Positions 1 through 64,000 of a DNA stretch of 64,000 nucleotides are shown piece after piece. Positions within the stretch are counted from its first letter, which is position 1, and each line of letters begins with the position of its first letter. The translations under genes were made by a program, and so were the position numbers. The DNA lies in contig NZ_JAAIVI010000017.1 of the NCBI RefSeq assembly GCF_011008905.1, forward strand, positions 1-64,000, read 5' to 3'. The DNA is from Wenzhouxiangella sp. XN201. Lineage in GTDB: Bacteria > Pseudomonadota > Gammaproteobacteria > Xanthomonadales > Wenzhouxiangellaceae. Below the pieces are notes generated by a model. The model was not told where the DNA came from, did not search any database, and worked only from the letters and a program-made list of their open reading frames with translations.

Positions 1-165
1 CGCATTTTTTGGGTACTTTTTTGGCGCGACAAAAAAGTACCTCGCCGCAAGAGCGCGCGAAGCGCGCCGGGCGAAACCGCCTTTGAAGTGTCGAGACCCG
101 CACGGCGACCCGTGGCATCAGCCAGTCTAGCGACAACAAAACACACTGCCTGCGAAGCAGGCACC
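1..165. repeat. Intergenic hairpin repeat, copy 1
   Basis: This gene-free stretch begins with an 11-bp inverted repeat (GGTACTTTTTT at 12-22, AAAAAAGTACC at 31-41). A perfect hairpin follows: GCGCGC, GAA loop, GCGCGC at 53-67. A second hairpin, GCCTGC-GAA-GCAGGC, lies at 148-162. Nearly the same series occurs inverted at 4015-4122 and, more diverged, at 4465-4700. The hairpin stems differ between copies but stay self-complementary. The family is multicopy and structured; no coding function is supported. Confidence 0.8.
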
Positions 166-169
166 TCCC

Positions 170-1024
170 TCACCGCTTCAACCGATAAAGCGCAGAAATA
201 TCCCGCCCCTCATCTCCACCCTCGATCAACCGCTGATAGTCATCCAGCGCCTGGCCGAGCACGGCCGAAGTGAAGTCGGCTTCGTCGCACAGATCGCGAC
301 AGATCTTCAAGTCCTTGAGTAGCAGCTTGGGGTCGAAGCCGACTTCGAAGGAGTCGGCCAGCATGGTCTTGCCGCGCTTGTCGAGGAACCAGTTGCCGGC
401 CGCTCCGCCGCCGAGTAGCTCGAGCATCGGTTCGCGCGGCAGGTCGAGGCGTTCCATCAGGGCCAGCGACTCGCACACCGCCTCGGCAATGCCGGCGACC
501 ATCAGCTGGTTGACCGCCTTGGCCGACTGGCCGGCGCCGGACGGGCCGAGGTGGTGCATGACCCGGGCGTAGCTGTTCATGACCGGCCGGACGCGTTCAA
601 CCGCTTCCCGGTCGCCGCCGGCCATGATCGCCAGCTGACCGTTCTTCGCGCCTTCCACGCCGCCGGTGACCGGGGCGTCGATGAAGGCGACATCGAGCTT
701 TTCCAGATCGGCGGCCAGTTCGCGGGCGGTGGCCGGCGCCACGGTGGAATGATCGATCACGACCTGTCCTGGGCGCAGTGAGTCGCGTATGGCATCGACG
801 ACTTCGCGCAGGTCGTTGTCGGCGGAGACGCACAGGCAGATCACATCGACTGCCGCGGCCAGTTCGGCGGGTGACTCAGCGGCTGAAGTGCCTTCGTTCT
901 CGGCGACGAAGGCCTTCGCCTTGTCGGCGCTACGATTCCAGACAGCCGCCAGATGGCGGTGACGTGCAAGATGCCCGGCCATGGGCCCGCCCATGGCACC
1001 GAGTCCGATCCAGCCTGCTTTCAT
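170..1024 (-). CDS. NAD(P)-dependent 3-hydroxyacid dehydrogenase
   Basis: Member of the 3-hydroxyisobutyrate/6-phosphogluconate dehydrogenase-like family, 284 residues from the chosen start. The N-terminus holds a Rossmann fold (GLGAMGGPMAGHL, residues about 6-18). The substrate motif DAPVTGG is near residue 117 and the catalytic-lysine helix (GAGQSAKAVNQL) near 163. I start at the ATG at 1024, preceded by GGAGAC, because upstream codons add no family residues. The true substrate (3-hydroxyisobutyrate, tartronate semialdehyde or another beta-hydroxyacid) cannot be read from sequence. It lies downstream of speA on the same strand, separated by a palindromic repeat, so cotranscription is uncertain. 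Confidence 0.85.
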   Translation of the reverse strand: MKAGWIGLGAMGGPMAGHLARHRHLAAVWNRSADKAKAFVAENEGTSAAESPAELAAAVDVICLCVSADNDLREVVDAIRDSLRPGQVVIDHSTVAPATARELAADLEKLDVAFIDAPVTGGVEGAKNGQLAIMAGGDREAVERVRPVMNSYARVMHHLGPSGAGQSAKAVNQLMVAGIAEAVCESLALMERLDLPREPMLELLGGGAAGNWFLDKRGKTMLADSFEVGFDPKLLLKDLKICRDLCDEADFTSAVLGQALDDYQRLIEGGDEGRDISALYRLKR

Positions 1025-1071
1025 GTCGTCTCCTGAATGTTGTGTGGCATCGTCCAACTGCGGCGTTCATG

Positions 1072-1149
1072 AAACCGCAGATTTCGCAGATTTGCGCAGA
1101 TTCAAATTATTTCTGCTTAATCTGCGTCCATCTGCGAAATCTGCGGTTC
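1072..1149. repeat. Long AT-rich palindrome (CGCAGATT family)
   Basis: Imperfect inverted repeat of about 31-bp arms around a 16-17 bp centre. The left arm runs AACCGCAGATTTCGCAGATT onward, and the right arm is its near-complement ending in AATCTGCGGTT. It is also internally repetitive, with CGCAGATT recurring several times. It fills the speA/dehydrogenase spacer. In transcripts it would form a long hairpin. Confidence 0.8.
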
Positions 1150-1195
1150 CAAACAAGCCGCGCTCCAGCGGCAGCTTGCTCTCGCATGCAAACCG

Positions 1196-3058
1196 TCAGG
1201 TTTCGAGATAGGTATAAGCCGACAGGCCCTCGGTCAGCAGGCGCTCGAACAGTTCCGCCTGCTCGCGGTCGAGTCCGGCGGCTGCCACGCGGGCGCGGCA
1301 GGCGGTCATCAGTTCGCGCGGGTTGTAGCCGACCAGTTCGAGCAGCATGTCGGCCGAGTCGCCGGCGCGGGCGTTGGTCAGGCGGAATTCACCGTTGTCG
1401 AGCACGACGTCGACGCTGTCGGTGTCGCCGAACAGGTTGTGGATATCGCCCAGTGTTTCCTGATAGGCGCCGGCCATGAAGATGCCGAGCAGGTAGGTCT
1501 CGTCCGGCTCGATGCGATGCACCGGCAGGGTCGGCTCGAGCAGGCCGCGGTCGACGTACTGGTCGATGCGCCCGTCGGAGTCGCAGGTCAGATCCTCGAG
1601 CACGGCGCGTTCGGTCGGCTCCTCGTCGAGCCGACTCAGCGGCAGGATGGGAAAGACCTGATCGATGGCCCAGATGTCGGGCAGCGACTGGAAGATCGAC
1701 AGGTTGATGAAGTACTTGGCCGAGAGCTGGTAGCGGATGCGCTCGGCCAGCTCGCGGTGGCGGCGGTGCTCGCGGTCGAGCCGACCGGCCAGTCGTTCGA
1801 GGATGGTGTTGTAGAGCGGCTCGAGCCGGGCGCGTTCGGCCAGCGGCAGGTCGCCGTAGAGGAACAGGTTGCGACCTTCCTCGAGCAGGTGCTCGGCCTC
1901 GAGAAAGCTTTCCTCGGGCTCGCGCTCATCGACCTGGTCGCGCACCTCGGCCAGGCCGCGAATGACCGCCGGGTCGTCCTTGCCAGCGTCTCTGGCGTCA
2001 CGCGGAAGGGTTTCGGTGGCGGTGACGTTGGTCACGAGCACGGCATGGTGGGCGGTCAGCGCCCGGCCCGATTCGGAAATCAACTGCGGCATGGCCAGGT
2101 CGTGCTCGCGGCACAGCTCGGCGATACCGCCGACGATCGCGTGGGCGTACTGCGCCAGGGAGTAGTTCATCGAACAGAAGCTGCGCGTGCCGCCGCCTTC
2201 GTAGTCCACGCCCAGGCCGCCGCCGATGTCGAGCCGGCGGATGTCGATGCCGGCGGCCACCAGTTCGGTGAAGTAACGCCCGGCCTCGCGCACGCCACGC
2301 TGGATGTCGCGCAGGTTGGAAATCTGCGAGCCCATGTGGAAGTGCAGCAGCGTGAGCCAGTCCAGGCAGCCGGCCTCGCGCATGGCCTCGGCGAGGCCCA
2401 GCACCTGGCTGGCGGCCAGGCCGAACTTGGCGCGCTCGCCGCCGGTGTTCTGCCAGTTGCCGCTGCCCAGGGAGGACAGGCGCAGCCGCACCCCGACTTC
2501 CGGCGTGACACCCAGGCGTTCGGCCTCGCGCCGGATCAGTGGCCACTCGCCGGGCTTCTCGATGACGATGACCGGTTCGAGCCCCAGCCTGGCGCCGCTC
2601 AGGGCAAGGCGAATGTAGGCAGCGTCCTTGTAGCCGTTGCAGATGATGCGCGTAGCCGGCTGGCTGACCGCCAGGGCGGTGATCAGCTCGGGCTTGCTGC
2701 CGACTTCCAGGCCCAGGCCCTCGACCTCGGCCAGGGTGCGCACGACGCTGGCCTGCTGGTTGACCTTGATCGGGTAGACGGGTGCGTAGCCCCCGCCGTA
2801 GTCGTGCTCGGCCATGGCCGTCTCGAAGGCCTCGCGCAATTGTGACGCCCGGGCGCGCAGGATGTCGGGAAAGCGCAGCAACATGGGCAGGCGCAGGCCC
2901 TGGCGGCGGGCGCGCTCGACGATGGTGGCCAGAGCCACGCTGCGTTGCCGGTCGGGCCGGGCGAGCAACTGCCCGGACTGGTCGAGATCGAAGAACCCCT
3001 CCGACCAGCGGTCGATGGCGTAGCGGCGGCGGGCGCGGGTGCGGGCATCACTGTTCAT
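1196..3058 (-). CDS. speA: Biosynthetic arginine decarboxylase
   Basis: PLP-dependent fold-III decarboxylase converting arginine to agmatine, the first step of the agmatine route to putrescine. About 620 residues, the usual length for SpeA. The N-terminus contains YPIKVNQQ, whose lysine (about residue 98) binds PLP. Further on are HFHMGSQI, the glycine-rich LDIGGGLGVDYEG phosphate-binding segment, and SESGRA. I chose the ATG at 3058; an in-frame ATG 21 bp upstream is possible, and neither has a clear ribosome site. It is divergent from speE across 77 bp. No agmatine ureohydrolase or speB is present in the window. Confidence 0.96.
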   Translation of the reverse strand: MNSDARTRARRRYAIDRWSEGFFDLDQSGQLLARPDRQRSVALATIVERARRQGLRLPMLLRFPDILRARASQLREAFETAMAEHDYGGGYAPVYPIKVNQQASVVRTLAEVEGLGLEVGSKPELITALAVSQPATRIICNGYKDAAYIRLALSGARLGLEPVIVIEKPGEWPLIRREAERLGVTPEVGVRLRLSSLGSGNWQNTGGERAKFGLAASQVLGLAEAMREAGCLDWLTLLHFHMGSQISNLRDIQRGVREAGRYFTELVAAGIDIRRLDIGGGLGVDYEGGGTRSFCSMNYSLAQYAHAIVGGIAELCREHDLAMPQLISESGRALTAHHAVLVTNVTATETLPRDARDAGKDDPAVIRGLAEVRDQVDEREPEESFLEAEHLLEEGRNLFLYGDLPLAERARLEPLYNTILERLAGRLDREHRRHRELAERIRYQLSAKYFINLSIFQSLPDIWAIDQVFPILPLSRLDEEPTERAVLEDLTCDSDGRIDQYVDRGLLEPTLPVHRIEPDETYLLGIFMAGAYQETLGDIHNLFGDTDSVDVVLDNGEFRLTNARAGDSADMLLELVGYNPRELMTACRARVAAAGLDREQAELFERLLTEGLSAYTYLET

Positions 3059-3135
3059 GGCGGCGATTGTAACGGGCAATCGGCGCCGGCATCCGGGTTA
3101 ACATCTCGACTGGCTCAACAGAACCCGATTGCGAC

Positions 3136-3975
3136 ATGGCCCTTCCCGACGACCGCAAATGGTTTACCGAGGCTTGCTCCGAGGCCGGCAGCGCCGCGTC
3201 CTGGACCATCGATGCGCACCTGGCGCACGAGATCACCGACTTCCAGACCATCGATGTCTATCGCACCGAAAAATGGGGCAACCTGATGGTCATCGACGGC
3301 TTCGTCATGCTGACCACGCGCGACAATTTCCTCTACCACGAGATGATGAGCCACCCGGCGCTGTTCTCCCACCCCGACCCGAAGCGTGTATTGATCATCG
3401 GCGGCGGCGATTGCGGCACGCTCCGCGAGGTGCTGGCGCACGATACTGTCAAGCGCTGTACCCAGGTCGAGATCGACGAGCAGGTCACGCGCCTGTCCGA
3501 GAAGTTCTTTCCGGAGCTGTGCGAGCGCAACGACGACCCGCGCGCCGAACTGATCTTCGACGACGGCCTGGCGCACGTGAAGAACCTCGCAGCGGGCAGT
3601 GTGGACGTGATCATCGTCGATTCGACCGATCCCATCGGCCCGGCCGAGGGCCTGTTCGGGCCGGAGTTCGTGGCCGACTGCTATTCGGCCCTGGCTGACG
3701 GCGGCCTGTTCCTGCAACAGAGCGAATCACCGCTGTTGCATCAGAAACTGATCGCCGGCATCCGCGGCAACATGGAAAAGGCGGGGTTTTCCACCATCCG
3801 GACCCTGGGTTTTCCGCAGCCCTGCTATCCCTCGGGCTGGTGGTCTCTCACCCAGGCTCGCAAGGGCGGCGACATCGCGCCGGTCAGCGCCGAGCGCTTC
3901 GACGCGTCCGGCATCGAGACTCGCTACTTCAATCCCGGTGTGCATGTGGGGGCGTTGGCAACGCAGTTGCCTTGA
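3136..3975 (+). CDS. speE: Polyamine aminopropyltransferase (spermidine synthase)
   Basis: Transfers an aminopropyl group from decarboxylated S-adenosylmethionine to putrescine. 279 residues, normal for bacterial SpeE. The AdoMet-binding loop reads IIGGGDCGTLREV (residues about 87-99), where cysteine replaces the usual second glycine of GGGDGG. The catalytic aspartate segment is VDSTDPIGPA (about 160-169), and the C-terminus has the YPSGWWS segment. Divergent from speA, so both polyamine steps share a regulatory spacer. Downstream lies only repeat DNA. Confidence 0.96.
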   Translation: MALPDDRKWFTEACSEAGSAASWTIDAHLAHEITDFQTIDVYRTEKWGNLMVIDGFVMLTTRDNFLYHEMMSHPALFSHPDPKRVLIIGGGDCGTLREVLAHDTVKRCTQVEIDEQVTRLSEKFFPELCERNDDPRAELIFDDGLAHVKNLAAGSVDVIIVDSTDPIGPAEGLFGPEFVADCYSALADGGLFLQQSESPLLHQKLIAGIRGNMEKAGFSTIRTLGFPQPCYPSGWWSLTQARKGGDIAPVSAERFDASGIETRYFNPGVHVGALATQLP

Positions 3976-4014
3976 TAACGAGTTTGCTGTCACTAGGCGG
4001 TGTGTTGCTACCGC

Positions 4015-4122
4015 CGGTTTGGCGGGCCTCGACAAGTCAAAGGCGGTTTCGCCCGGCCTGCTTCGCAGGCTCTTGCGGCGAGGTACTTTTTTGTCGCGCC
4101 AAAAAAGTACCCAAAAAATGCG
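4015..4122. repeat. Intergenic hairpin repeat, copy 2 (inverted)
   Basis: Reverse-complement copy of the repeat at 1-165. It has the T-rich arms GGTACTTTTTT (4082-4092) and AAAAAAGTACC (4101-4111), and the hairpin GCCTGC-TTC-GCAGGC (4056-4070). Relative to copy 1 the stem is rewritten at several base pairs yet fully paired. Copies 1 and 2 bracket the dehydrogenase-speA-speE block in opposite orientation. Confidence 0.85.
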
Positions 4123-4464
4123 CTTAAAAGATGACGGTTACGTCTCAGGAATATCTGAGCGGAGTGGCTTCACGGACTACGACTGGGGCTTTGCTTGAGC
4201 CCGGCTGCGGAACATGCTGACTTGCGATCACGCCTGCAGCGGCCCGCATCTGGCACGACGACTTCGAGTGGCGTTCCACCCCCGACTTCTGTCCCGCCGT
4301 CAATCGAAGCCGACCCCGATCGAGGCCGTGCGATCTGGGTGCGGGCTACACCAAGGGTTTGTCGAAAATGCCATGTTTCACGACCGAGCACTAGCGAAGG
4401 CAAAAGCGGTATATCCGTTAAGCCCGAAAGCCTTTTGTTCCTGCGGACCAACCGCGTCTTCTAA
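4123..4464. other. Non-coding spacer, nothing recognised
   Basis: About 340 bases between two hairpin-repeat copies. Open frames of about 90 codons exist on both strands, but none has a ribosome site, domain or plausible composition. I see no tRNA cloverleaf, promoter or IS end. Confidence 0.5.
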
Positions 4465-4700
4465 GAGCGTTTTTGGTGACTTTTGTCGCGACTGACAAAA
4501 GTTACTCGCCCAAAGAGCTTGCGAAGCAAGCCGGGCGAAATCGCCTTTGACTTGTCGAGGCCCGCGCCGCGACCAGTGGCGTCAGCCAATCCAGCGCCTG
4601 CGAAGCAGGCGGGCGAAACAGAAGTTGACGTGTCGAGGCTCGCACAGCGACCCGTGGCATCAACCAACCCTGCGGCAGCGAAATTGACGAGCCACCCGGC
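4465..4700. repeat. Intergenic hairpin repeat, copy 3 (diverged, tandem)
   Basis: The first inverted repeat is imperfect (GTGACTTTTGTC at 4476-4487, GACAAAAGTTAC at 4494-4505). It is followed by the hairpin GCTTGC-GAA-GCAAGC (4517-4531) and a second hairpin GCCTGC-GAA-GCAGGC (4596-4610). Each hairpin is followed by a GGGCGAAA-like tail and a GTCGAGG...GCGACC...GTGGC segment. It is therefore a tandem of two units of the family at 1 and 4015. Confidence 0.8.
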
Positions 4701-4705
4701 TTTCA

Positions 4706-4731
4706 ACAAAAAAGCCGGGCAGCGCCCGGCT
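4706..4731 (-). terminator. Rho-independent terminator of the DUF3617 gene
   Basis: On the minus strand a GCCGGGC / GCCCGGC stem (4730-4724 with 4720-4714, loop of 3) is followed directly by a run of T. It lies about 35 bp past the stop codon of the gene ending at 4765. Confidence 0.85.
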
Positions 4732-4764
4732 CCTTCCTGACTGATTCGGCGTGTTTGCGCCGAC

Positions 4765-5199
4765 CTACTCGCCCGGGCAGTCACCGATGCGGCGGCCAGT
4801 CATGGCGATGCTCATTTCCATGGCGCCCATCGGCGTCTCCATGCTGCCGTCAATCGTGCCTTCGGCGCTGTCGCCGTTGAACTGCATGGTCGCGACCATG
4901 GTCATCTGAGTGCCGTCGGGCTGGGTGCAGGTCATGGCGTAGTCCATGCCGTCTCGGCGCACGTCCTTGCGCGTGACCTCGCATTCCTCGACGTCGTCGA
5001 GAAAGGCATCGCCGTCCTGGATATCTTCCATCGTGATGCATTCCTCGCTGGTCTGTTCCTGGTCGGGAATCGGTACATCACCAGAGAAGCTCATCTTGTT
5101 TTTGTATTCCCACAGTCCGGGTTCGATGTTGGGGGTCTCGGCGACGGCCGCGGTGACCAGGCCAAGGGCCAGGGCGGGGACAAGCAAGCGTGCAATCAT
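4765..5199 (-). CDS. DUF3617 family secreted protein
   Basis: 144 residues. A signal peptide (residues 1-20, ending AVA-E) precedes the characteristic PGLWEYKNKM opening of DUF3617 proteins. Four cysteines (in EECITM, EECEV, TCTQPDG and DCPGE) probably form two disulfides, which fits a periplasmic location. The start is supported by AGGAG seven bases upstream. Monocistronic, with its own terminator. The family has no established function. Confidence 0.85.
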   Translation of the reverse strand: MIARLLVPALALGLVTAAVAETPNIEPGLWEYKNKMSFSGDVPIPDQEQTSEECITMEDIQDGDAFLDDVEECEVTRKDVRRDGMDYAMTCTQPDGTQMTMVATMQFNGDSAEGTIDGSMETPMGAMEMSIAMTGRRIGDCPGE

Positions 5200-5399
5200 G
5201 ATTTCACTCCTGGTTCGGACCGAAACAAGTGTCGGGTCCGGGGTTTGTATGTACGGTTGGCTTCAATAACGGGATTGCCGTGCCAGACCTGCCATCCCGC
5301 GCTGATTGGGGGCCATTGTACCCGGCTGGCCGAAGCAGGATGCAGCGGCGGCCCTGACCAGGGGGTGCTCATCATGGCGAGATTCCCGGGCCGGAGCGT

Positions 5400-7841
5400 T
5401 CAGCGGTTGCGACGGGTTGCTTCGGTCGCGGTCGCTTTCAGCGGGTCTTCCGGCCAGGGATGCTTGGGGTAGCGTCCGCGCATGTCCTTGCGCACGTCCG
5501 GGTAGGCGTTCTGCCAGAAACTGGACAGGTCGGCGGTGACCGCCAGCGGTCGGCCGGCCGGTGAGAGCAGGTGGAGCTGAACGGCGACCCGGTTGTCGGC
5601 AATGCGCGGTGTCTGTTGCCAGCCGAACAGGGCCTGCAGTTTCACCGCCAGCACCGGCGGGTTCTCCTGGCAGTAGTCGAGGCGGGCCGACCGGCCGGTG
5701 GGCAGGGTGAGTTTCGTCGGCGCCAGTTGATCGAGTCGCTGTTGCTGCGGGTAGCCGATCAGGGACTTCAGTGCAGCGGAGAGGTCCAGGCGCTCGAGAT
5801 CGGACCAGCGCCGGAATCCGGCCAGCCAGGGCAACAGCCAGTCTTCCAGGCTCGCTTCGAGCGCAGGGTCGTCGACCGCCGGCCACTGATCGGGCCACAG
5901 GCGCCGCAGAAGATTGACGCGCGCCTGCCACTGCCTGGTTTGATCCGTCCACGGCAGGGCGTCGATGCCCTTGCGCCGGATGGCAGTCAGCAGTCCGGCC
6001 TGCAGCGTTTCCGCATTCGGCCGGTCGAGTTCGGTTTCATCCAGTATCAGGGTGCCGAGTCGGCGCTGGCGGCGAGCGATGATCGTGCCGCGCTGTTCGT
6101 CCCAGTCGGCGATCTCGTGGGTTTCAATGCGGGCCGCCAGGTCGTGTTCGAGGTCGGCCTGCGATACGGCCGCCGCCAGGTAGATCCGTGCTTCCCGGGC
6201 CTGGCCGTCGAGATCGCAGGCGACCAGCCATTCGCTGCCGGCCAATGGATCGTCTTCGGGCAGAAAGGCGCCGCGGCCGTTGGCCAGCCGAAAACGGCCG
6301 CGCTGACCGCCGCGTCGCTGGCCGATACGGTCCGGCCAGGCCTGGGCCAGCAGTCGACCGGCCGCGCCGTCGCGGGGCGCCTTATCAGACCAGCCGGCGG
6401 CGATCTGCCCGGCCATCTGGCGAATGCCCGTCATGGCGCCACCGCTGTGGGAGCGCGCACGCAGGGTGGCGAGCCGGGTTTCGATATCGGCATCCTTGAC
6501 GCCGGTGGGATCGCGTTCGCCGAGCAGTGCGGCCAGTTCGGCGGCGGTGCGGCCCAGGCCGATCTTTCGCCCCATCAGCACCATGTGGGCCAGGCGGGGA
6601 TGCAGGCCGGGGGCAAGCATCTCGCGGCCGTGTGTGGTGATGCGGCCCTCACCGTCGAGTGCCCCGAGTTGCCGGAGCAGTTCGCGCGCCTGTTGCCAGG
6701 GAGCCTCGGGCGGCGGATCGAGCCAGTCCAACTCGCCGGGATCTGTTACGCCCCACTGCGCGAGCTCCAGCACCACCGGCGCCAGGTCGGCCGACAGGAT
6801 CTCCGGCGGCGTGTGCGCCTGCAGCCGTTCCGACTCGCTCCACAGCCGGTAACAGACTCCCGGTGCCAGACGCCCGGCGCGGCCGCGGCGCTGCTCGGCC
6901 GAGGCCTTCGAAACGCGCTCGGTGACCAGTCGGGTCATGCCGCTGTTGGGATCGAAGCGAGCGCGTCGTTGCCAGCCGGCATCGACGACGATGCGAATGC
7001 CTTCGATGGTCAGGCTCGATTCGGCGATGGCGCTGGCCAGCACGATCTTGCGCCGGCTTTCCGGGGCCGGTTCGATGGCGGCGTCCTGTTCCCTGGCCGA
7101 CAGGCTGCCGTGCAGGATGTGAAGATCGACATCCTCGGGCAGTGGGTCGGCCAGGCGACGGGCGACGCGCCGGATTTCACCCAGGCCCGGCAGGAACACC
7201 AGCGCCGAGCCCTCGGCCTCGGCCAGTGCGGCGCGCACCGCGCGGGCGACGTGGATTTCCGGACGTTCGCGCCCGGCGGGACGGTAGCGCACCTCGACAT
7301 CGAAGGACCGGCCTTCGCTCGTGATGACCGGACAGTCGTTGAGCAGCTCGGCGAGTTGCTCGGTCGCCAGCGTGGCCGACATGATCAGTACACGCAGGTC
7401 CGGGCGCAGGGCCTGCTGCGATTCGCGCACCAGGGCCAGGCCGAGGTCGGCCTGCAGCGAGCGCTCGTGGAATTCGTCGAACAGCACCGCCGCATACTCG
7501 CCGAGCGCCGGATCGGACTGGATCAGGCGGGTGAGAATGCCCTCGGTGACGACCTCGACGACGGTCTCGCGCGAGATCCGGGTGTCCAGGCGCGTGCGGT
7601 AGCCGATGCACTGACCGGGCGATTCGCCGCGCTGCCGGGCCATGTAGCGGGCGGCCGAGCGCGCCGCCAGGCGGCGTGGTTCGAGCATCAGGATGCGTCG
7701 TCCCTCGCGCCAGTCGGCGTCAAGCAGGGCCGGCGGCACCCGCGTGGTCTTGCCGCTGCCGGTCGGGGCTTGGAGCAGCACGGTGTTGTGCCGTTCGAGC
7801 GTGGAACGAAGCTCCGGGAGGGCGGTGTCTATGGGGAGCAT
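5400..7841 (-). CDS. hrpB: ATP-dependent helicase HrpB
   Basis: DEAH/RHA-family RNA-helicase-like protein of 813 residues, typical for HrpB. Motif I is APTGSGKTT (about 25-33), motif II DEFHER (about 120) and motif III SAT shortly after. The helicase C-terminal half carries the QRRGRAGR motif VI. The C-terminal HrpB-specific region continues to the end (for example RSARLDYCQENPPVLAVK). Its cellular role is poorly defined in the family. The only upstream spacing is a palindromic repeat 10 bp from the ATG, with no clear ribosome site, so translation may depend on that region. Confidence 0.95.
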   Translation of the reverse strand: MLPIDTALPELRSTLERHNTVLLQAPTGSGKTTRVPPALLDADWREGRRILMLEPRRLAARSAARYMARQRGESPGQCIGYRTRLDTRISRETVVEVVTEGILTRLIQSDPALGEYAAVLFDEFHERSLQADLGLALVRESQQALRPDLRVLIMSATLATEQLAELLNDCPVITSEGRSFDVEVRYRPAGRERPEIHVARAVRAALAEAEGSALVFLPGLGEIRRVARRLADPLPEDVDLHILHGSLSAREQDAAIEPAPESRRKIVLASAIAESSLTIEGIRIVVDAGWQRRARFDPNSGMTRLVTERVSKASAEQRRGRAGRLAPGVCYRLWSESERLQAHTPPEILSADLAPVVLELAQWGVTDPGELDWLDPPPEAPWQQARELLRQLGALDGEGRITTHGREMLAPGLHPRLAHMVLMGRKIGLGRTAAELAALLGERDPTGVKDADIETRLATLRARSHSGGAMTGIRQMAGQIAAGWSDKAPRDGAAGRLLAQAWPDRIGQRRGGQRGRFRLANGRGAFLPEDDPLAGSEWLVACDLDGQAREARIYLAAAVSQADLEHDLAARIETHEIADWDEQRGTIIARRQRRLGTLILDETELDRPNAETLQAGLLTAIRRKGIDALPWTDQTRQWQARVNLLRRLWPDQWPAVDDPALEASLEDWLLPWLAGFRRWSDLERLDLSAALKSLIGYPQQQRLDQLAPTKLTLPTGRSARLDYCQENPPVLAVKLQALFGWQQTPRIADNRVAVQLHLLSPAGRPLAVTADLSSFWQNAYPDVRKDMRGRYPKHPWPEDPLKATATEATRRNR

Positions 7842-7849
7842 CGGAACGA

Positions 7850-7929
7850 GGTTTCAGGTTTCAGTGTTCAGGTTTCAGGACGGGCTTGGCCTGTCTTTCC
7901 TGAACCCTGAAACCTGAACCCCTGAAACC
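7850..7929. repeat. Palindromic GGTTTCAGG repeat
   Basis: 80-bp inverted repeat. The left arm is built of GGTTTCAGG/TTCAGG words and the right arm is the complement (TCCTGAACCCTGAAACC onward), around a centre at about 7881-7897. It occupies almost the whole spacer between the thioredoxin-like gene and hrpB. It differs in sequence from the palindromes at 1072 and 59408. Confidence 0.8.
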
Positions 7930-7934
7930 AATAC

Positions 7935-8492
7935 TTATTCCCGCCACTTGATATTGCAGCCGATCGAAGGCTTCTGATCCTCCGATACCGGCTGTCCGGC
8001 CAGCAAGGCGTCGAGCGCGGCACGGACGTCGCGGCCATCGACCGGCTTGCCATTGCCCGGCCGGGAATCGTCGAGCTGGCCGCGGTAGACCAGGCGTCGA
8101 TCGGCGTCGAAAATGTAGAAATCGGGGGTGCAGGCAGCGTCATAGGAGCGGGCGGCCGTTTGCGGCTGGTCGTAGAGATAGGGGAAGGGAAAACCCTTCT
8201 GCTGCGCCAGTTCAGCCATGCGCTCGGGCCGGTCCTGCGGGTAGCCGGTCACGTCGTTGCTGGAGATGGCGACGATGCCGATATCGCTGTCCTGGTAATC
8301 GTTCCCCAGCCGGACCAGTTCGTCGAGCACGTGCTTGACGAAGGGGCAGTGGTTGCAGATGAACATTACCAGCGTGCCCTTGCGGCCGGCCACGTCCTCG
8401 AAACGCCAGGTCTTGCCGGTGGCCGGCTCGGGCAGTTCGAACTCGGGCGCTTGTGTGCCCAGCGGCAGCATGGTGGATCTTGTCTTGGCCAT
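7935..8492 (-). CDS. Thioredoxin-fold (AhpC/TSA-like) protein
   Basis: 185 residues with the peroxiredoxin/thioredoxin-like opening LGTQAPEFELPEP. The redox-site segment is FICNHCPFVK (residues about 45-54), a CxxC motif followed by a cis-proline-type CTPDFYIFD later. No signal peptide, so probably cytoplasmic. The start is fixed by AAGGAG five bases upstream. This CNHCPFVK subgroup is common in bacteria but has no assigned substrate. It lies downstream of mscS by about 30 bp and may be cotranscribed. Confidence 0.85.
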   Translation of the reverse strand: MAKTRSTMLPLGTQAPEFELPEPATGKTWRFEDVAGRKGTLVMFICNHCPFVKHVLDELVRLGNDYQDSDIGIVAISSNDVTGYPQDRPERMAELAQQKGFPFPYLYDQPQTAARSYDAACTPDFYIFDADRRLVYRGQLDDSRPGNGKPVDGRDVRAALDALLAGQPVSEDQKPSIGCNIKWRE

Positions 8493-8521
8493 GACTTCTC
8501 CTTGGGAAGCTCTGATCGTCT

Positions 8522-9373
8522 CTAGTCAGAAGATTGCGTCTCGGCAGGATCGACCACGGTGACCGGGAAGGGTCGCGTGGCCTCACCAGCGTACAGCGAG
8601 CGATGGGGAAACGGAATCTCGATGCCGGCGTCATCCAGGGCCCGCTTGACGGCGGTGGCGACGGTGCTGCGGAATTTCAGGAAGTCCTCGCGTCGTGACC
8701 ACACAGAGAACTGAATCTGAAGTTCCGATTCCCCGAAACCGAGAAAATACATAATCGGCTCGGGTTCGTCGAGGCAGGCCGGGATGTGTTCGGCCACATC
8801 CATGAGTACCTCACGGACATGATCGAGATCTTCCTTGTAGGCCACGCCGAGCATCAGGTCATAGCGGCGGATGGGATAGCGGGTGATAGTGATCACCTCG
8901 CTCTTGATCAGGGTCTCGTTGGGAATGCGGATGAAGACATTATTGAGGGTGCGCAGCTTGACCGACAGGGCGTCGATTGACAGCACTTCGCCGGTGGTTT
9001 CCCCGACCTGGATGAAATCCCCGATCTCGAAGCTGCGCTCACCGATCAGGAACAGGCCGCTGATCAGGTTGGAGGCGGTCGTCTGCGAGGCAAACCCGAT
9101 GGCCACCGTCAGTATGCCCGCGGCCCCCATGATGACCGCGAGACTGAAGCCCAGTTCGCGCATGGCCGAGGCGATGAACAGGGCCAGCACGCCGTAAAAC
9201 ACCGCGCGCCGGGTGAGCTGCAGGGTCTGTGGCGCCAGGCGCTTACTCAGTAGCCGTTGTGTCAGCCGGCCGCCCAGCGAGGCCAGCAGCAGGCCGGCAC
9301 CGACCATGACGACCGCCCGCATGATCGACAGGAATGTTTCGCTGGTGATCAGGCTGTGCAGTGTATCGCTCAT
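8522..9373 (-). CDS. Small-conductance mechanosensitive channel (MscS family)
   Basis: 283 residues. Three N-terminal membrane segments end in the pore helix (AAGILTVAIGFASQTTASNLISGLFL, from about residue 85). The beta domain follows with GDFIQVGETTGEV, then the C-terminal cytoplasmic domain (IPNETLI...). The channel releases solutes under hypo-osmotic stress. I use the ATG at 9373, which has GGAAG upstream and sits two bases from the stop of the preceding gene, indicating translational coupling. The longer ATG at 9385 is less likely. Confidence 0.9.
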   Translation of the reverse strand: MSDTLHSLITSETFLSIMRAVVMVGAGLLLASLGGRLTQRLLSKRLAPQTLQLTRRAVFYGVLALFIASAMRELGFSLAVIMGAAGILTVAIGFASQTTASNLISGLFLIGERSFEIGDFIQVGETTGEVLSIDALSVKLRTLNNVFIRIPNETLIKSEVITITRYPIRRYDLMLGVAYKEDLDHVREVLMDVAEHIPACLDEPEPIMYFLGFGESELQIQFSVWSRREDFLKFRSTVATAVKRALDDAGIEIPFPHRSLYAGEATRPFPVTVVDPAETQSSD

Positions 9374-9374
9374 G

Positions 9375-10181
9375 TCAGCTTCCAAACAGTACGCTGAACG
9401 CCCGTACGAGTCCGAAGCGTGAAGGATCCTTGCGGGGTCCTGCCAGCTTCTCGATCGGCACGCCGGGATCCGGCGCCTTCGCGTCGACGCTGACCTTGGC
9501 CAGATCGGAGTTGCCTTCGCGCACCAGTGTGACGCGCTGGGTCCACAGGCTGGCGTCGGCGGCCCCGTACAGTGACAGCATGGGGACCGGCAGGCTGATC
9601 TTCTCCAACGGCAGAATCGTATCGGCCCGGTTGCGAATCAGCAGCGGCGTGATCGCCCGGTGGGGTCTGAGCGGCAATTCCTCGATGCGGTGTCGGGCCT
9701 GGGTGCGTCCCGCGTAGCACAGTTCGCCTTCCTGCGTGGATGGCCCGAACCAGGTATCCGACAGGACCAGGGACGGCACCTCCCTGAGCAGAACCGGCGG
9801 ACTGCCGGCCAGGATGCGCAGGTAGACCGGCGTCGAAAGATAGAGCGTGATTTCCTCGTGCCCCGGTAGATGAATGGGTTGACGCGGACGAATGACGATC
9901 GATCGGTCGGCAAGCACCGGCTCCAGCCGGATCGTGTCGGTCTCATCGGCCTGGACAAAGCGCTCGTCGTAGGGTTCCGGCAGGCCCCTGGCGACCCGCG
10001 ACTTCAGCCGGGCTTCGCTGTCGGCTTCCGGCTGACGCCCGATGCGGATCAGCCAGGTCGGCCGGGAGCGCCCGATGGCCAGATCGAGCGGGCCCAGCGT
10101 CAGGTGGAGGGTTCGACCCTCCGGCACGGCTCTGGCCTGCCACCAGGGTTGGTCTCCGGCGGTCTTTCGGGCTGTACTCAT
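9375..10181 (-). CDS. DUF432-like protein coupled to MscS
   Basis: 268 residues, no signal peptide and no membrane segment; a beta-rich soluble protein. Recognisable stretches are LGPLDLAIGRSRPTWLIRIG near the start and the central IHLPGHEEITLYLSTPVYLRI. This resembles the DUF432 family, which I recall beside MscS genes; the assignment is from memory. Its stop lies against the mscS start, so the pair is almost certainly cotranslated. That suggests a role linked to the channel or envelope stress, which is inference only. Confidence 0.6.
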   Translation of the reverse strand: MSTARKTAGDQPWWQARAVPEGRTLHLTLGPLDLAIGRSRPTWLIRIGRQPEADSEARLKSRVARGLPEPYDERFVQADETDTIRLEPVLADRSIVIRPRQPIHLPGHEEITLYLSTPVYLRILAGSPPVLLREVPSLVLSDTWFGPSTQEGELCYAGRTQARHRIEELPLRPHRAITPLLIRNRADTILPLEKISLPVPMLSLYGAADASLWTQRVTLVREGNSDLAKVSVDAKAPDPGVPIEKLAGPRKDPSRFGLVRAFSVLFGS

Positions 10182-10225
10182 GGATGTCGACCGGTGGTGA
10201 TGTACTCAGTGTACAACGCGCTAGC

Positions 10226-10262
10226 GGCTCTGAGCGTTACCTAATTAACCGCATGGCCCACT
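10226..10262. repeat. Solitary arm of the 61525-61792 repeat
   Basis: The sequence GGCTCTGAGCGTTACC followed by an AATT-containing stretch and GCCCACT matches the right terminal arm at 61755-61791 at about 80% identity. No partner arm is visible nearby. The LysR stop codon and its last codons lie inside it. Confidence 0.7.
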
Positions 10263-11150
10263 GGCCGGGCCGGCGGCGTCTCTTAAAAGTGTGGAGAGGC
10301 GGCGTGCGCCGGGGCCGGCGCTGTCGGCATCGGCGTAGACGAGATAAAGCGTTGCCCAGCGTTCGCGCCCTTCGCGCAAGGGCAGCGGCTTGAGCTGCCC
10401 GCCATGGAGTTCGCGCCGGATGATGCCTTCGGCGTACCAGGCAAAGCCCAGGCCCATGCAGGCGGCGCGGATCGAGGTGGCTTTGCTGCTCACCGTCCAG
10501 CGCCGTTCGCTCACCCGGTAGGCCTCGCTGGCGGCCGGCTGGCTGCCGCTGTCGCGCACCACCAGGTGTCGATGGTCGCGCAGGTCGTCGAGTGTGAGCT
10601 CGCGCCGGAGCTGGTGTAGTGGGTGATGCGGCGCGGCGGCGGCGATAAAGCGAACGCGAATGAGGGCGTCGCCGACGAAGCCCGCCGGAATCGAGGAAGC
10701 GATGGCCAGGTCGACTGCCCCGCGGGTGAGCAGCTCGCTGGTTCCGCCGAGCACCGACTCGTGCAGCTGCACGCGCATCTCGGGAAACTCCCGCGACAGG
10801 CGATCGAGGCAGTCGAGCAGCAGCCAGGTCGGGAAGATGATCTCGGCGGCGAGCCGCAGTTCGGGCTCCTCGCCTGCGGCGAGGCGCTGGGCCATGCGTT
10901 CGACCCGCCCGGATTCATCGATCAGGGCGTGCGCACGGCGGTACAGGGTCTGACCGGCCGCGGTCAGCACGGCGCGCCGGCCCTCGATGCGAAAGACCGC
11001 AAGCCCCAGTAAGGTCTCGATGCGATTAATGGCATAACTGAGCGTCGAGGCTGACTTGTTGATTGCCTCGGCGGCCGCCGCATAGCTGCCGGCCTCCACC
11101 ACCGCCACCAGCGCGCGCCACTGCTCGAGCGAGATCCGGGCGTGTTCCAT
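10245..11150 (-). CDS. LysR-family transcriptional regulator
   Basis: 301 residues. The N-terminal winged helix-turn-helix (ALVAVVEAGSYAAAAEAINKS, from about residue 10) is followed by the linker helix and a periplasmic-binding-type effector domain (about 90-290). It is divergent from the azoreductase/pirin operon across 110 bp, the standard LysR arrangement, so it likely controls that operon in response to an electrophile or quinone. Its last codons and TAA stop lie within a dispersed repeat arm, so the C-terminus may have been altered by the repeat. Confidence 0.92.
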   Translation of the reverse strand: MEHARISLEQWRALVAVVEAGSYAAAAEAINKSASTLSYAINRIETLLGLAVFRIEGRRAVLTAAGQTLYRRAHALIDESGRVERMAQRLAAGEEPELRLAAEIIFPTWLLLDCLDRLSREFPEMRVQLHESVLGGTSELLTRGAVDLAIASSIPAGFVGDALIRVRFIAAAAPHHPLHQLRRELTLDDLRDHRHLVVRDSGSQPAASEAYRVSERRWTVSSKATSIRAACMGLGFAWYAEGIIRRELHGGQLKPLPLREGRERWATLYLVYADADSAGPGARRLSTLLRDAAGPASGPCG

Positions 11151-11151
11151 G

Positions 11152-11166
11152 TTCGAATAAATCGAA
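11152..11166. promoter_or_regulatory. Candidate LysR box (T-N11-A)
   Basis: TTCGAATAAATCGAA is a perfect 5-bp inverted repeat with a 5-bp centre that fits T-N11-A. It begins one base from the lysR ATG, consistent with autorepression. AT-rich ATCGAT sequence continues to 11200. Confidence 0.5.
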
Positions 11167-11260
11167 TGATTAAGCCAATATTTTGCGCTTTTTAATCGAT
11201 TGGATCAAATGTAGTCTGCATCCTGAAGTCCGACCCCTGGAACAACTGGAGGTACAGAAC

Positions 11261-11863
11261 ATGCAAACATTACTGGTGATCAAGTCGAGCCTGTTTAACG
11301 GCTCGGGCCAGTCGAGCCGGCTGGCCGACGCTTTTGCCGCGCGCTGGCGCGAGAACAATCCGAACGGGAGGGTCCTGTGCCGCGATCTGGCGCTTGAGCC
11401 GCTGCCGCACCTGACGGCCGAAGCCTTCACCGGCTTTCAGCGCGACAGTGCCGAACGCAGCCCGGGGCAGCACGCTGCCGCTGCGATATCCGACGAGTTG
11501 ATCGCTGAACTCAATGCGGCCGATGCCGTTGTGCTCGGGCTGCCGATGTACAACTTCACCATCCCGTCGACCTTCAAGGCCTGGATGGATCATGTCGCCC
11601 GTGCCGGCGTGACTTTTCGCTATACCGAGAACGGGCCGGAGGGCCTGGTCGGGGAAAAGCCGCTGTACGTTTTCGCCGCCCGCGGCGGAAAGTACCAGGG
11701 CACCGAGATGGATACCCAGACGCCGCTGATTCGCACTTTCTTCGGCATGCTGGGCATCACCGGCGTCCGCTTTACCTATGTCGAAGGCCTGGCCATGGGC
11801 GAGGAAACGGCTGAACAGGCGCGTTCGCAGGCGGTCGAAGCCATCGACCGCCTGGCGGCCTGA
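11261..11863 (+). CDS. azoR: FMN-dependent NADH-azoreductase
   Basis: Flavodoxin-fold quinone/azo reductase of 200 residues, the usual AzoR length. The FMN phosphate loop is SSLFNGSGQSS near residue 9; LGLPMYNFTIPSTFKAWMDHVARAG (about 93-117) and AARGGKY (about 140) are family signatures. The ATG at 11261 has a strong GGAGG eight bases upstream, so the longer frame from 11183 is rejected. First gene of an azoR-pirin operon divergent from lysR, suggesting detoxification of quinones or electrophiles. Confidence 0.93.
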   Translation: MQTLLVIKSSLFNGSGQSSRLADAFAARWRENNPNGRVLCRDLALEPLPHLTAEAFTGFQRDSAERSPGQHAAAAISDELIAELNAADAVVLGLPMYNFTIPSTFKAWMDHVARAGVTFRYTENGPEGLVGEKPLYVFAARGGKYQGTEMDTQTPLIRTFFGMLGITGVRFTYVEGLAMGEETAEQARSQAVEAIDRLAA

Positions 11864-11879
11864 ACCGGGAGATTCTGTC

Positions 11880-12755
11880 ATGACCCACAATCGCGAACTG
11901 AGACTGACCATTCCTTCGATGCCGACTTCGGACGGCGCCGGCGTCAAGTTGCGCCGCAGCCTCGGCCAGCGCGCCGTCGATGCGCTCCGGCTCGATCCCT
12001 TCCTGATGCTCGACGAGTTCTACTCGGACAACCCCGACGACTACCTCGCCGGCTTTCCGCCGCATCCGCACCGCGGGTTCGAGACGGTCACCTACATGCT
12101 CGATGGGCACATGCAGCACCAGGACCACCTCGGCAACACGGGTGACCTGGGCCCCGGTGGCGTGCAGTGGATGACCGCCGGGCGTGGCGTGATCCACTCG
12201 GAGATGCCGCAGCAGCGCGAGGGCCGCATGCGCGGCTTCCAGCTGTGGATCAACCTGCCGGGGGCCGAAAAAATGAAACCGGCCGACTATCGCGATATTC
12301 CGGCCGAGTCGATTCCGGAGCTGGAACTGGATGGGGCGCGTATCCGCGTCATTGCCGGCCGGATCGCGCTCGAGGGCCAGGCGGCCGCCGGCGCGGTCAA
12401 CGCCGAGCCGGACTCGATGGCCACCGACCCGGTCTACCTCGACGTCCACCTGGAGGCCAATGCCGAGCTGGTACTGCCCTTGCCGGAAAGTCACAACGCC
12501 TTTGTCTATCCCTACGAAGGCGAGCTCGACGTGGCCGGGCAATTCCTGCGGCAGCAGGCGGTCGGAATCCTGGGCGAAGGCGAGGCGGTGTCCCTGCGCG
12601 CCGGTGAAGCGGGTGCCCGATTGCTGCTGCTGGCCGGCCGGCCGATCGGTGAGCCGGTGGCCCAGTACGGGCCTTTCGTGATGAATACGCGCGAGGAGAT
12701 CGAGCAGGCCGTCGCGGATTATCGCGACGGACGACTGACAGATGCGCCCGCCTGA
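11880..12755 (+). CDS. Pirin family protein
   Basis: Cupin-fold protein of 291 residues. The N-terminal metal site reads FPPHPHRGFETVTYMLDG (residues about 58-75), with the later HQDHLGN and the conserved GGVQWMTAGRGVIHSEMP. Bacterial pirins often act as quercetin-type dioxygenases or redox sensors. It follows azoR by 16 bp and is probably cotranscribed with it. The start follows GGGAGATTCTGTC. Confidence 0.93.
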   Translation: MTHNRELRLTIPSMPTSDGAGVKLRRSLGQRAVDALRLDPFLMLDEFYSDNPDDYLAGFPPHPHRGFETVTYMLDGHMQHQDHLGNTGDLGPGGVQWMTAGRGVIHSEMPQQREGRMRGFQLWINLPGAEKMKPADYRDIPAESIPELELDGARIRVIAGRIALEGQAAAGAVNAEPDSMATDPVYLDVHLEANAELVLPLPESHNAFVYPYEGELDVAGQFLRQQAVGILGEGEAVSLRAGEAGARLLLLAGRPIGEPVAQYGPFVMNTREEIEQAVADYRDGRLTDAPA

Positions 12756-12892
12756 GCGACGCGGTGTGGCCGTTTCCCGAACGCCGCATTTCGGGCGCGA
12801 GCTTCAATTCTCGAGCACGGCATCACCGGAGCCGCAATCATGAAACCGTGCAATAATCCACACTAGCGCAACTCCGAGGGGATGCACTTCTC

Positions 12893-13279
12893 ATGTTTAC
12901 CGCGAACCAGATCGTCGCCCACCTGGTCGGGGACTACATTCTGCAAAGCGACTGGATGGTGCGGGAGAAGGGCTCCAGCACACTGGCGGCGACCGTACAT
13001 GTCGTCTTCTACACGCTACCGTTTCTGCTGATTACGCAAAGCCCGGCCGCACTGGCCATCATCGCCGGAACGCACTTTGTCATCGATCGCTGGCGTCTGG
13101 CCCGCTTTCTGATCTGGGCCAAGAACCGGCCCTGGCCAGGCAGTCGCCCCTGGTCGGAGTGTCGGAAAACCGGCTATCCGCCTGAACTTCCGGCATGGAT
13201 GGCGACCTGGCTGATGATCCTCGTCGACAACATCCTGCATATCCTGATCAACGGCGCGGCGATCTACTACTTTGGCTGA
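12893..13279 (+). CDS. DUF3307 family membrane protein
   Basis: 128 residues with the family opening IVAHLVGDYILQSDWM. There are about three hydrophobic helices and a conserved HFVIDRWRLAR segment near the middle. Function unknown; some DUF3307 proteins lie near SatD-type genes, but no such neighbour exists here. Its last 13 bp overlap the end of the convergent lipase gene. Confidence 0.8.
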   Translation: MFTANQIVAHLVGDYILQSDWMVREKGSSTLAATVHVVFYTLPFLLITQSPAALAIIAGTHFVIDRWRLARFLIWAKNRPWPGSRPWSECRKTGYPPELPAWMATWLMILVDNILHILINGAAIYYFG

Positions 13280-15105
13280 GTTGCCCCGGGCGACGCCTTG
13301 CGCTGGCTGAGCCAGTCCGGCAGTTTCTCGAGCGCCTCCCGGTAGCCTGCTTCGACTATGCGCTCGAAGGCCGCGACCTGGGTCATGCCGAACTTGCGCA
13401 CATCCGGATTGAGCAGCAGGTCGGCCTGTTTGCCCTGTTCGCGGACCCGGATGACGCTTCCGATTTCAGTCGACTTGAGCAACAAGGTGACCAGGCCGGG
13501 AACCCGGTAGCGCCGGCCAAACGGCAGCCAGCGGCTGCGCAGCAGCGTCCAGGCCGACGGCAGCTCTTCGTAGTCGACCTCGTAGGTCTTGCGTGACGAC
13601 AGATCCACTGCCACCACCTCACCGACGGGACAGCGACGCATGACGTCGACCGGCAGCCCGTTGAGTACGGCGCCGTCGACTGCGAGGTGTCGATTGACGA
13701 CAGCCGGCGGCAAGGCGCCGGGCATGGCGGCGGTCGCCTGCACGGCCCGGTCGATCGGGCCGCTGGTGTGGATGTTGATGGACCCGCTGTCGAGGTTGCT
13801 CGACAGACAGAAGAAGGGAAGCGGCAGATCCTCGATTCGGCCGGGGAGCAGTTTTCGGGTCGCTTTCATCATGCGCCGGCCGCTCAGAAGCGAAACCAGC
13901 GGCAGTGTGTAGTTGCTGAAGGGCTTGCCCACGACGAACCCTTCGTAGGCGGCCTGGTAAACCGCTTCGGGGGAATGCTTCTTCGCCATGGCGGCGCCCA
14001 GGATGGCGCCGATGCTGGATCCCCCGATCCAGTCGATTTCGACGCCGGCCTCTGTCAGGGCGCGATAGACGCCGATGTGCGAAAACCCGCGCGCTGCCCC
14101 GGCACCGAGCACCAGGCCCAGGGCTCGGCCAGCGACCACCCGGGCGACCCGCTCGACATCTGGACGATGGCCCGAGAAGGCATGCAGGTGAAAATTGACA
14201 TCGCGTTGTTCCAGCCAGGCGCGCGTACCGCGGATCTCGCCCTGCTCGGCTGGATGGACGAGCACCAGGGCATGCTGAGCGAGGCGAAAGGCATCGTCCT
14301 TGCTGTCGAACACGGTCTCCCAGGCCTGCGGTTGGGGTTGTGCGGTGGTGTCGGCCAGCAAGAGCACCATATCCGCTTGCCGAACCGCCAGCTGTGACCA
14401 GGGGCTCGTCGCGGCGTGGGCGCGGTAGACCACGAAGCGGTGACGATCTTCCTGCTCATCCAGCCAGCCCGGCAGCGCGGGCGGTATTTCGGAGCTGGTG
14501 TCGAGCGCCGTCACGGGCGCACCCGCGTGGCCGAGCTTGTCCGGGCTGAGATCCAGTACAGCACCGAACTTGCCGAGCGCGTTGACCAGTTCCCCGACGA
14601 AGGCCTCGATCCTCGAATTGCTGGTTATCGGGACCAGGCAAATATTGGTCAGTCGTCGCGTCGACGCCGAGTTGCCGGAGGTGCGTCGCTGTAGACGCGC
14701 GGCGATGCTGCCCGCCAACTTCATGGTCATGCGCGGATAGCGTTCGGCCAGTTGATCGAATTCGGCGCGGTCGATCTTCAGCAGCTGGCTGTCGCGAGCA
14801 GCCCGAATACCGGCGGAGCGCGGCTGACCGGTCAGCAGGCTGATCTCGCCGACGGTTTCGTCGGGCATTACCTCGCCGACCAGGGTCTGGTTGGTGACAT
14901 TGTCATCCGACTCCTGGTCGATCCACACCTGTAGCCGGCCGCGAACAAGAAAGTACAGCGAATCACCCGGATCGCCCTGTCGGAACAGCCATTCCCCGCC
15001 GGTGAGTGTTTCTTGCCTGAAGGCTTCCAGGACCGGCTCTATCTCGTCACTGTCCAGGTCGAAATAGCGTCCGATCAGATCGTGGATGCGAGGGTTGATA
15101 CTCAT
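13267..15105 (-). CDS. Patatin-like phospholipase with cyclic-nucleotide-binding domain
   Basis: 612 residues, resembling bacterial neuropathy-target-esterase proteins. Residues about 15-135 form a cyclic-nucleotide domain whose phosphate cassette GEISLLTGQPRSA keeps the Glu and Arg that contact cNMP. A linker domain follows. The patatin domain starts near 330: glycine-rich oxyanion loop GAGAARG, nucleophile motif GGSSIG, and catalytic Asp in AVDGAVLNG. It likely hydrolyses membrane phospholipids under cNMP control. It is the last gene of a leftward series devB-devC-devA-GAF-patatin and lies 35 bp after the GAF fusion. Confidence 0.93.
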   Translation of the reverse strand: MSINPRIHDLIGRYFDLDSDEIEPVLEAFRQETLTGGEWLFRQGDPGDSLYFLVRGRLQVWIDQESDDNVTNQTLVGEVMPDETVGEISLLTGQPRSAGIRAARDSQLLKIDRAEFDQLAERYPRMTMKLAGSIAARLQRRTSGNSASTRRLTNICLVPITSNSRIEAFVGELVNALGKFGAVLDLSPDKLGHAGAPVTALDTSSEIPPALPGWLDEQEDRHRFVVYRAHAATSPWSQLAVRQADMVLLLADTTAQPQPQAWETVFDSKDDAFRLAQHALVLVHPAEQGEIRGTRAWLEQRDVNFHLHAFSGHRPDVERVARVVAGRALGLVLGAGAARGFSHIGVYRALTEAGVEIDWIGGSSIGAILGAAMAKKHSPEAVYQAAYEGFVVGKPFSNYTLPLVSLLSGRRMMKATRKLLPGRIEDLPLPFFCLSSNLDSGSINIHTSGPIDRAVQATAAMPGALPPAVVNRHLAVDGAVLNGLPVDVMRRCPVGEVVAVDLSSRKTYEVDYEELPSAWTLLRSRWLPFGRRYRVPGLVTLLLKSTEIGSVIRVREQGKQADLLLNPDVRKFGMTQVAAFERIVEAGYREALEKLPDWLSQRKASPGATQPK

Positions 15106-15140
15106 GTCGGGCAGGTTCCTTGGATAGACGGGTCAAGCGA

Positions 15141-16499
15141 TCAGCGTGACGGATGCTTCCCCGGCTTCTGCGGAGCAGTCGCCAGATGTCCGAGATTCTG
15201 CAGGGTCTCCAGAATGACGCCGAGGGAACCCAGAAACTCCGCGAAACGCTCGGCATCGGCATCTTCGAACGGTTGGCCATCGCGGCGGTTGAGCAACTGT
15301 GCTACGGCAAATACTTCACCACTGCGGTCCTTGACCGGAAGGCAGAGGATGGACCGCGTGTGAAACCCGGACTGCCGGTCGACATCCGGGGAGAAGCGTG
15401 GATCGGCGTAGGCGTCATCGACCCGGACAGTTTCGCCGCTGGCCGCGACGGCACCGGCGATGCCGCTGCCGATGGGGATGCGAACCTCACCATCTTCCGG
15501 CAGGTCCTCGGCCACACGCAAGACCAGCGAATCGCGCTCGCGGTCGACCAGAAACAGTGAGGCGCGTTCGGCGTCGAGCAGCTGGCCAGCCTTGGCCGTG
15601 AAGCTGAAAAGCGCCTGCTCGAGCATGCTCTGGAAGGCCATGTCGCGCGCCAGCGCGGTGGCCTCGAGAAAGCGCTGGGACTCCTGAGTGATGTCGTCGA
15701 GCATATCCCTGAAGCCGGACTCGTCCAGGTCGGCGACGACCTCGGCAATCGGCTGCTTCTGACGGCTCTCCGCGAGGGTCTTCATCATGTGCTCGTTGCT
15801 GGCGATGACGGCGTCGGTGAAGGTCGAAAGGCGACCATCCTCCAGGTGAACGATGCGGTCGGCGATGTCGAGAATGCGGTTGTCGTGGGTTACCAAGAGG
15901 ATGGTGGTGCCCTTTTCCCGTGCCAGGGACTGCATCCGGTCGACCACTTCCCGCCCCGACTGCTTGTCGAGCGAGGCGGTGGGCTCGTCGGCCAGCAGCA
16001 TGTCGGGTTCGCCCACCAGGGCCCGGGCGATGGCCACTCGCTGGCGCTGCCCGCCCGACATCTGTTCGGGCTTGTGGTCCATGCGCTCGCTCAGGCCGAC
16101 TGCATCGAGCATGTCGCGTGCGCGCTGCCGCATGGCTGCGCGACCGATCCGGCCGCTGCAGCGCACGCCGAGTTCGACGTTTTGCTGTGCGCTCAGCGCT
16201 TCGACCAGGTTGTGCTGCTGGAAGATGAATCCGATCCGGCGCCGTACCTGTTCCAGCACCCGGCTGGAAGCGCCCCGGAGTTCCCGGCCGAGAATCTGCA
16301 CGCTACCGTCCTGGGTCGAGCGCAGGGCACCAACCAGGGTCAACAAAGTGGTCTTGCCCGAACCTGAAGGCCCGGTCACGATGACGATTTCACCGGCCGG
16401 AATATCGGTGGTGATATCGAACAGGATCTGCTTCTTGAGCGCGCCTCGCCCAAACGAATGATTGAGGTGCTCGATCCGGATTGCCGGCGGCATTGCCAT
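15141..16499 (-). CDS. devA: DevA-type ABC ATPase fused to a GAF domain
   Basis: 452 residues. The first 230 or so are a MacB/LolD/DevA-type ATPase: Walker A GPSGSGKTT, Q-loop FQQHNLVEAL, signature MSGGQRQRVAIARAL, Walker B MLLADEPTASLD and H-loop VTHD. Residues about 290-430 form a GAF domain (AERASLFLVDRERDSLVLRVAEDL, then IPIGSGIAGAVAASGE and LCLPVKDRSG). Ordinary DevA proteins stop after the ATPase, so this is a sensory fusion. The ATG at 16499 overlaps the devC stop by one base (TGATG). It should power the DevB/DevC exporter. Confidence 0.9.
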   Translation of the reverse strand: MAMPPAIRIEHLNHSFGRGALKKQILFDITTDIPAGEIVIVTGPSGSGKTTLLTLVGALRSTQDGSVQILGRELRGASSRVLEQVRRRIGFIFQQHNLVEALSAQQNVELGVRCSGRIGRAAMRQRARDMLDAVGLSERMDHKPEQMSGGQRQRVAIARALVGEPDMLLADEPTASLDKQSGREVVDRMQSLAREKGTTILLVTHDNRILDIADRIVHLEDGRLSTFTDAVIASNEHMMKTLAESRQKQPIAEVVADLDESGFRDMLDDITQESQRFLEATALARDMAFQSMLEQALFSFTAKAGQLLDAERASLFLVDRERDSLVLRVAEDLPEDGEVRIPIGSGIAGAVAASGETVRVDDAYADPRFSPDVDRQSGFHTRSILCLPVKDRSGEVFAVAQLLNRRDGQPFEDADAERFAEFLGSLGVILETLQNLGHLATAPQKPGKHPSR

Positions 16500-17662
16500 C
16501 AAAACACCTCTGCCGGGTCGACCCGGCGAATCTTGCGGATCGCCAGCAGCGCCGAGATCGCGCACATGGCCAGGGTCATGACGAAAACGGTGACGGCGCG
16601 ATCCACGGTGATGTAGAGCGGCAGCCGGGTGGCACCACCGGCCACGCCGTAGAGCCAGTGCACGATGGCAAGGCCGGGAATGTAGCCGAGCACGGCCAGG
16701 ATCGTGGCCTGCTGGAGCACGATGCCGTAAATAAAGCGATTCTTGAAGCCGATGGCGCGCAGCGTGGCATATTCGTTGAGATGCTCGGACACATCGGCAA
16801 ACAGAATCTGGTAGACGATGATGCCGCCGACGATAAAGCCCATGATGGCGCCAAAGGCGAAGATGTAGCCGATGGGCGTAGCCGAGTTCCAGTACTCCTG
16901 TTCACGCTCCACGAATTGCTTCTTGGTCAGGACCAGAACGTCTTCGGGAAGATAGGCTTCGAGCCGATCGCGAACACCTGTTGCATCAGCCCCTGGCTCA
17001 AGGCGGATGAGACCGAGATGAATACGGTTGCGCGATCGGTCCGGAAACAGCCGCAGCCAGTTGTCGTCACTGGTCAACACGGTCCCGTCGATTCCGAACG
17101 ACGTGCCCATCTCGAACAGCGCGACAACTTCCGTTCTTCGGTCATTGATTTCGGTCACGATCGGCTCGCCGGCCTGTAGCTCCTCCGCGACCGGGCCGAA
17201 CTCGGGGCGCGCAGCAGCATCGAAGGCAACGACATCCTGTGCCGTGAGCATGGCCCGGGCTTCGGCGAAGCCGGGTGCGTCGAGCACGTCATGCTGCGGA
17301 TCGAACCCCACCGCATTGATGCTGCGGCGGTCGTTGTTCCAGGGGTTCTTCCAGACCGCCGGAAAGATATAGACCGGCATGACCTCGGCGACGTCCTCGT
17401 CGGCCAGCGCCTGGTAGAGCCTTCGTATGGAAAAATCCTGGGGCCGGACGATGAACACGCTGTCGGTGCTGAACAGCGCGATGTCGTAGTTGAACTGCTC
17501 GTGAAAGCGCACGGCACTTTCGAACAGGGCCGAACGAAATCCGAGTTGCATCATGATCAGCAGCACGGCGAAGGTGATGCCGGCAATCGCCACCACCAGA
17601 CGAAGCGGACGATGCTTGAGCTGCAGCCAGCCCAGCGGGGGTCTTGGAGGCCAGAACACCAC
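16499..17662 (-). CDS. devC: DevC-like ABC exporter permease
   Basis: 387 residues, FtsX/MacB fold: one N-terminal membrane helix (about 22-42), a periplasmic domain of about 220 residues, and three C-terminal helices. The end, AIRKIRRVDPAEVF, is typical of the family. DevC of heterocyst cyanobacteria is the permease of a glycolipid exporter; proteobacterial homologues move unknown lipids or peptides. The start codon is GTG at 17662, six bases after the devB stop. It overlaps devA by one stop/start base. Confidence 0.88.
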   Translation of the reverse strand: MVFWPPRPPLGWLQLKHRPLRLVVAIAGITFAVLLIMMQLGFRSALFESAVRFHEQFNYDIALFSTDSVFIVRPQDFSIRRLYQALADEDVAEVMPVYIFPAVWKNPWNNDRRSINAVGFDPQHDVLDAPGFAEARAMLTAQDVVAFDAAARPEFGPVAEELQAGEPIVTEINDRRTEVVALFEMGTSFGIDGTVLTSDDNWLRLFPDRSRNRIHLGLIRLEPGADATGVRDRLEAYLPEDVLVLTKKQFVEREQEYWNSATPIGYIFAFGAIMGFIVGGIIVYQILFADVSEHLNEYATLRAIGFKNRFIYGIVLQQATILAVLGYIPGLAIVHWLYGVAGGATRLPLYITVDRAVTVFVMTLAMCAISALLAIRKIRRVDPAEVF

Positions 17663-17668
17663 CGGCGA

Positions 17669-18628
17669 TCAGGAGCCGATGAGCACAACGACCTGCAGGT
17701 TGGTCAAACCTGCTGCCGGTTGGGGGTCGTCGAGCAGAACTTCGACTTCGACGATGCGGGCGTCCTTGTGTGCGGCCGGATCGGTGTCGATTTCGCCGTT
17801 CTTCTGGACCTTCTGGCGGACGCGCTCGACCGTTCCGGTGAGTGTCGTCTCGAGCGCCGGACTGGTCACGGTCGCGACCTGGCCTGTGCGAACGCGGCGG
17901 ACATCCGTTTCATAAACTTCGGCAATGGCGTACATGCGATCGACCCGGGCCATCTCCAGCGCGCCCCGTGCGGTGACCAGTTCGCCGGGTCGTGCCAGGA
18001 TCTCGATAATCCGGCCGTTGCTCGGGGCGCGGATTTCGGTGCGCGAGAGATTGGCTTGTGCCCGTTTGAGTGCGGCTTCCGCCACCCCGATCTCCGATTC
18101 GCTGGCCACGGCCTCCGCCTCGGCCGCGGCGCAGTCGGCCTGGATCGAAAGGGCATCGGCCTGCGCGGCCTGGAATTCCTCCTTGGAGGACACGTTGCTC
18201 TCGCGCCAGTCGGCCCGTCGCCTGGCCTCCTCGAGTTTGGAATCGACCAGGGCGCAGGTACTGTCGACCCGCCGTTGAGCGGCGGTTGCCCGGTTGCGGG
18301 CAAGCTCGACCGCCGCTTCAGCCTCGTCGGCAATCGCTTGCATGAGGTCGGCCAGGTCCGTAATTGCCAGCACCTGGCCGGCGACCACGTCGTCGCCTTC
18401 TTCGACCCGCAGGTCGCGGATGACCACGCCCCCGCTCAAGCCCAGCATGGCCGGTGCGGCAACCCGGATAAGGCCATGTTCGGGCTCCAGGCGCCCCAGC
18501 GCCGACACCGAATCGGGAGCCCGGTCATTGCCGCCAGATTGCGCCTCAACGGCCGTCGCGGCCGATACCAGTGCCAGCACCAGCATGGCTCCGAGTAGCT
18601 TGAACTGACATAAGTCGGCATTGTTCAT
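17669..18628 (-). CDS. devB: DevB-like membrane fusion protein (HlyD family)
   Basis: 319 residues. An N-terminal membrane anchor or signal (LLGAMLVLALVSAATAVEA) is followed by GRLEPEHG, lipoyl halves, a long helical hairpin (about 80-190, rich in Ala/Glu) and the RAPSNGRIIEILARPGELV barrel segment. It should link the DevC permease to an outer-membrane channel, which is not encoded here (TolC type expected). The ATG at 18628 has AAGGGA upstream. It follows the single-receiver gene by about 48 bp. Confidence 0.9.
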   Translation of the reverse strand: MNNADLCQFKLLGAMLVLALVSAATAVEAQSGGNDRAPDSVSALGRLEPEHGLIRVAAPAMLGLSGGVVIRDLRVEEGDDVVAGQVLAITDLADLMQAIADEAEAAVELARNRATAAQRRVDSTCALVDSKLEEARRRADWRESNVSSKEEFQAAQADALSIQADCAAAEAEAVASESEIGVAEAALKRAQANLSRTEIRAPSNGRIIEILARPGELVTARGALEMARVDRMYAIAEVYETDVRRVRTGQVATVTSPALETTLTGTVERVRQKVQKNGEIDTDPAAHKDARIVEVEVLLDDPQPAAGLTNLQVVVLIGS

Positions 18629-18675
18629 GAACAGTCCCTTCGATGAGGATTGAATAGTGTGGGATGCGGAGACGC

Positions 18676-19056
18676 TCACGACTGAAGCTGCACGGTCGAC
18701 AGCGCCGCCTGCATCTTGGTCAGCAGGCGTTCCATTTCCACCGGCTTGGTGTCGTAGTCGTCGCAGCCGGCGGCCATGGCCTTGTCCCGGTCGCTCTTCA
18801 TGGCGTGCGCCGTCAGGGCGATGATCGGTATCGATTTACTCGATTCGCTCGCCTTGAGCTCCCGGGTGATGTCGTGCCCGTCCCTCCCCGGCAGGCCGAT
18901 ATCCATCAGGATGATGTCCGGTCGCCGTTCGGCCACCATGGCAATGGCCTGTTCACCGTCGGCCGCCACATCGACCTCGTAGCCCTGTCGCCGCAGACGA
19001 CGCGACAGCATGTTCTGGTTCATTTCGTTGTCTTCTACGAGCAATACATGTGGCAT
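18676..19056 (-). CDS. Single-domain response regulator
   Basis: 126-residue stand-alone receiver. Acidic pocket VEDN near residue 8, phosphoacceptor in ILMDIGLPG (about 53), Thr in ALTAH and Lys in DTKPVE. There is no output domain, so it acts by protein contact or as a phosphate shuttle. The ATG at 19056 is preceded by AAAGGA. It starts 17 bp after the hybrid kinase stop and before devB, so the kinase is its likely partner. Confidence 0.92.
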   Translation of the reverse strand: MPHVLLVEDNEMNQNMLSRRLRRQGYEVDVAADGEQAIAMVAERRPDIILMDIGLPGRDGHDITRELKASESSKSIPIIALTAHAMKSDRDKAMAAGCDDYDTKPVEMERLLTKMQAALSTVQLQS

Positions 19057-19072
19057 GGCAATCCTTTCGTGT

Positions 19073-21736
19073 TCAGCCCGGCACCCTGTCAACCGACAGG
19101 TGCCGTGAAATTTCCTCGAGCAACTGCTCGTCCGGTGCCCGCACCTTGTGGATGATTCGCTCGACGCTGCCATTGAGCCGCTTCAGATCGTCTGGTACCA
19201 GTTCCTTGGCTGTTACCACGATCACGCGGCTGCGATCGTCGGGGAACTCACTGCGTAGCGTGGCGAGAAACTCGAAGCCGTCGATATCGGGCATCATCAG
19301 GTCGAGCACCACCACCGTCGGTCGCAGGGCCCTGAACGCCGCCAGACCTTCGCGTCCGTCGGCGGCCTGGCGCACTTTCCAGCCCTCCTGTTCGAGCCAG
19401 CGACAGATCAGGTCGCGCGTGTCCTCGTCGTCTTCGATAACCAGGACTTCCCGGTCGTCCGGCTGGCCGATTCGGCCCAGTATGTTGAGCAAGTGGCTCC
19501 GTTCGACCGGTTTGGTCATGTAGTCGGAGGCGCCCAGCGCAAAACCCTTGTTGGGCTCATCCACGAAGCTGATCATCACCACAGGGATACCGTTCAGTTC
19601 TGGATCGGCCTTGAGTTCACCGAGAACCGTCCAGCCGTCCATCCCCGGCATCAGGGCGTCGAGCGTGATGACATCGGGCCGGCGCTTTCGGGCCAGTTCG
19701 AGACCGGACTTGCCGTCCTCGGCCGTCAAAACGCGGTAGCCCTCGCGGACCAGCAGCCGCTGCATCAGGTCCAGCGCAGTGGCGTCGTCGTCGATGACGA
19801 GGATGGTGGCGCCGGTTTCGTTCGTGCCATCCAGGAAGTCGGTTTCCACGGTCTGCGTGGCCGTCGCGTCCGGCTCGGGCTCGTCCAGATTGGCGGGAAT
19901 GCGCACCGTGAAGGTCGAGCCCCTGTCTTCCTCGCTTTCGACCAGGATGGTGCCGCCCATCAACTCGCAATAGCGCTTGGTAATGGCCAGGCCGAGGCCG
20001 GTGCCGCCATATTTTCGCGTGGTTGATGCATCGGCCTGGGTAAACGGATCGAACACCTTTTCGATCTGCTCGGGGCTCATCCCGATGCCGTTGTCGTTAA
20101 TCACGATGTCCAGCCACCAGCGCCCTTCGTCCAGGTAGCGCGAAAGATTCATCCGAATCGTGCCGTCGTGCGTGAACTTGGCGGCATTGCTGAGCAGGTT
20201 GAGAACGACTTGCCGCAGGCGGGTTTCGTCGTTGACGATTTCATCCATGTCGCCGCGGGTTTCGACGTGGAGGGTGTTGCCGTTCGCCTCCAGGATCGGA
20301 CCGACACCATTGGTGACTTCTTCAATGAAGGCATCGACATCAATGCGCTCGGGATAGAGTTCGATCTTGTCGGCTTCCACCTTGGACAGATCCAGCACAT
20401 CGTTGATCAGTCGCAGGAGGTGCTTGCTCGCCCGACAGATCCGGTCGAGATCGGGAATGAAGTCTTCCGCGCCCTGATCTTCAGCCTCTTCCTTGAGCAT
20501 CTCGCTATAGCCGATCACCGCATTCATCGGCGTGCGCAGCTCATGGCTCATGTTGGCGAGGAACTGGCTCTTGGTTTCGTTGGCTGCATCCGCCTCGCGC
20601 TGGGCCGCCTTGATCTGTTCGTACATGCGGGCGTTGCGGATCGCGGTGGCGATGAACTCGACGTGGCGCCCGATCACGTTGATCTCCTCCCTCCCGGCCT
20701 TGACGTGGCGCTTGGTGTTGGCAAAGACCAGTACGCCAATGACCTGGTCGTGAATCGACAGGGGGAAGGTCATCAGGGATTTGCTCGGCGACAGGGCGTG
20801 AACCCGCGCGTCGGACGGCGACATCCGGAGTTTGTTCGCTTCGGTATCCTCGATGAAATACGGCTTGTTGTTGAGTGCGGTCAGGACAAAAACGCTGCCC
20901 GTTTCCTTGAGTGGCAGCCGGAGCGCACGCAACCGCTCTCCCAACGCCTCGTCTTGCGTGCCGATGTAGCGGTCTATGGTCAGGCAATCGTTGTCGCGAT
21001 CGATGAACAGCAGTCCCACCTGATCGAATTCGATCACGTCGGACAGGCTGTGGGTGATGGCTGCCACGACCTTGCCGAGGTCCAGCGTGGAATTGACGAT
21101 CCGGGCAACCCGGTTCATCGAGGCCATGAGGGTGGCCTGGTAGCGCACCTGGTCGTTACGGCTTTCAAGCGAACGCTTCGCCCCGATCAGTTGCCGGCTC
21201 GTGTGATGGGCCAGATACGAAATGTAGACCAGGAAAATGGAGATGATCGCGCCGCCAAGGTATAGCGGTAGATCCTGCCCGTGGGCATCGAAGTTGACGT
21301 CGACATAGGGCCAGGCCAGTGCGCTGACGATGACGGCCGGCAACACGCATCGCAGCAACAGTCCGAAACCGCCCATGACCAGGCCGGCGGCCACCAGCAT
21401 GGTGAACAGCACCGTAGACGGCACGAAGGCGAAACCGAGCAAGGCCATGGCGGCACCGACCAGCGCGCCATCGACTGAAAAGGCGGCGTATCCTATGGCC
21501 CTGGAGAAGCCGCTGAAGCGGGCCAGCAGGTAAACCAGCGGCGGATAGCCAAAGCCGACTGCCAGAACGCTCACCATCAGATCCTGGCGCTCCGGCGGCA
21601 AGGTGATTGCAATCAGAATGGCCGCCGAACCCATGGCATAGATCCGGCCAATCATGGGCAGTCGGACAATGGTGTGAATCCGACCGCGATTCGACGGAGC
21701 CGCCTTGTCGTTCGAGAACTCGCGGCTCGAATTCAT
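19073..21736 (-). CDS. Membrane hybrid histidine kinase (GAF-HisKA-HATPase-REC-REC)
   Basis: 887 residues. An N-terminal membrane domain of about six helices (30-185) precedes a GAF domain (about 220-385). The dimerisation helix with phospho-His ([21 protein letters not shown], about 405) follows, then the ATP-binding domain ([25 protein letters not shown]). Two receivers come last ([13 protein letters not shown] and [13 protein letters not shown]) and there is no Hpt. I prefer the ATG at 21736 (GGAG eight bases upstream) to the ATG at 21757. It heads the leftward block RR-devBCA-lipase. A CRP-type site sits about 60 bp before its predicted start point. Confidence 0.93.
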
Positions 21737-21893
21737 TGTCGGAGCTCCCGCTCGCATGAAGTGCTGCCCATGATTGCGGGCCTCCCGTATAGCGCCATTG
21801 AACCCTTTGCCCCGATCCCTGCACTCGGCCCTTTCATCCCGGTGAGCCGTGCAGCCGTGATAAGAAATGGCGGCAGGCGGGTGTACCGGAAAG

Positions 21894-21962
21894 TGGACGA
21901 ATTATGGACTTTGAGCGCTGTTTGGTAAACAATACCACCACTAAAACGTGACAACAATCACA
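21894..21962 (-). promoter_or_regulatory. Sigma70 promoter of the kinase operon with upstream CRP-type site
   Basis: Minus-strand -35 TTTACC (21929-21924) and -10 CATAAT (21906-21901) are separated by 17 bp, giving a start near 21894. CGTGACAACAATCACA at 21947-21962 matches the CRP consensus (TGTGA-N6-TCACA) at 9 of 10 positions. Its flanks AAAA and TTTT extend the symmetry to 9-bp arms. The centre is about -60.5, the classical class I activation position. The site could also serve the divergent cyclase. Confidence 0.65.
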
Positions 21963-22003
21963 TTTTTATTCGTGGTCGTTCCGACTGATCGAGAGGGGCA
22001 GTC

Positions 22004-23227
22004 GTGGGGGATCGACCTGATCGGATGGCTCGTCGGCCGGGCCCGGACCAAGATAGGAGCACACCGTATGTCGAGTTCCATTTGCTGCGCGCTTCCGACG
22101 TGAACGAACACGAACAGCCTGCGTCGGAGGGCGCCCGCATTCTCGTGGTCGATGACAACGAGATGAATCGCGACCTCCTGTCGCGGCGTCTGCAAAAGCG
22201 GGGTTACCGGGTCTCCGTGGTCCAAGACGGACGAGCGGCCCTGGAATGGCTTGAAGGCAATCCGTGTGACCTGGTGCTGCTCGATATCATGATGCCGGGG
22301 ATCAGCGGCATCGAAGTATTGAACCGGCTCAGAGAAACCCGCGATGTCAGCGAGCTCCCGATCATCATGGCAACCGCCAAGGGGGATCAGTCGGACATCG
22401 TCGATGCCCTGAAGCGCGGGGCCAACGATTACGTGACCAAACCGCTGGAGTTTCCGGTCGTGCTTGCGCGCGTACAGACACAACTTGCGCTCAAGGCGGC
22501 CAACGACCAGGTGCGCAGACTTGCAGAAGAGGTGGAGCGACGCAACGCGTTCATCCGCAGCGTTTTCGGACGCTACCTGACCGACGAGGTGGCCGAAACC
22601 CTGCTCGATTCACCCGAGGCGCTCAGTCTGGGCGGGGAACGCAGGGAGATGACCATCATGCTGGCCGATCTCCGCAGTTTCAGCAGTTTTGCCGCCCAGC
22701 ATGATCCGCAGGAAGTCATGCAGATCGTCAACAACTTCCTTTCGAAAATGACCGAGGTGATCATCGCCCACGGCGGCACGATCGATGAATTCATCGGTGA
22801 CGCCATACTCGCCCTGTTCGGTGCGCCACGACCGCTTGAGAACCATGCCTCATGCGCCGTCGCCTGTGCGGTGGCCATGCAGCAGGCCATGGACGAGGTC
22901 AATCGCCTCAACGCTGATGCAGGGTTGCCGGACGTCGCCATCGGAATCGGTATCAATACCGGCGAGGTGGTCGTTGGCAACATCGGTTCGGAGAAGCGCG
23001 CCAAGTATGGCGTGGTCGGTCATCACGTGAACATGGCCAGCCGGATCGAAGCCTACACGACCGGTGGCCAGATCCTGATCTCCGAGCGGACCCGCTGGGA
23101 CTGTGGTGACCTGCTGCGCGTTAAGGATGACTTCCGGGTTCGCCCGAAGGGCTTTGACCACGAGATCACACTTTACGATGTTGCCGGTATCGATGGCGCT
23201 GCGGTGGGCTCTGCTTCGGCCGTGTGA
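22004..23227 (+). CDS. Receiver-class III adenylate/guanylate cyclase
   Basis: 407 residues from GTG 22004 (GAGAGGGG five bases upstream). From an alternative GTG at 22100, which overlaps the stop of an 11-codon upstream frame, it has 375 residues. A receiver domain (VLLDIMMPG acceptor, VTKPLE lysine) precedes FGRYLTDEVAETLL and the class III catalytic domain. Both metal aspartates are present (MLADLRSFSSF, FIGDAILALFG), as are the transition-state residues in GHHVNMASR. It is cytosolic. Product is probably cAMP, but nucleotide specificity is not certain. Phosphorylation by the divergent kinase would be a natural input. Confidence 0.9.
   Translation: MGDRPDRMARRPGPDQDRSTPYVEFHLLRASDVNEHEQPASEGARILVVDDNEMNRDLLSRRLQKRGYRVSVVQDGRAALEWLEGNPCDLVLLDIMMPGISGIEVLNRLRETRDVSELPIIMATAKGDQSDIVDALKRGANDYVTKPLEFPVVLARVQTQLALKAANDQVRRLAEEVERRNAFIRSVFGRYLTDEVAETLLDSPEALSLGGERREMTIMLADLRSFSSFAAQHDPQEVMQIVNNFLSKMTEVIIAHGGTIDEFIGDAILALFGAPRPLENHASCAVACAVAMQQAMDEVNRLNADAGLPDVAIGIGINTGEVVVGNIGSEKRAKYGVVGHHVNMASRIEAYTTGGQILISERTRWDCGDLLRVKDDFRVRPKGFDHEITLYDVAGIDGAAVGSASAV
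22068..22103 (+). CDS. Possible 11-residue leader peptide before the cyclase
   Basis: ATG at 22068 has AGGAG eight bases upstream. The frame MSSSICCALPT ends in TGA at 22101-22103, which overlaps an in-frame GTG (22100) of the cyclase as GTGA. That geometry suits translational coupling. It is a different frame from the 22004 start, so only one scheme can be the main one. Two adjacent cysteines are its only notable content. Confidence 0.3.
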   Translation: MSSSICCALPT

Positions 23228-23237
23228 AGCCGCAAAG

Positions 23238-23777
23238 TCAGTCTTTCGGGACGGTCTCGGCGGGTGAGTTTCGGGCGGCCCGTACTCGCCAGGCGAAGCG
23301 ACCCGCACGATTGAGCAGAATGCGCAGCGCCAGGGGCAGTTCCTCGAAAGGGAGCCGATCGAGCAGGTTGCGTGTGGTCAAGCCGATGGTGGTATCGCCA
23401 CTGACTTCCAGGCGACGCTGGAAGAACAGCGTGTCGGGATCTTCCATGCGGGCAGCCAGCAGGATGAATTCCACCGCCCGGCCGCGGATGCTGCTGTCGG
23501 CCGGCTCGTCGTCAGCCAGCGTCGTCAGGCGCTGCGTCTCGGCGGTGATGACCCAGCGCAGGTCCATGTCGCTAATCTCGACAGCGAGGCTGCGGCCTTC
23601 CAGGAAATCGAAATCACCGGCAGTGAGCATCTCGCTGAATACCTGGTTCAGAGCCCGGGTCATGGCCTGGCGGCGGATCGGCGGCGGACAGAATCTCAGC
23701 GGCAGTGCGACCAGCCGCGGCGGCGGCAGCCGGCGGGCGATCCGATCGAGCGGGTGGGACAAGGCAGACGCGTTCAT
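23238..23777 (-). CDS. ubiT: UbiT, SCP2-domain factor for O2-independent ubiquinone synthesis
   Basis: 179 residues with a single SCP2 lipid-binding domain (about 40-150; ALNQVFSEMLTAGDFDFLEGRSLAVEISD...). UbiT is thought to bind ubiquinone precursors for the UbiU-UbiV hydroxylases, which are encoded at 52382-54231. The start overlaps the SCO stop as ATGA, so it is the third gene of a cytochrome c-SCO-ubiT unit. It converges with the cyclase gene, 10 bp apart. Confidence 0.85.
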   Translation of the reverse strand: MNASALSHPLDRIARRLPPPRLVALPLRFCPPPIRRQAMTRALNQVFSEMLTAGDFDFLEGRSLAVEISDMDLRWVITAETQRLTTLADDEPADSSIRGRAVEFILLAARMEDPDTLFFQRRLEVSGDTTIGLTTRNLLDRLPFEELPLALRILLNRAGRFAWRVRAARNSPAETVPKD

Positions 23778-24424
23778 GATCGTGACTCCAGCCAGCCGCG
23801 CAGGCCGTCGAACTGCTCGACCATGCGCTGTGGCACGAGCGGCGCCGGCAGGGCGCCGACCATGCGGCCCTGCGGGTCGATGATCATGACCGAGCTGGTG
23901 TGATCGATGCTGCGATTGCCCGCGTCATCGACGAAGGGTTCGAACTTCACGGCCATCGAATCGGCCAGGGTGCGGATGCTCGAATCAGGTCCGTGCAGGC
24001 CGATCAGGTTCGGGTCGTACCAGGCCAGGTAATCCGCCATTTCTGAAGGGTCATCGTTTTCGGGATCGACGGAGACGAACAGGTACTGTGGTTCCTCGCC
24101 CTGGTTCTCAACCAGCAGACGGCGCATTTCACGCATGGCGTGCAGGCTGGTCGGGCAGACGTCGGGACAGTCCAGGTAGCCAAAGAACATCAGGCTCCAC
24201 TGTCCTTCAAGATCTTTCTGACCGAAGGCTCGGCCGTGTTGGGTCTTGAGGGGCACGTCGGCCAGCGGCATCGGCTCGGGCCACATCACGGCCCGCACGT
24301 CCGGCGGGGCCTGGCCCCAGGCCGTGCTGGCGGGCGGAGTTCGCCCGACCAGCAATCCGGCGGCCAGGGTCACGGCCATGAGGCCGATCAGCGTAGCGGC
24401 GCGCTTGCCGTGCCGTACCATCAT
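23774..24424 (-). CDS. SCO1/SenC-type copper chaperone
   Basis: 216 residues with an N-terminal signal/anchor helix (12-28). Thioredoxin fold with the copper-binding CPDVCP motif (GYLDCPDVCPTS, about 92) and the distal His in IDHTSSVMIID. It delivers copper to the CuA centre of heme-copper enzymes or acts as a thiol reductase. Two in-frame ATGs (24424, 24421) share the GGGAAG ribosome site. It lies between cytochrome c and ubiT; a second, tethered SCO is at 29053. Confidence 0.92.
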   Translation of the reverse strand: MMVRHGKRAATLIGLMAVTLAAGLLVGRTPPASTAWGQAPPDVRAVMWPEPMPLADVPLKTQHGRAFGQKDLEGQWSLMFFGYLDCPDVCPTSLHAMREMRRLLVENQGEEPQYLFVSVDPENDDPSEMADYLAWYDPNLIGLHGPDSSIRTLADSMAVKFEPFVDDAGNRSIDHTSSVMIIDPQGRMVGALPAPLVPQRMVEQFDGLRGWLESRS

Positions 24425-24453
24425 GCTTCCCGCCGAAACTCGGGCGCTCTGCC

Positions 24454-24801
24454 TCAGTCGTCGAGACTGCGGATGTAGGCGACCAGGTTGTCTACATCTT
24501 CATCGCTCAGGTGACCGAAGGCGGTCATCATCGGCGACAGGCCGACGGCCGCGCCACCCTTGGAGATGACGGTGGCAATGTGCTCGTCATCGACCGATTC
24601 CTGCCACTCGCTGTCGCTCATGTTGCGCGGCTTGGGGTTGAGCGCGGCCGAAGCCGGGCCGTCGCCCTGGCCGGTCGGGCCGTGGCAGGTGGCGCAAAGC
24701 TGCTTGAACTTGGCCTCACCGGCCTCTGCATCGGCCGCCAGGGCGGAATGGGCCAGCAGGCTGCCGGCGGACAGAACCAGGGCGGTAATCAGAACACGCA
24801 T
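24454..24801 (-). CDS. Periplasmic class I cytochrome c
   Basis: 115 residues. A cleavable signal (1-22, HSALA-AD) precedes a single heme-binding CATCH motif at about 36-40; the axial Met is probably in SPMMTAFGHLSDED near 90. Mature size about 10 kDa. AGGAG seven bases before the ATG supports the start. Likely electron donor to the CuA-containing enzyme at 30787-33059 or product acceptor of the cytochrome b complex. Confidence 0.93.
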   Translation of the reverse strand: MRVLITALVLSAGSLLAHSALAADAEAGEAKFKQLCATCHGPTGQGDGPASAALNPKPRNMSDSEWQESVDDEHIATVISKGGAAVGLSPMMTAFGHLSDEDVDNLVAYIRSLDD

Positions 24802-24858
24802 TTCGACTCTCCTTAGTCAGGTCAATTGGTTGTGCGTAGTTGCATTCTAATGCTCGGC

Positions 24859-24892
24859 GGGTGGGTTGCGCTGAACGCACCCTGAATCCACC
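24859..24892. repeat. Short GGTGGGTTGCG...CCACC palindrome
   Basis: An imperfect palindrome centred on GCGCTGAACGC with outer GGTGG/CCACC ends lies within the leader of the cytochrome c transcript. Similar short palindromes are widespread in proteobacterial spacers. Function unknown. Confidence 0.4.
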
Positions 24893-24907
24893 AGAAAACA
24901 TGACTTA

Positions 24908-24913
24908 ATTATA
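24908..24913 (-). promoter_or_regulatory. Candidate -10 of the cytochrome c operon
   Basis: A perfect TATAAT lies on the minus strand in the AT-rich spacer upstream of cytochrome c. TTGATC is the only -35-like word, but it is too close for standard spacing, so an activator or extended -10 contact is likely. No FNR box was found here. Confidence 0.4.
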
Positions 24914-24918
24914 CACTT

Positions 24919-25386
24919 TTACTGCGGATCAAGCCGCTCCAACCAGCGCTCAAGGTGCTCGACGTGCTCGCCTTCTTCCTCGGCAAACATCTGGGCAAGC
25001 TCCTGGACGCGGTCCGAGCGGGTCTGGCCGGCCACGGCCGAGTAGAAGTCACAGGCGCGCCGCTCGGTCTCGAGCGCCATGTCGATGGCGCCCCTGGATG
25101 TAATGTCGGCCAGCGGCGCCAGCGCCAGTGGGTTCTCCGGGCTGTGCGCGTCCGGCCATTGCGGGTCGTCGGCGCGCGGATCGAACTCGCGGCCGAGCTC
25201 TTCGGACTGCAAACCCTGAACTTCGGCCAGGTGCAGGCGTGAGAATTCGCCGAATTTCGCGAACATCTCGGCCACTTCATCGTGCCCATCGGCTCGCATG
25301 GCTTCGGCCAACCGGGCATAACCGTCGGCGGCGTCGGATTCGAGTTTGGCCGCCAGGCGCAGGAATCTTTCCAGGTCGTCGATCAT
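24919..25386 (-). CDS. Ferritin-like/rubrerythrin-type diiron protein
   Basis: 155 residues forming a four-helix bundle. Glu/His metal-ligand spacing is seen in ETERRACDFYSAVA and EEEGEHVEHLERWL (the ExxH class motif), with more acidic ligands in the first half. No rubredoxin domain. The ATG at 25386 has GGAGG nine bases upstream and overlaps the stop of the small membrane protein (ATGA). Being in the oxidase operon suggests peroxide or NO handling, or iron supply; this is inference. Confidence 0.8.
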   Translation of the reverse strand: MIDDLERFLRLAAKLESDAADGYARLAEAMRADGHDEVAEMFAKFGEFSRLHLAEVQGLQSEELGREFDPRADDPQWPDAHSPENPLALAPLADITSRGAIDMALETERRACDFYSAVAGQTRSDRVQELAQMFAEEEGEHVEHLERWLERLDPQ

Positions 25387-25586
25387 GGGTTCGTACCTCC
25401 CTGGTTCAACAGGAATGGGGTAAGCCACTGCGCTAGCAACAGCAGCCCCAGGAAAATCAGAAAGAACCACAGCGTTCGCCACCAGCCCAGCGGCCGGCCA
25501 TGGCGCCGCTCCAGAGCCATCACGGCATGGTGGGCCAGGAAGTAGGCCAGCAGGAGGAATACGCCAAATAGCAGGACTTCAAGCAT
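25383..25586 (-). CDS. Small two-helix membrane protein
   Basis: 67 residues with two hydrophobic helices (about 2-24 and 39-60) separated by a basic loop (ERRHGRPLGWWR). No known family recognised. Its start overlaps the end of the heme-copper-like gene and its stop overlaps the ferritin-like start. It is therefore cotranslated within the respiratory operon and may be an accessory subunit. Confidence 0.7.
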   Translation of the reverse strand: MLEVLLFGVFLLLAYFLAHHAVMALERRHGRPLGWWRTLWFFLIFLGLLLLAQWLTPFLLNQGGTNP

Positions 25587-26976
25587 GGTGCGCGACCTTG
25601 TCGATGTGGACCTCGACGGCGGGGGCGCGCGACAAAAGCGCGCGGGCGAAAGCGATCAGGAACAGGATGCCGCCGATGATGGCGATCAGCCCGCCGGCGC
25701 CCATCACCGCCATGCCGCCGATCTGCGCCAGGCCTTCGAGACCCTGGGCGGCGCCGGCGGTCTTGCGCTGCACGCCGTGGCCGCCGGAGAAGGCCAGGCC
25801 GATAACGTGCAGGACCTGACCCGTGCCGTAAACCCACGGCATCAGGCGGGTCAGGCGCGCACTGGCCGGGGCGAAGCCGAAGCGCGGCAACAGGTACAGC
25901 GCCAGGGCCATGAAGGTGAGCGTGATCGCGACGATGCAGCCGTGGTAATGAGCCGGCACGATGGTGTTGGACTCGTCGATCAGGAAACCCAGCGCGCCAC
26001 CGACCCCGAACAGGCCGATCGAGAACAGCAATGCGGTGCGCAGGCCGCGCTGACGCGCATCGGTCGTCCGTTCGCTGCGCGACCAGCCGAGCAAAAGCGC
26101 CAGGCCCAGTGGCCCGGCGGCCAGGCCGCCGGCGGCCGCCATCAGCCAGATGAAGAAAGTGCGGTGGCCGGGACTGCTGACCTCGAAGTACAGGTAGCCC
26201 CATACGGCGAGAAAGGCCGGCAGCACGCCAGCCAGCAGCAAGCCCAGCACCAGGCGCGGCCCGATGAGAATCCGAAGGCCGGCCGCGGCCGCAAGCCACA
26301 GCCAGGCGACCAGCATGAACTGCACCCAGGCGAACTGCAGCACATGCCCGCCGCCCCAGAACAGCACCTCGTAGTACTGGGCACCATCCAGCCAGGGCGG
26401 CAACGCAAAAAGCGACCACAGCAGCAGCCCGCCGGCCAGTACCAGGGCAATCACGCCGGTCTGAACGCCAAAACGCATCACGCCGGCTTCGGCCGGCCAG
26501 ACGCTGCCCGGCAGGGGATTGAACAGCGAGCGCAGGCTGCTCACCAGCACGCCGATCCCGAACACCGACAGACCGGCAAGGAAAAGAGTGTTGTCGAGCA
26601 CGGGCACATAGTTGCTCATGATCGCTTCACCCGGCCTGAATGGCGATGCAGCCAGCATGATCGAACCGGCAATCACCAGTCCCAGGCCGAGCCAGGCGCT
26701 GCGGCGAGCCGCGGGCGTGCTGACCAGGGTCCACATCACCGCACCGAAGGCTGCGAACCACACCAGCACGGAGAAATCCACGTGTACGACGATGGCCAGA
26801 TGAAAGAAGTTCTTGAGCGGAAACAGCTGTTCCACGCCGGGCGTCCGCGAGGCGACGATCAGGATCACGAACAATCCCGAGATCAGCAGGGCGCCGACGG
26901 CGGTCAGCAGCCAGGCCCGCGCCAGCCGGCCGCGGAAATCCGACGGGACTTCCAGGTTCCAGTGCGATGGGGTCAT
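25579..26976 (-). CDS. Divergent heme-copper oxidase subunit I-like protein
   Basis: 465 residues, about 12 membrane helices. Recognisable ligand regions: helix II HLAIVVHVDF (H59/H65), helix VI GGGHVLQF (H211), helix X PAHYHG (H343/H345). The CuB histidine pair of the VII-VIII loop is GHR (H271, then Arg) rather than HH, and there is no Tyr four residues after H211 (it is F215). It most resembles CcoN-type chains and would often be labelled cbb3 subunit I. No CcoO/CcoP partners are present. It may have lost CuB and serve electron transfer, or be a novel reductase. Confidence 0.75.
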   Translation of the reverse strand: MTPSHWNLEVPSDFRGRLARAWLLTAVGALLISGLFVILIVASRTPGVEQLFPLKNFFHLAIVVHVDFSVLVWFAAFGAVMWTLVSTPAARRSAWLGLGLVIAGSIMLAASPFRPGEAIMSNYVPVLDNTLFLAGLSVFGIGVLVSSLRSLFNPLPGSVWPAEAGVMRFGVQTGVIALVLAGGLLLWSLFALPPWLDGAQYYEVLFWGGGHVLQFAWVQFMLVAWLWLAAAAGLRILIGPRLVLGLLLAGVLPAFLAVWGYLYFEVSSPGHRTFFIWLMAAAGGLAAGPLGLALLLGWSRSERTTDARQRGLRTALLFSIGLFGVGGALGFLIDESNTIVPAHYHGCIVAITLTFMALALYLLPRFGFAPASARLTRLMPWVYGTGQVLHVIGLAFSGGHGVQRKTAGAAQGLEGLAQIGGMAVMGAGGLIAIIGGILFLIAFARALLSRAPAVEVHIDKVAHHA

Positions 26977-27482
26977 GAGGATTCCTCCGTTTCGAGCGAC
27001 ACGCCGTCGTCACCGATCTCGATCAGCGCTGATTCGCCGGCTTTCAGGTTCAGGTTCATTTCGCGCTCGAGGTCAAAGCCTGCGGTGCGCGGTGTATCGG
27101 CCAGCCGGATCGTGACGGTGTAGCGTCCGGGCTCGACCGGGAAGTACTCGAGGTAATAGGCCCGGCCACCGTCGGACAGGCCGGCCGCGTCCACCGCATC
27201 GGCGACCAGCAGCTCGCCGTCGAGCATCAGCTCGAAGCGGGTCGGCGCCCGCTCGCGGCCGCAGACTTCCGATACGCGTCGGGTCGGCGGCAGTTCGGCG
27301 CGCTCGGCCGCACTCAGTTGCCTGCAGGGCTCGAGCCGCTCGGACAAATGCGCCATCGACACCTTGATCAGTGCCTGTCCGGGATCGTAGGGCGAAAACG
27401 AAGGCCCCTGGCCGAACAACCCAATCAGCGTGGCCAGCACCGCCCAGGTCAGGCCCTGTCCCGCGACTGCCAGCGCCTTCAT
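26973..27482 (-). CDS. Membrane-anchored protein of the respiratory operon, unknown
   Basis: 169 residues. An N-terminal hydrophobic helix (about 8-25) precedes a periplasmic region with SPYDPGQALIKVSMAHLSE and two cysteines (C53, C74), ending in a beta-rich domain (FPVEPGRYTVTIRLADT). No family recognised. Both ends overlap neighbours as ATGA, so it is tightly coupled to the cytochrome b fusion and the heme-copper-like subunit. An accessory or assembly subunit is likely. The longer frame from 28142 is rejected. Confidence 0.7.
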   Translation of the reverse strand: MKALAVAGQGLTWAVLATLIGLFGQGPSFSPYDPGQALIKVSMAHLSERLEPCRQLSAAERAELPPTRRVSEVCGRERAPTRFELMLDGELLVADAVDAAGLSDGGRAYYLEYFPVEPGRYTVTIRLADTPRTAGFDLEREMNLNLKAGESALIEIGDDGVSLETEESS

Positions 27483-29056
27483 GTGCCCGTCCTCCGCAGG
27501 GCCGATCCCGGCGCTTCCGGGGTCGCGGCCTGGTCGAGTCCAGCGGCAAATCCGGCCAATCTTCGGCTCAGGGCTTTTTCCTGCCCGGGCTTGCCCCAGT
27601 AAGTGAACAGGCGTTCCCGCGGCACGCGTTTGCGGAGGCCAGGCGGGCGTTCGCGGTCGATGCGTTCCTGGGTCCAGCGCTCGCCCAGTCGATGGTGACA
27701 GTCGCAGTCGGCGCAGCCGGCAATCGCCACGCCGGCATACCCGCTGTTGCGCAAGGCATAGTCGATGCCGGCCGGCGGTAGCAGGCCGACGCAGGGCAGC
27801 ACCATGCTGTGGGCCGTCCCGGTCTCGGTCTTCTCCACATCCACGCCGTGGTCGCAGCCGAAGACCAGGATGCGTTCGCCGGTCTGGCCCGTGTCGCGGG
27901 CGCGGTCGAGTTCTGTACGGAAGTCGTCCATGGTGAAGTGCGGCAACTCGATGCCGGTCGTCAACGGCGCGCGTTGACGAAACGGCGACGATGAGGGGCA
28001 TGAGCCAGTGCAGATACCGCAGGACACGCAAAGCGAGGCGTTCACTTTGGCTTCGAGCTCGAAATTGCGTCCGTCGGTTCGCGGCACCATGTCGATGGCG
28101 CCGTAGGGGCAGTCCTCGGCACAAAAGCCGCATCCCGTGCAATCGGGAAGATGAACCTCGGCCACCGGCTGGCGCCGGCGCGGCAGAATCCAGGGCAGTG
28201 CGGCCAGCAGCAGGGTGCCCGTGGTTCCGGCCAGCCAGATCGTGCCCGGCGACGTCACCGACTGCAGCGGAAAGACGGCCAGGTAGAACCAGTCGATGGC
28301 CAGTACGCCGGGCACGGCGTCGAGGTCGGCCGGCGCATGGCTGGTCACCGGAATGATCAGCGAAAGCACCATCAGGCTGGCGAGGCTGCCGAGCATGAGT
28401 TTGCTCGGCGGGTGAATGCGTGGGTAGCGCACGCGCAGCAGATGAAACCAGATGCCCAGTACCAGCACGATGGGCAGGCCGACGAGGTGAATGAAACCGA
28501 TCAGCGTGAACAGTCGGCCGCTGACGGTTTCATTGCTGACGAAATTGCTCCCCATCGGATCGCTGAAGATCGGCAGCCAGTCGAGCAGTTGCGCGCTGGC
28601 CGTGGCAACCCAGGCAGCGAGTTGGTCCCACACCATCCAGTAGCCGGAAATGCCGAAGATGAGCACGATCCAGATCAGCGGCATGCCGGTCAGCCAGGAG
28701 AACCAGCGCACCCCGGTATGGCGCATGCGGACCAGCTCGCGCAGCATATGCAGTGCCAGCAGAAGCACGGCGGCGTCCGAGCTGTAGCGGTGCAGGCTGC
28801 GTATGAGGCCGCCGATGACCCACTGCTCGTGGGTGATGGCTTCGACTGAATGCCAGGCACCCTCGAGATTCGTGCTGTAGAACACGAACAGGTAGATGCC
28901 GGTGACCAGCGCGATGTAGAAGCAGTAGATGGCCAGCGCACCGAGGTGGTGGAAGGGATTCGTGGCTGCGCCAAAGGCGTTCGATAGCAGCGACTCGCCA
29001 CGGGCCAGCGCACGGGCCGGCCAGGCCGGTCGCGGTCGGACCTGGCCGGAACTCAT
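27479..29056 (-). CDS. Cytochrome b6-like / 2x[4Fe-4S] / MvhD fusion protein
   Basis: 525 residues. Part one is a four-helix cytochrome b with His pairs H89/H103 and H190/H205, the 14/15 spacing of cytochrome b6 di-heme ligands. Three further helices run to about 290. Part two is a ferredoxin with two complete CxxCxxCxxxCP clusters (C306-C316, C343-C353). Part three is an MvhD/HdrD-type iron-sulfur domain (FGCDHG, LPCVGLLPPAGIDYAL, AGCADCDCHH). No Rieske protein or cytochrome c1 is present. It probably exchanges electrons between quinone and an iron-sulfur or thiol partner; the direction is unknown. Overlaps both neighbours by ATGA. Confidence 0.88.
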   Translation of the reverse strand: MSSGQVRPRPAWPARALARGESLLSNAFGAATNPFHHLGALAIYCFYIALVTGIYLFVFYSTNLEGAWHSVEAITHEQWVIGGLIRSLHRYSSDAAVLLLALHMLRELVRMRHTGVRWFSWLTGMPLIWIVLIFGISGYWMVWDQLAAWVATASAQLLDWLPIFSDPMGSNFVSNETVSGRLFTLIGFIHLVGLPIVLVLGIWFHLLRVRYPRIHPPSKLMLGSLASLMVLSLIIPVTSHAPADLDAVPGVLAIDWFYLAVFPLQSVTSPGTIWLAGTTGTLLLAALPWILPRRRQPVAEVHLPDCTGCGFCAEDCPYGAIDMVPRTDGRNFELEAKVNASLCVSCGICTGSCPSSSPFRQRAPLTTGIELPHFTMDDFRTELDRARDTGQTGERILVFGCDHGVDVEKTETGTAHSMVLPCVGLLPPAGIDYALRNSGYAGVAIAGCADCDCHHRLGERWTQERIDRERPPGLRKRVPRERLFTYWGKPGQEKALSRRLAGFAAGLDQAATPEAPGSALRRTGT

Positions 29057-29856
29057 GTTGACCTCCGACGCCTGAAAAGTTCGCGCCCGGTCCAGCCGCC
29101 GATGAGCAGCAGGAAGGCGCCGCCCAGGCCCAGGCCCACGAACATCGAGTAGTCGAAGTAGTAGCGATCGCCGCGGGCGTCGTAGACGGTGCAGAACAAG
29201 CGGATTCGTTCTCCGATGCTGGCCAGCAGGCCCTGTTCGCTTTTCGGCCGGCGCCAGACCAGGTCCTTGAGCGGCTCGACCAACTGCGGCGCTTTGAAGG
29301 TTTCGCCGTAGACCTGGCGGTAGAGCGAGCCGTCGCGATCGAGCAGGCTCAACTGCACGGTGTGGTCGAAGCCGCGCGGGCTCGGTGTGTACACGAAACC
29401 GAGTTCGGCAATCAGCTGTTCGAGTGCTTCGTTGCTTTCGGCGACGACGAAGCGCCAGTCGGGATCATTGACGCCATGACGGCGGGCATGATTGGCCATC
29501 GATTCGGGCGTATCGACACCGTGATCGAAGCCGATGGTGAGCATACCGAAGCTGTCCGTGCCCATAGCCTCGCGCGCGGTCTTTACCACGCCGTCGAGGT
29601 AGCGTGTGGTCACACTGCATGAGTGCGCGCAACCGGTGTAGATGAGGCTGATGCCCAGCGGTCGTTCGAGCAAGTCGTGCAGCTTGAGCCGCTCGCCGTT
29701 GCTGTCAATCAGGGTCAGATCGGAGACGCGGTTGCCGATGGCGGCCTGACTGATCTCGAGTGCGTCACCGCGGGCAGCGTTGCTGTCGGCGGCCGACAGC
29801 ACGAGCGCAAACGCCAGCAGTGCCGGGACGAGTCTTCCGGGGGTGATCCGGTTCAT
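29053..29856 (-). CDS. SCO-like protein with C-terminal membrane anchor
   Basis: 267 residues. Signal peptide (1-28), SCO thioredoxin fold with copper-site CAHSC (about 76, CxxxC) and distal His in FDHTVQLSLLD, then a C-terminal helix (about 238-258) with a basic tail. Differs from the SCO at 23774 in topology and in having CAHSC rather than CPDVC. Probably matures the CuA site of the subunit at 32514. Adjacent to ctaB and overlapping the cytochrome b fusion. Confidence 0.88.
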   Translation of the reverse strand: MNRITPGRLVPALLAFALVLSAADSNAARGDALEISQAAIGNRVSDLTLIDSNGERLKLHDLLERPLGISLIYTGCAHSCSVTTRYLDGVVKTAREAMGTDSFGMLTIGFDHGVDTPESMANHARRHGVNDPDWRFVVAESNEALEQLIAELGFVYTPSPRGFDHTVQLSLLDRDGSLYRQVYGETFKAPQLVEPLKDLVWRRPKSEQGLLASIGERIRLFCTVYDARGDRYYFDYSMFVGLGLGGAFLLLIGGWTGRELFRRRRST

Positions 29857-30783
29857 TCATGGCACCGCGTGCATGGCGAACAACCCGGCCAGCAACAGGC
29901 CGAGCTGGATGAGGGAGGCCTTGAACGCCGTCATTGCGCGTGACGGCGAGGGATCGCGCGCCATCAGCAGCGTCGTCCAGGCCAGCCAGGCCGCACCGGT
30001 TCCGGCGAGCAGCCAGACCAGTCCCGAGCCGCTGCGCGCGGTCAGCCACAGCGTGGCGCCGACCAGGAGGGCGGTGTTGACCAGGTTCCAGCGAACGGCC
30101 GTAGCGATGCCGCGGGTGACCGGCAGCATGGGTACGCCGGCACGCCGGTAGTCATCGGCGATGACGACTGCCAGCGACCAGAAATGCGAAGGCGTCCAGA
30201 GAAACAGCACGGCGGTGAGCAGCATCACGTCCGGATCGGCAATCCGGCCGGTGGCGGCGGCGCCGGCGAGCACCGCCCAGCTTCCGGCGGCGCCACCGAT
30301 GACGATGTTCCAGTCGTTGCGACGCTTGAGCCAGACGGTATAGACCAGCGCGTAGGTGAGTGCGCCGGCAGCCACGAACAGACCGCAGGCCGGGTTGAAC
30401 CACCAGGCGCCCAGGGCTGAGCCGGCGGCGATCATGGCCAGGAAGGTCACCGGCCAGGCCCGATGCGCCTGCAGGGTGCCGTTGACGAAGGGCCGCTTGC
30501 GGGTTCGCCCCATGACCGCGTCGATGTCGCGGTCCCAGTAGTGATTGAAGGCGCCGGCACCGGAGGCCGCCAGCAGGACGGCGAGGGCGAGAACGGCCGT
30601 GTCGGCCGCTACTGGCCAGCCGCCGCCGGCCAGCACGGCACCGCCCAGGGCTGACAGCGTGATCGCCGCCCCGATGCGGATCTTGAACAGCGACAGTGCG
30701 ATCGCAAGCAGGCCCGGCCGGGGCCGCACCCCTTCGGGGGCGATCGCCGGCAGAGCCTGTGCTTGTGCGTCCTGGTGCGCCAT
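29857..30783 (-). CDS. ctaB: Protoheme IX farnesyltransferase
   Basis: UbiA-family prenyltransferase of 308 residues with about nine membrane helices, making heme O. The first Asp-rich motif is NHYWDRDIDAVMGRTRKRP (about 96-114). With CtaA at 34132 the locus encodes a full heme A pathway, so at least one heme-copper enzyme here likely carries a modified heme. It starts three bases after the large catalytic subunit stop and ends directly against the SCO gene. Confidence 0.95.
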   Translation of the reverse strand: MAHQDAQAQALPAIAPEGVRPRPGLLAIALSLFKIRIGAAITLSALGGAVLAGGGWPVAADTAVLALAVLLAASGAGAFNHYWDRDIDAVMGRTRKRPFVNGTLQAHRAWPVTFLAMIAAGSALGAWWFNPACGLFVAAGALTYALVYTVWLKRRNDWNIVIGGAAGSWAVLAGAAATGRIADPDVMLLTAVLFLWTPSHFWSLAVVIADDYRRAGVPMLPVTRGIATAVRWNLVNTALLVGATLWLTARSGSGLVWLLAGTGAAWLAWTTLLMARDPSPSRAMTAFKASLIQLGLLLAGLFAMHAVP

Positions 30784-30786
30784 GGC

Positions 30787-32493
30787 TTAGCTGAACCGCC
30801 AGACCGAAGCCAGGTAACCGTAGTTGATAAAGAAGTAGACGACGAAGATCAGCAACAGGAACATCGCCAGCACGAAGGTACCCGGTGCCGGGAAGCCCTT
30901 TACGCCCAGGCCCGCATGGCTGTGGCCGGACAGCGACTCGGCCGGTCCGCGCAGGATGCCCGGGCGGGTACTCGAGTACTCGGCCGGGCTGGTCTTCTGG
31001 CCGAACAGCACCGTACCGACGATCACGACCACAAAGATCATGCCACCGAGCACGGCGATGACCGCGCTGATGCCGTTGAGCGCCATCATGGTGTAGGCCA
31101 TGCCCGGATAGGTCCACTCGAAGGCCGAACCGGTAAAGGCCATGTCCCAGTGGCGGCGCGAAACGCCCAGGGTGCCCGCGCCCATCATGAAGAAGGTCTG
31201 TAGCGCGGTACCGATGCCGAACAGCCAGGGCTGCCACTTGGCCAGGCCGGGCATGAACAGCTTGCGCCGGAACAGCACCGGTACCAGCCACAGGCTCATG
31301 GCCATGAAGGCGAGCGTGGTGCCGAGCACCACCGTGGCGTGGAAGTGACCGGGCACGTAGATGGTGTTGTGGATCAGGAAGTTGATCTGCTCACTGCCCA
31401 TCACCACGCCCGAGATGCCGCCGATGAAGCCGAAGCCGACCAGCGACAGGAACATGCCGGAGAACACCGGGTTGCCCCAGGGCGCCTTGCGGAGCCACTC
31501 GAACAGGCCCCTATTGTGGCCTTTCTCGCGCTGGGCGACCTCGATCGAGCCGGGTACGGTCAGGCCGTGGACCAGGCTGGCGAGTACCGCCAGGTACATC
31601 ACGTAGCTGGTGTTGAAGATCTTCCATTCGGTGCTCAGGCCCGGGTCGCCGAGCAGGTGATGGGCCGAGGCGACCGAGATGAACAGGATGTAGAGGAAGA
31701 AGGCGCCGCGGCTGACCTTCTCCGACATCGGCCTGGCGCCGAACACGATCGCGGCGACCGCATACCAGACCGACACGTGTGCAGCGACGTTGATCTGCTG
31801 CGAGGTATGGCCCAGACCCCACCAGACCAGGCGGTACATCAGCGGATCGATCTCGCTGATGTAGCCGATCGACCACAGCCAGGTCGGAATCAGGATGATG
31901 GCGCCGCAGGCGATCGTGAATACCGCCAGGATGGCGGCCGTTAGTGCGCCGAAAGTGACCAGTGGAATCGAGCCCTCGTAGGTTTTCTCGTCGCGGGCAA
32001 TGACGAGTGTGCCGAAGAACATGAATACGCCGATCAAGGCGCCGACGGCAAACAGGATCAGGCCGAAGTAGAAGCCGGGCGCGGCTGGCATGGGGACGTA
32101 GGAGGTCATCATCACGCTCGACGAGCCGGCGATGATGGCCCAGGATGTGATGGCTGCACCACCGATCATGAGCCCGAAGGCCACCCAGCCCAGTCTCGGT
32201 GTTGCGATGCGGCACCTGAGCAACACCGATGAGCAGAAATACAGCAGCGCGATCTCGAAGAACAGGATCCAGACCAGTAGCATCACGACGCCGTGGCCGG
32301 TCAGTACAGTGTAAAAGTCCTGGGCGTTGAGAATCTGCACCGCCGGCCAGCGCGTCAGCGCGACCAGCAGGCCGAGCAGGCCGCCGACGGCCAGGAAGAC
32401 CACCGCGGCGACGGCATTGGCCTTGATCAGGTTTTCTGCCGGGCGGTGGAACACGAGCCCGGATTCCGGGCAGGTACGAAATTGGGGTTGCAT
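30787..32493 (-). CDS. Heme-copper oxidase/NO reductase catalytic subunit
   Basis: 568 residues, about 14 membrane helices. Ligands seen: H67 in GHGVVM (low-spin heme), H229 in GLGHTSQQ plus H278/H279 (CuB), H383/H385 in PGHFH (hemes). The HPEVY-type cross-link tyrosine is replaced by Gln (Q233). The cbb3-type Tyr six residues before the HH pair is also absent (Ile). Loss of this Tyr is typical of NO-reducing members of the superfamily, but the chain has a CuA partner and heme A genes. ATG 32493 has GAGGGAA upstream; the longer frame to 32760 runs into the next gene. Confidence 0.9.
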   Translation of the reverse strand: MQPQFRTCPESGLVFHRPAENLIKANAVAAVVFLAVGGLLGLLVALTRWPAVQILNAQDFYTVLTGHGVVMLLVWILFFEIALLYFCSSVLLRCRIATPRLGWVAFGLMIGGAAITSWAIIAGSSSVMMTSYVPMPAAPGFYFGLILFAVGALIGVFMFFGTLVIARDEKTYEGSIPLVTFGALTAAILAVFTIACGAIILIPTWLWSIGYISEIDPLMYRLVWWGLGHTSQQINVAAHVSVWYAVAAIVFGARPMSEKVSRGAFFLYILFISVASAHHLLGDPGLSTEWKIFNTSYVMYLAVLASLVHGLTVPGSIEVAQREKGHNRGLFEWLRKAPWGNPVFSGMFLSLVGFGFIGGISGVVMGSEQINFLIHNTIYVPGHFHATVVLGTTLAFMAMSLWLVPVLFRRKLFMPGLAKWQPWLFGIGTALQTFFMMGAGTLGVSRRHWDMAFTGSAFEWTYPGMAYTMMALNGISAVIAVLGGMIFVVVIVGTVLFGQKTSPAEYSSTRPGILRGPAESLSGHSHAGLGVKGFPAPGTFVLAMFLLLIFVVYFFINYGYLASVWRFS

Positions 32494-32513
32494 GACGGGT
32501 TCCCTCGCTTGAA

Positions 32514-33059
32514 TCAGTTGTCGACGACGTAGATGCGGCTCATCATCGTGTGGTGCATGATTCCGCAGTACTCGTTGCACACCACGGCGTACTCGCCGGG
32601 CTCGGTCGGCGTGACGTTGAGTACCATGTCGTAGCCGGGCAGGACCTGGAAGTTGATGTTGATCGGTTGAATCGACAGGCCGTGCTGCCAGTCGGCCGAG
32701 GAAACATGGAAACGGTATGTTTCGCCAGCCTCGAGTTCGAGAATCGGGTACCAGTCCCACAGGCGCGCGAGCAGGTAGACGTCGCCGCCGGCGGGCGGGC
32801 GCACGACCGGCACCTGGCGGTCGGTCTCGTGCCGCACGGTGTATTCCTCGACGAACTCGTTAACCTTCGCGACGTAATCCTGGGGATTGACCCGGTAAGC
32901 TTCGCCGGAATAGTTCTGCTCGCCGTAGACATGCCAGTAGGGCATGAAGAAGAACATGATCAGGCACCAGACGAGCGCGATGGCGATCCAGACGATCTCG
33001 ACACGGTCGACCGGCTGTTTCCACCACACGCGTCGGGCAGGCGGTTGAATGGCACTCAT
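32514..33059 (-). CDS. CuA-containing subunit II of the heme-copper enzyme
   Basis: 181 residues. One N-terminal membrane helix (about 20-40) is followed by a cupredoxin domain with a complete CuA site: H126, then CNEYCGIMHHTM (C161, E163, C165, H169, M172). It takes electrons from a periplasmic donor, probably the cytochrome c at 24454. AGGGAG precedes the ATG. Second gene of the leftward operon headed by the small subunit. Confidence 0.94.
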   Translation of the reverse strand: MSAIQPPARRVWWKQPVDRVEIVWIAIALVWCLIMFFFMPYWHVYGEQNYSGEAYRVNPQDYVAKVNEFVEEYTVRHETDRQVPVVRPPAGGDVYLLARLWDWYPILELEAGETYRFHVSSADWQHGLSIQPININFQVLPGYDMVLNVTPTEPGEYAVVCNEYCGIMHHTMMSRIYVVDN

Positions 33060-33074
33060 GGCTTGCTCCCTCGA

Positions 33075-33260
33075 TCAGCCGATCGGGACGGTGACGATGT
33101 TCATCACGCCCCAGATGATGTAGGTCACGGTGGGAATCGTGACGCCGAGAAACAGCAACAGGAACGGATTGTCGAGAATGCGCTGCATGACCGGCAGGCG
33201 TTCCTGGTCTTGTTCCGGTTCGCGGGCTTCGGCGCCCCGGTCGTTTTGTGAATCGCTCAT
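33075..33260 (-). CDS. Small single-helix subunit at the head of the operon
   Basis: 61 residues. A charged soluble start (ten or more acidic and basic residues) precedes one membrane helix (about 32-55). First gene of the operon, 15 bp before subunit II. Likely a small structural subunit like those of ba3-type enzymes; no family signature is visible. ATG 33260 is preceded by GAGGACATCATG. The longer frame to 33380 would start inside the promoter and is rejected. Confidence 0.75.
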   Translation of the reverse strand: MSDSQNDRGAEAREPEQDQERLPVMQRILDNPFLLLFLGVTIPTVTYIIWGVMNIVTVPIG

Positions 33261-33287
33261 GGCATGATGTCCTCTTGCAATGCGCAA

Positions 33288-33310
33288 CAAATGTAGATTA
33301 AATGCATCTT
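33288..33310 (-). promoter_or_regulatory. NsrR-like operator in the oxidase/NOR leader
   Basis: The minus strand reads AAGATGCATTT, a one-base spacer, then ATCTACATTTG. The first half matches the gamma-proteobacterial NsrR half-site perfectly and the second at 7 of 11 positions. It lies about 22-44 bp downstream of the predicted start point, a repressor position. NsrR is the NO-sensing Rrf2 repressor; its gene is not in the window. Confidence 0.55.
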
Positions 33311-33337
33311 TTAGCGCGGATGATGTCCTTGCCGCAA

Positions 33338-33380
33338 AGTGTAGGTCCGCTAGACGGCCGGGTTCATTGATTGAAGTCAA
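33338..33380 (-). promoter_or_regulatory. FNR/DNR-type class II promoter of the oxidase/NOR operon
   Basis: TTGATTGAAGTCAA (33367-33380) fits the FNR/DNR consensus TTGAT-N4-ATCAA at 9 of 10 positions. A -10-like TACACT (33343-33338) places the start near 33331, so the box centre is at about -42. That is the standard class II activation spacing. Confidence 0.65.
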
Positions 33381-33414
33381 ATTCGCCGCCCCGAGCGGGA
33401 TTGAGCCCGGGCAG

Positions 33415-33428
33415 TTGATCCAGGTCAG
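33415..33428 (+). promoter_or_regulatory. Weak FNR-like box before the DUF1566-ctaA unit
   Basis: TTGATCCAGGTCAG has a perfect left half and a one-mismatch relaxed right half. Relative to a TAATGT word at 33451-33456 the centre would be at about -41. Confidence 0.35.
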
Positions 33429-33489
33429 ACCGCGTTGCCGATCCGGCGGCTAATGTCGCATTCCGCCACCAGCCCGAAGAGATACTCGC

Positions 33490-34122
33490 ATGCCACGAAA
33501 ATTTTTCCCGGCCATCTTCCTGACGTTCGCCCTGGCGCTGCTCGCCGGCTGTGACGAAGACGTCGATCAGCGGCCCGTGTCCGAAAACTGGCAACGCATT
33601 GATGCGTCCGGACATATACTGTCGCCCGGCGATGCAGGGCCGCACCGCTGTGTGTTCGATCCGGCCAGTGGCCTGATGTGGCAGGTCCACGACGCCGCCG
33701 GTGGCCGGCACGATCGAGATCATCGCTACACGTGGTACAGCACCGACAAGCACAGGCATATGAGTGAACCCGGACTGGCCGACGGCGGTGTTTGCGAGGG
33801 CTCGGCCTGTGATACCCAGTCGCTGGTCGAAGCGACCAACCGCGATCGTCTCTGCGGTCATGATGGCTGGCGTATGCCCGACCGGGAGGAACTCATGTCG
33901 CTCGGCGACGTCGCGCTGCGCGAATCCGAGTTGATCGTCGACCAGACATTCTTTCCCGGAGCGGTTGCGGGAGAATACTGGACGGGAGAGACTTTCCGCC
34001 TTTACCCGGAGAGCGCCTGGGCGGTGCACTTCGGCAATGGCCTGGACCGGGCCGACCTGAAGACCGAGGCCAAGGCCGTTCGCCTGGTCAGAGAACACGC
34101 CCCGGCCATGGAAACGGACTGA
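33490..34122 (+). CDS. DUF1566-type lipoprotein
   Basis: 210 residues. Lipoprotein signal with lipobox LLAGC (Cys about 21). The body resembles the Lcl/DUF1566 fold: TGLMWQ-like SGLMWQVHD, CGHDGWRMPDREEL and WTGETF are the usual signatures. Outer-membrane or periplasmic, function unknown. It is divergent from the oxidase/NOR operon and precedes ctaA by 9 bp, so the two are probably cotranscribed. Confidence 0.8.
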   Translation: MPRKFFPAIFLTFALALLAGCDEDVDQRPVSENWQRIDASGHILSPGDAGPHRCVFDPASGLMWQVHDAAGGRHDRDHRYTWYSTDKHRHMSEPGLADGGVCEGSACDTQSLVEATNRDRLCGHDGWRMPDREELMSLGDVALRESELIVDQTFFPGAVAGEYWTGETFRLYPESAWAVHFGNGLDRADLKTEAKAVRLVREHAPAMETD

Positions 34123-34131
34123 AGCAAGGTC

Positions 34132-35199
34132 ATGAATCTGATCGAACGACATCATCAGCGGCGCATCGGCATCTGGTTGCTGATCTGCTGCTTCGTGCTC
34201 TTCTCGCTCGTGATGCTGGGCGGCGCCACCCGGCTGACCGGCTCGGGCCTGTCCATGGTCGAGTGGGAGCCGGTCACCGGCGTGATTCCACCGATGAGCG
34301 AAGCACGCTGGATGCGTGAATTCGAAGCCTACCGGGCCAGCCCCGAGTACCAGAAGGTCAACCGCGGCATGTCGCTCGACGCCTTCAAGGTGATCTACTG
34401 GTTCGAATTCGGGCATCGCCTGCTGGCGCGCTCGCTCGGCCTGGTCTTCGCCCTGCCACTGGCCTGGTTCTGGTGGCGTGGCTGGATCCCCGGGCGGCTG
34501 CGCTGGCCCCTGCTGGGCATCTTCGGCCTGGGGGCCCTGCAAGGCTGGATGGGCTGGTATATGGTCCAGAGCGGCCTGGTCGACATTCCGCGCGTGAGTC
34601 CCTACCGCCTGGCCGCGCACCTGAGCCTGGCGTTGATCATCTTCGCCTTCATGTTCCGGCTCGCCCTGGGCCTGCTGATGCCGGCCGAGCACCGGCCGCA
34701 TCCGATGCGGCGCTGGACGATCACGTTGCTGGCCATGACCGGCCTGACCATCTTCGTCGGCGCCTTCGTCGCGGGATTGCGTGCCGGCTTCGTCTACAAC
34801 GATTTTCCGTTGATGGCCGGGCAGTGGATTCCCGACGGCTTCCTCGGCCTGGCGCCGTTGTGGCGCAATTTCTTCGAGAACCCCGCCACGGTGCAGTTCA
34901 TGCATCGCATACTGGCCCTGACCACCCTGGCCCTGGCGATTGTCGCGTGGTGGCGGCAGCGAAGCCATTCACTGGATGTCGGCGCCCGCCGCGCCTTCGA
35001 CATCCTGCTGACCATCGTTGCCGCGCAGGCGGCACTGGGCATTGCCACCCTGATGCTCTACGTCCCGGTGGTGCTCGGCACCCTGCACCAGGGTCTGGCC
35101 GTGTTGGTGCTGGGGGCGGTAATCGCTGCCGATTACCGGGTCAGCCATGCGCCTGGAGACACGCCCCATAGCGGGCGCCTCGCGCCGGCACCCGCCTGA
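34132..35199 (+). CDS. ctaA: Heme A synthase
   Basis: Cox15/CtaA family, 355 residues, eight membrane helices. Signatures: GGATRLTGSGLSMVEW with the catalytic-site region (about 30-45), EFGHRLLAR (about 86), and the second-half FMHRILAL and TLHQGLA histidines. Converts heme O to heme A, completing the pathway begun by CtaB. Heme A is needed for aa3/ba3-type enzymes and not for cbb3 or classical cNOR. Confidence 0.95.
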   Translation: MNLIERHHQRRIGIWLLICCFVLFSLVMLGGATRLTGSGLSMVEWEPVTGVIPPMSEARWMREFEAYRASPEYQKVNRGMSLDAFKVIYWFEFGHRLLARSLGLVFALPLAWFWWRGWIPGRLRWPLLGIFGLGALQGWMGWYMVQSGLVDIPRVSPYRLAAHLSLALIIFAFMFRLALGLLMPAEHRPHPMRRWTITLLAMTGLTIFVGAFVAGLRAGFVYNDFPLMAGQWIPDGFLGLAPLWRNFFENPATVQFMHRILALTTLALAIVAWWRQRSHSLDVGARRAFDILLTIVAAQAALGIATLMLYVPVVLGTLHQGLAVLVLGAVIAADYRVSHAPGDTPHSGRLAPAPA

Positions 35200-35215
35200 G
35201 AGGATCCCGCACGCT

Positions 35216-35923
35216 TCAGTGCGGTGCCGAGAAGCCGCTGCGTGCGATCTGCTCGAGCTTTTCCGGGTCGCTGATGGTGATGTAGCGTGCATCCATGTCG
35301 AGTGCTCCCTCGCGCTGCAGGGCGGTGAGACTGCGCGACAGCGTTTCCGGCTGGACGGCCAGCAGGCCGGCGATGTGCTTCTTGCTCGCCTCCAGGCGGA
35401 AGGTCTTCGGCGCCTGGAGACGCCGGTATTCCTCGAGCAAATAGTGCGCCACGCGCAGGTGCGCGTTCTGCAGGGCGAGCGAATCGATCTGGTTGATCTT
35501 TTCGTGCATGCGCACGCTCAGCGTACCGAGCAGGCGGAAGCAGGCTTCGGGGTCGTTGTGCAGGGTCTCGACCAGGTCGTCGGCATCGAAACCGACCAGC
35601 TCGCTCGGTTTCAGTGCCGCACAGTGGACCGGGTAGACTCGAGCGGGCATGAACAGCGTCGCTTCGGCGAAACTGCGCCCCGGGTTGATGATGGCGATGA
35701 TCTTCTCCTGGCCCGAGTCGGACAGGCGGAAGAGCTTGAGCTGACCGGTCCGGCACAGCCAGATGCGCCGAGCCGGGTCGCCGTGGTGGAACAGGTGCTC
35801 CCCGCGGGCCACCGTGACCACGCGTGCCTTGTTCAGAACGCGCCGTGATTCGGTCTCGTCGAGGCCCGACAGCAACGGAAATTGCTGCAGTTCATCCCGG
35901 GTCGGCTGGCGGATGTTGTTCAT
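35216..35923 (-). CDS. dnr: DNR-like Crp/Fnr-family regulator
   Basis: 235 residues. A cyclic-nucleotide-like beta-roll sensor domain (about 25-135) precedes a long dimer helix and a C-terminal winged helix with recognition helix ETLSRSL (about 192-198). The E-SR triad implies TTGAT-type half-sites. The N-terminal Fe-S cysteines of FNR are absent, as in DNR proteins that sense NO with heme. An FNR/DNR box at 36004 lies 41.5 bp from its predicted start point, so it is probably self- or FNR-activated. Confidence 0.85.
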   Translation of the reverse strand: MNNIRQPTRDELQQFPLLSGLDETESRRVLNKARVVTVARGEHLFHHGDPARRIWLCRTGQLKLFRLSDSGQEKIIAIINPGRSFAEATLFMPARVYPVHCAALKPSELVGFDADDLVETLHNDPEACFRLLGTLSVRMHEKINQIDSLALQNAHLRVAHYLLEEYRRLQAPKTFRLEASKKHIAGLLAVQPETLSRSLTALQREGALDMDARYITISDPEKLEQIARSGFSAPH

Positions 35924-35978
35924 GGCAGGATTCCCTTGAACGGCCCGTCCGGCGGGCCGATATTGGCGTATAGTGAGT

Positions 35979-36003
35979 AAAGCAGTATTTCAGATACTGC
36001 TTT
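35979..36003. promoter_or_regulatory. Perfect inverted repeat in the dnr/decarboxylase spacer
   Basis: AAAGCAGTAT (35979-35988) and ATACTGCTTT (35994-36003) are perfect 10-bp arms around TTCAG. It overlaps the predicted dnr -10 (TTTACT, 35981-35976) and could be an operator for a second regulator. CAGTATTTCAG from it recurs in the porin promoter at 60732-60742. Confidence 0.5.
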
Positions 36004-36017
36004 TTGACCGAAATCAA
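36004..36017. promoter_or_regulatory. FNR/DNR box between dnr and the PLP decarboxylase
   Basis: TTGACCGAAATCAA matches TTGAY-N4-RTCAA fully. Its centre (36010.5) is about 41.5 bp from a start near 35969 on the dnr side. On the decarboxylase side it is only 13 bp from the ATG, so it would repress or be neutral there. Confidence 0.65.
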
Positions 36018-36030
36018 GAAAGCCGAAGAC

Positions 36031-38046
36031 ATGAACACAAAGCGTGACAATCGGGACGAACTGGTCGACTGGCTTAGCCCGCTGTTTCTCGGCTCCTACG
36101 CGGAGAACAACGAGCTATTGGAGAAGGTGCTGGTGGAACTGCTGCGCGACCATGTCTACTGGCGCCGCAACATTCACCCCGAGGATCGGCCACAGATCCC
36201 GGTGCTGGCCGAATCGGGTCCGGAGTACCGTCGCTTCGTCGGGCGCATGAAGACCGAACTGCACGGATTGACCGCGCGACTGAAGAACTCCGCGCCCTTC
36301 TTCAACCCCCGCTACATCGGGCACATGGCCTCCGACCTGCTGCTGCCGGGCCTGATCGCGCAGCTGGTGACCACGCTCTACAACCCCAATCACGTCACCG
36401 ACGAGGCCTCGCCGGTCACGCTGCCGTTGGAACTGGAACTGGGCCGGCAACTGGCCACCATGTTCGGCTTCAATACCGATCCGAAGCAGGAGCCTTGCGC
36501 CTGGGGACACGCCACCTCCGGTGGCACGATCGCCAACGACGAGGCGCTGTGGTATTTCCGCGCGGTGCGTTACTGGCCGCTGGCGGCCGCCGCGGCGATG
36601 CGCGAGGCCGGCTTCGAGCCCGGCGAACTGAAGCACTGGAAGGGCGAGTTCACATCGGCCGACGACCGATCACTTTTCAACCTCCCGGTCGACCAGGTCG
36701 TTCGCCTGCGTCGCGAACTGTTTGCCGCGATCGATGCCCGACTCGATCGTCGCCAGGCCCGCCGCCTTGCCGGGCGCATCGAGGCCGAACGCGTCGAGAC
36801 CCTGGGCATGGCCGAATTCCATGCTCGCCACCCGGACCTGGGCACGCCCGTGGTGCTGGTGCCCGATACCGCCCATTACTCCTGGGAAAAGGCGCTCAAG
36901 CTGCTCGGCCTCGGGGCGGCCAACCTGGTGACGGTGGCGATCAACGAACGCATGCGTCTGGATGCGCACGATCTGGAGGCCACGCTGGAGCGCCTGTCCG
37001 AAGCGCGGCGTCCGGTTCTGGCGGTGGTGGGCGTACTCGGAACGACCGAGTTCGGGTCGATCGATCCGATCCACGAAATCGTCGCCGCGCGCCAGCGCTG
37101 GCGCAGAGCAGGCCTGCACTTCGCCATCCACGTCGACGCCGCCTGGGGTGGCTACCTCGCCAGCATGTTTCACCGGTCCGACGGCACCCTGCTCGACCAC
37201 GCCGAAATGCGGCGGCAATTTCACCTGTTTCCTTCCGAGCCGGTCTACAAGGCCTTTGCCGCGCTTCGACACGTCGATTCGGTCACCGTCGACCCGCACA
37301 AGCTCGGCTACGTGCCCTTCGGCTGCGGCGCTTACGTGGCCCGCAACCGCGGCATGACCGACTTCATCAGCCAGAAGGCCGCCTACGTCTTCGACGATGC
37401 CGAATCGATTCCCGACTCCGAGTACGAGCGCCGCTTCCGCAACCTCGGCCAGTACATCCTTGAAGGATCCAAGCCCGGCGCCGCGGCCGCCGGGGCCTGG
37501 CTGAGCCATCGCGTTCTGCCGCTCGATGCCGACAACTTCGGCCGCCTCTGTGCGGAGACTGTCCGCAACTGCGAGTACTTCTTCGAGCACATCGACCAGC
37601 TGCGCGACGAGCTTGCCGGTATCGCTCGCGTCGTGCTGCCCTTCGAGCCCGATACCAACCTGGTCTGCCTGGCGATCAATCCGGTCGGCAATCGCTCGCT
37701 GGCAAGAATGAACGCCTTCGGCCGACGCCTCTACGAGCGCCTGAGCGTGGGCGAGGAAGTCGACATCCACTCGCGCGAGTTCTTCGGCTCGCGCACCCTG
37801 GTCCATCGGAATACCCTGGGCGAGCACGCCGCTGAGCGGCTGATGGCCGAACTCGACCTCGATCCGTCCACCTTCGTCGACGACCCGGATGATTCCGGCG
37901 AACAGGCCGACAGCATCTTTCTGCTGCGCCACACCCTGATGAATCCCTGGTTGTCCGGTCACGATGAAGGCATGAACTACCTCGATCGCTATTGCCGCCA
38001 CCTGGCCGGGCTGGTGCGCCAGGCCATGAACGGTCGGCCCGAATGA
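36031..38046 (+). CDS. PLP-dependent group II decarboxylase
   Basis: 671 residues, longer than the roughly 480 of typical glutamate or tyrosine decarboxylases. The aspartate aminotransferase fold includes HATSGGTIAN (about 165), the cofactor-Asp segment IHVDAAWGG (about 369) and the PLP-lysine motif TVDPHKLGYVPFGCG (about 426). C-terminal half includes HTLMNPW. Substrate (Glu, Asp or an aromatic amino acid) is not determinable. ATG 36031 is chosen over a TTG at 36004 that would place the start in the operator. Position beside dnr and before nnrS hints at an anaerobic or NO-stress role. Confidence 0.85.
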   Translation: MNTKRDNRDELVDWLSPLFLGSYAENNELLEKVLVELLRDHVYWRRNIHPEDRPQIPVLAESGPEYRRFVGRMKTELHGLTARLKNSAPFFNPRYIGHMASDLLLPGLIAQLVTTLYNPNHVTDEASPVTLPLELELGRQLATMFGFNTDPKQEPCAWGHATSGGTIANDEALWYFRAVRYWPLAAAAAMREAGFEPGELKHWKGEFTSADDRSLFNLPVDQVVRLRRELFAAIDARLDRRQARRLAGRIEAERVETLGMAEFHARHPDLGTPVVLVPDTAHYSWEKALKLLGLGAANLVTVAINERMRLDAHDLEATLERLSEARRPVLAVVGVLGTTEFGSIDPIHEIVAARQRWRRAGLHFAIHVDAAWGGYLASMFHRSDGTLLDHAEMRRQFHLFPSEPVYKAFAALRHVDSVTVDPHKLGYVPFGCGAYVARNRGMTDFISQKAAYVFDDAESIPDSEYERRFRNLGQYILEGSKPGAAAAGAWLSHRVLPLDADNFGRLCAETVRNCEYFFEHIDQLRDELAGIARVVLPFEPDTNLVCLAINPVGNRSLARMNAFGRRLYERLSVGEEVDIHSREFFGSRTLVHRNTLGEHAAERLMAELDLDPSTFVDDPDDSGEQADSIFLLRHTLMNPWLSGHDEGMNYLDRYCRHLAGLVRQAMNGRPE

Positions 38047-38074
38047 ATCATTCACCCGCAAGGAGGCGAATCTC

Positions 38075-38551
38075 ATGACCAGAAAGATCACCCTGATTCT
38101 CATCCTGGCCCTGGCCGGTACGATGACCGCCCATGCTCAGGATCAATCCCGGGAACACGATCGCGAACACCACGCCGCGCACGGTGGGGCCGAGCTTGAC
38201 CTGACTCGACCGGAGTCGGGCAAGTGGGCCAGCGACGAGTCGCTCAGGCAGGGTATGAGCGAACTGCGCTCGGCCTTCAAGCCGCATCACGCTGCCTATA
38301 AAGCAGGCAACTTCGACGCCGGCCAGGCCGCCGAACTGGCCGACAGCGTCGAGGAGAACGTGAACTTCATGTTCGCCAACTGCCGCCTGCCGGCTGATGC
38401 CGACGCTGAGCTGCACAAGCTGCTGGCCGCCGCCCTGGGCGCGGCCCAGTCATTGCGTGATTCCGACGACCCGCACGAGGGCCTGCACCAGCTTCACCAG
38501 GTGCTCAAGGCCTACCCCGAGTTCTTCGATCACCCGGGCTGGCGCGGCTGA
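38075..38551 (+). CDS. Secreted helical protein, unknown
   Basis: 158 residues. Signal peptide (1-21, AHAQD) and a His-rich segment (REHDREHHAAHGG) precede an all-helical domain with conserved-looking HHAAYKAGNF and NCRLPADADAELHKLL (one Cys). The fold suggests a four-helix bundle resembling cytochrome c' without CxxCH. It follows the decarboxylase by 28 bp, with AGGAGG upstream, and overlaps the end of convergent nnrS by 22 bp. The histidine cluster suggests metal binding; function unassigned. Confidence 0.75.
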   Translation: MTRKITLILILALAGTMTAHAQDQSREHDREHHAAHGGAELDLTRPESGKWASDESLRQGMSELRSAFKPHHAAYKAGNFDAGQAAELADSVEENVNFMFANCRLPADADAELHKLLAAALGAAQSLRDSDDPHEGLHQLHQVLKAYPEFFDHPGWRG

Positions 38552-39684
38552 CGAAAGCGCAGCAACAGGGCGAAGAGCAGCAGCAGCGCAGAAGACCAGG
38601 CGGCTGCCGCCAGCAGCAGGCCGCCGTCACTGGCGCCACCGACCAGGCGCGACAACGCGGCCAGCGAGACCAGCGCGGTCATGGCGGCAAAGGATCTGCC
38701 GAACTGTTCGAGCGGAATGCGCAGGCGCAGCAGGCGCGTGCGCAGCATGATGCCGGTCGTCAGGGTGCCGAGGGCGCCGACCGTGATGGCATGGGTCGCC
38801 ACGCCGGGCGGCAGTCCGATTGCGAAACCGCGCCCGGCACCGAGCAGTATCAGCCCCGCCCCCAGCCAGACGTAGCCGATGCCCAGGCCGATCAGGTCGA
38901 TCCGCCGCCAGCATTGCCATAAGCGCCAGCGAGCCAGGCGCACGAGGGCCAGCGTGCCGGCGAGCATCAGCAGCAAGCCTTGCAGGGGGGCGAGCATCGG
39001 CAGGATTCCGGTCACGGCGGCGCCGATCATCGCCAGCAGGATGGCGCCCTCGATGCGCGGCTGCACGCGCGCCTCCATGCTGCCGCCGCTGCGTTCGATG
39101 GCCCCCGCGGCAGCCGGGGCGATCAATCGGCCTCCGAAGAAAAGCATCAGCATGGCGAACAGCACCACCGCCTCGCCCAGCAGCACGTAGCTCCCGAACC
39201 CACCGGCGTGAAAAGTCAGCAACTGAAAGCCGGCCGCCGCCGCGCAGATCGCCAGAACCAGCGGGCCGGTGAGACGGTTGCGCCACTTCTTGGCCGCCTT
39301 CATGAAGCGTGGCGCGGCGGTCGCCGCCACCAGGCCGGCAAAGCCGACGTTGAACGCAATCGCGGCCAGACTGCCGGGAAAGAACAGGAAAGCCAGGCGT
39401 GCGCCCAGCCAGAGGGCCATCATCAGGGCAAGCCGCGGTGCAGACGCCCGGTTGATCAGGAATCCCGCAACGACCGCCAGCGCGTAGCCGAACAGCAGTT
39501 CGTGAGCGTGGCCGGCGGGCGTGCGCAGGCCGGGCAGAGTCGGCAGCAAGCCGGTCCAGCCGAGCACGAACGCCGGAACGCTGAGCGCTCCGTAGAGTGC
39601 CGCCAGGGGAAAGAACCGGACCTCGGTTATTGCCCGGGCGGGTCTTGCGGCCTGGCCGGGCTGGACATGCGAGGAATCTGCCAT
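38530..39684 (-). CDS. nnrS: NnrS family heme-copper membrane protein
   Basis: 384 residues, about 12 membrane helices. Family signatures GHAHELLFGY (about 60) and THAITVGALGTLTTGIMLR (about 290) contribute heme/copper ligands. NnrS relieves NO stress in other proteobacteria. The start at 39684 is immediately preceded by an NsrR-like operator with no ribosome site, so translation may be leaderless or begin slightly downstream; the longer frame to 39780 is rejected. Divergent from the small Cys protein at 39756. Confidence 0.92.
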   Translation of the reverse strand: MADSSHVQPGQAARPARAITEVRFFPLAALYGALSVPAFVLGWTGLLPTLPGLRTPAGHAHELLFGYALAVVAGFLINRASAPRLALMMALWLGARLAFLFFPGSLAAIAFNVGFAGLVAATAAPRFMKAAKKWRNRLTGPLVLAICAAAAGFQLLTFHAGGFGSYVLLGEAVVLFAMLMLFFGGRLIAPAAAGAIERSGGSMEARVQPRIEGAILLAMIGAAVTGILPMLAPLQGLLLMLAGTLALVRLARWRLWQCWRRIDLIGLGIGYVWLGAGLILLGAGRGFAIGLPPGVATHAITVGALGTLTTGIMLRTRLLRLRIPLEQFGRSFAAMTALVSLAALSRLVGGASDGGLLLAAAAWSSALLLLFALLLRFRQPRQPG

Positions 39685-39707
39685 AATATGTATTTTACAT
39701 GCATCTA
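39685..39707. promoter_or_regulatory. NsrR-like operator abutting nnrS
   Basis: Plus-strand halves AATATGTATTT and ACATGCATCTA, separated by one T, match the NsrR consensus (GATGYATTT-N-AAATRCATC) at 16 of 18 core positions. It lies directly before the nnrS ATG and 49 bp before the divergent gene. NnrS is a classic NsrR target in gammaproteobacteria. Confidence 0.7.
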
Positions 39708-39755
39708 GATATCTACAGGCACGAGTGTCACGAGCGGCGCCGGGAGTAACAAGCC

Positions 39756-40055
39756 ATGCCGAATCAGATCGAAGACCCATTCAAGGCGTGGGAATGCACG
39801 GGCTGCGGCCGCATCGAAGCGCCACAACCCTGTCTGGGTATTTGCCAGGATCGAGCGGTGGAACTGGTGCATGCCGAGGCCTATCGGCAACTTCAGGACG
39901 ACAACGCGAGAATGCGCGAGCTGATCCTGCGCCTGGCGGGCACGAGTCCGCGTGAGGGTCAGTGGGAAGCCGGCTACCGTGCTGTACAGGCGCGTGCAGC
40001 CGAACTGCTGGAACGTCTCGAACGCTACGACGTGTCCGAACCGGTGTCAGAATAG
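39756..40055 (+). CDS. Small cysteine-cluster protein divergent from nnrS
   Basis: 99 residues. The N-terminal segment WECTGCGRIEAPQPCLGIC has CxxC-x8-CxxxC spacing (residues about 14-30), suggesting zinc or Fe-S binding. The remainder is a coiled-coil-like helix (about 40-92). No established family recalled. Start supported by GGGAG nine bases upstream. It shares its regulatory spacer and the NsrR-like operator with nnrS, so NO-linked expression is likely. Confidence 0.75.
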   Translation: MPNQIEDPFKAWECTGCGRIEAPQPCLGICQDRAVELVHAEAYRQLQDDNARMRELILRLAGTSPREGQWEAGYRAVQARAAELLERLERYDVSEPVSE

Positions 40056-40083
40056 TCGCAGTTCCTTTTGCAGGAATCCGTCC

Positions 40084-41313
40084 ATGGCCGTCGAACTCGA
40101 CCTTGAAGACCTGATCGCGGCGCGCGAGCGCATTCGCGACCAGGTCGAAGCGACACCGCTGGTGCACAGCGAAGCCCTTTCCTCGCGCCTGGGCGCCGAG
40201 CTGCGGCTCAAGCAGGAAAACCTGCAGCTCACCGGTTCGTTCAAGTTCCGCGGCGCCAGCCACAAGCTGGCCCGACTCGATACAGGCGGTGAACGCCCCG
40301 CTGGCGTGGTGGCGGCTTCGGCGGGTAACCATGCCCAGGCCGTGGCGCGGGCCGCGCGCAGCCGCGCAATTCCGGCCACCGTGGTCATGCCCGAGACCGC
40401 GCCGATGACCAAGGTGGCCGCCTGCCGCTCGCTGGGTGCGCGCATCGAGCAGGTCGGCACCACGCTGGAAGAAGCCACCGAGCGCGCACACGGGCTGGCC
40501 GAAGTACAGGGGCTGGCCTTTATATCGCCCTACGACGATTGGGACATCATCGCCGGCCAGGCGAGCTGCGGCCTGGAAATGCTCGAGGCCATGCCGGAGA
40601 TGACGACGGCGGTCGTGTGCCTGGGCGGCGGCGGGCTGCTGTCGGGCATCGCCCTGGCGCTCAAGCTGCAGCGCCCGGACATTCGTCTTATCGGTGTACA
40701 GGCCGACGCGGTCGCACCCTGGCGGCACTATCTCGACGACGGCGAATTCGATGCAATCCAGCCGGGTTCGCGCACCATCGCCGACGGCATCAGCGTCAAG
40801 GCGCCGGGTAAGCTCACGCGCCAGGTGATCGGCGAGTATGTCGACGAGATCGTGACCGTCGACGACAACGCCATCGCCCGGGCCATCGTCACCCTGCTGG
40901 AAACGACCCGAACCATTGGCGAGGGTGCCGGCGTGGTCGGTCTGGCCGCCCTGCTCGAGGGCCGGATTGCGGTGAGTCAGGACGAGCGCGTCGCCTGTGT
41001 AATCTCCGGCGGCAATATCGACATGTCCCTGGTCGGACGCTCGATCGACTACGGTCTGAGTGCCAGCGGTCGACTCATGAGTATCGCCGTGACCCTGCCG
41101 GACAGCCCCGGCAGCCTGTCCAAGCTGCTCTCGCGAGTGGCCGAACTGGCCATGAACGTGCGTGAAGTGCGCCACCGCCGCGGCGAGGTTCACGTGCCGG
41201 TCGGTCTGACCGAGATCACCCTCGAGCTGGAGACCCGTGATGCCGACCATCAGCAGCAGTTGCTGCAAGCTTTGCGAGAACAGGGCCTGAGCGTTCGTGT
41301 TCTGGCTGCATGA
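40084..41313 (+). CDS. ilvA: Threonine ammonia-lyase with ACT domain
   Basis: 409 residues. PLP fold II: lysine in LTGSFKFRGA (about 53), glycine loop CLGGGGLLSG (about 180), SGGN later. A C-terminal ACT domain (about 325-408, MSIAVTLPDSPGSLSKLLS) supports feedback regulation. It deaminates threonine (or serine) to 2-oxobutyrate for isoleucine synthesis or catabolism. ATG 40084 is chosen because the longer frame enters the preceding gene. It overlaps the next gene region by ATGA. Confidence 0.94.
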   Translation: MAVELDLEDLIAARERIRDQVEATPLVHSEALSSRLGAELRLKQENLQLTGSFKFRGASHKLARLDTGGERPAGVVAASAGNHAQAVARAARSRAIPATVVMPETAPMTKVAACRSLGARIEQVGTTLEEATERAHGLAEVQGLAFISPYDDWDIIAGQASCGLEMLEAMPEMTTAVVCLGGGGLLSGIALALKLQRPDIRLIGVQADAVAPWRHYLDDGEFDAIQPGSRTIADGISVKAPGKLTRQVIGEYVDEIVTVDDNAIARAIVTLLETTRTIGEGAGVVGLAALLEGRIAVSQDERVACVISGGNIDMSLVGRSIDYGLSASGRLMSIAVTLPDSPGSLSKLLSRVAELAMNVREVRHRRGEVHVPVGLTEITLELETRDADHQQQLLQALREQGLSVRVLAA

Positions 41314-41339
41314 CCGAAACGCTGCGGCGGGAGAAGAGT

Positions 41340-41711
41340 ATGACGAGCCCGAGAATTCGCCTGCGACGAATCTACGATGACCCCGCGAAGGATGAAGGCA
41401 GGCGTGTGCTGGTCGACCGCATCTGGCCGCGTGGGATTTCCAGGGACGAGGCCGGGCTCGATCGCTGGTTCAAGGAATTGGCACCTTCGACCGAATTGAG
41501 AAAGTGGTTCGGGCACGACCCGAAACTATGGGCCGCGTTCAAGCAGAAATACCGCAAGGAACTCAAGGACCAGGACAAGCGCGAAAAACTCGAGGAGCTG
41601 GCTGAACTGGCTGCCTCGGGACCGGTCACGCTGCTGTTCGGTGCCAAGGATACGGAGCATAACCAGGCGGTTGTGCTCCGCGAAGCGCTCGAGGAAATGA
41701 TTCAGGACTGA
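41340..41711 (+). CDS. DUF488 family protein
   Basis: 123 residues. Family signature IRLRRIYDDPAKDEGRRVLVDRIWPRG at the start, then WFGHDP and TLLFGAKDTEHNQA near the end. DUF488 is widespread and functionally uncharacterised. I start at ATG 41340, with GGGAGAAG just upstream; an ATG at 41310 overlaps the ilvA stop and would add ten residues. The last 10 bp overlap the convergent zinc-finger gene. Confidence 0.88.
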   Translation: MTSPRIRLRRIYDDPAKDEGRRVLVDRIWPRGISRDEAGLDRWFKELAPSTELRKWFGHDPKLWAAFKQKYRKELKDQDKREKLEELAELAASGPVTLLFGAKDTEHNQAVVLREALEEMIQD

Positions 41712-41995
41712 TCGCGCACGCGCTCCTGCGCATGGCGAAAGGCATCTTCGATCTCCGTGTTGTCGAACCTCGGCATGGGCTGGTCGGGATCGGGATCGCG
41801 CAGCACGAACACTGCGCCGCAGTACTCGCACATTTCGCGACCGGATCGGTGAACCGGCACGTAGACACGCGGGTGGGCGTTCCAGATCTTCATTCCCGCG
41901 GTCGGGCACGAAAGTGGCAGATCTTCCCAGTCAACCTCGTACTCGTCCTGCTGGCAGGCGGCCTTCAGTTTGCCTTCCTTGCGCTTGGCAACCAT
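41702..41995 (-). CDS. CHCC-type zinc-finger protein
   Basis: 97 residues. The zf-CHCC signature is complete: LPLSCP, WNAHPRVYVPV and CEYCGAVFVL, giving the Cys/His/Cys/Cys ligands of the NDUFS6-like family. Such proteins in bacteria are small and mostly uncharacterised. ATG 41995 has GGAGA seven bases upstream, so the longer frame to 42082 is rejected. Confidence 0.85.
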   Translation of the reverse strand: MVAKRKEGKLKAACQQDEYEVDWEDLPLSCPTAGMKIWNAHPRVYVPVHRSGREMCEYCGAVFVLRDPDPDQPMPRFDNTEIEDAFRHAQERVRDQS

Positions 41996-42136
41996 CTCGC
42001 TTTCTCCACGATGCGTCACGACTCGGCCGAATATGGTACCCGTTTGTGCCTGACCATGGTGGGCCGGCTGGCGACCGTCCACCGCACATGACCGAAATCA
42101 ACTTCAGCGTGAACAGCGGATGCTAGCCTTCAATCC

Positions 42137-42724
42137 ATGAGCCGTCGTATCCTCATCCTTCAGGGGCATCCCGATGCGCATGCCACACACTTCGGCCACG
42201 CCCTGGCCGCGGCCTATCGGCGCGGGGCCGAGTCTGCCGGTTTCAGCGTGGAAGAGATCCGGCTGTCCGAGCTCGACTACCCCATGCTGGCCAGCGAAAA
42301 GGAATGGACCGAGGGCGAACTGCCGCCATCGCTACGCCCGGCCCAGGAAGCGATCGACCGGGCCGATCACCTGGTGCTGATCTTTCCCCTCTGGCTCGGC
42401 ACCATGCCGGCCAAGGTCAAGGCCTTTCTGGAACAGGTGCTGCGACCGGGCTTCGCCTTCAGCGCGGACGCGCGTGACGGTATCGGCGAGCGTCATCTCA
42501 AGGGCAAGTCGGCGCGCGTCGTGATCACCATGGGCATGCCCGGGCTGGTCTATCGCTGGTATTTCCGTGCGCACGGCTTCCGCAACCTGGAGCGCAACAT
42601 CCTCAAGTTCTGCGGCATCCGGCCGGTGCGTCACTGTTTTGTCGGCCTGGTCGCCGGCAAGGACGATCGTCGCCGCCGACGCTGGCTTGCCCGGCTGGAG
42701 CGCCTGGGTCGTGCTGCCCGCTGA
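42137..42724 (+). CDS. Flavodoxin-fold NAD(P)H quinone oxidoreductase
   Basis: 195 residues of the MdaB/KefF/NQO-type family. Flavin loop GHPDAHATHFGHAL (about 10-23), LVLIFPLWLGTMPAKVKAFLEQVLRPGFAF (about 79-108) and ITMGMPGLVYRWYF (about 136). It should reduce quinones by two electrons, lowering radical formation. Monocistronic, convergent with the multidomain lipoprotein gene (13 bp apart). Confidence 0.85.
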   Translation: MSRRILILQGHPDAHATHFGHALAAAYRRGAESAGFSVEEIRLSELDYPMLASEKEWTEGELPPSLRPAQEAIDRADHLVLIFPLWLGTMPAKVKAFLEQVLRPGFAFSADARDGIGERHLKGKSARVVITMGMPGLVYRWYFRAHGFRNLERNILKFCGIRPVRHCFVGLVAGKDDRRRRRWLARLERLGRAAR

Positions 42725-42737
42725 ACCCGCGGCAGGC

Positions 42738-44048
42738 TCAGGGCGCTGGTCGAACCGCATCGATGCGGCCATTTCGCCCGATCAGCCCGAGGCCGCCGCG
42801 CTCGTTGATCTCGAAGCGATCCACCGTCGCCAGGCGCTCGAGAATGCGCTGTTCGAGGGCCATAAGGGCATCGCTGCAGGCCATCAGCGTGCGGGCCGGA
42901 TCTTCGATGGCGAGACGCTCACCAGTCAGGCGGTAGTCAGCGGTGAACTGATTGCAGCCGGCCCGGCCCCGGACCTGTCCGTCATCGGTGAATTCGAAAA
43001 ACAGTTCGGCTTTGGTTTCGACCGGCACCTCGTCGATGTGCTTGATGCGCCATCGGCCGCCGGTGAGCAGCTCGGCCGGATTGCCGCCGCAACCCGTGAA
43101 GGTCTCGAGGCCGGTCAGCACTTCGGCCTCGAAGGGATGCGGCATGCCGGTCGCCGAATCGCGGCAGACGCGTTCGCGCAAGGTGGCGATCAGTCCGCCC
43201 GCGGCGTCGGCACCACGGTAGCGCGTCGTCCAGCCCCGGCGTCCGGTATACAGGCGCGGCATCTCGATGACGGATTCGCCGTAATCCGTGGTCAGTCGCA
43301 GACGGGTCTCGTCGATTTGCAACTGCCAGGCCGGCTCGTGGCCGAGCGCGGTCAGCGGTACCTCGGGGGCCGCCGCCTCTCGACACTCGGGCAGCCTCGC
43401 ACCGTTGTGAATGACCAGGAAATCATCGCCTTTCTCGTGCACACCGATGCCGGCATTGCCGGGAACCTGGTGGCGTACGCCGGAGGCAGCCGGCACCTGT
43501 TCGAGGTCGAAGATCCGCCCATCGATGGCCAGGCGCGGCCGCGTGCCGAGCCGGTCGAAACGCACCCGATGCGAACCGCAGCGCCAGGCCCGGCCGAAGT
43601 CGGCCGCCTCGACCGCCTTGAGGTGAATCCGGCCGAGCTCGATGCTGGCGGGATCGGTGCCGAGCAACACCGGGTCGGTTTGTCTGAGCAGGCGGTCGTC
43701 ATGCCGGACCTGCGCGATCAACTCGTGCACGACCGGCCGACCGGTTTCGGGTCGGAAACCCAGGGCGAAGGGCAGCGGCACCTGGCTGCCGTCGAGGGCC
43801 ATGCGGTAGCCGGCGATCGGCAGCGGGCCTGCCTCATCGACAGCCTGGATCACGACCAGCATCTGCCCGTCCGAGGGCAGGGCGATGCGCTCGGGATAGG
43901 AGAGCTGCCCGCTGACCAGAATTTCTTCGTTGCTGTCGGCGCGCGTTTCCGCCGGGCCGCCCTGGCCTTCTCGCATATCGACCGTCCAGCTGCAGGCGGC
44001 AAGCATCCCGGTCAAAAGCGAAATCGTCGGCAGGCGGTACTGGATCAT
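42738..44048 (-). CDS. Four-domain envelope lipoprotein (YbaY-MliC-COG3650-META)
   Basis: 436 residues. The lipoprotein signal ends at LAAC (Cys about 18). Domains in order: YbaY-like (about 35-130, VSGQLSYPERIALP), MliC-like lysozyme-inhibitor type (about 155-230, WRCGSHRVRFDRLG and FLVIHNG), COG3650-like (about 245-330, GHEPAWQLQID with a C..C pair), and META/HslJ (about 335-430, GGRWRIKHI, GCNQFTADYRL, TLMACSDALMALEQ). These are usually separate envelope-stress proteins. ATG 44048 fits the lipoprotein signal; the longer frame is divergent shadow. Confidence 0.85.
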   Translation of the reverse strand: MIQYRLPTISLLTGMLAACSWTVDMREGQGGPAETRADSNEEILVSGQLSYPERIALPSDGQMLVVIQAVDEAGPLPIAGYRMALDGSQVPLPFALGFRPETGRPVVHELIAQVRHDDRLLRQTDPVLLGTDPASIELGRIHLKAVEAADFGRAWRCGSHRVRFDRLGTRPRLAIDGRIFDLEQVPAASGVRHQVPGNAGIGVHEKGDDFLVIHNGARLPECREAAAPEVPLTALGHEPAWQLQIDETRLRLTTDYGESVIEMPRLYTGRRGWTTRYRGADAAGGLIATLRERVCRDSATGMPHPFEAEVLTGLETFTGCGGNPAELLTGGRWRIKHIDEVPVETKAELFFEFTDDGQVRGRAGCNQFTADYRLTGERLAIEDPARTLMACSDALMALEQRILERLATVDRFEINERGGLGLIGRNGRIDAVRPAP

Positions 44049-44172
44049 TCCAGGCGACCTCTGATCAGTGATGCACCCGGGCGAGGGCCCCGGGGTGCGC
44101 AGTCGGTTTCGACCGCAGGCCGGGCGGCGGGTTTCCTCGGCTTCACCCGTGTGGCTCTGGGATAATGCCGCG

Positions 44173-45612
44173 ATGAGCGATGCCTTCGGCACCCATTTCC
44201 TCGAACGGTTGCAGCGCCTGCTCGGTCCCGGCGGTGTCATCACCGAACTCGACGAGATGGCGCGCCACGTCGAGGAACCGCGCCGGCGCTATCACCGGCG
44301 CCCTCTGGCGGTGGTGCGTCCGGCCAGCACCCAGCAGGTGGCGGCGGTGGTTGCCCACTGCCGCGAGGCCGGTGTGGCGATTGTGCCCCAGGGTGGCAAT
44401 ACCGGCCTTGTGGGCGGACAGTCCGTGGGCGGTAGCGGGCGTGAAGTGATCCTGAGTCTCGAGCGCATGCGCGAGATTCGCGACATCGACGCCGAGGGTG
44501 CCAGCCTGGTGGTCGAAGCCGGCTGCACCCTTGCGCGTGTCCAGGAGGCTGCCGCCAGCGCTGGACTGCTGTTTCCGATGAGCCTGGCCTCGGAGGGCAC
44601 GGCGACCATCGGCGGCAACATCGCCACCAATGCCGGTGGCCACCTGACCGTGCGCTACGGCAACATGCGCCAGCAGGTGCTGGGCTTGGAGGTGGTGCTG
44701 GCCGACGGTCGCATCCTCGATGGCCTGACCGTGCTCCGCAAGGACAACAGCGGCTATGACCTCAATCAGCTGTTCATCGGTTCGGAAGGCACCCTGGGCA
44801 TCATCACCGCGGCTTCCCTGCAGATGGTCTCGGCGCCGCGTCAGAGTCTGACCGGGCTGATCGCGATCGACAGTCTCGAGCACGCCGTGGTGTTGCTGCG
44901 CCTGCTACGGCACCAGCTCGGCGAGACGATCTCGGCGCTGGAGCTGATGCCCAGGCTGGCGCTCGATTTCGTGCTCGAATACCTGCCCGACGTACATGAC
45001 CCGCTGGTCCGGCCCCACCCCTGGTACCTGCTGCTGCAGGCCGACACGGCCCTCGCCGGCGACTGGCTGCAGGGCGCCTGTGTCAAGGCCCTCGAGCGCG
45101 GCAGCGACGAGGGGGTGACCACCGATGCCATCGTCGCCGGCAGCGATGCACAAGCGCAGTTGTTGTGGCGCCTGCGTGAGTCGATCTCGCCGGCCCAGAA
45201 AATGGGCGGCGCGAGCCTCAAGCACGATATCTCCGTCCCCGTTGCGGCCATTCCGGAGTTTGTCGAGACGACCAGTCGCGCCCTGGCCGATACCGTGCCG
45301 GGGATTCGCCCCTGTGTATTCGGTCACGTCGGCGACGGCAACCTGCACTTCAATCTGAGCCAGCCCGAGGACATGACGGCCGAAGCCTTTCACGCCTTTG
45401 AGGCCGACTGCAATCGCATCGTCTTCGACCAGGTGGTGCGCTTTCGCGGTTCGATCGCTGCCGAACACGGCATCGGCCAGCTGCGCGCCGCCGAACTGGC
45501 CGCGCGCGCCGACAGCGTCCGTCTCGATACCATGGCGCGACTGAAAAGCTGTCTCGATCCCGACGAACTGCTCAACCCGGGCAAGGTTCTGATCGGTAAG
45601 ATGCCGCCATGA
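44173..45612 (+). CDS. FAD-linked 2-hydroxyacid dehydrogenase (GlcD/D2HGDH-like)
   Basis: 479 residues. PCMH-type FAD domain (VPQGGNTGLVGGQSV, about 72-86; GGNIATNAGG, about 150) and FAD-oxidase C domain with the metal-site GHVGDGNLHFN (about 378) and EHGIGQL (about 435). Likely oxidises D-2-hydroxyglutarate, D-lactate or a similar acid to the 2-oxoacid. The start ATG 44173 follows a divergent spacer. It overlaps the next FAD gene by ATGA, suggesting joint use of related substrates. Confidence 0.9.
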   Translation: MSDAFGTHFLERLQRLLGPGGVITELDEMARHVEEPRRRYHRRPLAVVRPASTQQVAAVVAHCREAGVAIVPQGGNTGLVGGQSVGGSGREVILSLERMREIRDIDAEGASLVVEAGCTLARVQEAAASAGLLFPMSLASEGTATIGGNIATNAGGHLTVRYGNMRQQVLGLEVVLADGRILDGLTVLRKDNSGYDLNQLFIGSEGTLGIITAASLQMVSAPRQSLTGLIAIDSLEHAVVLLRLLRHQLGETISALELMPRLALDFVLEYLPDVHDPLVRPHPWYLLLQADTALAGDWLQGACVKALERGSDEGVTTDAIVAGSDAQAQLLWRLRESISPAQKMGGASLKHDISVPVAAIPEFVETTSRALADTVPGIRPCVFGHVGDGNLHFNLSQPEDMTAEAFHAFEADCNRIVFDQVVRFRGSIAAEHGIGQLRAAELAARADSVRLDTMARLKSCLDPDELLNPGKVLIGKMPP

Positions 45613-46889
45613 AACGTGTCATCGTTATCGGTGCTGGCGTTGTCGGAGCGGCCACCGCCCTGGCTCTGACCGAGCGCGGTCATCGGGTTACGGTGATCGA
45701 CCGGGCCAACGGCGTGGCCGCGGGCACCAGCCAGGCCAACGGCGGTGGTATCACGCCGCTACATTCCGAGCCCTGGAACCAGCCCGGTCTTTTCGGCAAG
45801 CTGCTGCGCTACGTGGGCCGGCGCGACGCGCCCTGGCGACTGCCGCCGAGCGCGCTGCCGGGGATCGGTTTCTGGGGCCTGCGTTTCATGCTCGAGGCGC
45901 GTCGCCCGCGCTTCGAATACAACGCCCGGGCAGCAATCCGCCTGGGCTGCTACTCGCTCGAAGTTCTGCAGCATTGGCGCGAAGCCCACGAACTGCGCTA
46001 CGACCAGACCTGCTCGGGCTCCATGCAACTGTACTTCTCCGAGGCGGCGCTGTCGCGCTCATTTGCGCTGCGTCAGCGATTGGTCGAGGGCTTGGGTGAA
46101 GTCGAGCGCCTGGACGCCGCGGCAGTGGTCGCCAGCGAACCGGCCCTGGCGCCGGTTCGTCAGCAACTGGCCGGTGCGCTCTATTACCCGGCGCATGAAT
46201 CCGGCGACGCGGCTGCCTTTGCCCGCCAGGTGGTTGCCCGCGCGACCCTTGCTGGTGCCGAACTGCGTCTGAACGAAGGCGTGCAGCGAATCAACTGTGA
46301 ACGCGGCGAGTTTCATTCCGTGGTGACCAACCGCGACACGATCGAGGCTGATACCTGCGTGATCGCGACGGGCTCGGAAACGCCAGCGCTGTTGCAGTCA
46401 CTCAGCGTCCAGGCGCCGATCTATCCCGTGCGCGGTTACTCGGCCACCTTCGAGATCAACGATGCCACGAACTTGCCGACCCTGCCGCTGCTCGATGCCG
46501 AGCGACGCTTTGTCACCCTGCGGCTGGGAGAGCGGACGTTAAGAGTCGCCGGCCTGGCCGATTTCGCCGGCCACCGCCGGGCTGTGCCGCCGGCACGAAT
46601 CGACAACCTGCTCGCCAGCGCCCGGCAGTTGCTGCCGGCGCTGGCCGAGCAATTGACGCCGAAGGCCGGGCGACTCTGGGCCGGGCTGCGCCCGGTCACG
46701 CCCGACGGTCGGCCCCTGATCGGCGAAACCGATCTTCGGGGGCTCTATCTGAACACCGGCCACGGCCCGATGGGCTGGACCATGGCCTGCGGCTCGGCGG
46801 AGATCCTTGCCGACCTGCTCGATGGCCGCGAGCCGGCATTGGATGTCAGCGACTACCGCGCCGACCGTTTTGGCCGACGCGCCGCCTGA
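45609..46889 (+). CDS. D-amino acid dehydrogenase-like FAD oxidoreductase
   Basis: 426 residues of the DadA/DAO family. N-terminal FAD-binding VIGAGVVGAATALAL (about 5-19), ANGGGITPLHSEPWNQPG (about 43-60), and C-terminal GLRPVTPDGRPLIGET with LNTGHGPMGWTMACGSA. It oxidises D-amino acids (for example D-Ala) into the quinone chain at the inner membrane. Substrate is not certain. Translationally coupled to the upstream dehydrogenase. Confidence 0.9.
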   Translation: MKRVIVIGAGVVGAATALALTERGHRVTVIDRANGVAAGTSQANGGGITPLHSEPWNQPGLFGKLLRYVGRRDAPWRLPPSALPGIGFWGLRFMLEARRPRFEYNARAAIRLGCYSLEVLQHWREAHELRYDQTCSGSMQLYFSEAALSRSFALRQRLVEGLGEVERLDAAAVVASEPALAPVRQQLAGALYYPAHESGDAAAFARQVVARATLAGAELRLNEGVQRINCERGEFHSVVTNRDTIEADTCVIATGSETPALLQSLSVQAPIYPVRGYSATFEINDATNLPTLPLLDAERRFVTLRLGERTLRVAGLADFAGHRRAVPPARIDNLLASARQLLPALAEQLTPKAGRLWAGLRPVTPDGRPLIGETDLRGLYLNTGHGPMGWTMACGSAEILADLLDGREPALDVSDYRADRFGRRAA

Positions 46890-46898
46890 TCACGCCAC

Positions 46899-46916
46899 CT
46901 CGACCGGCGGGTCGAG
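46899..46916. terminator. Hairpin between convergent genes
   Basis: CTCGACC and GGTCGAG form a perfect 7-bp stem with GGCG as loop, between the convergent genes ending at 46889 and 46941. No T tract follows on either strand, so termination here would be weak or factor-assisted. Confidence 0.35.
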
Positions 46917-46940
46917 ATCGGCATTCCAGCCCGGCCGGCG

Positions 46941-48101
46941 TCAGGACTCCGGGTAGGCCATCAGGCCGAAGCTGCCGTCGCCGGTCAGGATCAGCTCGAG
47001 TCCGTCCGGCCCGTCGGTCAGCCAGCCGCGGCCGCGATGGGGCGTCCCCGGTGATTCCTCGGGGCGATGGAACTCGAAATCGATCAACCCGTGCTCACCG
47101 TCGGGTGCGTCGATCCGGCCTTCGAAATGGCAGCCGCCCGGCGGTTCGTACCAGGGCGACATCTCGATGCAGGCCCGGCCGCCGGCCTCGATCTCGAGCC
47201 AGGCCGTGGCCTCCCCGAATTGGTTCTGCATGGGCACCGCCCACCGGCCAGCCAACGCTGCGGTGTCGATGGGCGCTACCAGGGTGCGATCATCGTTGGC
47301 CGGCGAAAAACTCAGATCGAAGTCGCGGTCGCGTGACTGCCAGGACAGTTCGCCGCCGGGCTCGCCTTCCGGCCAGCTTCCGGGGGCGTCGCTTCCCTCG
47401 CGGCCCCCCAGGGTCCAAAACACCAAGTCCGCGCGGCCCCTGAGTGAGCCGTCTTCCCGCGCAGGCTCCGTCCGGACCACATGGTGGACTCGCCCGCCCG
47501 CCCACATCGGGCTGGGGATCGGATATCGCAGCCGTTCGATGCCCCACAGCCGGCCTTCCAGATCCACGATGCCCGTGAAGGCAACGGCTGTCTCGGGATC
47601 GTCGCCCTCGATGACCTCGCCGCCGTAGCGGCCGAACGCGGACTGATCGATCGGCGGCAGATTGCAGTCGACGCCGTGGGTAAAGGCGAGCCGCTCCAGC
47701 GGCATCGAACCGCTGCCGAAGGCGGGATCCGGTGAATCCCAGTGCAAGGTGGCCTGCACGCAGCTGTCGAACTCGAGATCGACCTCGCCCCAGACCGAGA
47801 CTTCGAGCGCGGCCGGATCGAACGATCCGAACTCCATGCCGCGCGCGGCGTAAGCGGTGCCGGTGATGCTGCGGCCGCTGATCCGGCCCTCGATGTTGAG
47901 GGTCAGCGGATTGCCTTCGTCGTCGTAGACGTGCCAGATGATGGCGGCAAAACCGGGCCGGGCCAGGGTGATGGTCAGGCCGTGCCCGGACTGCTCCGGG
48001 TTGTACCAGTGGCCGCTGATGCCGCCGGGCAGCGCCGCCTGGCCGAGCGTGGCCAGCAGCAGGAATGAGACGAGCGTGCCCGCCTGGAAGAGATATCTCA
48101 T
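46941..48101 (-). CDS. Secreted protein of unknown function
   Basis: 386 residues. Signal peptide (1-22, ending GQA-AL) followed by SGHWYNPEQSGHGLTITL, a motif common in large secreted proteins of Xanthomonadales-like bacteria. Two similar beta-rich halves each open with an SG-x-W or GRWAVP-type motif (the second near 320, GRWAVPMQNQFGEATAWLEIE). Cysteines in CVQATL, DCNLPP and GGCHFEG suggest disulfides. No enzymatic motif. ATG 48101 has GAGG upstream. Probably an extracellular or surface protein. Confidence 0.75.
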   Translation of the reverse strand: MRYLFQAGTLVSFLLLATLGQAALPGGISGHWYNPEQSGHGLTITLARPGFAAIIWHVYDDEGNPLTLNIEGRISGRSITGTAYAARGMEFGSFDPAALEVSVWGEVDLEFDSCVQATLHWDSPDPAFGSGSMPLERLAFTHGVDCNLPPIDQSAFGRYGGEVIEGDDPETAVAFTGIVDLEGRLWGIERLRYPIPSPMWAGGRVHHVVRTEPAREDGSLRGRADLVFWTLGGREGSDAPGSWPEGEPGGELSWQSRDRDFDLSFSPANDDRTLVAPIDTAALAGRWAVPMQNQFGEATAWLEIEAGGRACIEMSPWYEPPGGCHFEGRIDAPDGEHGLIDFEFHRPEESPGTPHRGRGWLTDGPDGLELILTGDGSFGLMAYPES

Positions 48102-48255
48102 GCTTTGCCTCGTACATGCCAAACCCGGGCCCAGTCTAGCCCACCCCCCCCCTTTGCCAAACCAGTGCGCAGGTGAAGTCCCCGACTTGACGGCCGACAA
48201 GGACACGCGCGGCCGGGCGTTCTAGGCTTGCGCGGTTGAGGCTGGAGTTCTGCTC

Positions 48256-49752
48256 ATGCCCTATCGCGATCTGCGTGGCTTTCTCGATGATCTGAAAAAC
48301 CGGAGCGAACTGGTCGAGATCGACGAGCCGGTCGATCCGGTGCTGGAGGCTACCGCCCTGGCGCGCCGGGTGCAGGCATCGCACGGCCCGGCGCTGCTGA
48401 TCAAACATCCCGTGGGCAGCGACCATCCGCTGCTGCTCAACCTGTTCGGGCATCGCCGCCGTATCGAGGCGGTGCTGGGTGGACGGCCGATCGGCCGGCT
48501 CGAGGAACTCGGTGAACTGCTCGCCCGGCTGCAGCAGCCGCGCCTGCCGCGCTCGCTCAGGTCGGCTCTGTCGGACTGGCCGGAGCTGGCTCAGATCGCG
48601 CTGATGGCACCGAAACGGGTCGAGCACGGCGCGTTCGGCGACGAAGTGCTCGAGGGCGGCGACATCGACTTGGCACGGCTGCCGATCCAGCAGTGCTGGC
48701 CCGGCGATGCCGGGCGATTGATCACGCTCGGGCTGGTGATCACGCACAACGCACGCCTGGGGCGTCACAACATCGGCATCTACCGCCAGCAGCTGATCGG
48801 CCGCAATCGCGTGATCATGCGCTGGCTGGCGCATCGCGGCGGGGCACAGGACTTCGCCGAGTGGCAGCGCACACGGCCCGGCCAACCCTTTCCGCTGGCG
48901 GTGGCCATCGGCGCCGACCCGGCCACCACCCTGGCGGCGGTCGCGCCGGTACCCGACACCCTGTCGGAGCTGCAGTTCGCCGGTCTGCTGCGCGGGGCGC
49001 GAAGCGAAGTCGTGACCGCGCCGCTGACCGGGCTGGAGGTACCGGCCGGGGCCGAAATACTGCTCGAGGGTCATATTCATCCCGACGATACGGCCATCGA
49101 AGGCCCGTTCGGCGACCACACCGGCCATTACAATGCACCGGGCCGCTATCCCGTCTTCACCGTTGAGCGGGTATCGCTGCGCAGCAATGCCATCTATCAG
49201 GGCAGCTTCATGGGCAAGTCGCCGCACGATGAGCCGTCGGTTCTGGCCTCGGCGCTCAACGATCTGTTCGTACCCATTCTGCGCGGCATCTTTCCCGAGG
49301 TGCATGATTTCTACCTGCCGCCGGCGGCTTGTTCCTACCGCATCGCGCTGGTGTCGATCGACAAGCGCTATCCCGGCCATGCAAGGCGCGTGATGATGGG
49401 TATCTGGTCGTACCTGCGCCAGTTCACCTACACCAAGTTCGTCGTGGTGGTCGATGCCGATATCGACATTCGCGACGGCAATGAGGTTTTATGGGCCATT
49501 GCCAACCACGTCGATCCGGCGCGCGATTCGATGCACGTGGATCGCACCCCGATGGATGCGCTCGACTTTTCCGGGCCCGAGCCCGGCCTGGGCTCGAAAC
49601 TGGGTCTGGATGCGACGCGCAAATGGCCGGCCGAGACCGCCCGCGCCTGGCCGGAAGCGATCGTTCCGGACCCGGATGTGGAAAAGCGCGTCGATGCGCT
49701 GTTGCGCTCGATTCCGGCACTGGTTGCCCATGCCCGGCCCGCCGGACAATGA
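48256..49752 (+). CDS. ubiD: 4-hydroxy-3-polyprenylbenzoate decarboxylase
   Basis: UbiD family, 498 residues, prenylated-FMN dependent. Signatures: PYRDLRGFLDDL start, NIGIYRQQLIG (about 176), EGPFGDHTGHYN (about 283) with the catalytic acid, and YPGHARRVMMGIWSYLRQF. Removes the carboxyl group from the prenylated ring in ubiquinone synthesis. GGAG lies eight bases before ATG. UbiX (prenyl-FMN maker) is not in the window. It complements ubiT and ubiUV, which supply the hydroxylation steps. Confidence 0.95.
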   Translation: MPYRDLRGFLDDLKNRSELVEIDEPVDPVLEATALARRVQASHGPALLIKHPVGSDHPLLLNLFGHRRRIEAVLGGRPIGRLEELGELLARLQQPRLPRSLRSALSDWPELAQIALMAPKRVEHGAFGDEVLEGGDIDLARLPIQQCWPGDAGRLITLGLVITHNARLGRHNIGIYRQQLIGRNRVIMRWLAHRGGAQDFAEWQRTRPGQPFPLAVAIGADPATTLAAVAPVPDTLSELQFAGLLRGARSEVVTAPLTGLEVPAGAEILLEGHIHPDDTAIEGPFGDHTGHYNAPGRYPVFTVERVSLRSNAIYQGSFMGKSPHDEPSVLASALNDLFVPILRGIFPEVHDFYLPPAACSYRIALVSIDKRYPGHARRVMMGIWSYLRQFTYTKFVVVVDADIDIRDGNEVLWAIANHVDPARDSMHVDRTPMDALDFSGPEPGLGSKLGLDATRKWPAETARAWPEAIVPDPDVEKRVDALLRSIPALVAHARPAGQ

Positions 49753-49845
49753 TTGTCGGCCACGTCAAACGGGTTCCCTGCTCTCATATTGCCCGGGGGC
49801 AGGCGTGAATGGGCGAACGCTGAGTGAACAGGCCTTACGAGTAGG

Positions 49846-50985
49846 CTACGCGGCCGGCGTTCTCTCGAAGTCGGCATCCAGCCCATCCGATGCCTTGCAG
49901 ACCCGGTTGCGGCCGGTCTGCTTGGCTCGGTACATGGCTTCATCGGCCCGCTTGACCAGGTCCCTGAACTCGTGCTCGCCGGCATACTCGGCCACGCCCA
50001 GGCTGATCGTGACGTGAATCTCGTGCCCGTCGCAATCGAGCCGGGTTTCGGCCAGGATGACCCGGACCTTTTCCGCCGCCTGCGTGGCTCCGGCTTCATC
50101 CACGCCGGGCAGGAGCAGCAGGAATTCCTCGCCGCCCCAGCGTACCGCCAGGTCCTCTTCACGGAGGTTTTGCCGCACCAGTTCGGCGACGCGGCGCAGC
50201 ACCATATCGCCGATGTTGTGACCGTGGCGGTCGTTGATCCGCTTGAAGTGGTCGAGGTCGCCGATGATGACGCTGAAGGGGGTCTTGTGCCGGCGGGCGC
50301 GGGCCATTTCGGCGCCGGCCCGGGAATCGAGGTGGCGGCGATTGTGCAGCCCGGTCAGCGCATCGATGCTGGCCAGGCGGACCAGCTCGGTCCTGAGCGA
50401 CGCGGAGTGTTGGCGAATGCGGTGGAACAGTTCGGCGATGAGCACGGCGACGACGAGCATCATCAGCGGGTCGACCAGCCTCAAGCCGAGCGCGGTCAAG
50501 TCGACGCCCGCACGCCACAGCACGACCATCGACAGCGTGAACGGAGCGACGTAGATGGCCAGCAGTTCGCGTCCGCCCTTGAGGGTCAGCAGGGCCAGGG
50601 CGAAAGTCGTCATGATCAAGCCGCGAGTCATGCGCTCGGGATCGCCGTCGGGATGCAGCCAGGCCGTGGTGAACAGGCCGAAAATCATCACCATGAGGGC
50701 CAGGGACAGCGCCTTGAGCAGGATGGCTGTGCCACGGCCGCGCGGATCGACCGCCCAGCGAGCGAGGATGATGAAGGCAACGACGAGCACGGGCGCACGC
50801 CAGGCGGCGTGCTGCCACAGCAGGCTCGGGTCGGTACCGTTGATGAACTCGATCAGGTGGTAGGTCGGCACGATCAGTGTGGCGAGTGCCGCCCCCGTTC
50901 TGGCTGTCATGCGCACGATCGTGAGATCATCGTCTGCGATGGCGTCGTCGAGATCGGATGGAGGCGATTGCAGATGCTCGGCCAT
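49846..50985 (-). CDS. Membrane diguanylate cyclase (GGDEF)
   Basis: 379 residues. About six N-terminal membrane helices (30-200) followed by a GGDEF domain (about 205-360). The active-site motif is RWGGEEF (about 298) with a complete RxxD inhibitory site exactly five residues upstream (REED). Should make c-di-GMP under product inhibition. The membrane domain is of unknown specificity. Divergent from the class V aminotransferase-like gene. Confidence 0.93.
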   Translation of the reverse strand: MAEHLQSPPSDLDDAIADDDLTIVRMTARTGAALATLIVPTYHLIEFINGTDPSLLWQHAAWRAPVLVVAFIILARWAVDPRGRGTAILLKALSLALMVMIFGLFTTAWLHPDGDPERMTRGLIMTTFALALLTLKGGRELLAIYVAPFTLSMVVLWRAGVDLTALGLRLVDPLMMLVVAVLIAELFHRIRQHSASLRTELVRLASIDALTGLHNRRHLDSRAGAEMARARRHKTPFSVIIGDLDHFKRINDRHGHNIGDMVLRRVAELVRQNLREEDLAVRWGGEEFLLLLPGVDEAGATQAAEKVRVILAETRLDCDGHEIHVTISLGVAEYAGEHEFRDLVKRADEAMYRAKQTGRNRVCKASDGLDADFERTPAA

Positions 50986-51112
50986 GGCCCTTCCTGAGGC
51001 GGCGTGCGTTGATGCACAGATTTATAGCAGCCTATTCGCCCCGGTTCCATGCAGCCTTGACCGACAGCAATTACGGACCGCATTCTTCAATTTGCCGCAG
51101 CAGGAGTTGTTC

Positions 51113-52309
51113 GTGACTAATCAGGCCGAACTCGAAAGCCGGGCGCTTTTCCCGCAACTGCAAGCCGATGTCTACGTCAACCACGCTTCGCTGTCGCCGC
51201 CGTCGCAGCCGGTGCGTGCGGCAATCGATGCGGTTCTCGACGGCTATGCCGGACAGGGGATGGCCTGGTATCGCGAGGAGATGCAGCGGCGCGAGCGCCT
51301 GCGCGATTCCCTGGCCCGGCTGATCGCCGCGCCGGCTGACAGCGTGGCGTTGACCGCCAACACTTCGGCCGGCATCATCGCCATCGCCCAGGGATTGTCC
51401 TGGCGTGCGCGCGAGCGGGTGCTGGTCTTCGACGGCGAATTTCCGACCAATATCACACCTTGGCAGCAGGCCGCGCGGCAGCATGACTTGGAGTTGGTCT
51501 GGCTCAAGGCCGATGATTTTCGCGCCGATCGCCACGCAGCCCTGGAACGTTTCGAGGCCGAGCTCAAGCGCGGCGTGCGGCTGGTGGCAGTCAGCGCCGT
51601 GCAGTTCACCACCGGCCAGCGTATGCCGCTCGAAACCATGGGAGAACTGTGCAAGCGCCACGGAACGGAACTGTTCGTCGACGCGATCCAGGCCGCCGGT
51701 ATCGTGCCGCTGGATGTCGAGGCGATGGGGATCGACTATCTGGCCTGTGGTTCGCACAAGTGGCTGATGGCGCCGGAAGGGATCGGCTTTCTCTACGTGG
51801 CACCGGAGCGGGCCGCCGCGCTCGAGCCGAATATGGCCGGCTGGCTCAGCCACGAGGACGCCTTTGCCTTTCTGACCCGCGCGCCCGGCGAACTGCGCTA
51901 TGACCGGCCGTTCCGCCCCGGTGCCCTGATGGCCGAGGCGGGCACGCCCAACACGCTTGGCGCCGCCGGCCTGGAAGCCAGTCTCGGTCTGCTCGAACAG
52001 ATCGGCATCGAGCGCATTTTCGGGCACGTACAGGCCTGGCATGATGCGCTCGAACCGGGCCTGATCGAGCGCGGCTTCCGATCGGCCCGGATGAGCGATG
52101 GGTCGGGGCGCTCCGGTATCCTCAGCGTTCGCACTGACGACCCGGCTCAAGCGCCGCCTTGGGCGCAGGCGCTGGCCGAACGGGGCATTGCCTGCGCCAG
52201 TCCCGACGGCTGGATTCGCCTCTCGCCGCACTGGCCCAATGCCCTGGACGAGCCCGGGCGTATCCTGGCGGCGGTCGATGCCATTCGGGATGCTGGTGGA
52301 CCGGCTTGA
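51113..52309 (+). CDS. Class V aminotransferase/cysteine desulfurase-like protein
   Basis: 398 residues, PLP fold I. The PLP-lysine motif is GSHKWLMAPEG (about 215), with FVDAIQAAG (about 185) and TANTSAGIIAIAQG (about 82) around the cofactor. Resembles SufS/isopenicillin-epimerase-like members; no SUF partners are near. I chose GTG 51113, which has AGGAG six bases upstream; the longer frame runs over the divergent promoter. Substrate unknown. Confidence 0.85.
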   Translation: MTNQAELESRALFPQLQADVYVNHASLSPPSQPVRAAIDAVLDGYAGQGMAWYREEMQRRERLRDSLARLIAAPADSVALTANTSAGIIAIAQGLSWRARERVLVFDGEFPTNITPWQQAARQHDLELVWLKADDFRADRHAALERFEAELKRGVRLVAVSAVQFTTGQRMPLETMGELCKRHGTELFVDAIQAAGIVPLDVEAMGIDYLACGSHKWLMAPEGIGFLYVAPERAAALEPNMAGWLSHEDAFAFLTRAPGELRYDRPFRPGALMAEAGTPNTLGAAGLEASLGLLEQIGIERIFGHVQAWHDALEPGLIERGFRSARMSDGSGRSGILSVRTDDPAQAPPWAQALAERGIACASPDGWIRLSPHWPNALDEPGRILAAVDAIRDAGGPA

Positions 52310-52319
52310 CGGCCATCAA
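52306..52319 (+). promoter_or_regulatory. FNR/ANR box upstream of ubiUV
   Basis: TTGACGGCCATCAA is a full match to TTGAY-N4-RTCAA, 62 bp before the ubiU ATG. A perfect palindrome, CATCAAGGA/TCCTTGATG with CAA centre (52314-52334), overlaps it. FNR-family control of ubiUV is known in other proteobacteria. No convincing -10 is visible. Confidence 0.65.
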
Positions 52320-52381
52320 GGACAATCCTTGATGTTGCGGTCAAGCTGTGGCGCATCCGACATCTTCCCGGTTCGACTGCA

Positions 52382-53383
52382 ATGCCCATCAAGCTCGTCT
52401 GTCCGGCCGGCTCGCTGCCAGCCCTGCGTGAGGCGGTCAACAACGGTGCCGACGCCGTCTACCTGGGGTTCCGCGACGCGACCAATGCGCGCGCTTTCCC
52501 GGGCCTGAATTTTTCCGATCGCGATATCGAGCGCGGCCTGGCCCATGCGCGCTCGCACGGTTGCCGGGTCTACGTGGCGCTCAATACCTATCCCACTTCC
52601 GACAAGCTGTCGCAGTGGTACTCGGCGGTCGACCGGGCCGCCGACCTGGGCGTGGACGCGCTCATCATCGCCGAGATGGCGGTGATGGACTACGCTGCCC
52701 GGAAGCATCCCGATATCCGGCGCCATCTGTCCGTTCAGGGCTCGGCGACGACGGCGGCAGCGCTGAAGTTCTTCCACGAACAATTCGGCATCTCGCGTGC
52801 AGTGTTGCCGCGCGTGCTGGCCATCCAGCAGGTCGAGGCGCTGGCCGAGAAAACGCCGCTCGAGCTCGAGGTGTTCGCCTTCGGCAGCCTGTGCATCATG
52901 GTCGAGGGCCGCTGCCAACTCTCCAGCTACGTCACCGGCCGATCACCCAACCTGGCCGGGGTCTGCTCACCGGCCGAGTTCGTGGCCTGGCAGGAAACGC
53001 CCGAAGGCAAGACGGCGCGCCTCAACGGCGTGCTGATCGACCGCTTTGCCGACGGCGAGCCGGCCGGCTATCCGGTGGTCTGCAAGGGTCGCTACCGGCT
53101 CGGCGACGAGATTTCCCACGTCCTGGAAGAGCCGACCAGCCTCAATACCCTCGAACTGTTGCCGCGGCTGAAGGCCGCCGGCATCTCGGCAGTCAAGATC
53201 GAGGGTCGCCAGCGTTCGCCGGCCTATGTCGGCACGGTTGTGCGCATCTGGCGCGCCGCCATCGATCGGCTTGAGGCCGACCCGGAAGGATTTGCCACGG
53301 ATGCCAAATGGCAAAGCGAGCTCACGCGCCTGTCGGAAGGCAGCCAGGTTACTTTGGGGCCGTACCAAAGGGCATGGCAATGA
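52382..53383 (+). CDS. ubiU: UbiU, O2-independent ubiquinone hydroxylation protein
   Basis: Peptidase U32-family protein of 333 residues. Starts KLVCPAGSLPALREAVNNGADAVYLG, the family opening. Cysteine ligands expected for its [4Fe-4S] cluster are seen in CIMVEGRCQLSSY and GVCSPAEF, and in VCKGRYRLG (about 230). UbiU and UbiV form a heterodimer that hydroxylates ubiquinone precursors without oxygen. Coupled to ubiV by ATGA overlap; SCP2 partner UbiT is at 23238. Confidence 0.93.
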   Translation: MPIKLVCPAGSLPALREAVNNGADAVYLGFRDATNARAFPGLNFSDRDIERGLAHARSHGCRVYVALNTYPTSDKLSQWYSAVDRAADLGVDALIIAEMAVMDYAARKHPDIRRHLSVQGSATTAAALKFFHEQFGISRAVLPRVLAIQQVEALAEKTPLELEVFAFGSLCIMVEGRCQLSSYVTGRSPNLAGVCSPAEFVAWQETPEGKTARLNGVLIDRFADGEPAGYPVVCKGRYRLGDEISHVLEEPTSLNTLELLPRLKAAGISAVKIEGRQRSPAYVGTVVRIWRAAIDRLEADPEGFATDAKWQSELTRLSEGSQVTLGPYQRAWQ

Positions 53384-54231
53384 AGCTTTCCCTGGGTCCG
53401 TTGCAGTATTTCTGGCCGCGTCAGAAGACGCTGGCCTTCTACGAGTCGATGGCCGGCGAGCCGGTTGATATCGTCTACCTGGGCGAGACGGTCTGCTCCA
53501 AGCGACGCGAACTCAAGTTGACCGACTGGCTGGCACTGGGGCGCGACCTGAAGGCCGCCGGTCACGAGGTCGTGCTCTCGACCCTGACCCTGATCGAGGC
53601 GGCCTCCGAACTGTCGATGTGCAAGCGCATCGTGGAAAATGGCGAGTTCGCCGTCGAGGCCGGTGATCTCTCGGCGGTGCAACTGTGTCGCGAACGCGGC
53701 CTGCCTTTCGTGACGGGGCAGGGGGTGAACATTTACAACCACCGGGCGCTGGCGCTGTTGCACGCGTCGGGGCTGTTTCGCATGGTTGCACCGGTGGAAC
53801 TCGGGCAGGCGCAACTGTCGCAGCTCCGGGAGCCGGGTACGGACGGGCCCGAGATCGAGATCCTGGCCTGGGGTCGCGTGCCCCTGTCGCATTCGGCGCG
53901 TTGTTTTACGGCCCGCGCGGTCGGCCGCGGCAAGGATCAGTGCGGTTTCGAGTGCATCCATCACCCTGAAGGCCAACTCGTGCAGACCCGAGAAGACCGG
54001 CCATTCCTCAATTTGAACGGCATCCAGGTGCAGTCCGGTGCCTTGCAGGATCTCGGCCCGCACGTCGAATCCCTCGCCGCTGCTGGCGTCGATATCCTGC
54101 GATTGTCACCGCAGCAGGCGAACATGTCCGCCGTGATTGGGCGCTTTCGCGCGGCGCTGGCCGGCCAGCTAACCGAAGCCGTTCCGGATGCCGTCAGTGG
54201 CTATTGGCAAGGCCGGCCGGGAATGGACTGA
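53380..54231 (+). CDS. ubiV: UbiV, O2-independent ubiquinone hydroxylation protein
   Basis: U32-family protein of 283 residues from the ATG that overlaps the ubiU stop. Opening KLSLGPLQYFWPRQKTLAFYE is typical. Cysteine clusters include GETVCSKRREL (about 35), the ARCFTARAVGRGKDQCGFECIHHPEG region (about 172-197), which fits a [4Fe-4S] site. Acts with UbiU and UbiT in anaerobic ubiquinone synthesis. The frame beginning at 53308 is an extension. Confidence 0.93.
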   Translation: MKLSLGPLQYFWPRQKTLAFYESMAGEPVDIVYLGETVCSKRRELKLTDWLALGRDLKAAGHEVVLSTLTLIEAASELSMCKRIVENGEFAVEAGDLSAVQLCRERGLPFVTGQGVNIYNHRALALLHASGLFRMVAPVELGQAQLSQLREPGTDGPEIEILAWGRVPLSHSARCFTARAVGRGKDQCGFECIHHPEGQLVQTREDRPFLNLNGIQVQSGALQDLGPHVESLAAAGVDILRLSPQQANMSAVIGRFRAALAGQLTEAVPDAVSGYWQGRPGMD

Positions 54232-54239
54232 AGGTCGCC

Positions 54240-54755
54240 TCAGTTCCTGCCGAGCTTTCTGCGTACCGGCCGTTCCAGGCTGGTCAGGCCGTGCGCCTTG
54301 CCGATTTCGATTGCCGATTCTGCATCCCGGCCCTGGATCCAGGCCGCGCGTAGTGCGTACAGGGCGCCGATGCGGTTGCCTGAGGCACAGTGCAGCAGGG
54401 CCGGGTCGTCGCCGATTTCGGCCAGGATGCGGTCGAAATCCTCGACTGCGGCGCGGTTGAGGTCCCCGGGGCTGCCGATCGGCACGCGGTGGTACTCCAT
54501 GCCCAGGGCAGCGACCAACTCGGCTTCGTCCCAGGCCTCGAATTCACCGATGTCGCGGGCGTTGACCACGTGGCGCACACCGGCACGCTCGGCCGCGACC
54601 AGTTCGGCGGGCGTGGGCTGGCCGGAAATCGTGCGACCGGGTTCGGGCCGGTGGGCGCCCTCGATATCCAGGCGGCTCGTGGACTCCGGCGTGGCCGCGC
54701 AGGCTGCCACCAGAAGTAGCAGACAAAGTGCACAAAAGAACTTTCTAGGCGTCAT
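54240..54755 (-). CDS. Phosphatase-like lipoprotein (beta-lactamase-hydrolase/DSP type)
   Basis: 171 residues. Lipoprotein signal with VAAC (Cys about 19). The domain matches the DUF442/dual-specificity phosphatase-like family: SGQPTPAELVAAERAGVRHVVNAR early and the P-loop HCASGNRIGALYALR (CX5R) near 124. Location on the membrane face implies substrates in the periplasm. ATG 54755 has AGGAGG upstream and overlaps the end of the CorC-type gene by 11 bp. Confidence 0.82.
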   Translation of the reverse strand: MTPRKFFCALCLLLLVAACAATPESTSRLDIEGAHRPEPGRTISGQPTPAELVAAERAGVRHVVNARDIGEFEAWDEAELVAALGMEYHRVPIGSPGDLNRAAVEDFDRILAEIGDDPALLHCASGNRIGALYALRAAWIQGRDAESAIEIGKAHGLTSLERPVRRKLGRN

Positions 54756-55857
54756 CTTTTCGCTCCTCCTCGTCCGGTTCGGGTGATTCCGTTTCCGACT
54801 GCAGCCCGGTTTCCGGCAATTCCAGGCCGAGTTTGCGCGCGCGGGTCTTCCACTGCTCCCGCGCGGCGTGGCGCAAGTCTTCAACGGTGTCGCTTTCGTC
54901 GACGATCTCCATGCCGAGCAGGGTTTCGAGCACGTCTTCCATCGTCACCACCCCGGCCAGACCACCATACTCGTCAACCACCACGGCAAAGTGCTCCTGC
55001 CGCGCCAGCAATTCGCTAAAAAGGTTCTGCAGCGACACGAACTCGGGCACGAACAGGACCTCTCGTTTGAGTTCTTCCAGGCGCGTTTCGCCGCGTCCCT
55101 GGGCCTGGGCCAGCATGATGTCGGTCTTGAGCACGTAGCCGCGGATGTCTTCGTCTGACTCACCGTAGACGGGAAAACGCGAAAAGCTCATGCCCCGGGA
55201 AGAGTCCATGGTTTCGCTGACTGTCTGGTCGCAACGCATCTTCACAACAGCCACGCGCGGGGTCATGATGTCTTCGACGCGAATGGCGCTGAAGCGGATC
55301 AGATTGGTGAAGATATTGGATTCTTCTTCCCCGAACACGCCCTCGCGCGAGCCGGCCTGAGCCAGAACGCGGAACTCCTCGCGGCTGACCGTCGGGGCCG
55401 ATTTGTCGTGCGCCAGCCAGCGGGTGATCTGCTTTGACAGCTGCACCAGCGGCCAGGTGACGTAGATGAGCACGATACAGGCGCTGGCGGTGAAGCCCGC
55501 CAGGGACTTGGCATGGGTCGCGCCGAGGGTCTTGGGGATGATCTCGGAGAACACCAGGATGAGCAGCGTGACGATGGCCGAAGCCAGGGTCAGCCAGGCC
55601 TGGCCGAAGATCACCTGCGCCTGGGCGCCGACCCCGGCCGCGCCGAAAGTGTGCGCCACCGTGTTGAGACTCAGAATCGCCGACAGCGGTTGGTCGATGT
55701 CGCGCTTGAGCCGTCGCAGGCGCTTGCCGGTGCGGCTGCCGCGCTCGTTGAGCACCGCGATATGGGCCGGGGTGATGCTCAACAGCGCCGCTTCCAGGAT
55801 CGAACAGAGAAAGGAAACGCCGATGGCGAGAAACAGGTAGAACGCCAGTAAGGCCAT
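54745..55857 (-). CDS. CNNM/CorC-type transporter-associated protein (DUF21-CBS)
   Basis: 370 residues. N-terminal DUF21 domain with four membrane segments (about 1-160) followed by two CBS domains (about 200-320; VEDIMTPRVAVVKMRCDQTVSE and FAVVVDEYGGLAGVVTMEDVLETLLG). The C-terminus is acidic, with no CorC_HlyC domain. Such proteins are linked to Mg/Co efflux. It precedes the phosphatase-like lipoprotein by overlap, so cotranscription is likely. Confidence 0.9.
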   Translation of the reverse strand: MALLAFYLFLAIGVSFLCSILEAALLSITPAHIAVLNERGSRTGKRLRRLKRDIDQPLSAILSLNTVAHTFGAAGVGAQAQVIFGQAWLTLASAIVTLLILVFSEIIPKTLGATHAKSLAGFTASACIVLIYVTWPLVQLSKQITRWLAHDKSAPTVSREEFRVLAQAGSREGVFGEEESNIFTNLIRFSAIRVEDIMTPRVAVVKMRCDQTVSETMDSSRGMSFSRFPVYGESDEDIRGYVLKTDIMLAQAQGRGETRLEELKREVLFVPEFVSLQNLFSELLARQEHFAVVVDEYGGLAGVVTMEDVLETLLGMEIVDESDTVEDLRHAAREQWKTRARKLGLELPETGLQSETESPEPDEEERKDDA

Positions 55858-55943
55858 ATCAACTCATTTGCGGAAGCTGTCGGGCATTGTAGCGAACTGC
55901 CCGGAGTCGGATGTGCAGACGCCGGCCGGCCCTGGTATTCGCT

Positions 55944-56714
55944 TCAGAAGCCGAAGATGCTGAAGCCGCCGTCCACAGCGAGGGTCTGGCCGCTGATATA
56001 ACCGGCGGCCGGCAGGCACAGAAACGCCACCGTCGCGGCCACTTCCTCGGGTCGGCCGATGCGCTTGAGCGGGGTACGCGCCAGGACTTCGGCCCGGAAG
56101 TCCGGATCGTCGAGGACTTGCCGGGCCAGCGGTGTGTCGATGTACCACGGCGCGACGGCATTGACGCGAATGCCGTCGTCGGCCCACTCCACGGCCAGGT
56201 TGCGCGTCATCTGGTTCATGGCCGCCTTGCTCATCGCATACGGTGCGCCGGTCCGGAGATGCTTCAGCCCGGCCACTGAACTGACGTTGACGATGCTGGC
56301 GCTACCGGCAGCCGCAAGCGCCGGATGGGCTGCCCGGCTAAGGTCGAATGCGGCCATCAGGTTGGTGCCGAAAATGTCCCGGACTTCGTCGCCGGCGTAG
56401 GCCAGGGCCGGCTTGCGAATGTTGTAGCCGGCATTGTTGACCAGGATGTGAAGGGGTGCACCGATCGACTCGATCAGGCGTGAGCGCGAGTCGGCGTCGC
56501 TCACATCGCCGGCCAGCGCGTGGGCGCGAAAGCCATCGGCGTTCAGCTCGGCCACGGCTTCTTCCAGGGTGCTGCGCCCCCGGGCCGTCATCCACACTTC
56601 CGCGCCGCGTTCGCAAAGTGCGCGGGCAATGGCCAGGCCGATGCCGCGACTGGCACCGGTGACCAGCGCGCGGCGGCCGTCGAGGCGCCAGAGATCTTTC
56701 GATGAATCATCCAT
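55944..56714 (-). CDS. Short-chain dehydrogenase/reductase
   Basis: 256 residues. NAD(P) motif TGASRGIGLA (about 18), NNAG (about 94), catalytic Ser/Tyr/Lys in IVNVSSVAG and YAMSK (about 163), and C-terminal YISGQTLAVDGG. Resembles tropinone-reductase/gluconate-dehydrogenase-like SDRs; substrate unknown. Start ATG 56714 (weak ribosome site) is preferred over upstream codons that face the next gene. Divergent from the DUF294 gene. Confidence 0.9.
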   Translation of the reverse strand: MDDSSKDLWRLDGRRALVTGASRGIGLAIARALCERGAEVWMTARGRSTLEEAVAELNADGFRAHALAGDVSDADSRSRLIESIGAPLHILVNNAGYNIRKPALAYAGDEVRDIFGTNLMAAFDLSRAAHPALAAAGSASIVNVSSVAGLKHLRTGAPYAMSKAAMNQMTRNLAVEWADDGIRVNAVAPWYIDTPLARQVLDDPDFRAEVLARTPLKRIGRPEEVAATVAFLCLPAAGYISGQTLAVDGGFSIFGF

Positions 56715-56793
56715 GGGCTCATTATCCGCGTCGTGCAGCCCCGGCTCAATGCTGCGCGGTAACATGAGCCCGACACGCGCAGTCGGAGCGGAC

Positions 56794-58677
56794 ATGGAAA
56801 TCGAGCAGATCGAGATTCGCGATCATCTGCGCCAGCGCGAGCCGTTCAGTTTTCTCGCCGAGGACGAACTCACGGCCGTGGCGCAATCGGTGGAGGTGGC
56901 CTATTTCCGGGCCGGCTCCGATATCCTTTCGCTCGGTGACGAGATCAATGACCTGCACTATATCCGCAGCGGTTCGGTCGAGCTCTTTCGGCGTAGCGGC
57001 GAGCTCTACAACCGCCTGGGCGAGGGCGACATCTTTGGCCAGCTCGGACTACTGACCCGGCGCAGCGCCCGTTTTCCTGCGCGGGCGCTCGAAGATACGT
57101 TGATCTACTTCATCCCCGGCGATCTGTTCCGCAATCTGTTCGACAGCAACACCGCTTTCGCCGACTACGTCGAGGTCGAGGATCGCACCCGCCTGCGCCA
57201 GGCTGCGGCGCGCAGTGGCGGCGACAATCCCTTGCTGACGCTGCGTACCGGCAAGCTCGTCAGTCACCGACCGGTAATCGTCACGGCCTCGACCACGGTC
57301 GAAGAAGCAGCGCGGTTGATGACCGAAGAGCGCATCACCTCCGTGCTGGTGGTCAAGGATGACATCGAGGCGGCTGCGCGTGTGCAGTCGCCGGAGCTGG
57401 TCGGCATTCTGACCGACAGTGACCTGAGGCGGCGCATTGTCGCCCAGGGCTTGCCGTCGGACACGCCGGTCAGCGAGGCCATGTCCGGTCGGGTCGCCAG
57501 TATCCAGGACGACTGCTACCTGTTCGAGGCGCTGTTGATCATGCTGCGTGAGAACGTGCACCACCTGCCGGTGCTGCACCATCAACAGCCAATCGGCGTG
57601 CTCGACCTGGCCGATATCATTCACCATGAAACCCAGAACAGCCTGTTCGTCGTGCGCAACATCTTCCACTGCAACAGCGTCGAGGGCCTCGAGGCGCTCA
57701 GACCCGCGGTGGCCGCCAGTTTCGTACGCATGGTCGAGGAAGATGCCAATACGCACATGATCGGCAGCGCCATGGCGACCATCGGCCGCAGCTTCAAGCA
57801 GCGTCTGCTCGAACTGGGCGAACAACAGTTCGGACCACCGCCCGTTCCCTACTGTTTTCTGGCCCTGGGCTCGATGGCGCGCGACGAGCAGTTCCTGTTC
57901 ACCGACCAGGACAACGCCATGGTGCTCGACGATGCCTTCGATCCGGCCCGCCACGATGACTATTTCCTCAAGCTGGCGCAGTTCGTCAGCGATGGGCTCG
58001 ATCGCGCGGGCTACGTCTACTGCACGGGCGACATCATGGCCACCAACAAGAAGTGGCGCCAGCCCCTGTCGGCGTGGAAGAAGCAGTTCATGGAATGGAT
58101 TCACCGGCCCAATGCCGAACGCCTGCTGCACAGCTCGATCTTCTTCGATCTCGACGGCGTGGCGGGCCAGACCAGCATGGCCGACGAACTCAATGAGCTG
58201 ATCGCGGTAGAGGCCAGCGCCGAACCCGCCTTTCTCGGCTGTCTGGCGCAGAATGCCCAGAACCGAACGCCGCCGCTGGGCTTTTTCCGCGACTTCGTTC
58301 TCGAACAGGGTGGGCGCCACGCCAATTCGATCAATCTCAAGCGCCGCGGCACCGCGCCCCTGATCGACGTCATTCGGGTACACGCTCTGGCTTCTGCTTC
58401 CCGCTCGCAGAACGCCTTCAAGCGCCTCGACGACTGCGTGGCGGCCGGTTTCCTGACCGCAAACATGGCCGCCGATCTGCGCGATTCGCTGGAGTTCATT
58501 TCTATCGTGCGTGCCCGCCACCAGGCCTGGGATGTCGAGCGCGGCGGTGAGCCGAACAACAACATCGACCCGGAAACCCTGTCGGCTTTCGAGCGGCGCA
58601 GCCTCAAGGACGCTTTCAAGGTGTTGTCGAACGCGCAGAAGTTCATCCGTTTTCGCTACCGGCCGGTTCGAGTCTGA
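56794..58677 (+). CDS. cNMP-like/CBS/DUF294 nucleotidyltransferase-like protein
   Basis: 627 residues: cyclic-nucleotide-like domain (about 20-130), two CBS domains (about 150-285; ILTDSDLRRRIV and GVLDLADIIHHET), DUF294 nucleotidyltransferase (LGSMARDEQFLFTDQDNAMV, about 350) and DUF294_C helical domain. The cNMP cassette has Gln in place of Glu (FGQLGLL), so cNMP binding is doubtful. Likely a GlnD-like regulatory protein. ATG 56794 is preceded by CGGAG. It precedes the exonuclease gene by 6 bp, a common pairing. Confidence 0.9.
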   Translation: MEIEQIEIRDHLRQREPFSFLAEDELTAVAQSVEVAYFRAGSDILSLGDEINDLHYIRSGSVELFRRSGELYNRLGEGDIFGQLGLLTRRSARFPARALEDTLIYFIPGDLFRNLFDSNTAFADYVEVEDRTRLRQAAARSGGDNPLLTLRTGKLVSHRPVIVTASTTVEEAARLMTEERITSVLVVKDDIEAAARVQSPELVGILTDSDLRRRIVAQGLPSDTPVSEAMSGRVASIQDDCYLFEALLIMLRENVHHLPVLHHQQPIGVLDLADIIHHETQNSLFVVRNIFHCNSVEGLEALRPAVAASFVRMVEEDANTHMIGSAMATIGRSFKQRLLELGEQQFGPPPVPYCFLALGSMARDEQFLFTDQDNAMVLDDAFDPARHDDYFLKLAQFVSDGLDRAGYVYCTGDIMATNKKWRQPLSAWKKQFMEWIHRPNAERLLHSSIFFDLDGVAGQTSMADELNELIAVEASAEPAFLGCLAQNAQNRTPPLGFFRDFVLEQGGRHANSINLKRRGTAPLIDVIRVHALASASRSQNAFKRLDDCVAAGFLTANMAADLRDSLEFISIVRARHQAWDVERGGEPNNNIDPETLSAFERRSLKDAFKVLSNAQKFIRFRYRPVRV

Positions 58678-58683
58678 GCGCTT

Positions 58684-59406
58684 GTGTTCATTCCGGGTAA
58701 CAGCAAGAAGAACGAGCCGGCCGACTGGGCTGCGAAGTTTGAAACCCTGGCCGAAAAATCGCGTCAGCCGCTGCTGCGCGACTACTATGCCCGCGGCGCG
58801 GTGGCGCCGGACACCCCGCTCGAGCAGGTGCCGTTGATGGCGCTCGATCTGGAAACTACCGGCCTCGACTCACGCCGCCACGGCATCGTCAGCATTGGCC
58901 TGGTGCCGTTCAACCTGAAGCGTATCCAGACAAGCCGGTCACATTACTGGGTCGTGCGGCCACGCCGCGAGGTCGAGGAACGCTCGATCACCATCCATCG
59001 GATTACCCACGAGCAAATCGAATCGGCGCCCGACCTCGAAAGCCTGGCCGAGGCCCTGCTCGACGCCATCGCCGGTCAGGTGCTGGTGGTGCACTATCAG
59101 GCCATCGAGCGGCCCTTCCTCTACCGGGCCTTCGAGCGCCGTTTCGGCGAGGGCCTGCTGTTTCCGTTGATTGATACCCTGCAGATGGAAAAGCGTATCC
59201 GCGGCCGGGTCAGCCTCAACCCGCTGACCTGGCTGGCGCGCGGGCGTCACTCCTGGCGCCTGGCCGACTGCCGTCGGCGCTACGGCCTGCCCGAATATGC
59301 ACCCCACCACGCCTTGACCGACGCGTTGGCCACGGCGGAATTGTTTCAGGCGCAGGTGGCTTATCACGGAAGTCCCGACGATCGGGTTGAGCACTGGTGG
59401 CTGTAA
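58684..59406 (+). CDS. DnaQ-family 3'-5' exonuclease
   Basis: 240 residues. ExoI motif ALDLETTGLD (about 57), ExoII-like VVHYQAIERPFLYRAF (about 137, where Asp is not obvious) and ExoIII HHALTDALATAELF (about 211). GTG start at 58684 (FIPGNSKKN...). Such proteins are paired with DUF294 genes in gammaproteobacteria. Probable role in nucleotide or DNA turnover; substrate unknown. Confidence 0.88.
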   Translation: MFIPGNSKKNEPADWAAKFETLAEKSRQPLLRDYYARGAVAPDTPLEQVPLMALDLETTGLDSRRHGIVSIGLVPFNLKRIQTSRSHYWVVRPRREVEERSITIHRITHEQIESAPDLESLAEALLDAIAGQVLVVHYQAIERPFLYRAFERRFGEGLLFPLIDTLQMEKRIRGRVSLNPLTWLARGRHSWRLADCRRRYGLPEYAPHHALTDALATAELFQAQVAYHGSPDDRVEHWWL

Positions 59407-59407
59407 A

Positions 59408-59478
59408 TGAACTTCAAAATTCGAAATTCCAAGCACCAAATTACAAACAAATTCGAATGACCGAAATTCGAATGTTCC
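59408..59478. repeat. AT-rich AAATTCGAA repeat/palindrome
   Basis: About 70 bp with ATTCGAAATTCCAAG...CAAATTCGAATGACCGAAATTCGAATG. It is far more AT-rich than its surroundings, internally repetitive (AAATTCGAA words) and partly palindromic. It lies between two convergent genes. Distinct from, but similar in style to, the repeats at 1072 and 7850. Confidence 0.75.
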
Positions 59479-59514
59479 TAACGAGCAAGGTGCTGAAAAT
59501 CCGCCGAGTGCTGC

Positions 59515-60699
59515 CTACCAATTTCCGTTGAGGGTGAACCAGACCTTGGTGACATCGGGGTGGCCATTGCTGCTGTCGCCGTTGAAGCGGGCTGCTTTCA
59601 CTTCTGCCGACAATCCGGCGACAAGCGGGCGTTTGATCATCAGACCAAACTCGCGGCCATAGCTGCGAGAGTCCCGGTCGCTGCGAAAGTCGTGCAGTTT
59701 GACGAGGCCGGTCCACTGGCCGAGCGTGGTGCCGGCGGCAGCATACGTATCGAAGAGGCCGTCGGTCGGCGTAGTCAGGAACTGGTCGGTCCAGCCATTG
59801 TGGGCGTGCAGGGTGGCCAGCGGCATCTGGAACGCGTAGTTGCCATCGCCGCCCAGGCGTTCGTGGCCGGCGAACCAGTGCCAGCGTTCCAGCTTCTGCT
59901 GCAGGCGCAGGTGGATGTAGTTCTGGCCCGAAACCGCGTCGAGCTCGCGAATGCCGTCCTGGCGCGCAAACTCGACCCGGTAGCCGAAGCCCTGGTCGCC
60001 CGGCAGATCGCCGGTCAGGCGCAGGCCGAGGTTGCGGTGCGAGGCCGGGCGGTCGTCGAAGGCGATGCGGTGGGCATAGAGCGCCGACTTGACCGGGCCA
60101 AAGTCGCGCGTGAGTGTGCCCATCCAGGCATTGAGCTCGGCTTCGGCGAGCAGCGGGTTGGGATTGGACGGACCAAAGACGCGATGGGCCTTGTCGAGCC
60201 AGCGCAGGTCCACTTGCCAGTCTTCGGCCGGTTGCCAGCCGAGGGTGATCGCGTCGAAAGTCTGTTCGAGCTGACGAAAGCCGACGTTGCCGAGAAAGCG
60301 GACGTTGTCTTCGATCAGGCGCTGGCGGCCGATGCGGGCCTCGAAGCGCTCATTGGCCCGGTAGCCGATCCAGGCCTGCGAGAGGTGCTCGTCGTCGGGG
60401 TCGGCCACGACCGGGTAGTCCGTGCGGCCGTTGGCGGTGGAGTTGAAGTCCTCGCTGCCGACATGGCGATTGGCGTGCCCGACCAGGCCAAAGCGCCAGC
60501 CCGAGAACTCCGGGCTGACCACGCCCAGCCGGGCGCGCAGGGTCGAGGCCGTGGCGTCCTCGCTGAAGCGGTCATCGTCGACGAGCTCGAGGCGGTAGCG
60601 CAGGTCGATGACCGGTTCCCAGGAGTCGGACTGCGCGGCGGCCGAGCCGGCCAGCGCCAGCGCGCAGACAAAAAGTACGAAATGGGACAGGCGATCCAT
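59515..60699 (-). CDS. Alginate-export/OprE-like outer-membrane porin
   Basis: 394 residues. Signal peptide (1-22, SAAAQ) followed by alternating beta strands rich in aromatic and charged residues, ending in aromatic-terminal WFTLNGNW typical of an outer-membrane barrel. Segments IDLRYRLELVDDD, RARLGVV and IGRQRLIEDNVRFLGNVGFRQLEQTFDA match the alginate-export porin family. Substrate unknown. An FNR/DNR box at 60761 lies about 41.5 bp from a predicted start, so oxygen or NO control is likely. Confidence 0.85.
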   Translation of the reverse strand: MDRLSHFVLFVCALALAGSAAAQSDSWEPVIDLRYRLELVDDDRFSEDATASTLRARLGVVSPEFSGWRFGLVGHANRHVGSEDFNSTANGRTDYPVVADPDDEHLSQAWIGYRANERFEARIGRQRLIEDNVRFLGNVGFRQLEQTFDAITLGWQPAEDWQVDLRWLDKAHRVFGPSNPNPLLAEAELNAWMGTLTRDFGPVKSALYAHRIAFDDRPASHRNLGLRLTGDLPGDQGFGYRVEFARQDGIRELDAVSGQNYIHLRLQQKLERWHWFAGHERLGGDGNYAFQMPLATLHAHNGWTDQFLTTPTDGLFDTYAAAGTTLGQWTGLVKLHDFRSDRDSRSYGREFGLMIKRPLVAGLSAEVKAARFNGDSSNGHPDVTKVWFTLNGNW

Positions 60700-60732
60700 A
60701 TGTTGCCTCCACGATGCATGAATCCTGGAGCC

Positions 60733-60774
60733 AGTATTTCAGTGATGGGGCAGGCGCCGATTGACGCCGGTCAA
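60733..60774 (-). promoter_or_regulatory. FNR/DNR class II promoter of the porin
   Basis: TTGACGCCGGTCAA (60761-60774) is a perfect palindrome fitting TTGAY-N4-RTCAA. A -10-like AATACT (60738-60733) places the start near 60726, so the box centre is at about -41.5. The minus strand also has CTGAAATACTGG, nearly the CTGAAATACTGC of the dnr promoter. Confidence 0.6.
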
Positions 60775-60793
60775 ACGAAGGTTCGGAAGTTTC

Positions 60794-61522
60794 TCAGTGA
60801 TCGCCCAGGTTCTTGAGGCCCTCGGCGTCGAGAATCTTGATTTCGCGCCGCCTGACCTCGATCAGGCCCATGTCCTGTATTCGCCCGAACAGGCGGCTGA
60901 CGGTTTCCAGCACCAGGCCCAGGTAGTTGGCCAGGTCGGCGCGCGACATGCTCAGGGTGATGACGTCGTCGCGTCGCCCCAGGCGGGCGTGGCGCTTGCT
61001 CAGGCTGTGCAGGAACAAGGCCAGGCGGCTGATCGCCTGATTGCGACCCATCATCGCCATGTGGACGTGGTCGTCGCCCATTTCACGACTGACCAGGCGC
61101 ATGAACTGGCGCTGCAGCCCGGGCACCGAAGCGCTGATGCGTTCGAGCTCGGAGTACGGCAGCCGGCAGATGCTGGAGGCTTCAAGCGCTTCGGCACTGC
61201 ACTGGTGGCTTTCGCTGGCCAGGGCATCGAAGCCGAGCAGCTCGCCGGGCAGATGGAATCCGAGAATCTGCAATTCACCGCCTTCGGACACCGCTTGGGT
61301 CTTGAGCGAGCCGGACTTGACCACATACAGCGCGCGGAAGGGCGAGCCGGCGTGATAGAGCGTGTCGCCGGTGGCCAGGTTTGCGCGGTCGGCCACCATC
61401 TGGTCGATGCGCTCGACATCGTCGCTGCCCATGCCGGCGGGCAGGCACAGCTCGCGCAAATCGCAGCGTGCACAACGACGTCGGAGCAGCTCAAGGTCTA
61501 GCGCAGTATTGGTCGATGGCAT
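60794..61522 (-). CDS. fnr: FNR/ANR-type oxygen-sensing regulator
   Basis: 242 residues. N-terminal Fe-S cysteines C17, C20 and C26 (CARCDLRELC, the CX2CX5C of FNR) plus C108 (HQCSAEA) complete the four ligands. C-terminal winged helix with VLETVSRLFGRIQ; the ETVSR recognition residues predict TTGAT binding. It should bind the boxes at 33367, 36004, 52306 and 60761. ATG 61522 is just three bases from the MITE-like element, so its promoter and 5' leader come from the element or lie beyond it. No clear ribosome site. Confidence 0.92.
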   Translation of the reverse strand: MPSTNTALDLELLRRRCARCDLRELCLPAGMGSDDVERIDQMVADRANLATGDTLYHAGSPFRALYVVKSGSLKTQAVSEGGELQILGFHLPGELLGFDALASESHQCSAEALEASSICRLPYSELERISASVPGLQRQFMRLVSREMGDDHVHMAMMGRNQAISRLALFLHSLSKRHARLGRRDDVITLSMSRADLANYLGLVLETVSRLFGRIQDMGLIEVRRREIKILDAEGLKNLGDH

Positions 61523-61524
61523 CC

Positions 61525-61792
61525 TAGTGGGCCATGCGCTTGGTTGGGTTACGCTCAGCCGGCACACAAGTGTCTTGGGCAATGCACGCGAGCGCAGGAC
61601 TGCCGGTCGCCCATTCGAGCGAGTGCAATGCCGGCCACAGCGCTTTTGCGGCGACCTTTCTGGAACCACTGTGCTGGCACGACTCAGCGTTGCTTTCCCT
61701 GGCAAGTGAGCGACCATTCTCTGCGAAACGCATCTTGATTCGCTCCAAGAAAGTGGCTCTGAGCGTTACCCAATTCATTGCGTAGCCCACTA
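61525..61792. mobile_element. MITE-like element with terminal inverted repeats
   Basis: 268 bp bounded by imperfect terminal inverted repeats of about 36-38 bp (TAGTGGGC...ACGCTCAG at 61525-61560 against 61755-61792). It encloses an 88-codon frame on the minus strand with no known domain. A solitary related arm occurs at 10226. No target duplication is clear, and no transposase is encoded. The left end abuts the fnr ATG. Non-autonomous mobile or dispersed-repeat identity is inferred. Confidence 0.5.
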
Positions 61793-61853
61793 CGCTGGTC
61801 TCCTGATTGACTTGCTCGGTCAGGATTCTAGCATTTGCGGTGTAAGGCGCGGA

Positions 61854-64000
61854 TCATGTCCATCGCCCGATGAAACGCTGCACCAGCACGAACAGGGTGG
61901 GTACGACCACCATCGTCAGCAATGTGGCGGTAATGATGCCGCCGATGATCACAGTGGCGATGGGTGAAAAGCGCTCGGCGCCGACGGCCATTTCCAGCGC
62001 CAGCGGCAGCATGCCGGCGATGGTCGAAAGCGCGGTCATCAGGATCGGGCGCAGCCGGGTGGCCACTGCCACGCCCACGGCCCGTGCCGGGCTGGCGCCG
62101 GTTTGCAGTCGCTGCCGCGCCAGGTCGAGCAGGATAATCGAATTGTTGACCACGATGCCGACGAGAAGAATGATGCCCAGAAGCGCCGACATGGACACGT
62201 ACTTGTCGGCGATCAGCAGGGCCGACGCCACGCCGATGAACTGCAGGGGTACGGCCACCATGATGGTGATCGGGTGGGCAAAGCTGGAGAACTGCACCAC
62301 CAACAGCAGGTAGACCGCCAGCGCCGAGAGCATCAGGGCTTTCATCATGCGAGCCCGGGCTTCGCCGAAGTCTTCCTGCTCGCCGACCAGGGCGACCTCG
62401 AGACCGGGCGGCGCCTCGAAGCCAGCCAGGCGTTCACCGACATCGGCGACCACCGCAGACAAGGGCCGGCCGGCGTGGTAGCCGAGGATTTCGAGCGTGC
62501 GCAGCCCGTCCTCGCGGGTGAGAATGCGCGGACCCCGGGCCCTCTCCAGCGAGGCAATCTCGCGCAGCGGCACACTGCCGGCCGGCGTGCGGATGACGAT
62601 ATTTTCGAGGTCGTCGATCTGCGCGCGCTGCTCGGGCCTGTAGCGCACAACCACGTCCAGGTCCCTTCGGGGCGGCTGTCGGTAGCGGGTGGCGACATGG
62701 CCGTCGATGGCGCGATGCACGGCCGAGGCGGTGCGGCGCGCGCTCAGGCCCAGTTCGCTGACGCGATCCTCGTCGAGGTGGACCCGTACCTCCGGCGTAT
62801 CCAGCGACCAGTCCTTGTACAGGTCAGTCATGCCCGGGATACCGGTCAGGTGCTCGAGCAGGCGGGTACCGGCCTCGTCGAGCCCGGCCGGATCGTAGCC
62901 GGAAATGCGCACCACCACGGGGGCGGCGGTACTGCTGCGCGCCGTGCCGCCCATTTCCTTCGGTACGCCCAGCATCACGCCCGGGGTGTGTTCGAGTGCC
63001 CGCCGGACCTCGTCCATGATTTCCCACTGGCTGGACTCGCGTTCGGTGCGCGGCACCAGGCTGACCGTCACCTCGGCCTGGTTGGGATTCATCGCCCCGC
63101 GCTGTCCCATCGAGCGCGCTCCCGGTTCGTGGCCGACGCGGATGCCGACGTCGAGCACTTCCTCGCGGCCGACCAGTACATCCTCGATCACGCCCAGGGT
63201 CGCCACCGTGTCCTCGATCGCGGTGCCCGGTACCGTGTCGACAATGACCTGGAAGCTACCCGAGTCGAAGCGCGGCAGCATTTCGCTGCCGATCAGGCGC
63301 AGCATGCCGAAACTGGCCACCAGTAGCACGGCAGCCAGGCTCAGCGTGATGACGGGATGGCGCAGTGCCCCCCACAGGGCCGCAAGGTAGCCGTGGCGGG
63401 TGGCTCGCATGGCCCGGTCCAGGGTGCCGGTGATGCGCCCCGGCGATGCGTCGGGGTCGTTGGGCCTGAGCCACCACACCGCCAGTAGCGGGATGAGGGT
63501 GACGGCTACGACGAACGACGAGCCCAGGGCAAAGGCCAACGTCATCGCCAGGGGGCGGAACAGTTCGCCGATGAACCCGCCCATGAAGATCAGCGGCACA
63601 AGTACGCCCAGGGTCGTCAGCGAACCGCCGAGTTTGGCGCCCAGAATTTCGCCGGTGCCGTCCATGGCAGCACGCGTGGCGCTGATATCGCGCTCGCTCA
63701 GGTGGCGGTGAATATTCTCGAGGATGACAATGCCGTCGTCGACCAGCAACCCGATGGCCAGGATCAGCGCCGACATGCTGACCATGTTGAGGTCCAGGCC
63801 CGCCATCTGCATCAGCATGAAGGTGCTCAGGAATGCGGCTGGAATCGACAGCGCGATGATCAGGGCCTGGCGCCACTGGGCCAGAAACAGCAGCACGACA
63901 ATCATGGTCAGGCCTACGGCCACCATCACCGTGCTGGTCATGTCGTCGATGACCTTTTCGGTAAAGACCGAATCGTCGTCGGCGATGACCAGCTCGATTT
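61854..64000 (-). CDS. RND efflux transporter permease (N-terminus outside window)
   Basis: At least 715 residues; the frame stays open to the window end, so the protein is cut. Proton-relay pair in LVDDGIVILENI (TM4) and NNSIILLDLARQR (TM10) are present, with GSSFVVAVTLIPLLAVWWL and TVVGTLFVL-like VVPTLFVLVQRF. The long periplasmic domain contains GTAIEDTVATLGVIEDVL and PAGSVPLREIASLERARGP. Fits the HAE/HME class of drug or metal exporters; specificity not readable. The membrane fusion and outer-membrane partners would lie past the window edge, if present. Confidence 0.92.
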   Translation of the reverse strand, partial: IELVIADDDSVFTEKVIDDMTSTVMVAVGLTMIVVLLFLAQWRQALIIALSIPAAFLSTFMLMQMAGLDLNMVSMSALILAIGLLVDDGIVILENIHRHLSERDISATRAAMDGTGEILGAKLGGSLTTLGVLVPLIFMGGFIGELFRPLAMTLAFALGSSFVVAVTLIPLLAVWWLRPNDPDASPGRITGTLDRAMRATRHGYLAALWGALRHPVITLSLAAVLLVASFGMLRLIGSEMLPRFDSGSFQVIVDTVPGTAIEDTVATLGVIEDVLVGREEVLDVGIRVGHEPGARSMGQRGAMNPNQAEVTVSLVPRTERESSQWEIMDEVRRALEHTPGVMLGVPKEMGGTARSSTAAPVVVRISGYDPAGLDEAGTRLLEHLTGIPGMTDLYKDWSLDTPEVRVHLDEDRVSELGLSARRTASAVHRAIDGHVATRYRQPPRRDLDVVVRYRPEQRAQIDDLENIVIRTPAGSVPLREIASLERARGPRILTREDGLRTLEILGYHAGRPLSAVVADVGERLAGFEAPPGLEVALVGEQEDFGEARARMMKALMLSALAVYLLLVVQFSSFAHPITIMVAVPLQFIGVASALLIADKYVSMSALLGIILLVGIVVNNSIILLDLARQRLQTGASPARAVGVAVATRLRPILMTALSTIAGMLPLALEMAVGAERFSPIATVIIGGIITATLLTMVVVPTLFVLVQRFIGRWT

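Follow-up and report, generated by a model that had tools for sequence, protein, structure and literature searches.

A cytochrome b-ferredoxin-MvhD fusion protein encoded in an eNOR operon probably feeds electrons to the nitric oxide reductase

The window, i.e., the whole stretch of 64,000 nucleotides of Wenzhouxiangella sp. XN201 DNA analyzed here, contains a gene cluster in which small61, CoxB, CoxA, CtaB, and Sco1 are encoded, in this order and on the same strand, upstream of a 525-residue protein that we call P0001. Downstream of P0001 follow orf169, P0002, small67, a rubrerythrin-like protein, a c-type cytochrome, a second Sco protein, and an SCP2 protein. Overlaps of 4 to 8 bases are found at five junctions (Sco1/P0001, P0001/orf169, orf169/P0002, P0002/small67, and small67/rubrerythrin-like). 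The features are as follows.

33075-33260, minus strand: small61, a conserved one-helix protein, upstream of CoxB
32514-33059, minus strand: CoxB, CuA subunit II
30787-32493, minus strand: CoxA, by its motif the eNOR subunit I (GHTSQQ, with Gln replacing Tyr)
29857-30783, minus strand: CtaB-like UbiA prenyltransferase of the heme O synthase type (PF01040)
29053-29856, minus strand: Sco1/SenC protein (PF02630)
27479-29056, minus strand: P0001, 525 aa, cytochrome b (helices A-F) followed by two [4Fe-4S] ferredoxin motifs and an MvhD domain (Pfam, AlphaFold, profile and fold comparison, alignment)
26973-27482, minus strand: orf169, an N-terminal membrane anchor and a domain with two conserved Cys, of no Pfam family, predicted as a beta-sandwich from the natural fusion of locus L023
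25579-26976, minus strand: P0002, a COX1-like subunit with its heme His kept and the TM7 CuB His pair absent
25383-25586, minus strand: small67, a small hydrophobic protein of no family
24919-25386, minus strand: rubrerythrin-like protein (PF02915)
24454-24801, minus strand: small c-type cytochrome (CATCH)
23774-24424, minus strand: second Sco/SenC protein (PF02630)

A CtaA gene of the heme A synthase type also lies close to the operon (34132-35199). Fourteen loci share a cluster of hemerythrin-like proteins (L010:10240-10665, by Pfam on the L010 member), in place of which the window operon has the rubrerythrin-like gene at 24919-25386.

The signature residues of the operon oxidase were compared across its relatives. 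The Gln of the CoxA motif is present in 30/30 full-length eNOR rows, as are the three CuB His and the heme His, while both ba3 rows (2/2) carry Tyr at this position; the CuA ligands of CoxB (H126, C161, C165, H169, and M172) are found in 33/33 rows. According to the available parts of PMC8756737, Gln in place of the cross-linked Tyr defines subunit I of eNOR, an enzyme formerly named ba3-a1, whose operon has SCO (available parts of PMC6431628 and PMC8879329). Because of the Gln signature of CoxA and the CuA ligands of CoxB, the cluster is, judged by its sequence, the operon of eNOR, which is a nitric oxide reductase of the B family of heme-copper enzymes, and NO would be the substrate of the encoded enzyme. 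A cytochrome cd1 gene is present in the same genome, and a NirK-like match falls below the curated cut-off. Elsewhere this genome holds what we take, from active-site motifs, to be aa3-, cbb3-, cNOR-, and bc1-type genes.

The product of 25579-26976 had been described by the initial annotation as a heme-copper-like subunit translationally coupled to its neighbors. The coupling overlaps are real, but the true heme-copper enzyme is CoxA: the TM7 CuB His pair is missing from P0002 in 19/19 relatives, which rules out P0002 as a catalytic oxidase and makes it look CuB-less. Relatives of P0002, separated from CoxA by E-value and place, were counted in 29/34 genomes of the class that carry the P0001 fusion. 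P0002 relatives also adjoin GHG-type eNOR without the fusion (L105 and L107).

P0001 itself proved to be the fusion that had been proposed from the reading frame, a di-heme cytochrome b with b6-type spacing (14 and 15) joined to two [4Fe-4S] motifs, as confirmed by Pfam, an alignment of 49 relatives, and AlphaFold. The Pfam matches to Cytochrome_B (8e-20, residues 33-211), Fer4_7 (3.3e-10, 306-355), and FlpD/MvhD (2.1e-7, 417-507) all exceed their curated cut-offs, FlpD with 31.4 bits against 22.3. The heme His pairs are H89/H103 (spacing 14) and H190/H205 (spacing 15), two full CxxCxxCxxxC motifs start at C306 and C343, and the MvhD Cys are C401, C422, C448, and C453. The full-length alignment comprised 48 loci and the window copy, leaving out of 63 reading frames the rows of 430 aa or less, five rows with an NAD(P)H-reductase head, and L054, which is HdrA-like and has no cytochrome b. 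In this set, the four heme His are invariant (49/49), the eight ferredoxin Cys are kept in 49/49 and also in 13/13 Chloroflexota copies, and MvhD C401, C422, and C448 are invariant (49/49), with C453 in 48/49 and one gap. The AlphaFold model is confident (pLDDT 87.6, pTM 0.85), and its residues 30-295, corresponding to helices A to F, superpose on bc1-type cytochrome b with a Z score of 25.2 and an rmsd of 2.4 over 258 aligned residues. When the family profile was compared with solved structures, cytochrome b6 came out best (E 5e-36), the middle part matched polyferredoxin-type chains, and the end matched MvhD (5odc_D, E 2.5e-14). In Foldseek and VIA searches with the model, the cytochrome b part fills the matches listed. 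Together, the invariant ligands, the domain matches, and the confident model place the P0001 fusion far beyond chance. By its fold and by analogy with bc1, the chain following helix F would be cytoplasmic, beside heme bH.

At residues 255 to 258, P0001 carries D-W-F-Y, which we take to occupy the place of PEWY in bc complexes. D255 is found in 49/49 relatives, W256 in 47/49, and Y258 in 46/49; among the Chloroflexota copies, Asp255 is kept in 13/13 and W256 in 1/13. The replacement of W256 in 12/13 Chloroflexota copies and in 2/49 others means that this p-side motif is incompletely kept. The invariance of Asp255 suggests a p-side quinone site, so that quinol input or a bifurcating mode is possible. 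No Rieske-like motif was found in the window (regular expression, six frames, open frames of at least 90 aa), and Pfam revealed no Rieske family among the scanned neighbor proteins. The initial annotation had noted that neither a Rieske nor a cytochrome c1 gene is nearby; the former absence stands for the window, but the cluster does include a c-type cytochrome gene (24454-24801).

MvhD-type iron-sulfur domains are best known from methane-producing microbes. The C-terminal domain of P0001 had been called MvhD/HdrD-like; the MvhD half of this label agrees with the FlpD match above cut-off, and an HdrD-like domain is ruled out, the Pfam match being FlpD/MvhD. P0001 also resembles HdrA2-type chains through a match to NF040770. 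Heterodisulfide reductase, named in the initial annotation as a usual acceptor of electrons from MvhD-type domains, is no general partner of the P0001 family: HdrA2-like matches (E <= 1e-30) occur in 14/34 carriers, none above the curated cut-off, and the window genome contains no HdrA2-like gene at E <= 1e-30, which rules out HdrA as the partner of P0001 in this genome.

The distribution of the family was then examined. One scan of genome contigs yielded 53 P0001 loci spanning Gamma-, Beta-, Alpha-, and Deltaproteobacteria, Chloroflexi, and archaea (several Hydrothermarchaeota). The proposal that a quinone-type cytochrome b bears an MvhD head, with the order of the surrounding genes conserved, was upheld. 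In a class-level search of 369 genomes (family threshold E <= 1e-40), the fusion was found in 34 genomes, the eNOR motif filtered as GH[STP]SQQ in 34, and both in 32, for a Fisher p of 2e-41 that ignores relatedness and includes a motif filter chosen post hoc. This filter dropped 10/46 motif places with another peptide; without it, 43 genomes hold the motif and 33/43 have the fusion. Both genes lie within 12 kb of each other on one strand in 25 of the 32 double carriers, on one contig but 15-18 kb apart and on opposite strands in 2, and on different contigs in 5. Three of the four exceptions are at a contig edge: the contig of G264 ends just past CoxA, that of G259 starts inside CoxA with the rest of the operon intact, and that of G215 ends inside Sco1, so its eNOR is out of view. 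In the fourth, G045, the motif lies inside no oxidase. Cytochrome cd1 matches occur in 31/34 carriers versus 0/14 control genomes, a comparison with these 14 controls rather than with a class-wide background.

A search of a plasmid collection returned one P0001 match; it lies on a plasmid of Defluviimonas, where the protein is called "cytochrome b N-terminal domain-containing protein." This locus (L112, NZ_CP156080.1 9118-28569) has an eNOR operon that includes the fusion and has a hemerythrin gene after it; its annotation names cbb3-type oxidase, SCO, and cytochrome b proteins. The genome of Ca. Desulfobacillus denitrificans, an organism described in the available parts of PMC8402940 as having no NO reductase (norBC), contains an eNOR operon with the fusion and a GHSSQQIN motif (L043:3854-5536, AP021857.1).

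Among Chloroflexota (201 genomes), the P0001 family was detected in 9, and GHPAQQ-type eNOR in the same 9, with both on one stretch in 8/9. A GHG[AS]QQ motif occurs in 8 other genomes, none of which has the family (0/8); the 6 of these that were examined all match eNOR by tblastn (L104-L109). Four of the 21 motif genomes, with GHR or GHE peptides, were set aside, and two of them, when examined, gave no oxidase match. The notion that every eNOR has the fusion is ruled out by the GHG[AS]QQ group, and the link therefore covers part of eNOR diversity, not all of it. In 4 of the 9 genomes, a second P0001 copy directly follows a ba3-type oxidase with Tyr (GHPLVYFW), and in 3 of these 4 copies a cytochrome c domain forms the C-terminus (PF00034, 25-29 bits, cut-off 21.3).

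The partnership of P0001 with eNOR is well supported, given the near one-to-one occurrence, the operon, and the separate paralogues beside eNOR and ba3. That P0001 is just a genomic neighbor, functionally unlinked to eNOR, would fit the delta-proteobacterial and archaeal loci, where P0001-orf169 lies on the strand opposite CoxAB, and the genomes in which P0001 is on another contig. We nonetheless regard this as very improbable, since co-occurrence (32/34 by 32/34 and 9/9) survives gene-order rearrangement and separate paralogues follow separate oxidases.

Of the 9 Chloroflexota copies that are not paired with ba3, 7 have lost the complete set of four MvhD Cys while keeping the heme ligands and ferredoxin Cys, so the unvarying piece of the head is its ferredoxin part rather than MvhD. 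This loss bears on the reading of P0001 as a plain quinol:cytochrome c/NOR oxidoreductase, with quinol as the sole donor and the Fe-S head as a structural or regulatory remnant. The p-side motif of the cytochrome b and the cytochrome c fusions are in its favor as well, but a remnant would decay, and the eight ferredoxin Cys are kept in every copy of both sets, so we rate this reading as rather unlikely.

Natural fusions and head swaps offer a view of how the module may be arranged. Relatives longer than 620 aa (19/49) include orf169 within the same frame in 15/19 by tblastn, and a separate orf169 match was found in 27/29 of the remaining loci (L029, too short for the set of 49, is excluded from these counts); each of the two conserved Cys of orf169 is present in 42/45 rows. 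The model of the L023 fusion (pLDDT 85.8) shows a helix at 532-555 followed by a beta-rich domain. With this one extra helix after the cytosolic head, the orf169 domain, like the cytochrome c of the ba3-paired copies, would be located in the periplasm, and the cytochrome c fusions support a periplasmic output. In five betaproteobacterial loci, a copy of this cytochrome b bears a [2Fe-2S]-FAD-NAD(P) reductase head, assigned by Pfam in L043, by full-length similarity in L011, L034, and L045, and from two broken pieces in L036. These copies group beside betaproteobacterial ferredoxin-MvhD copies in a midpoint-rooted FastTree phylogeny without support values, and their NAD(P)H-reductase head points to cytosolic input. 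Second matches limited to the cytochrome b part were found in 3/34 genomes of the class search; the one of these that was examined, L062:7631-9511, is a reductase-head cytochrome b far from the eNOR operon.

P0001 could also be an assembly or redox-sensing protein of eNOR, comparable to Sco or CcoG-type ferredoxins, as it sits between Sco1 and other accessory genes in a single copy per operon. An unbroken electron path, however, runs through its pair of hemes, its two ferredoxin clusters, and the fused cytochrome c, and we know of no assembly factor of this size and kind; a role in assembly or sensing thus appears quite unlikely.

P0001 probably feeds electrons to eNOR. More specifically, we find it somewhat probable that P0001 together with orf169 makes up a complex III-like but Rieske-less donor module for eNOR, carrying electrons from the cytosolic head to the periplasm. 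A donor module is the simplest reading of a cytosolic head, two transmembrane hemes, and an outlet on the periplasmic side next to a CuA enzyme, and it is favored by cytochrome cd1, a source of NO, in most carriers and by the presence in the window of NnrS (38530-39780) and a Crp-family regulator. We infer the topology, quinone binding, direction of flow, and physical complex as follows. The cytochrome b part would cross the membrane and hold the two hemes, and the ferredoxin-MvhD head would lie on the cytoplasmic side next to heme bH. Orf169 would have its anchor in the membrane and its domain close to heme bL on the periplasmic side. Electrons would most likely enter at the head from a soluble cytosolic partner, cross bH and then bL, possibly encounter a quinone at the p-side Asp255 site, and exit in the periplasm to the CuA domain of CoxB, directly or via a cytochrome c, after which eNOR would reduce NO to N2O. 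The P0001-orf169 module would be dedicated to eNOR, and the second paralogue of some Chloroflexota to the ba3 oxidase.

Several observations count against the donor reading. No soluble partner of the head was found in this analysis, and electrons moving from the cytosol to the periplasm would do so at the expense of membrane potential. The family is absent from the eight GHG[AS]QQ genomes, so not every eNOR needs P0001, and Chloroflexota copies have lost MvhD Cys (7/9) and W256 (12/13). The two genes are split over contigs in 5/32 genomes and lie far apart on opposite strands in 2/32. The bc1-type cytochrome b and cNOR-like gene of the window genome and the c-type cytochrome of the cluster indicate that cytochrome c might serve eNOR without P0001. 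In addition, PMC8879329, in the parts available, gives reduced cytochrome c as the donor of the ba3-a1/eNOR enzyme.

The direction of flow could also be the opposite of that in the donor module. Quinol would then be oxidized at the p-side Asp255 site, with one electron passing to cytochrome c/CuA and eNOR and the other crossing bL and then bH before it reaches a head of the ferredoxin-MvhD (or NAD(P)+) type, where low-potential reductant would be made. A Q-cycle-type direction is usual for the cytochrome b fold, Asp255 is invariant (49/49 and 13/13 Chloroflexota copies), the head-swapped copies have a pyridine-nucleotide reductase, and a strong oxidant, NO, is available. Such bifurcation remains unlikely in our view, since no Rieske-like motif was found in the window for a protein that would accept the first electron, W256 is lost in most Chloroflexota copies, and with ubiquinone, by reasoning rather than calculation, the second electron would hardly reach the potential of a ferredoxin. 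Just as unlikely is its extension to a novel complex III, a Rieske-free cytochrome b that would send part of the electrons from quinol to an NO (or O2) reductase in the periplasm and part to a low-potential head in the cytosol, such that denitrification would directly drive formation of NAD(P)H or reduced ferredoxin; in genomes with both head types, ferredoxin-MvhD and NAD(P)H reductase, the two cytochromes b may pair as a heterodimer.

The eNOR literature, to the extent covered, treats the enzyme as two-subunit and cytochrome c-fed. The donor module, if real, would place eNOR within a bigger assembly linked to the cytosol or to the quinone pool and would alter the energy balance of reducing NO to N2O. 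P0001 would also serve as a second marker gene for eNOR operons annotated as cytochrome oxidase, and it offers a naturally occurring case for asking whether a bc-type cytochrome b is able to function when no Rieske protein is present. These questions are relevant to how bacteria make the greenhouse gas nitrous oxide, eNOR being little studied. In the available parts of the open-licence literature, which excludes the main eNOR paper, we found no description of P0001 or of its link to eNOR (including PMC8756737, PMC10734462, PMC8879329, PMC12569097, PMC8402940, PMC6431628, and PMC9012536). The initial suggestion of an unrecognized, undescribed system is, within this literature, borne out for the fusion but not for its setting, which can be placed as an eNOR operon by the Gln active site, the CuA subunit, Sco, and CtaB; eNOR is already known, and P0001 is what we call a kind of Rieske-less cytochrome b complex.

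Compared with known systems, CoxA and CoxB share the Gln active site and CuA ligands with eNOR (ba3-a1), and the parts of the eNOR literature covered do not list P0001, orf169, or P0002 among its subunits. P0001 has in common with the cytochrome b of bc1 and b6f complexes the fold, the two b-heme sites, the b6-type His spacing, and the four heme His. Unlike these, it has no helix G onward in the aligned part, D-W-F-Y instead of PEWY, no Rieske-like motif in the window, and a fused cytosolic ferredoxin-MvhD head. The MvhD/FlpD proteins of methanogen hydrogenase-Hdr complexes resemble P0001 in having a four-Cys MvhD domain behind ferredoxin clusters, which in P0001, unlike in MvhD/FlpD, is fused to a membrane cytochrome b. 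In di-heme succinate:quinone and quinol:fumarate oxidoreductases, two transmembrane hemes join a membrane quinone site to cytosolic Fe-S clusters. Although P0001 belongs to another cytochrome b family and its operon encodes no flavin catalytic subunit, these enzymes work in a manner like that proposed here for the P0001 module.
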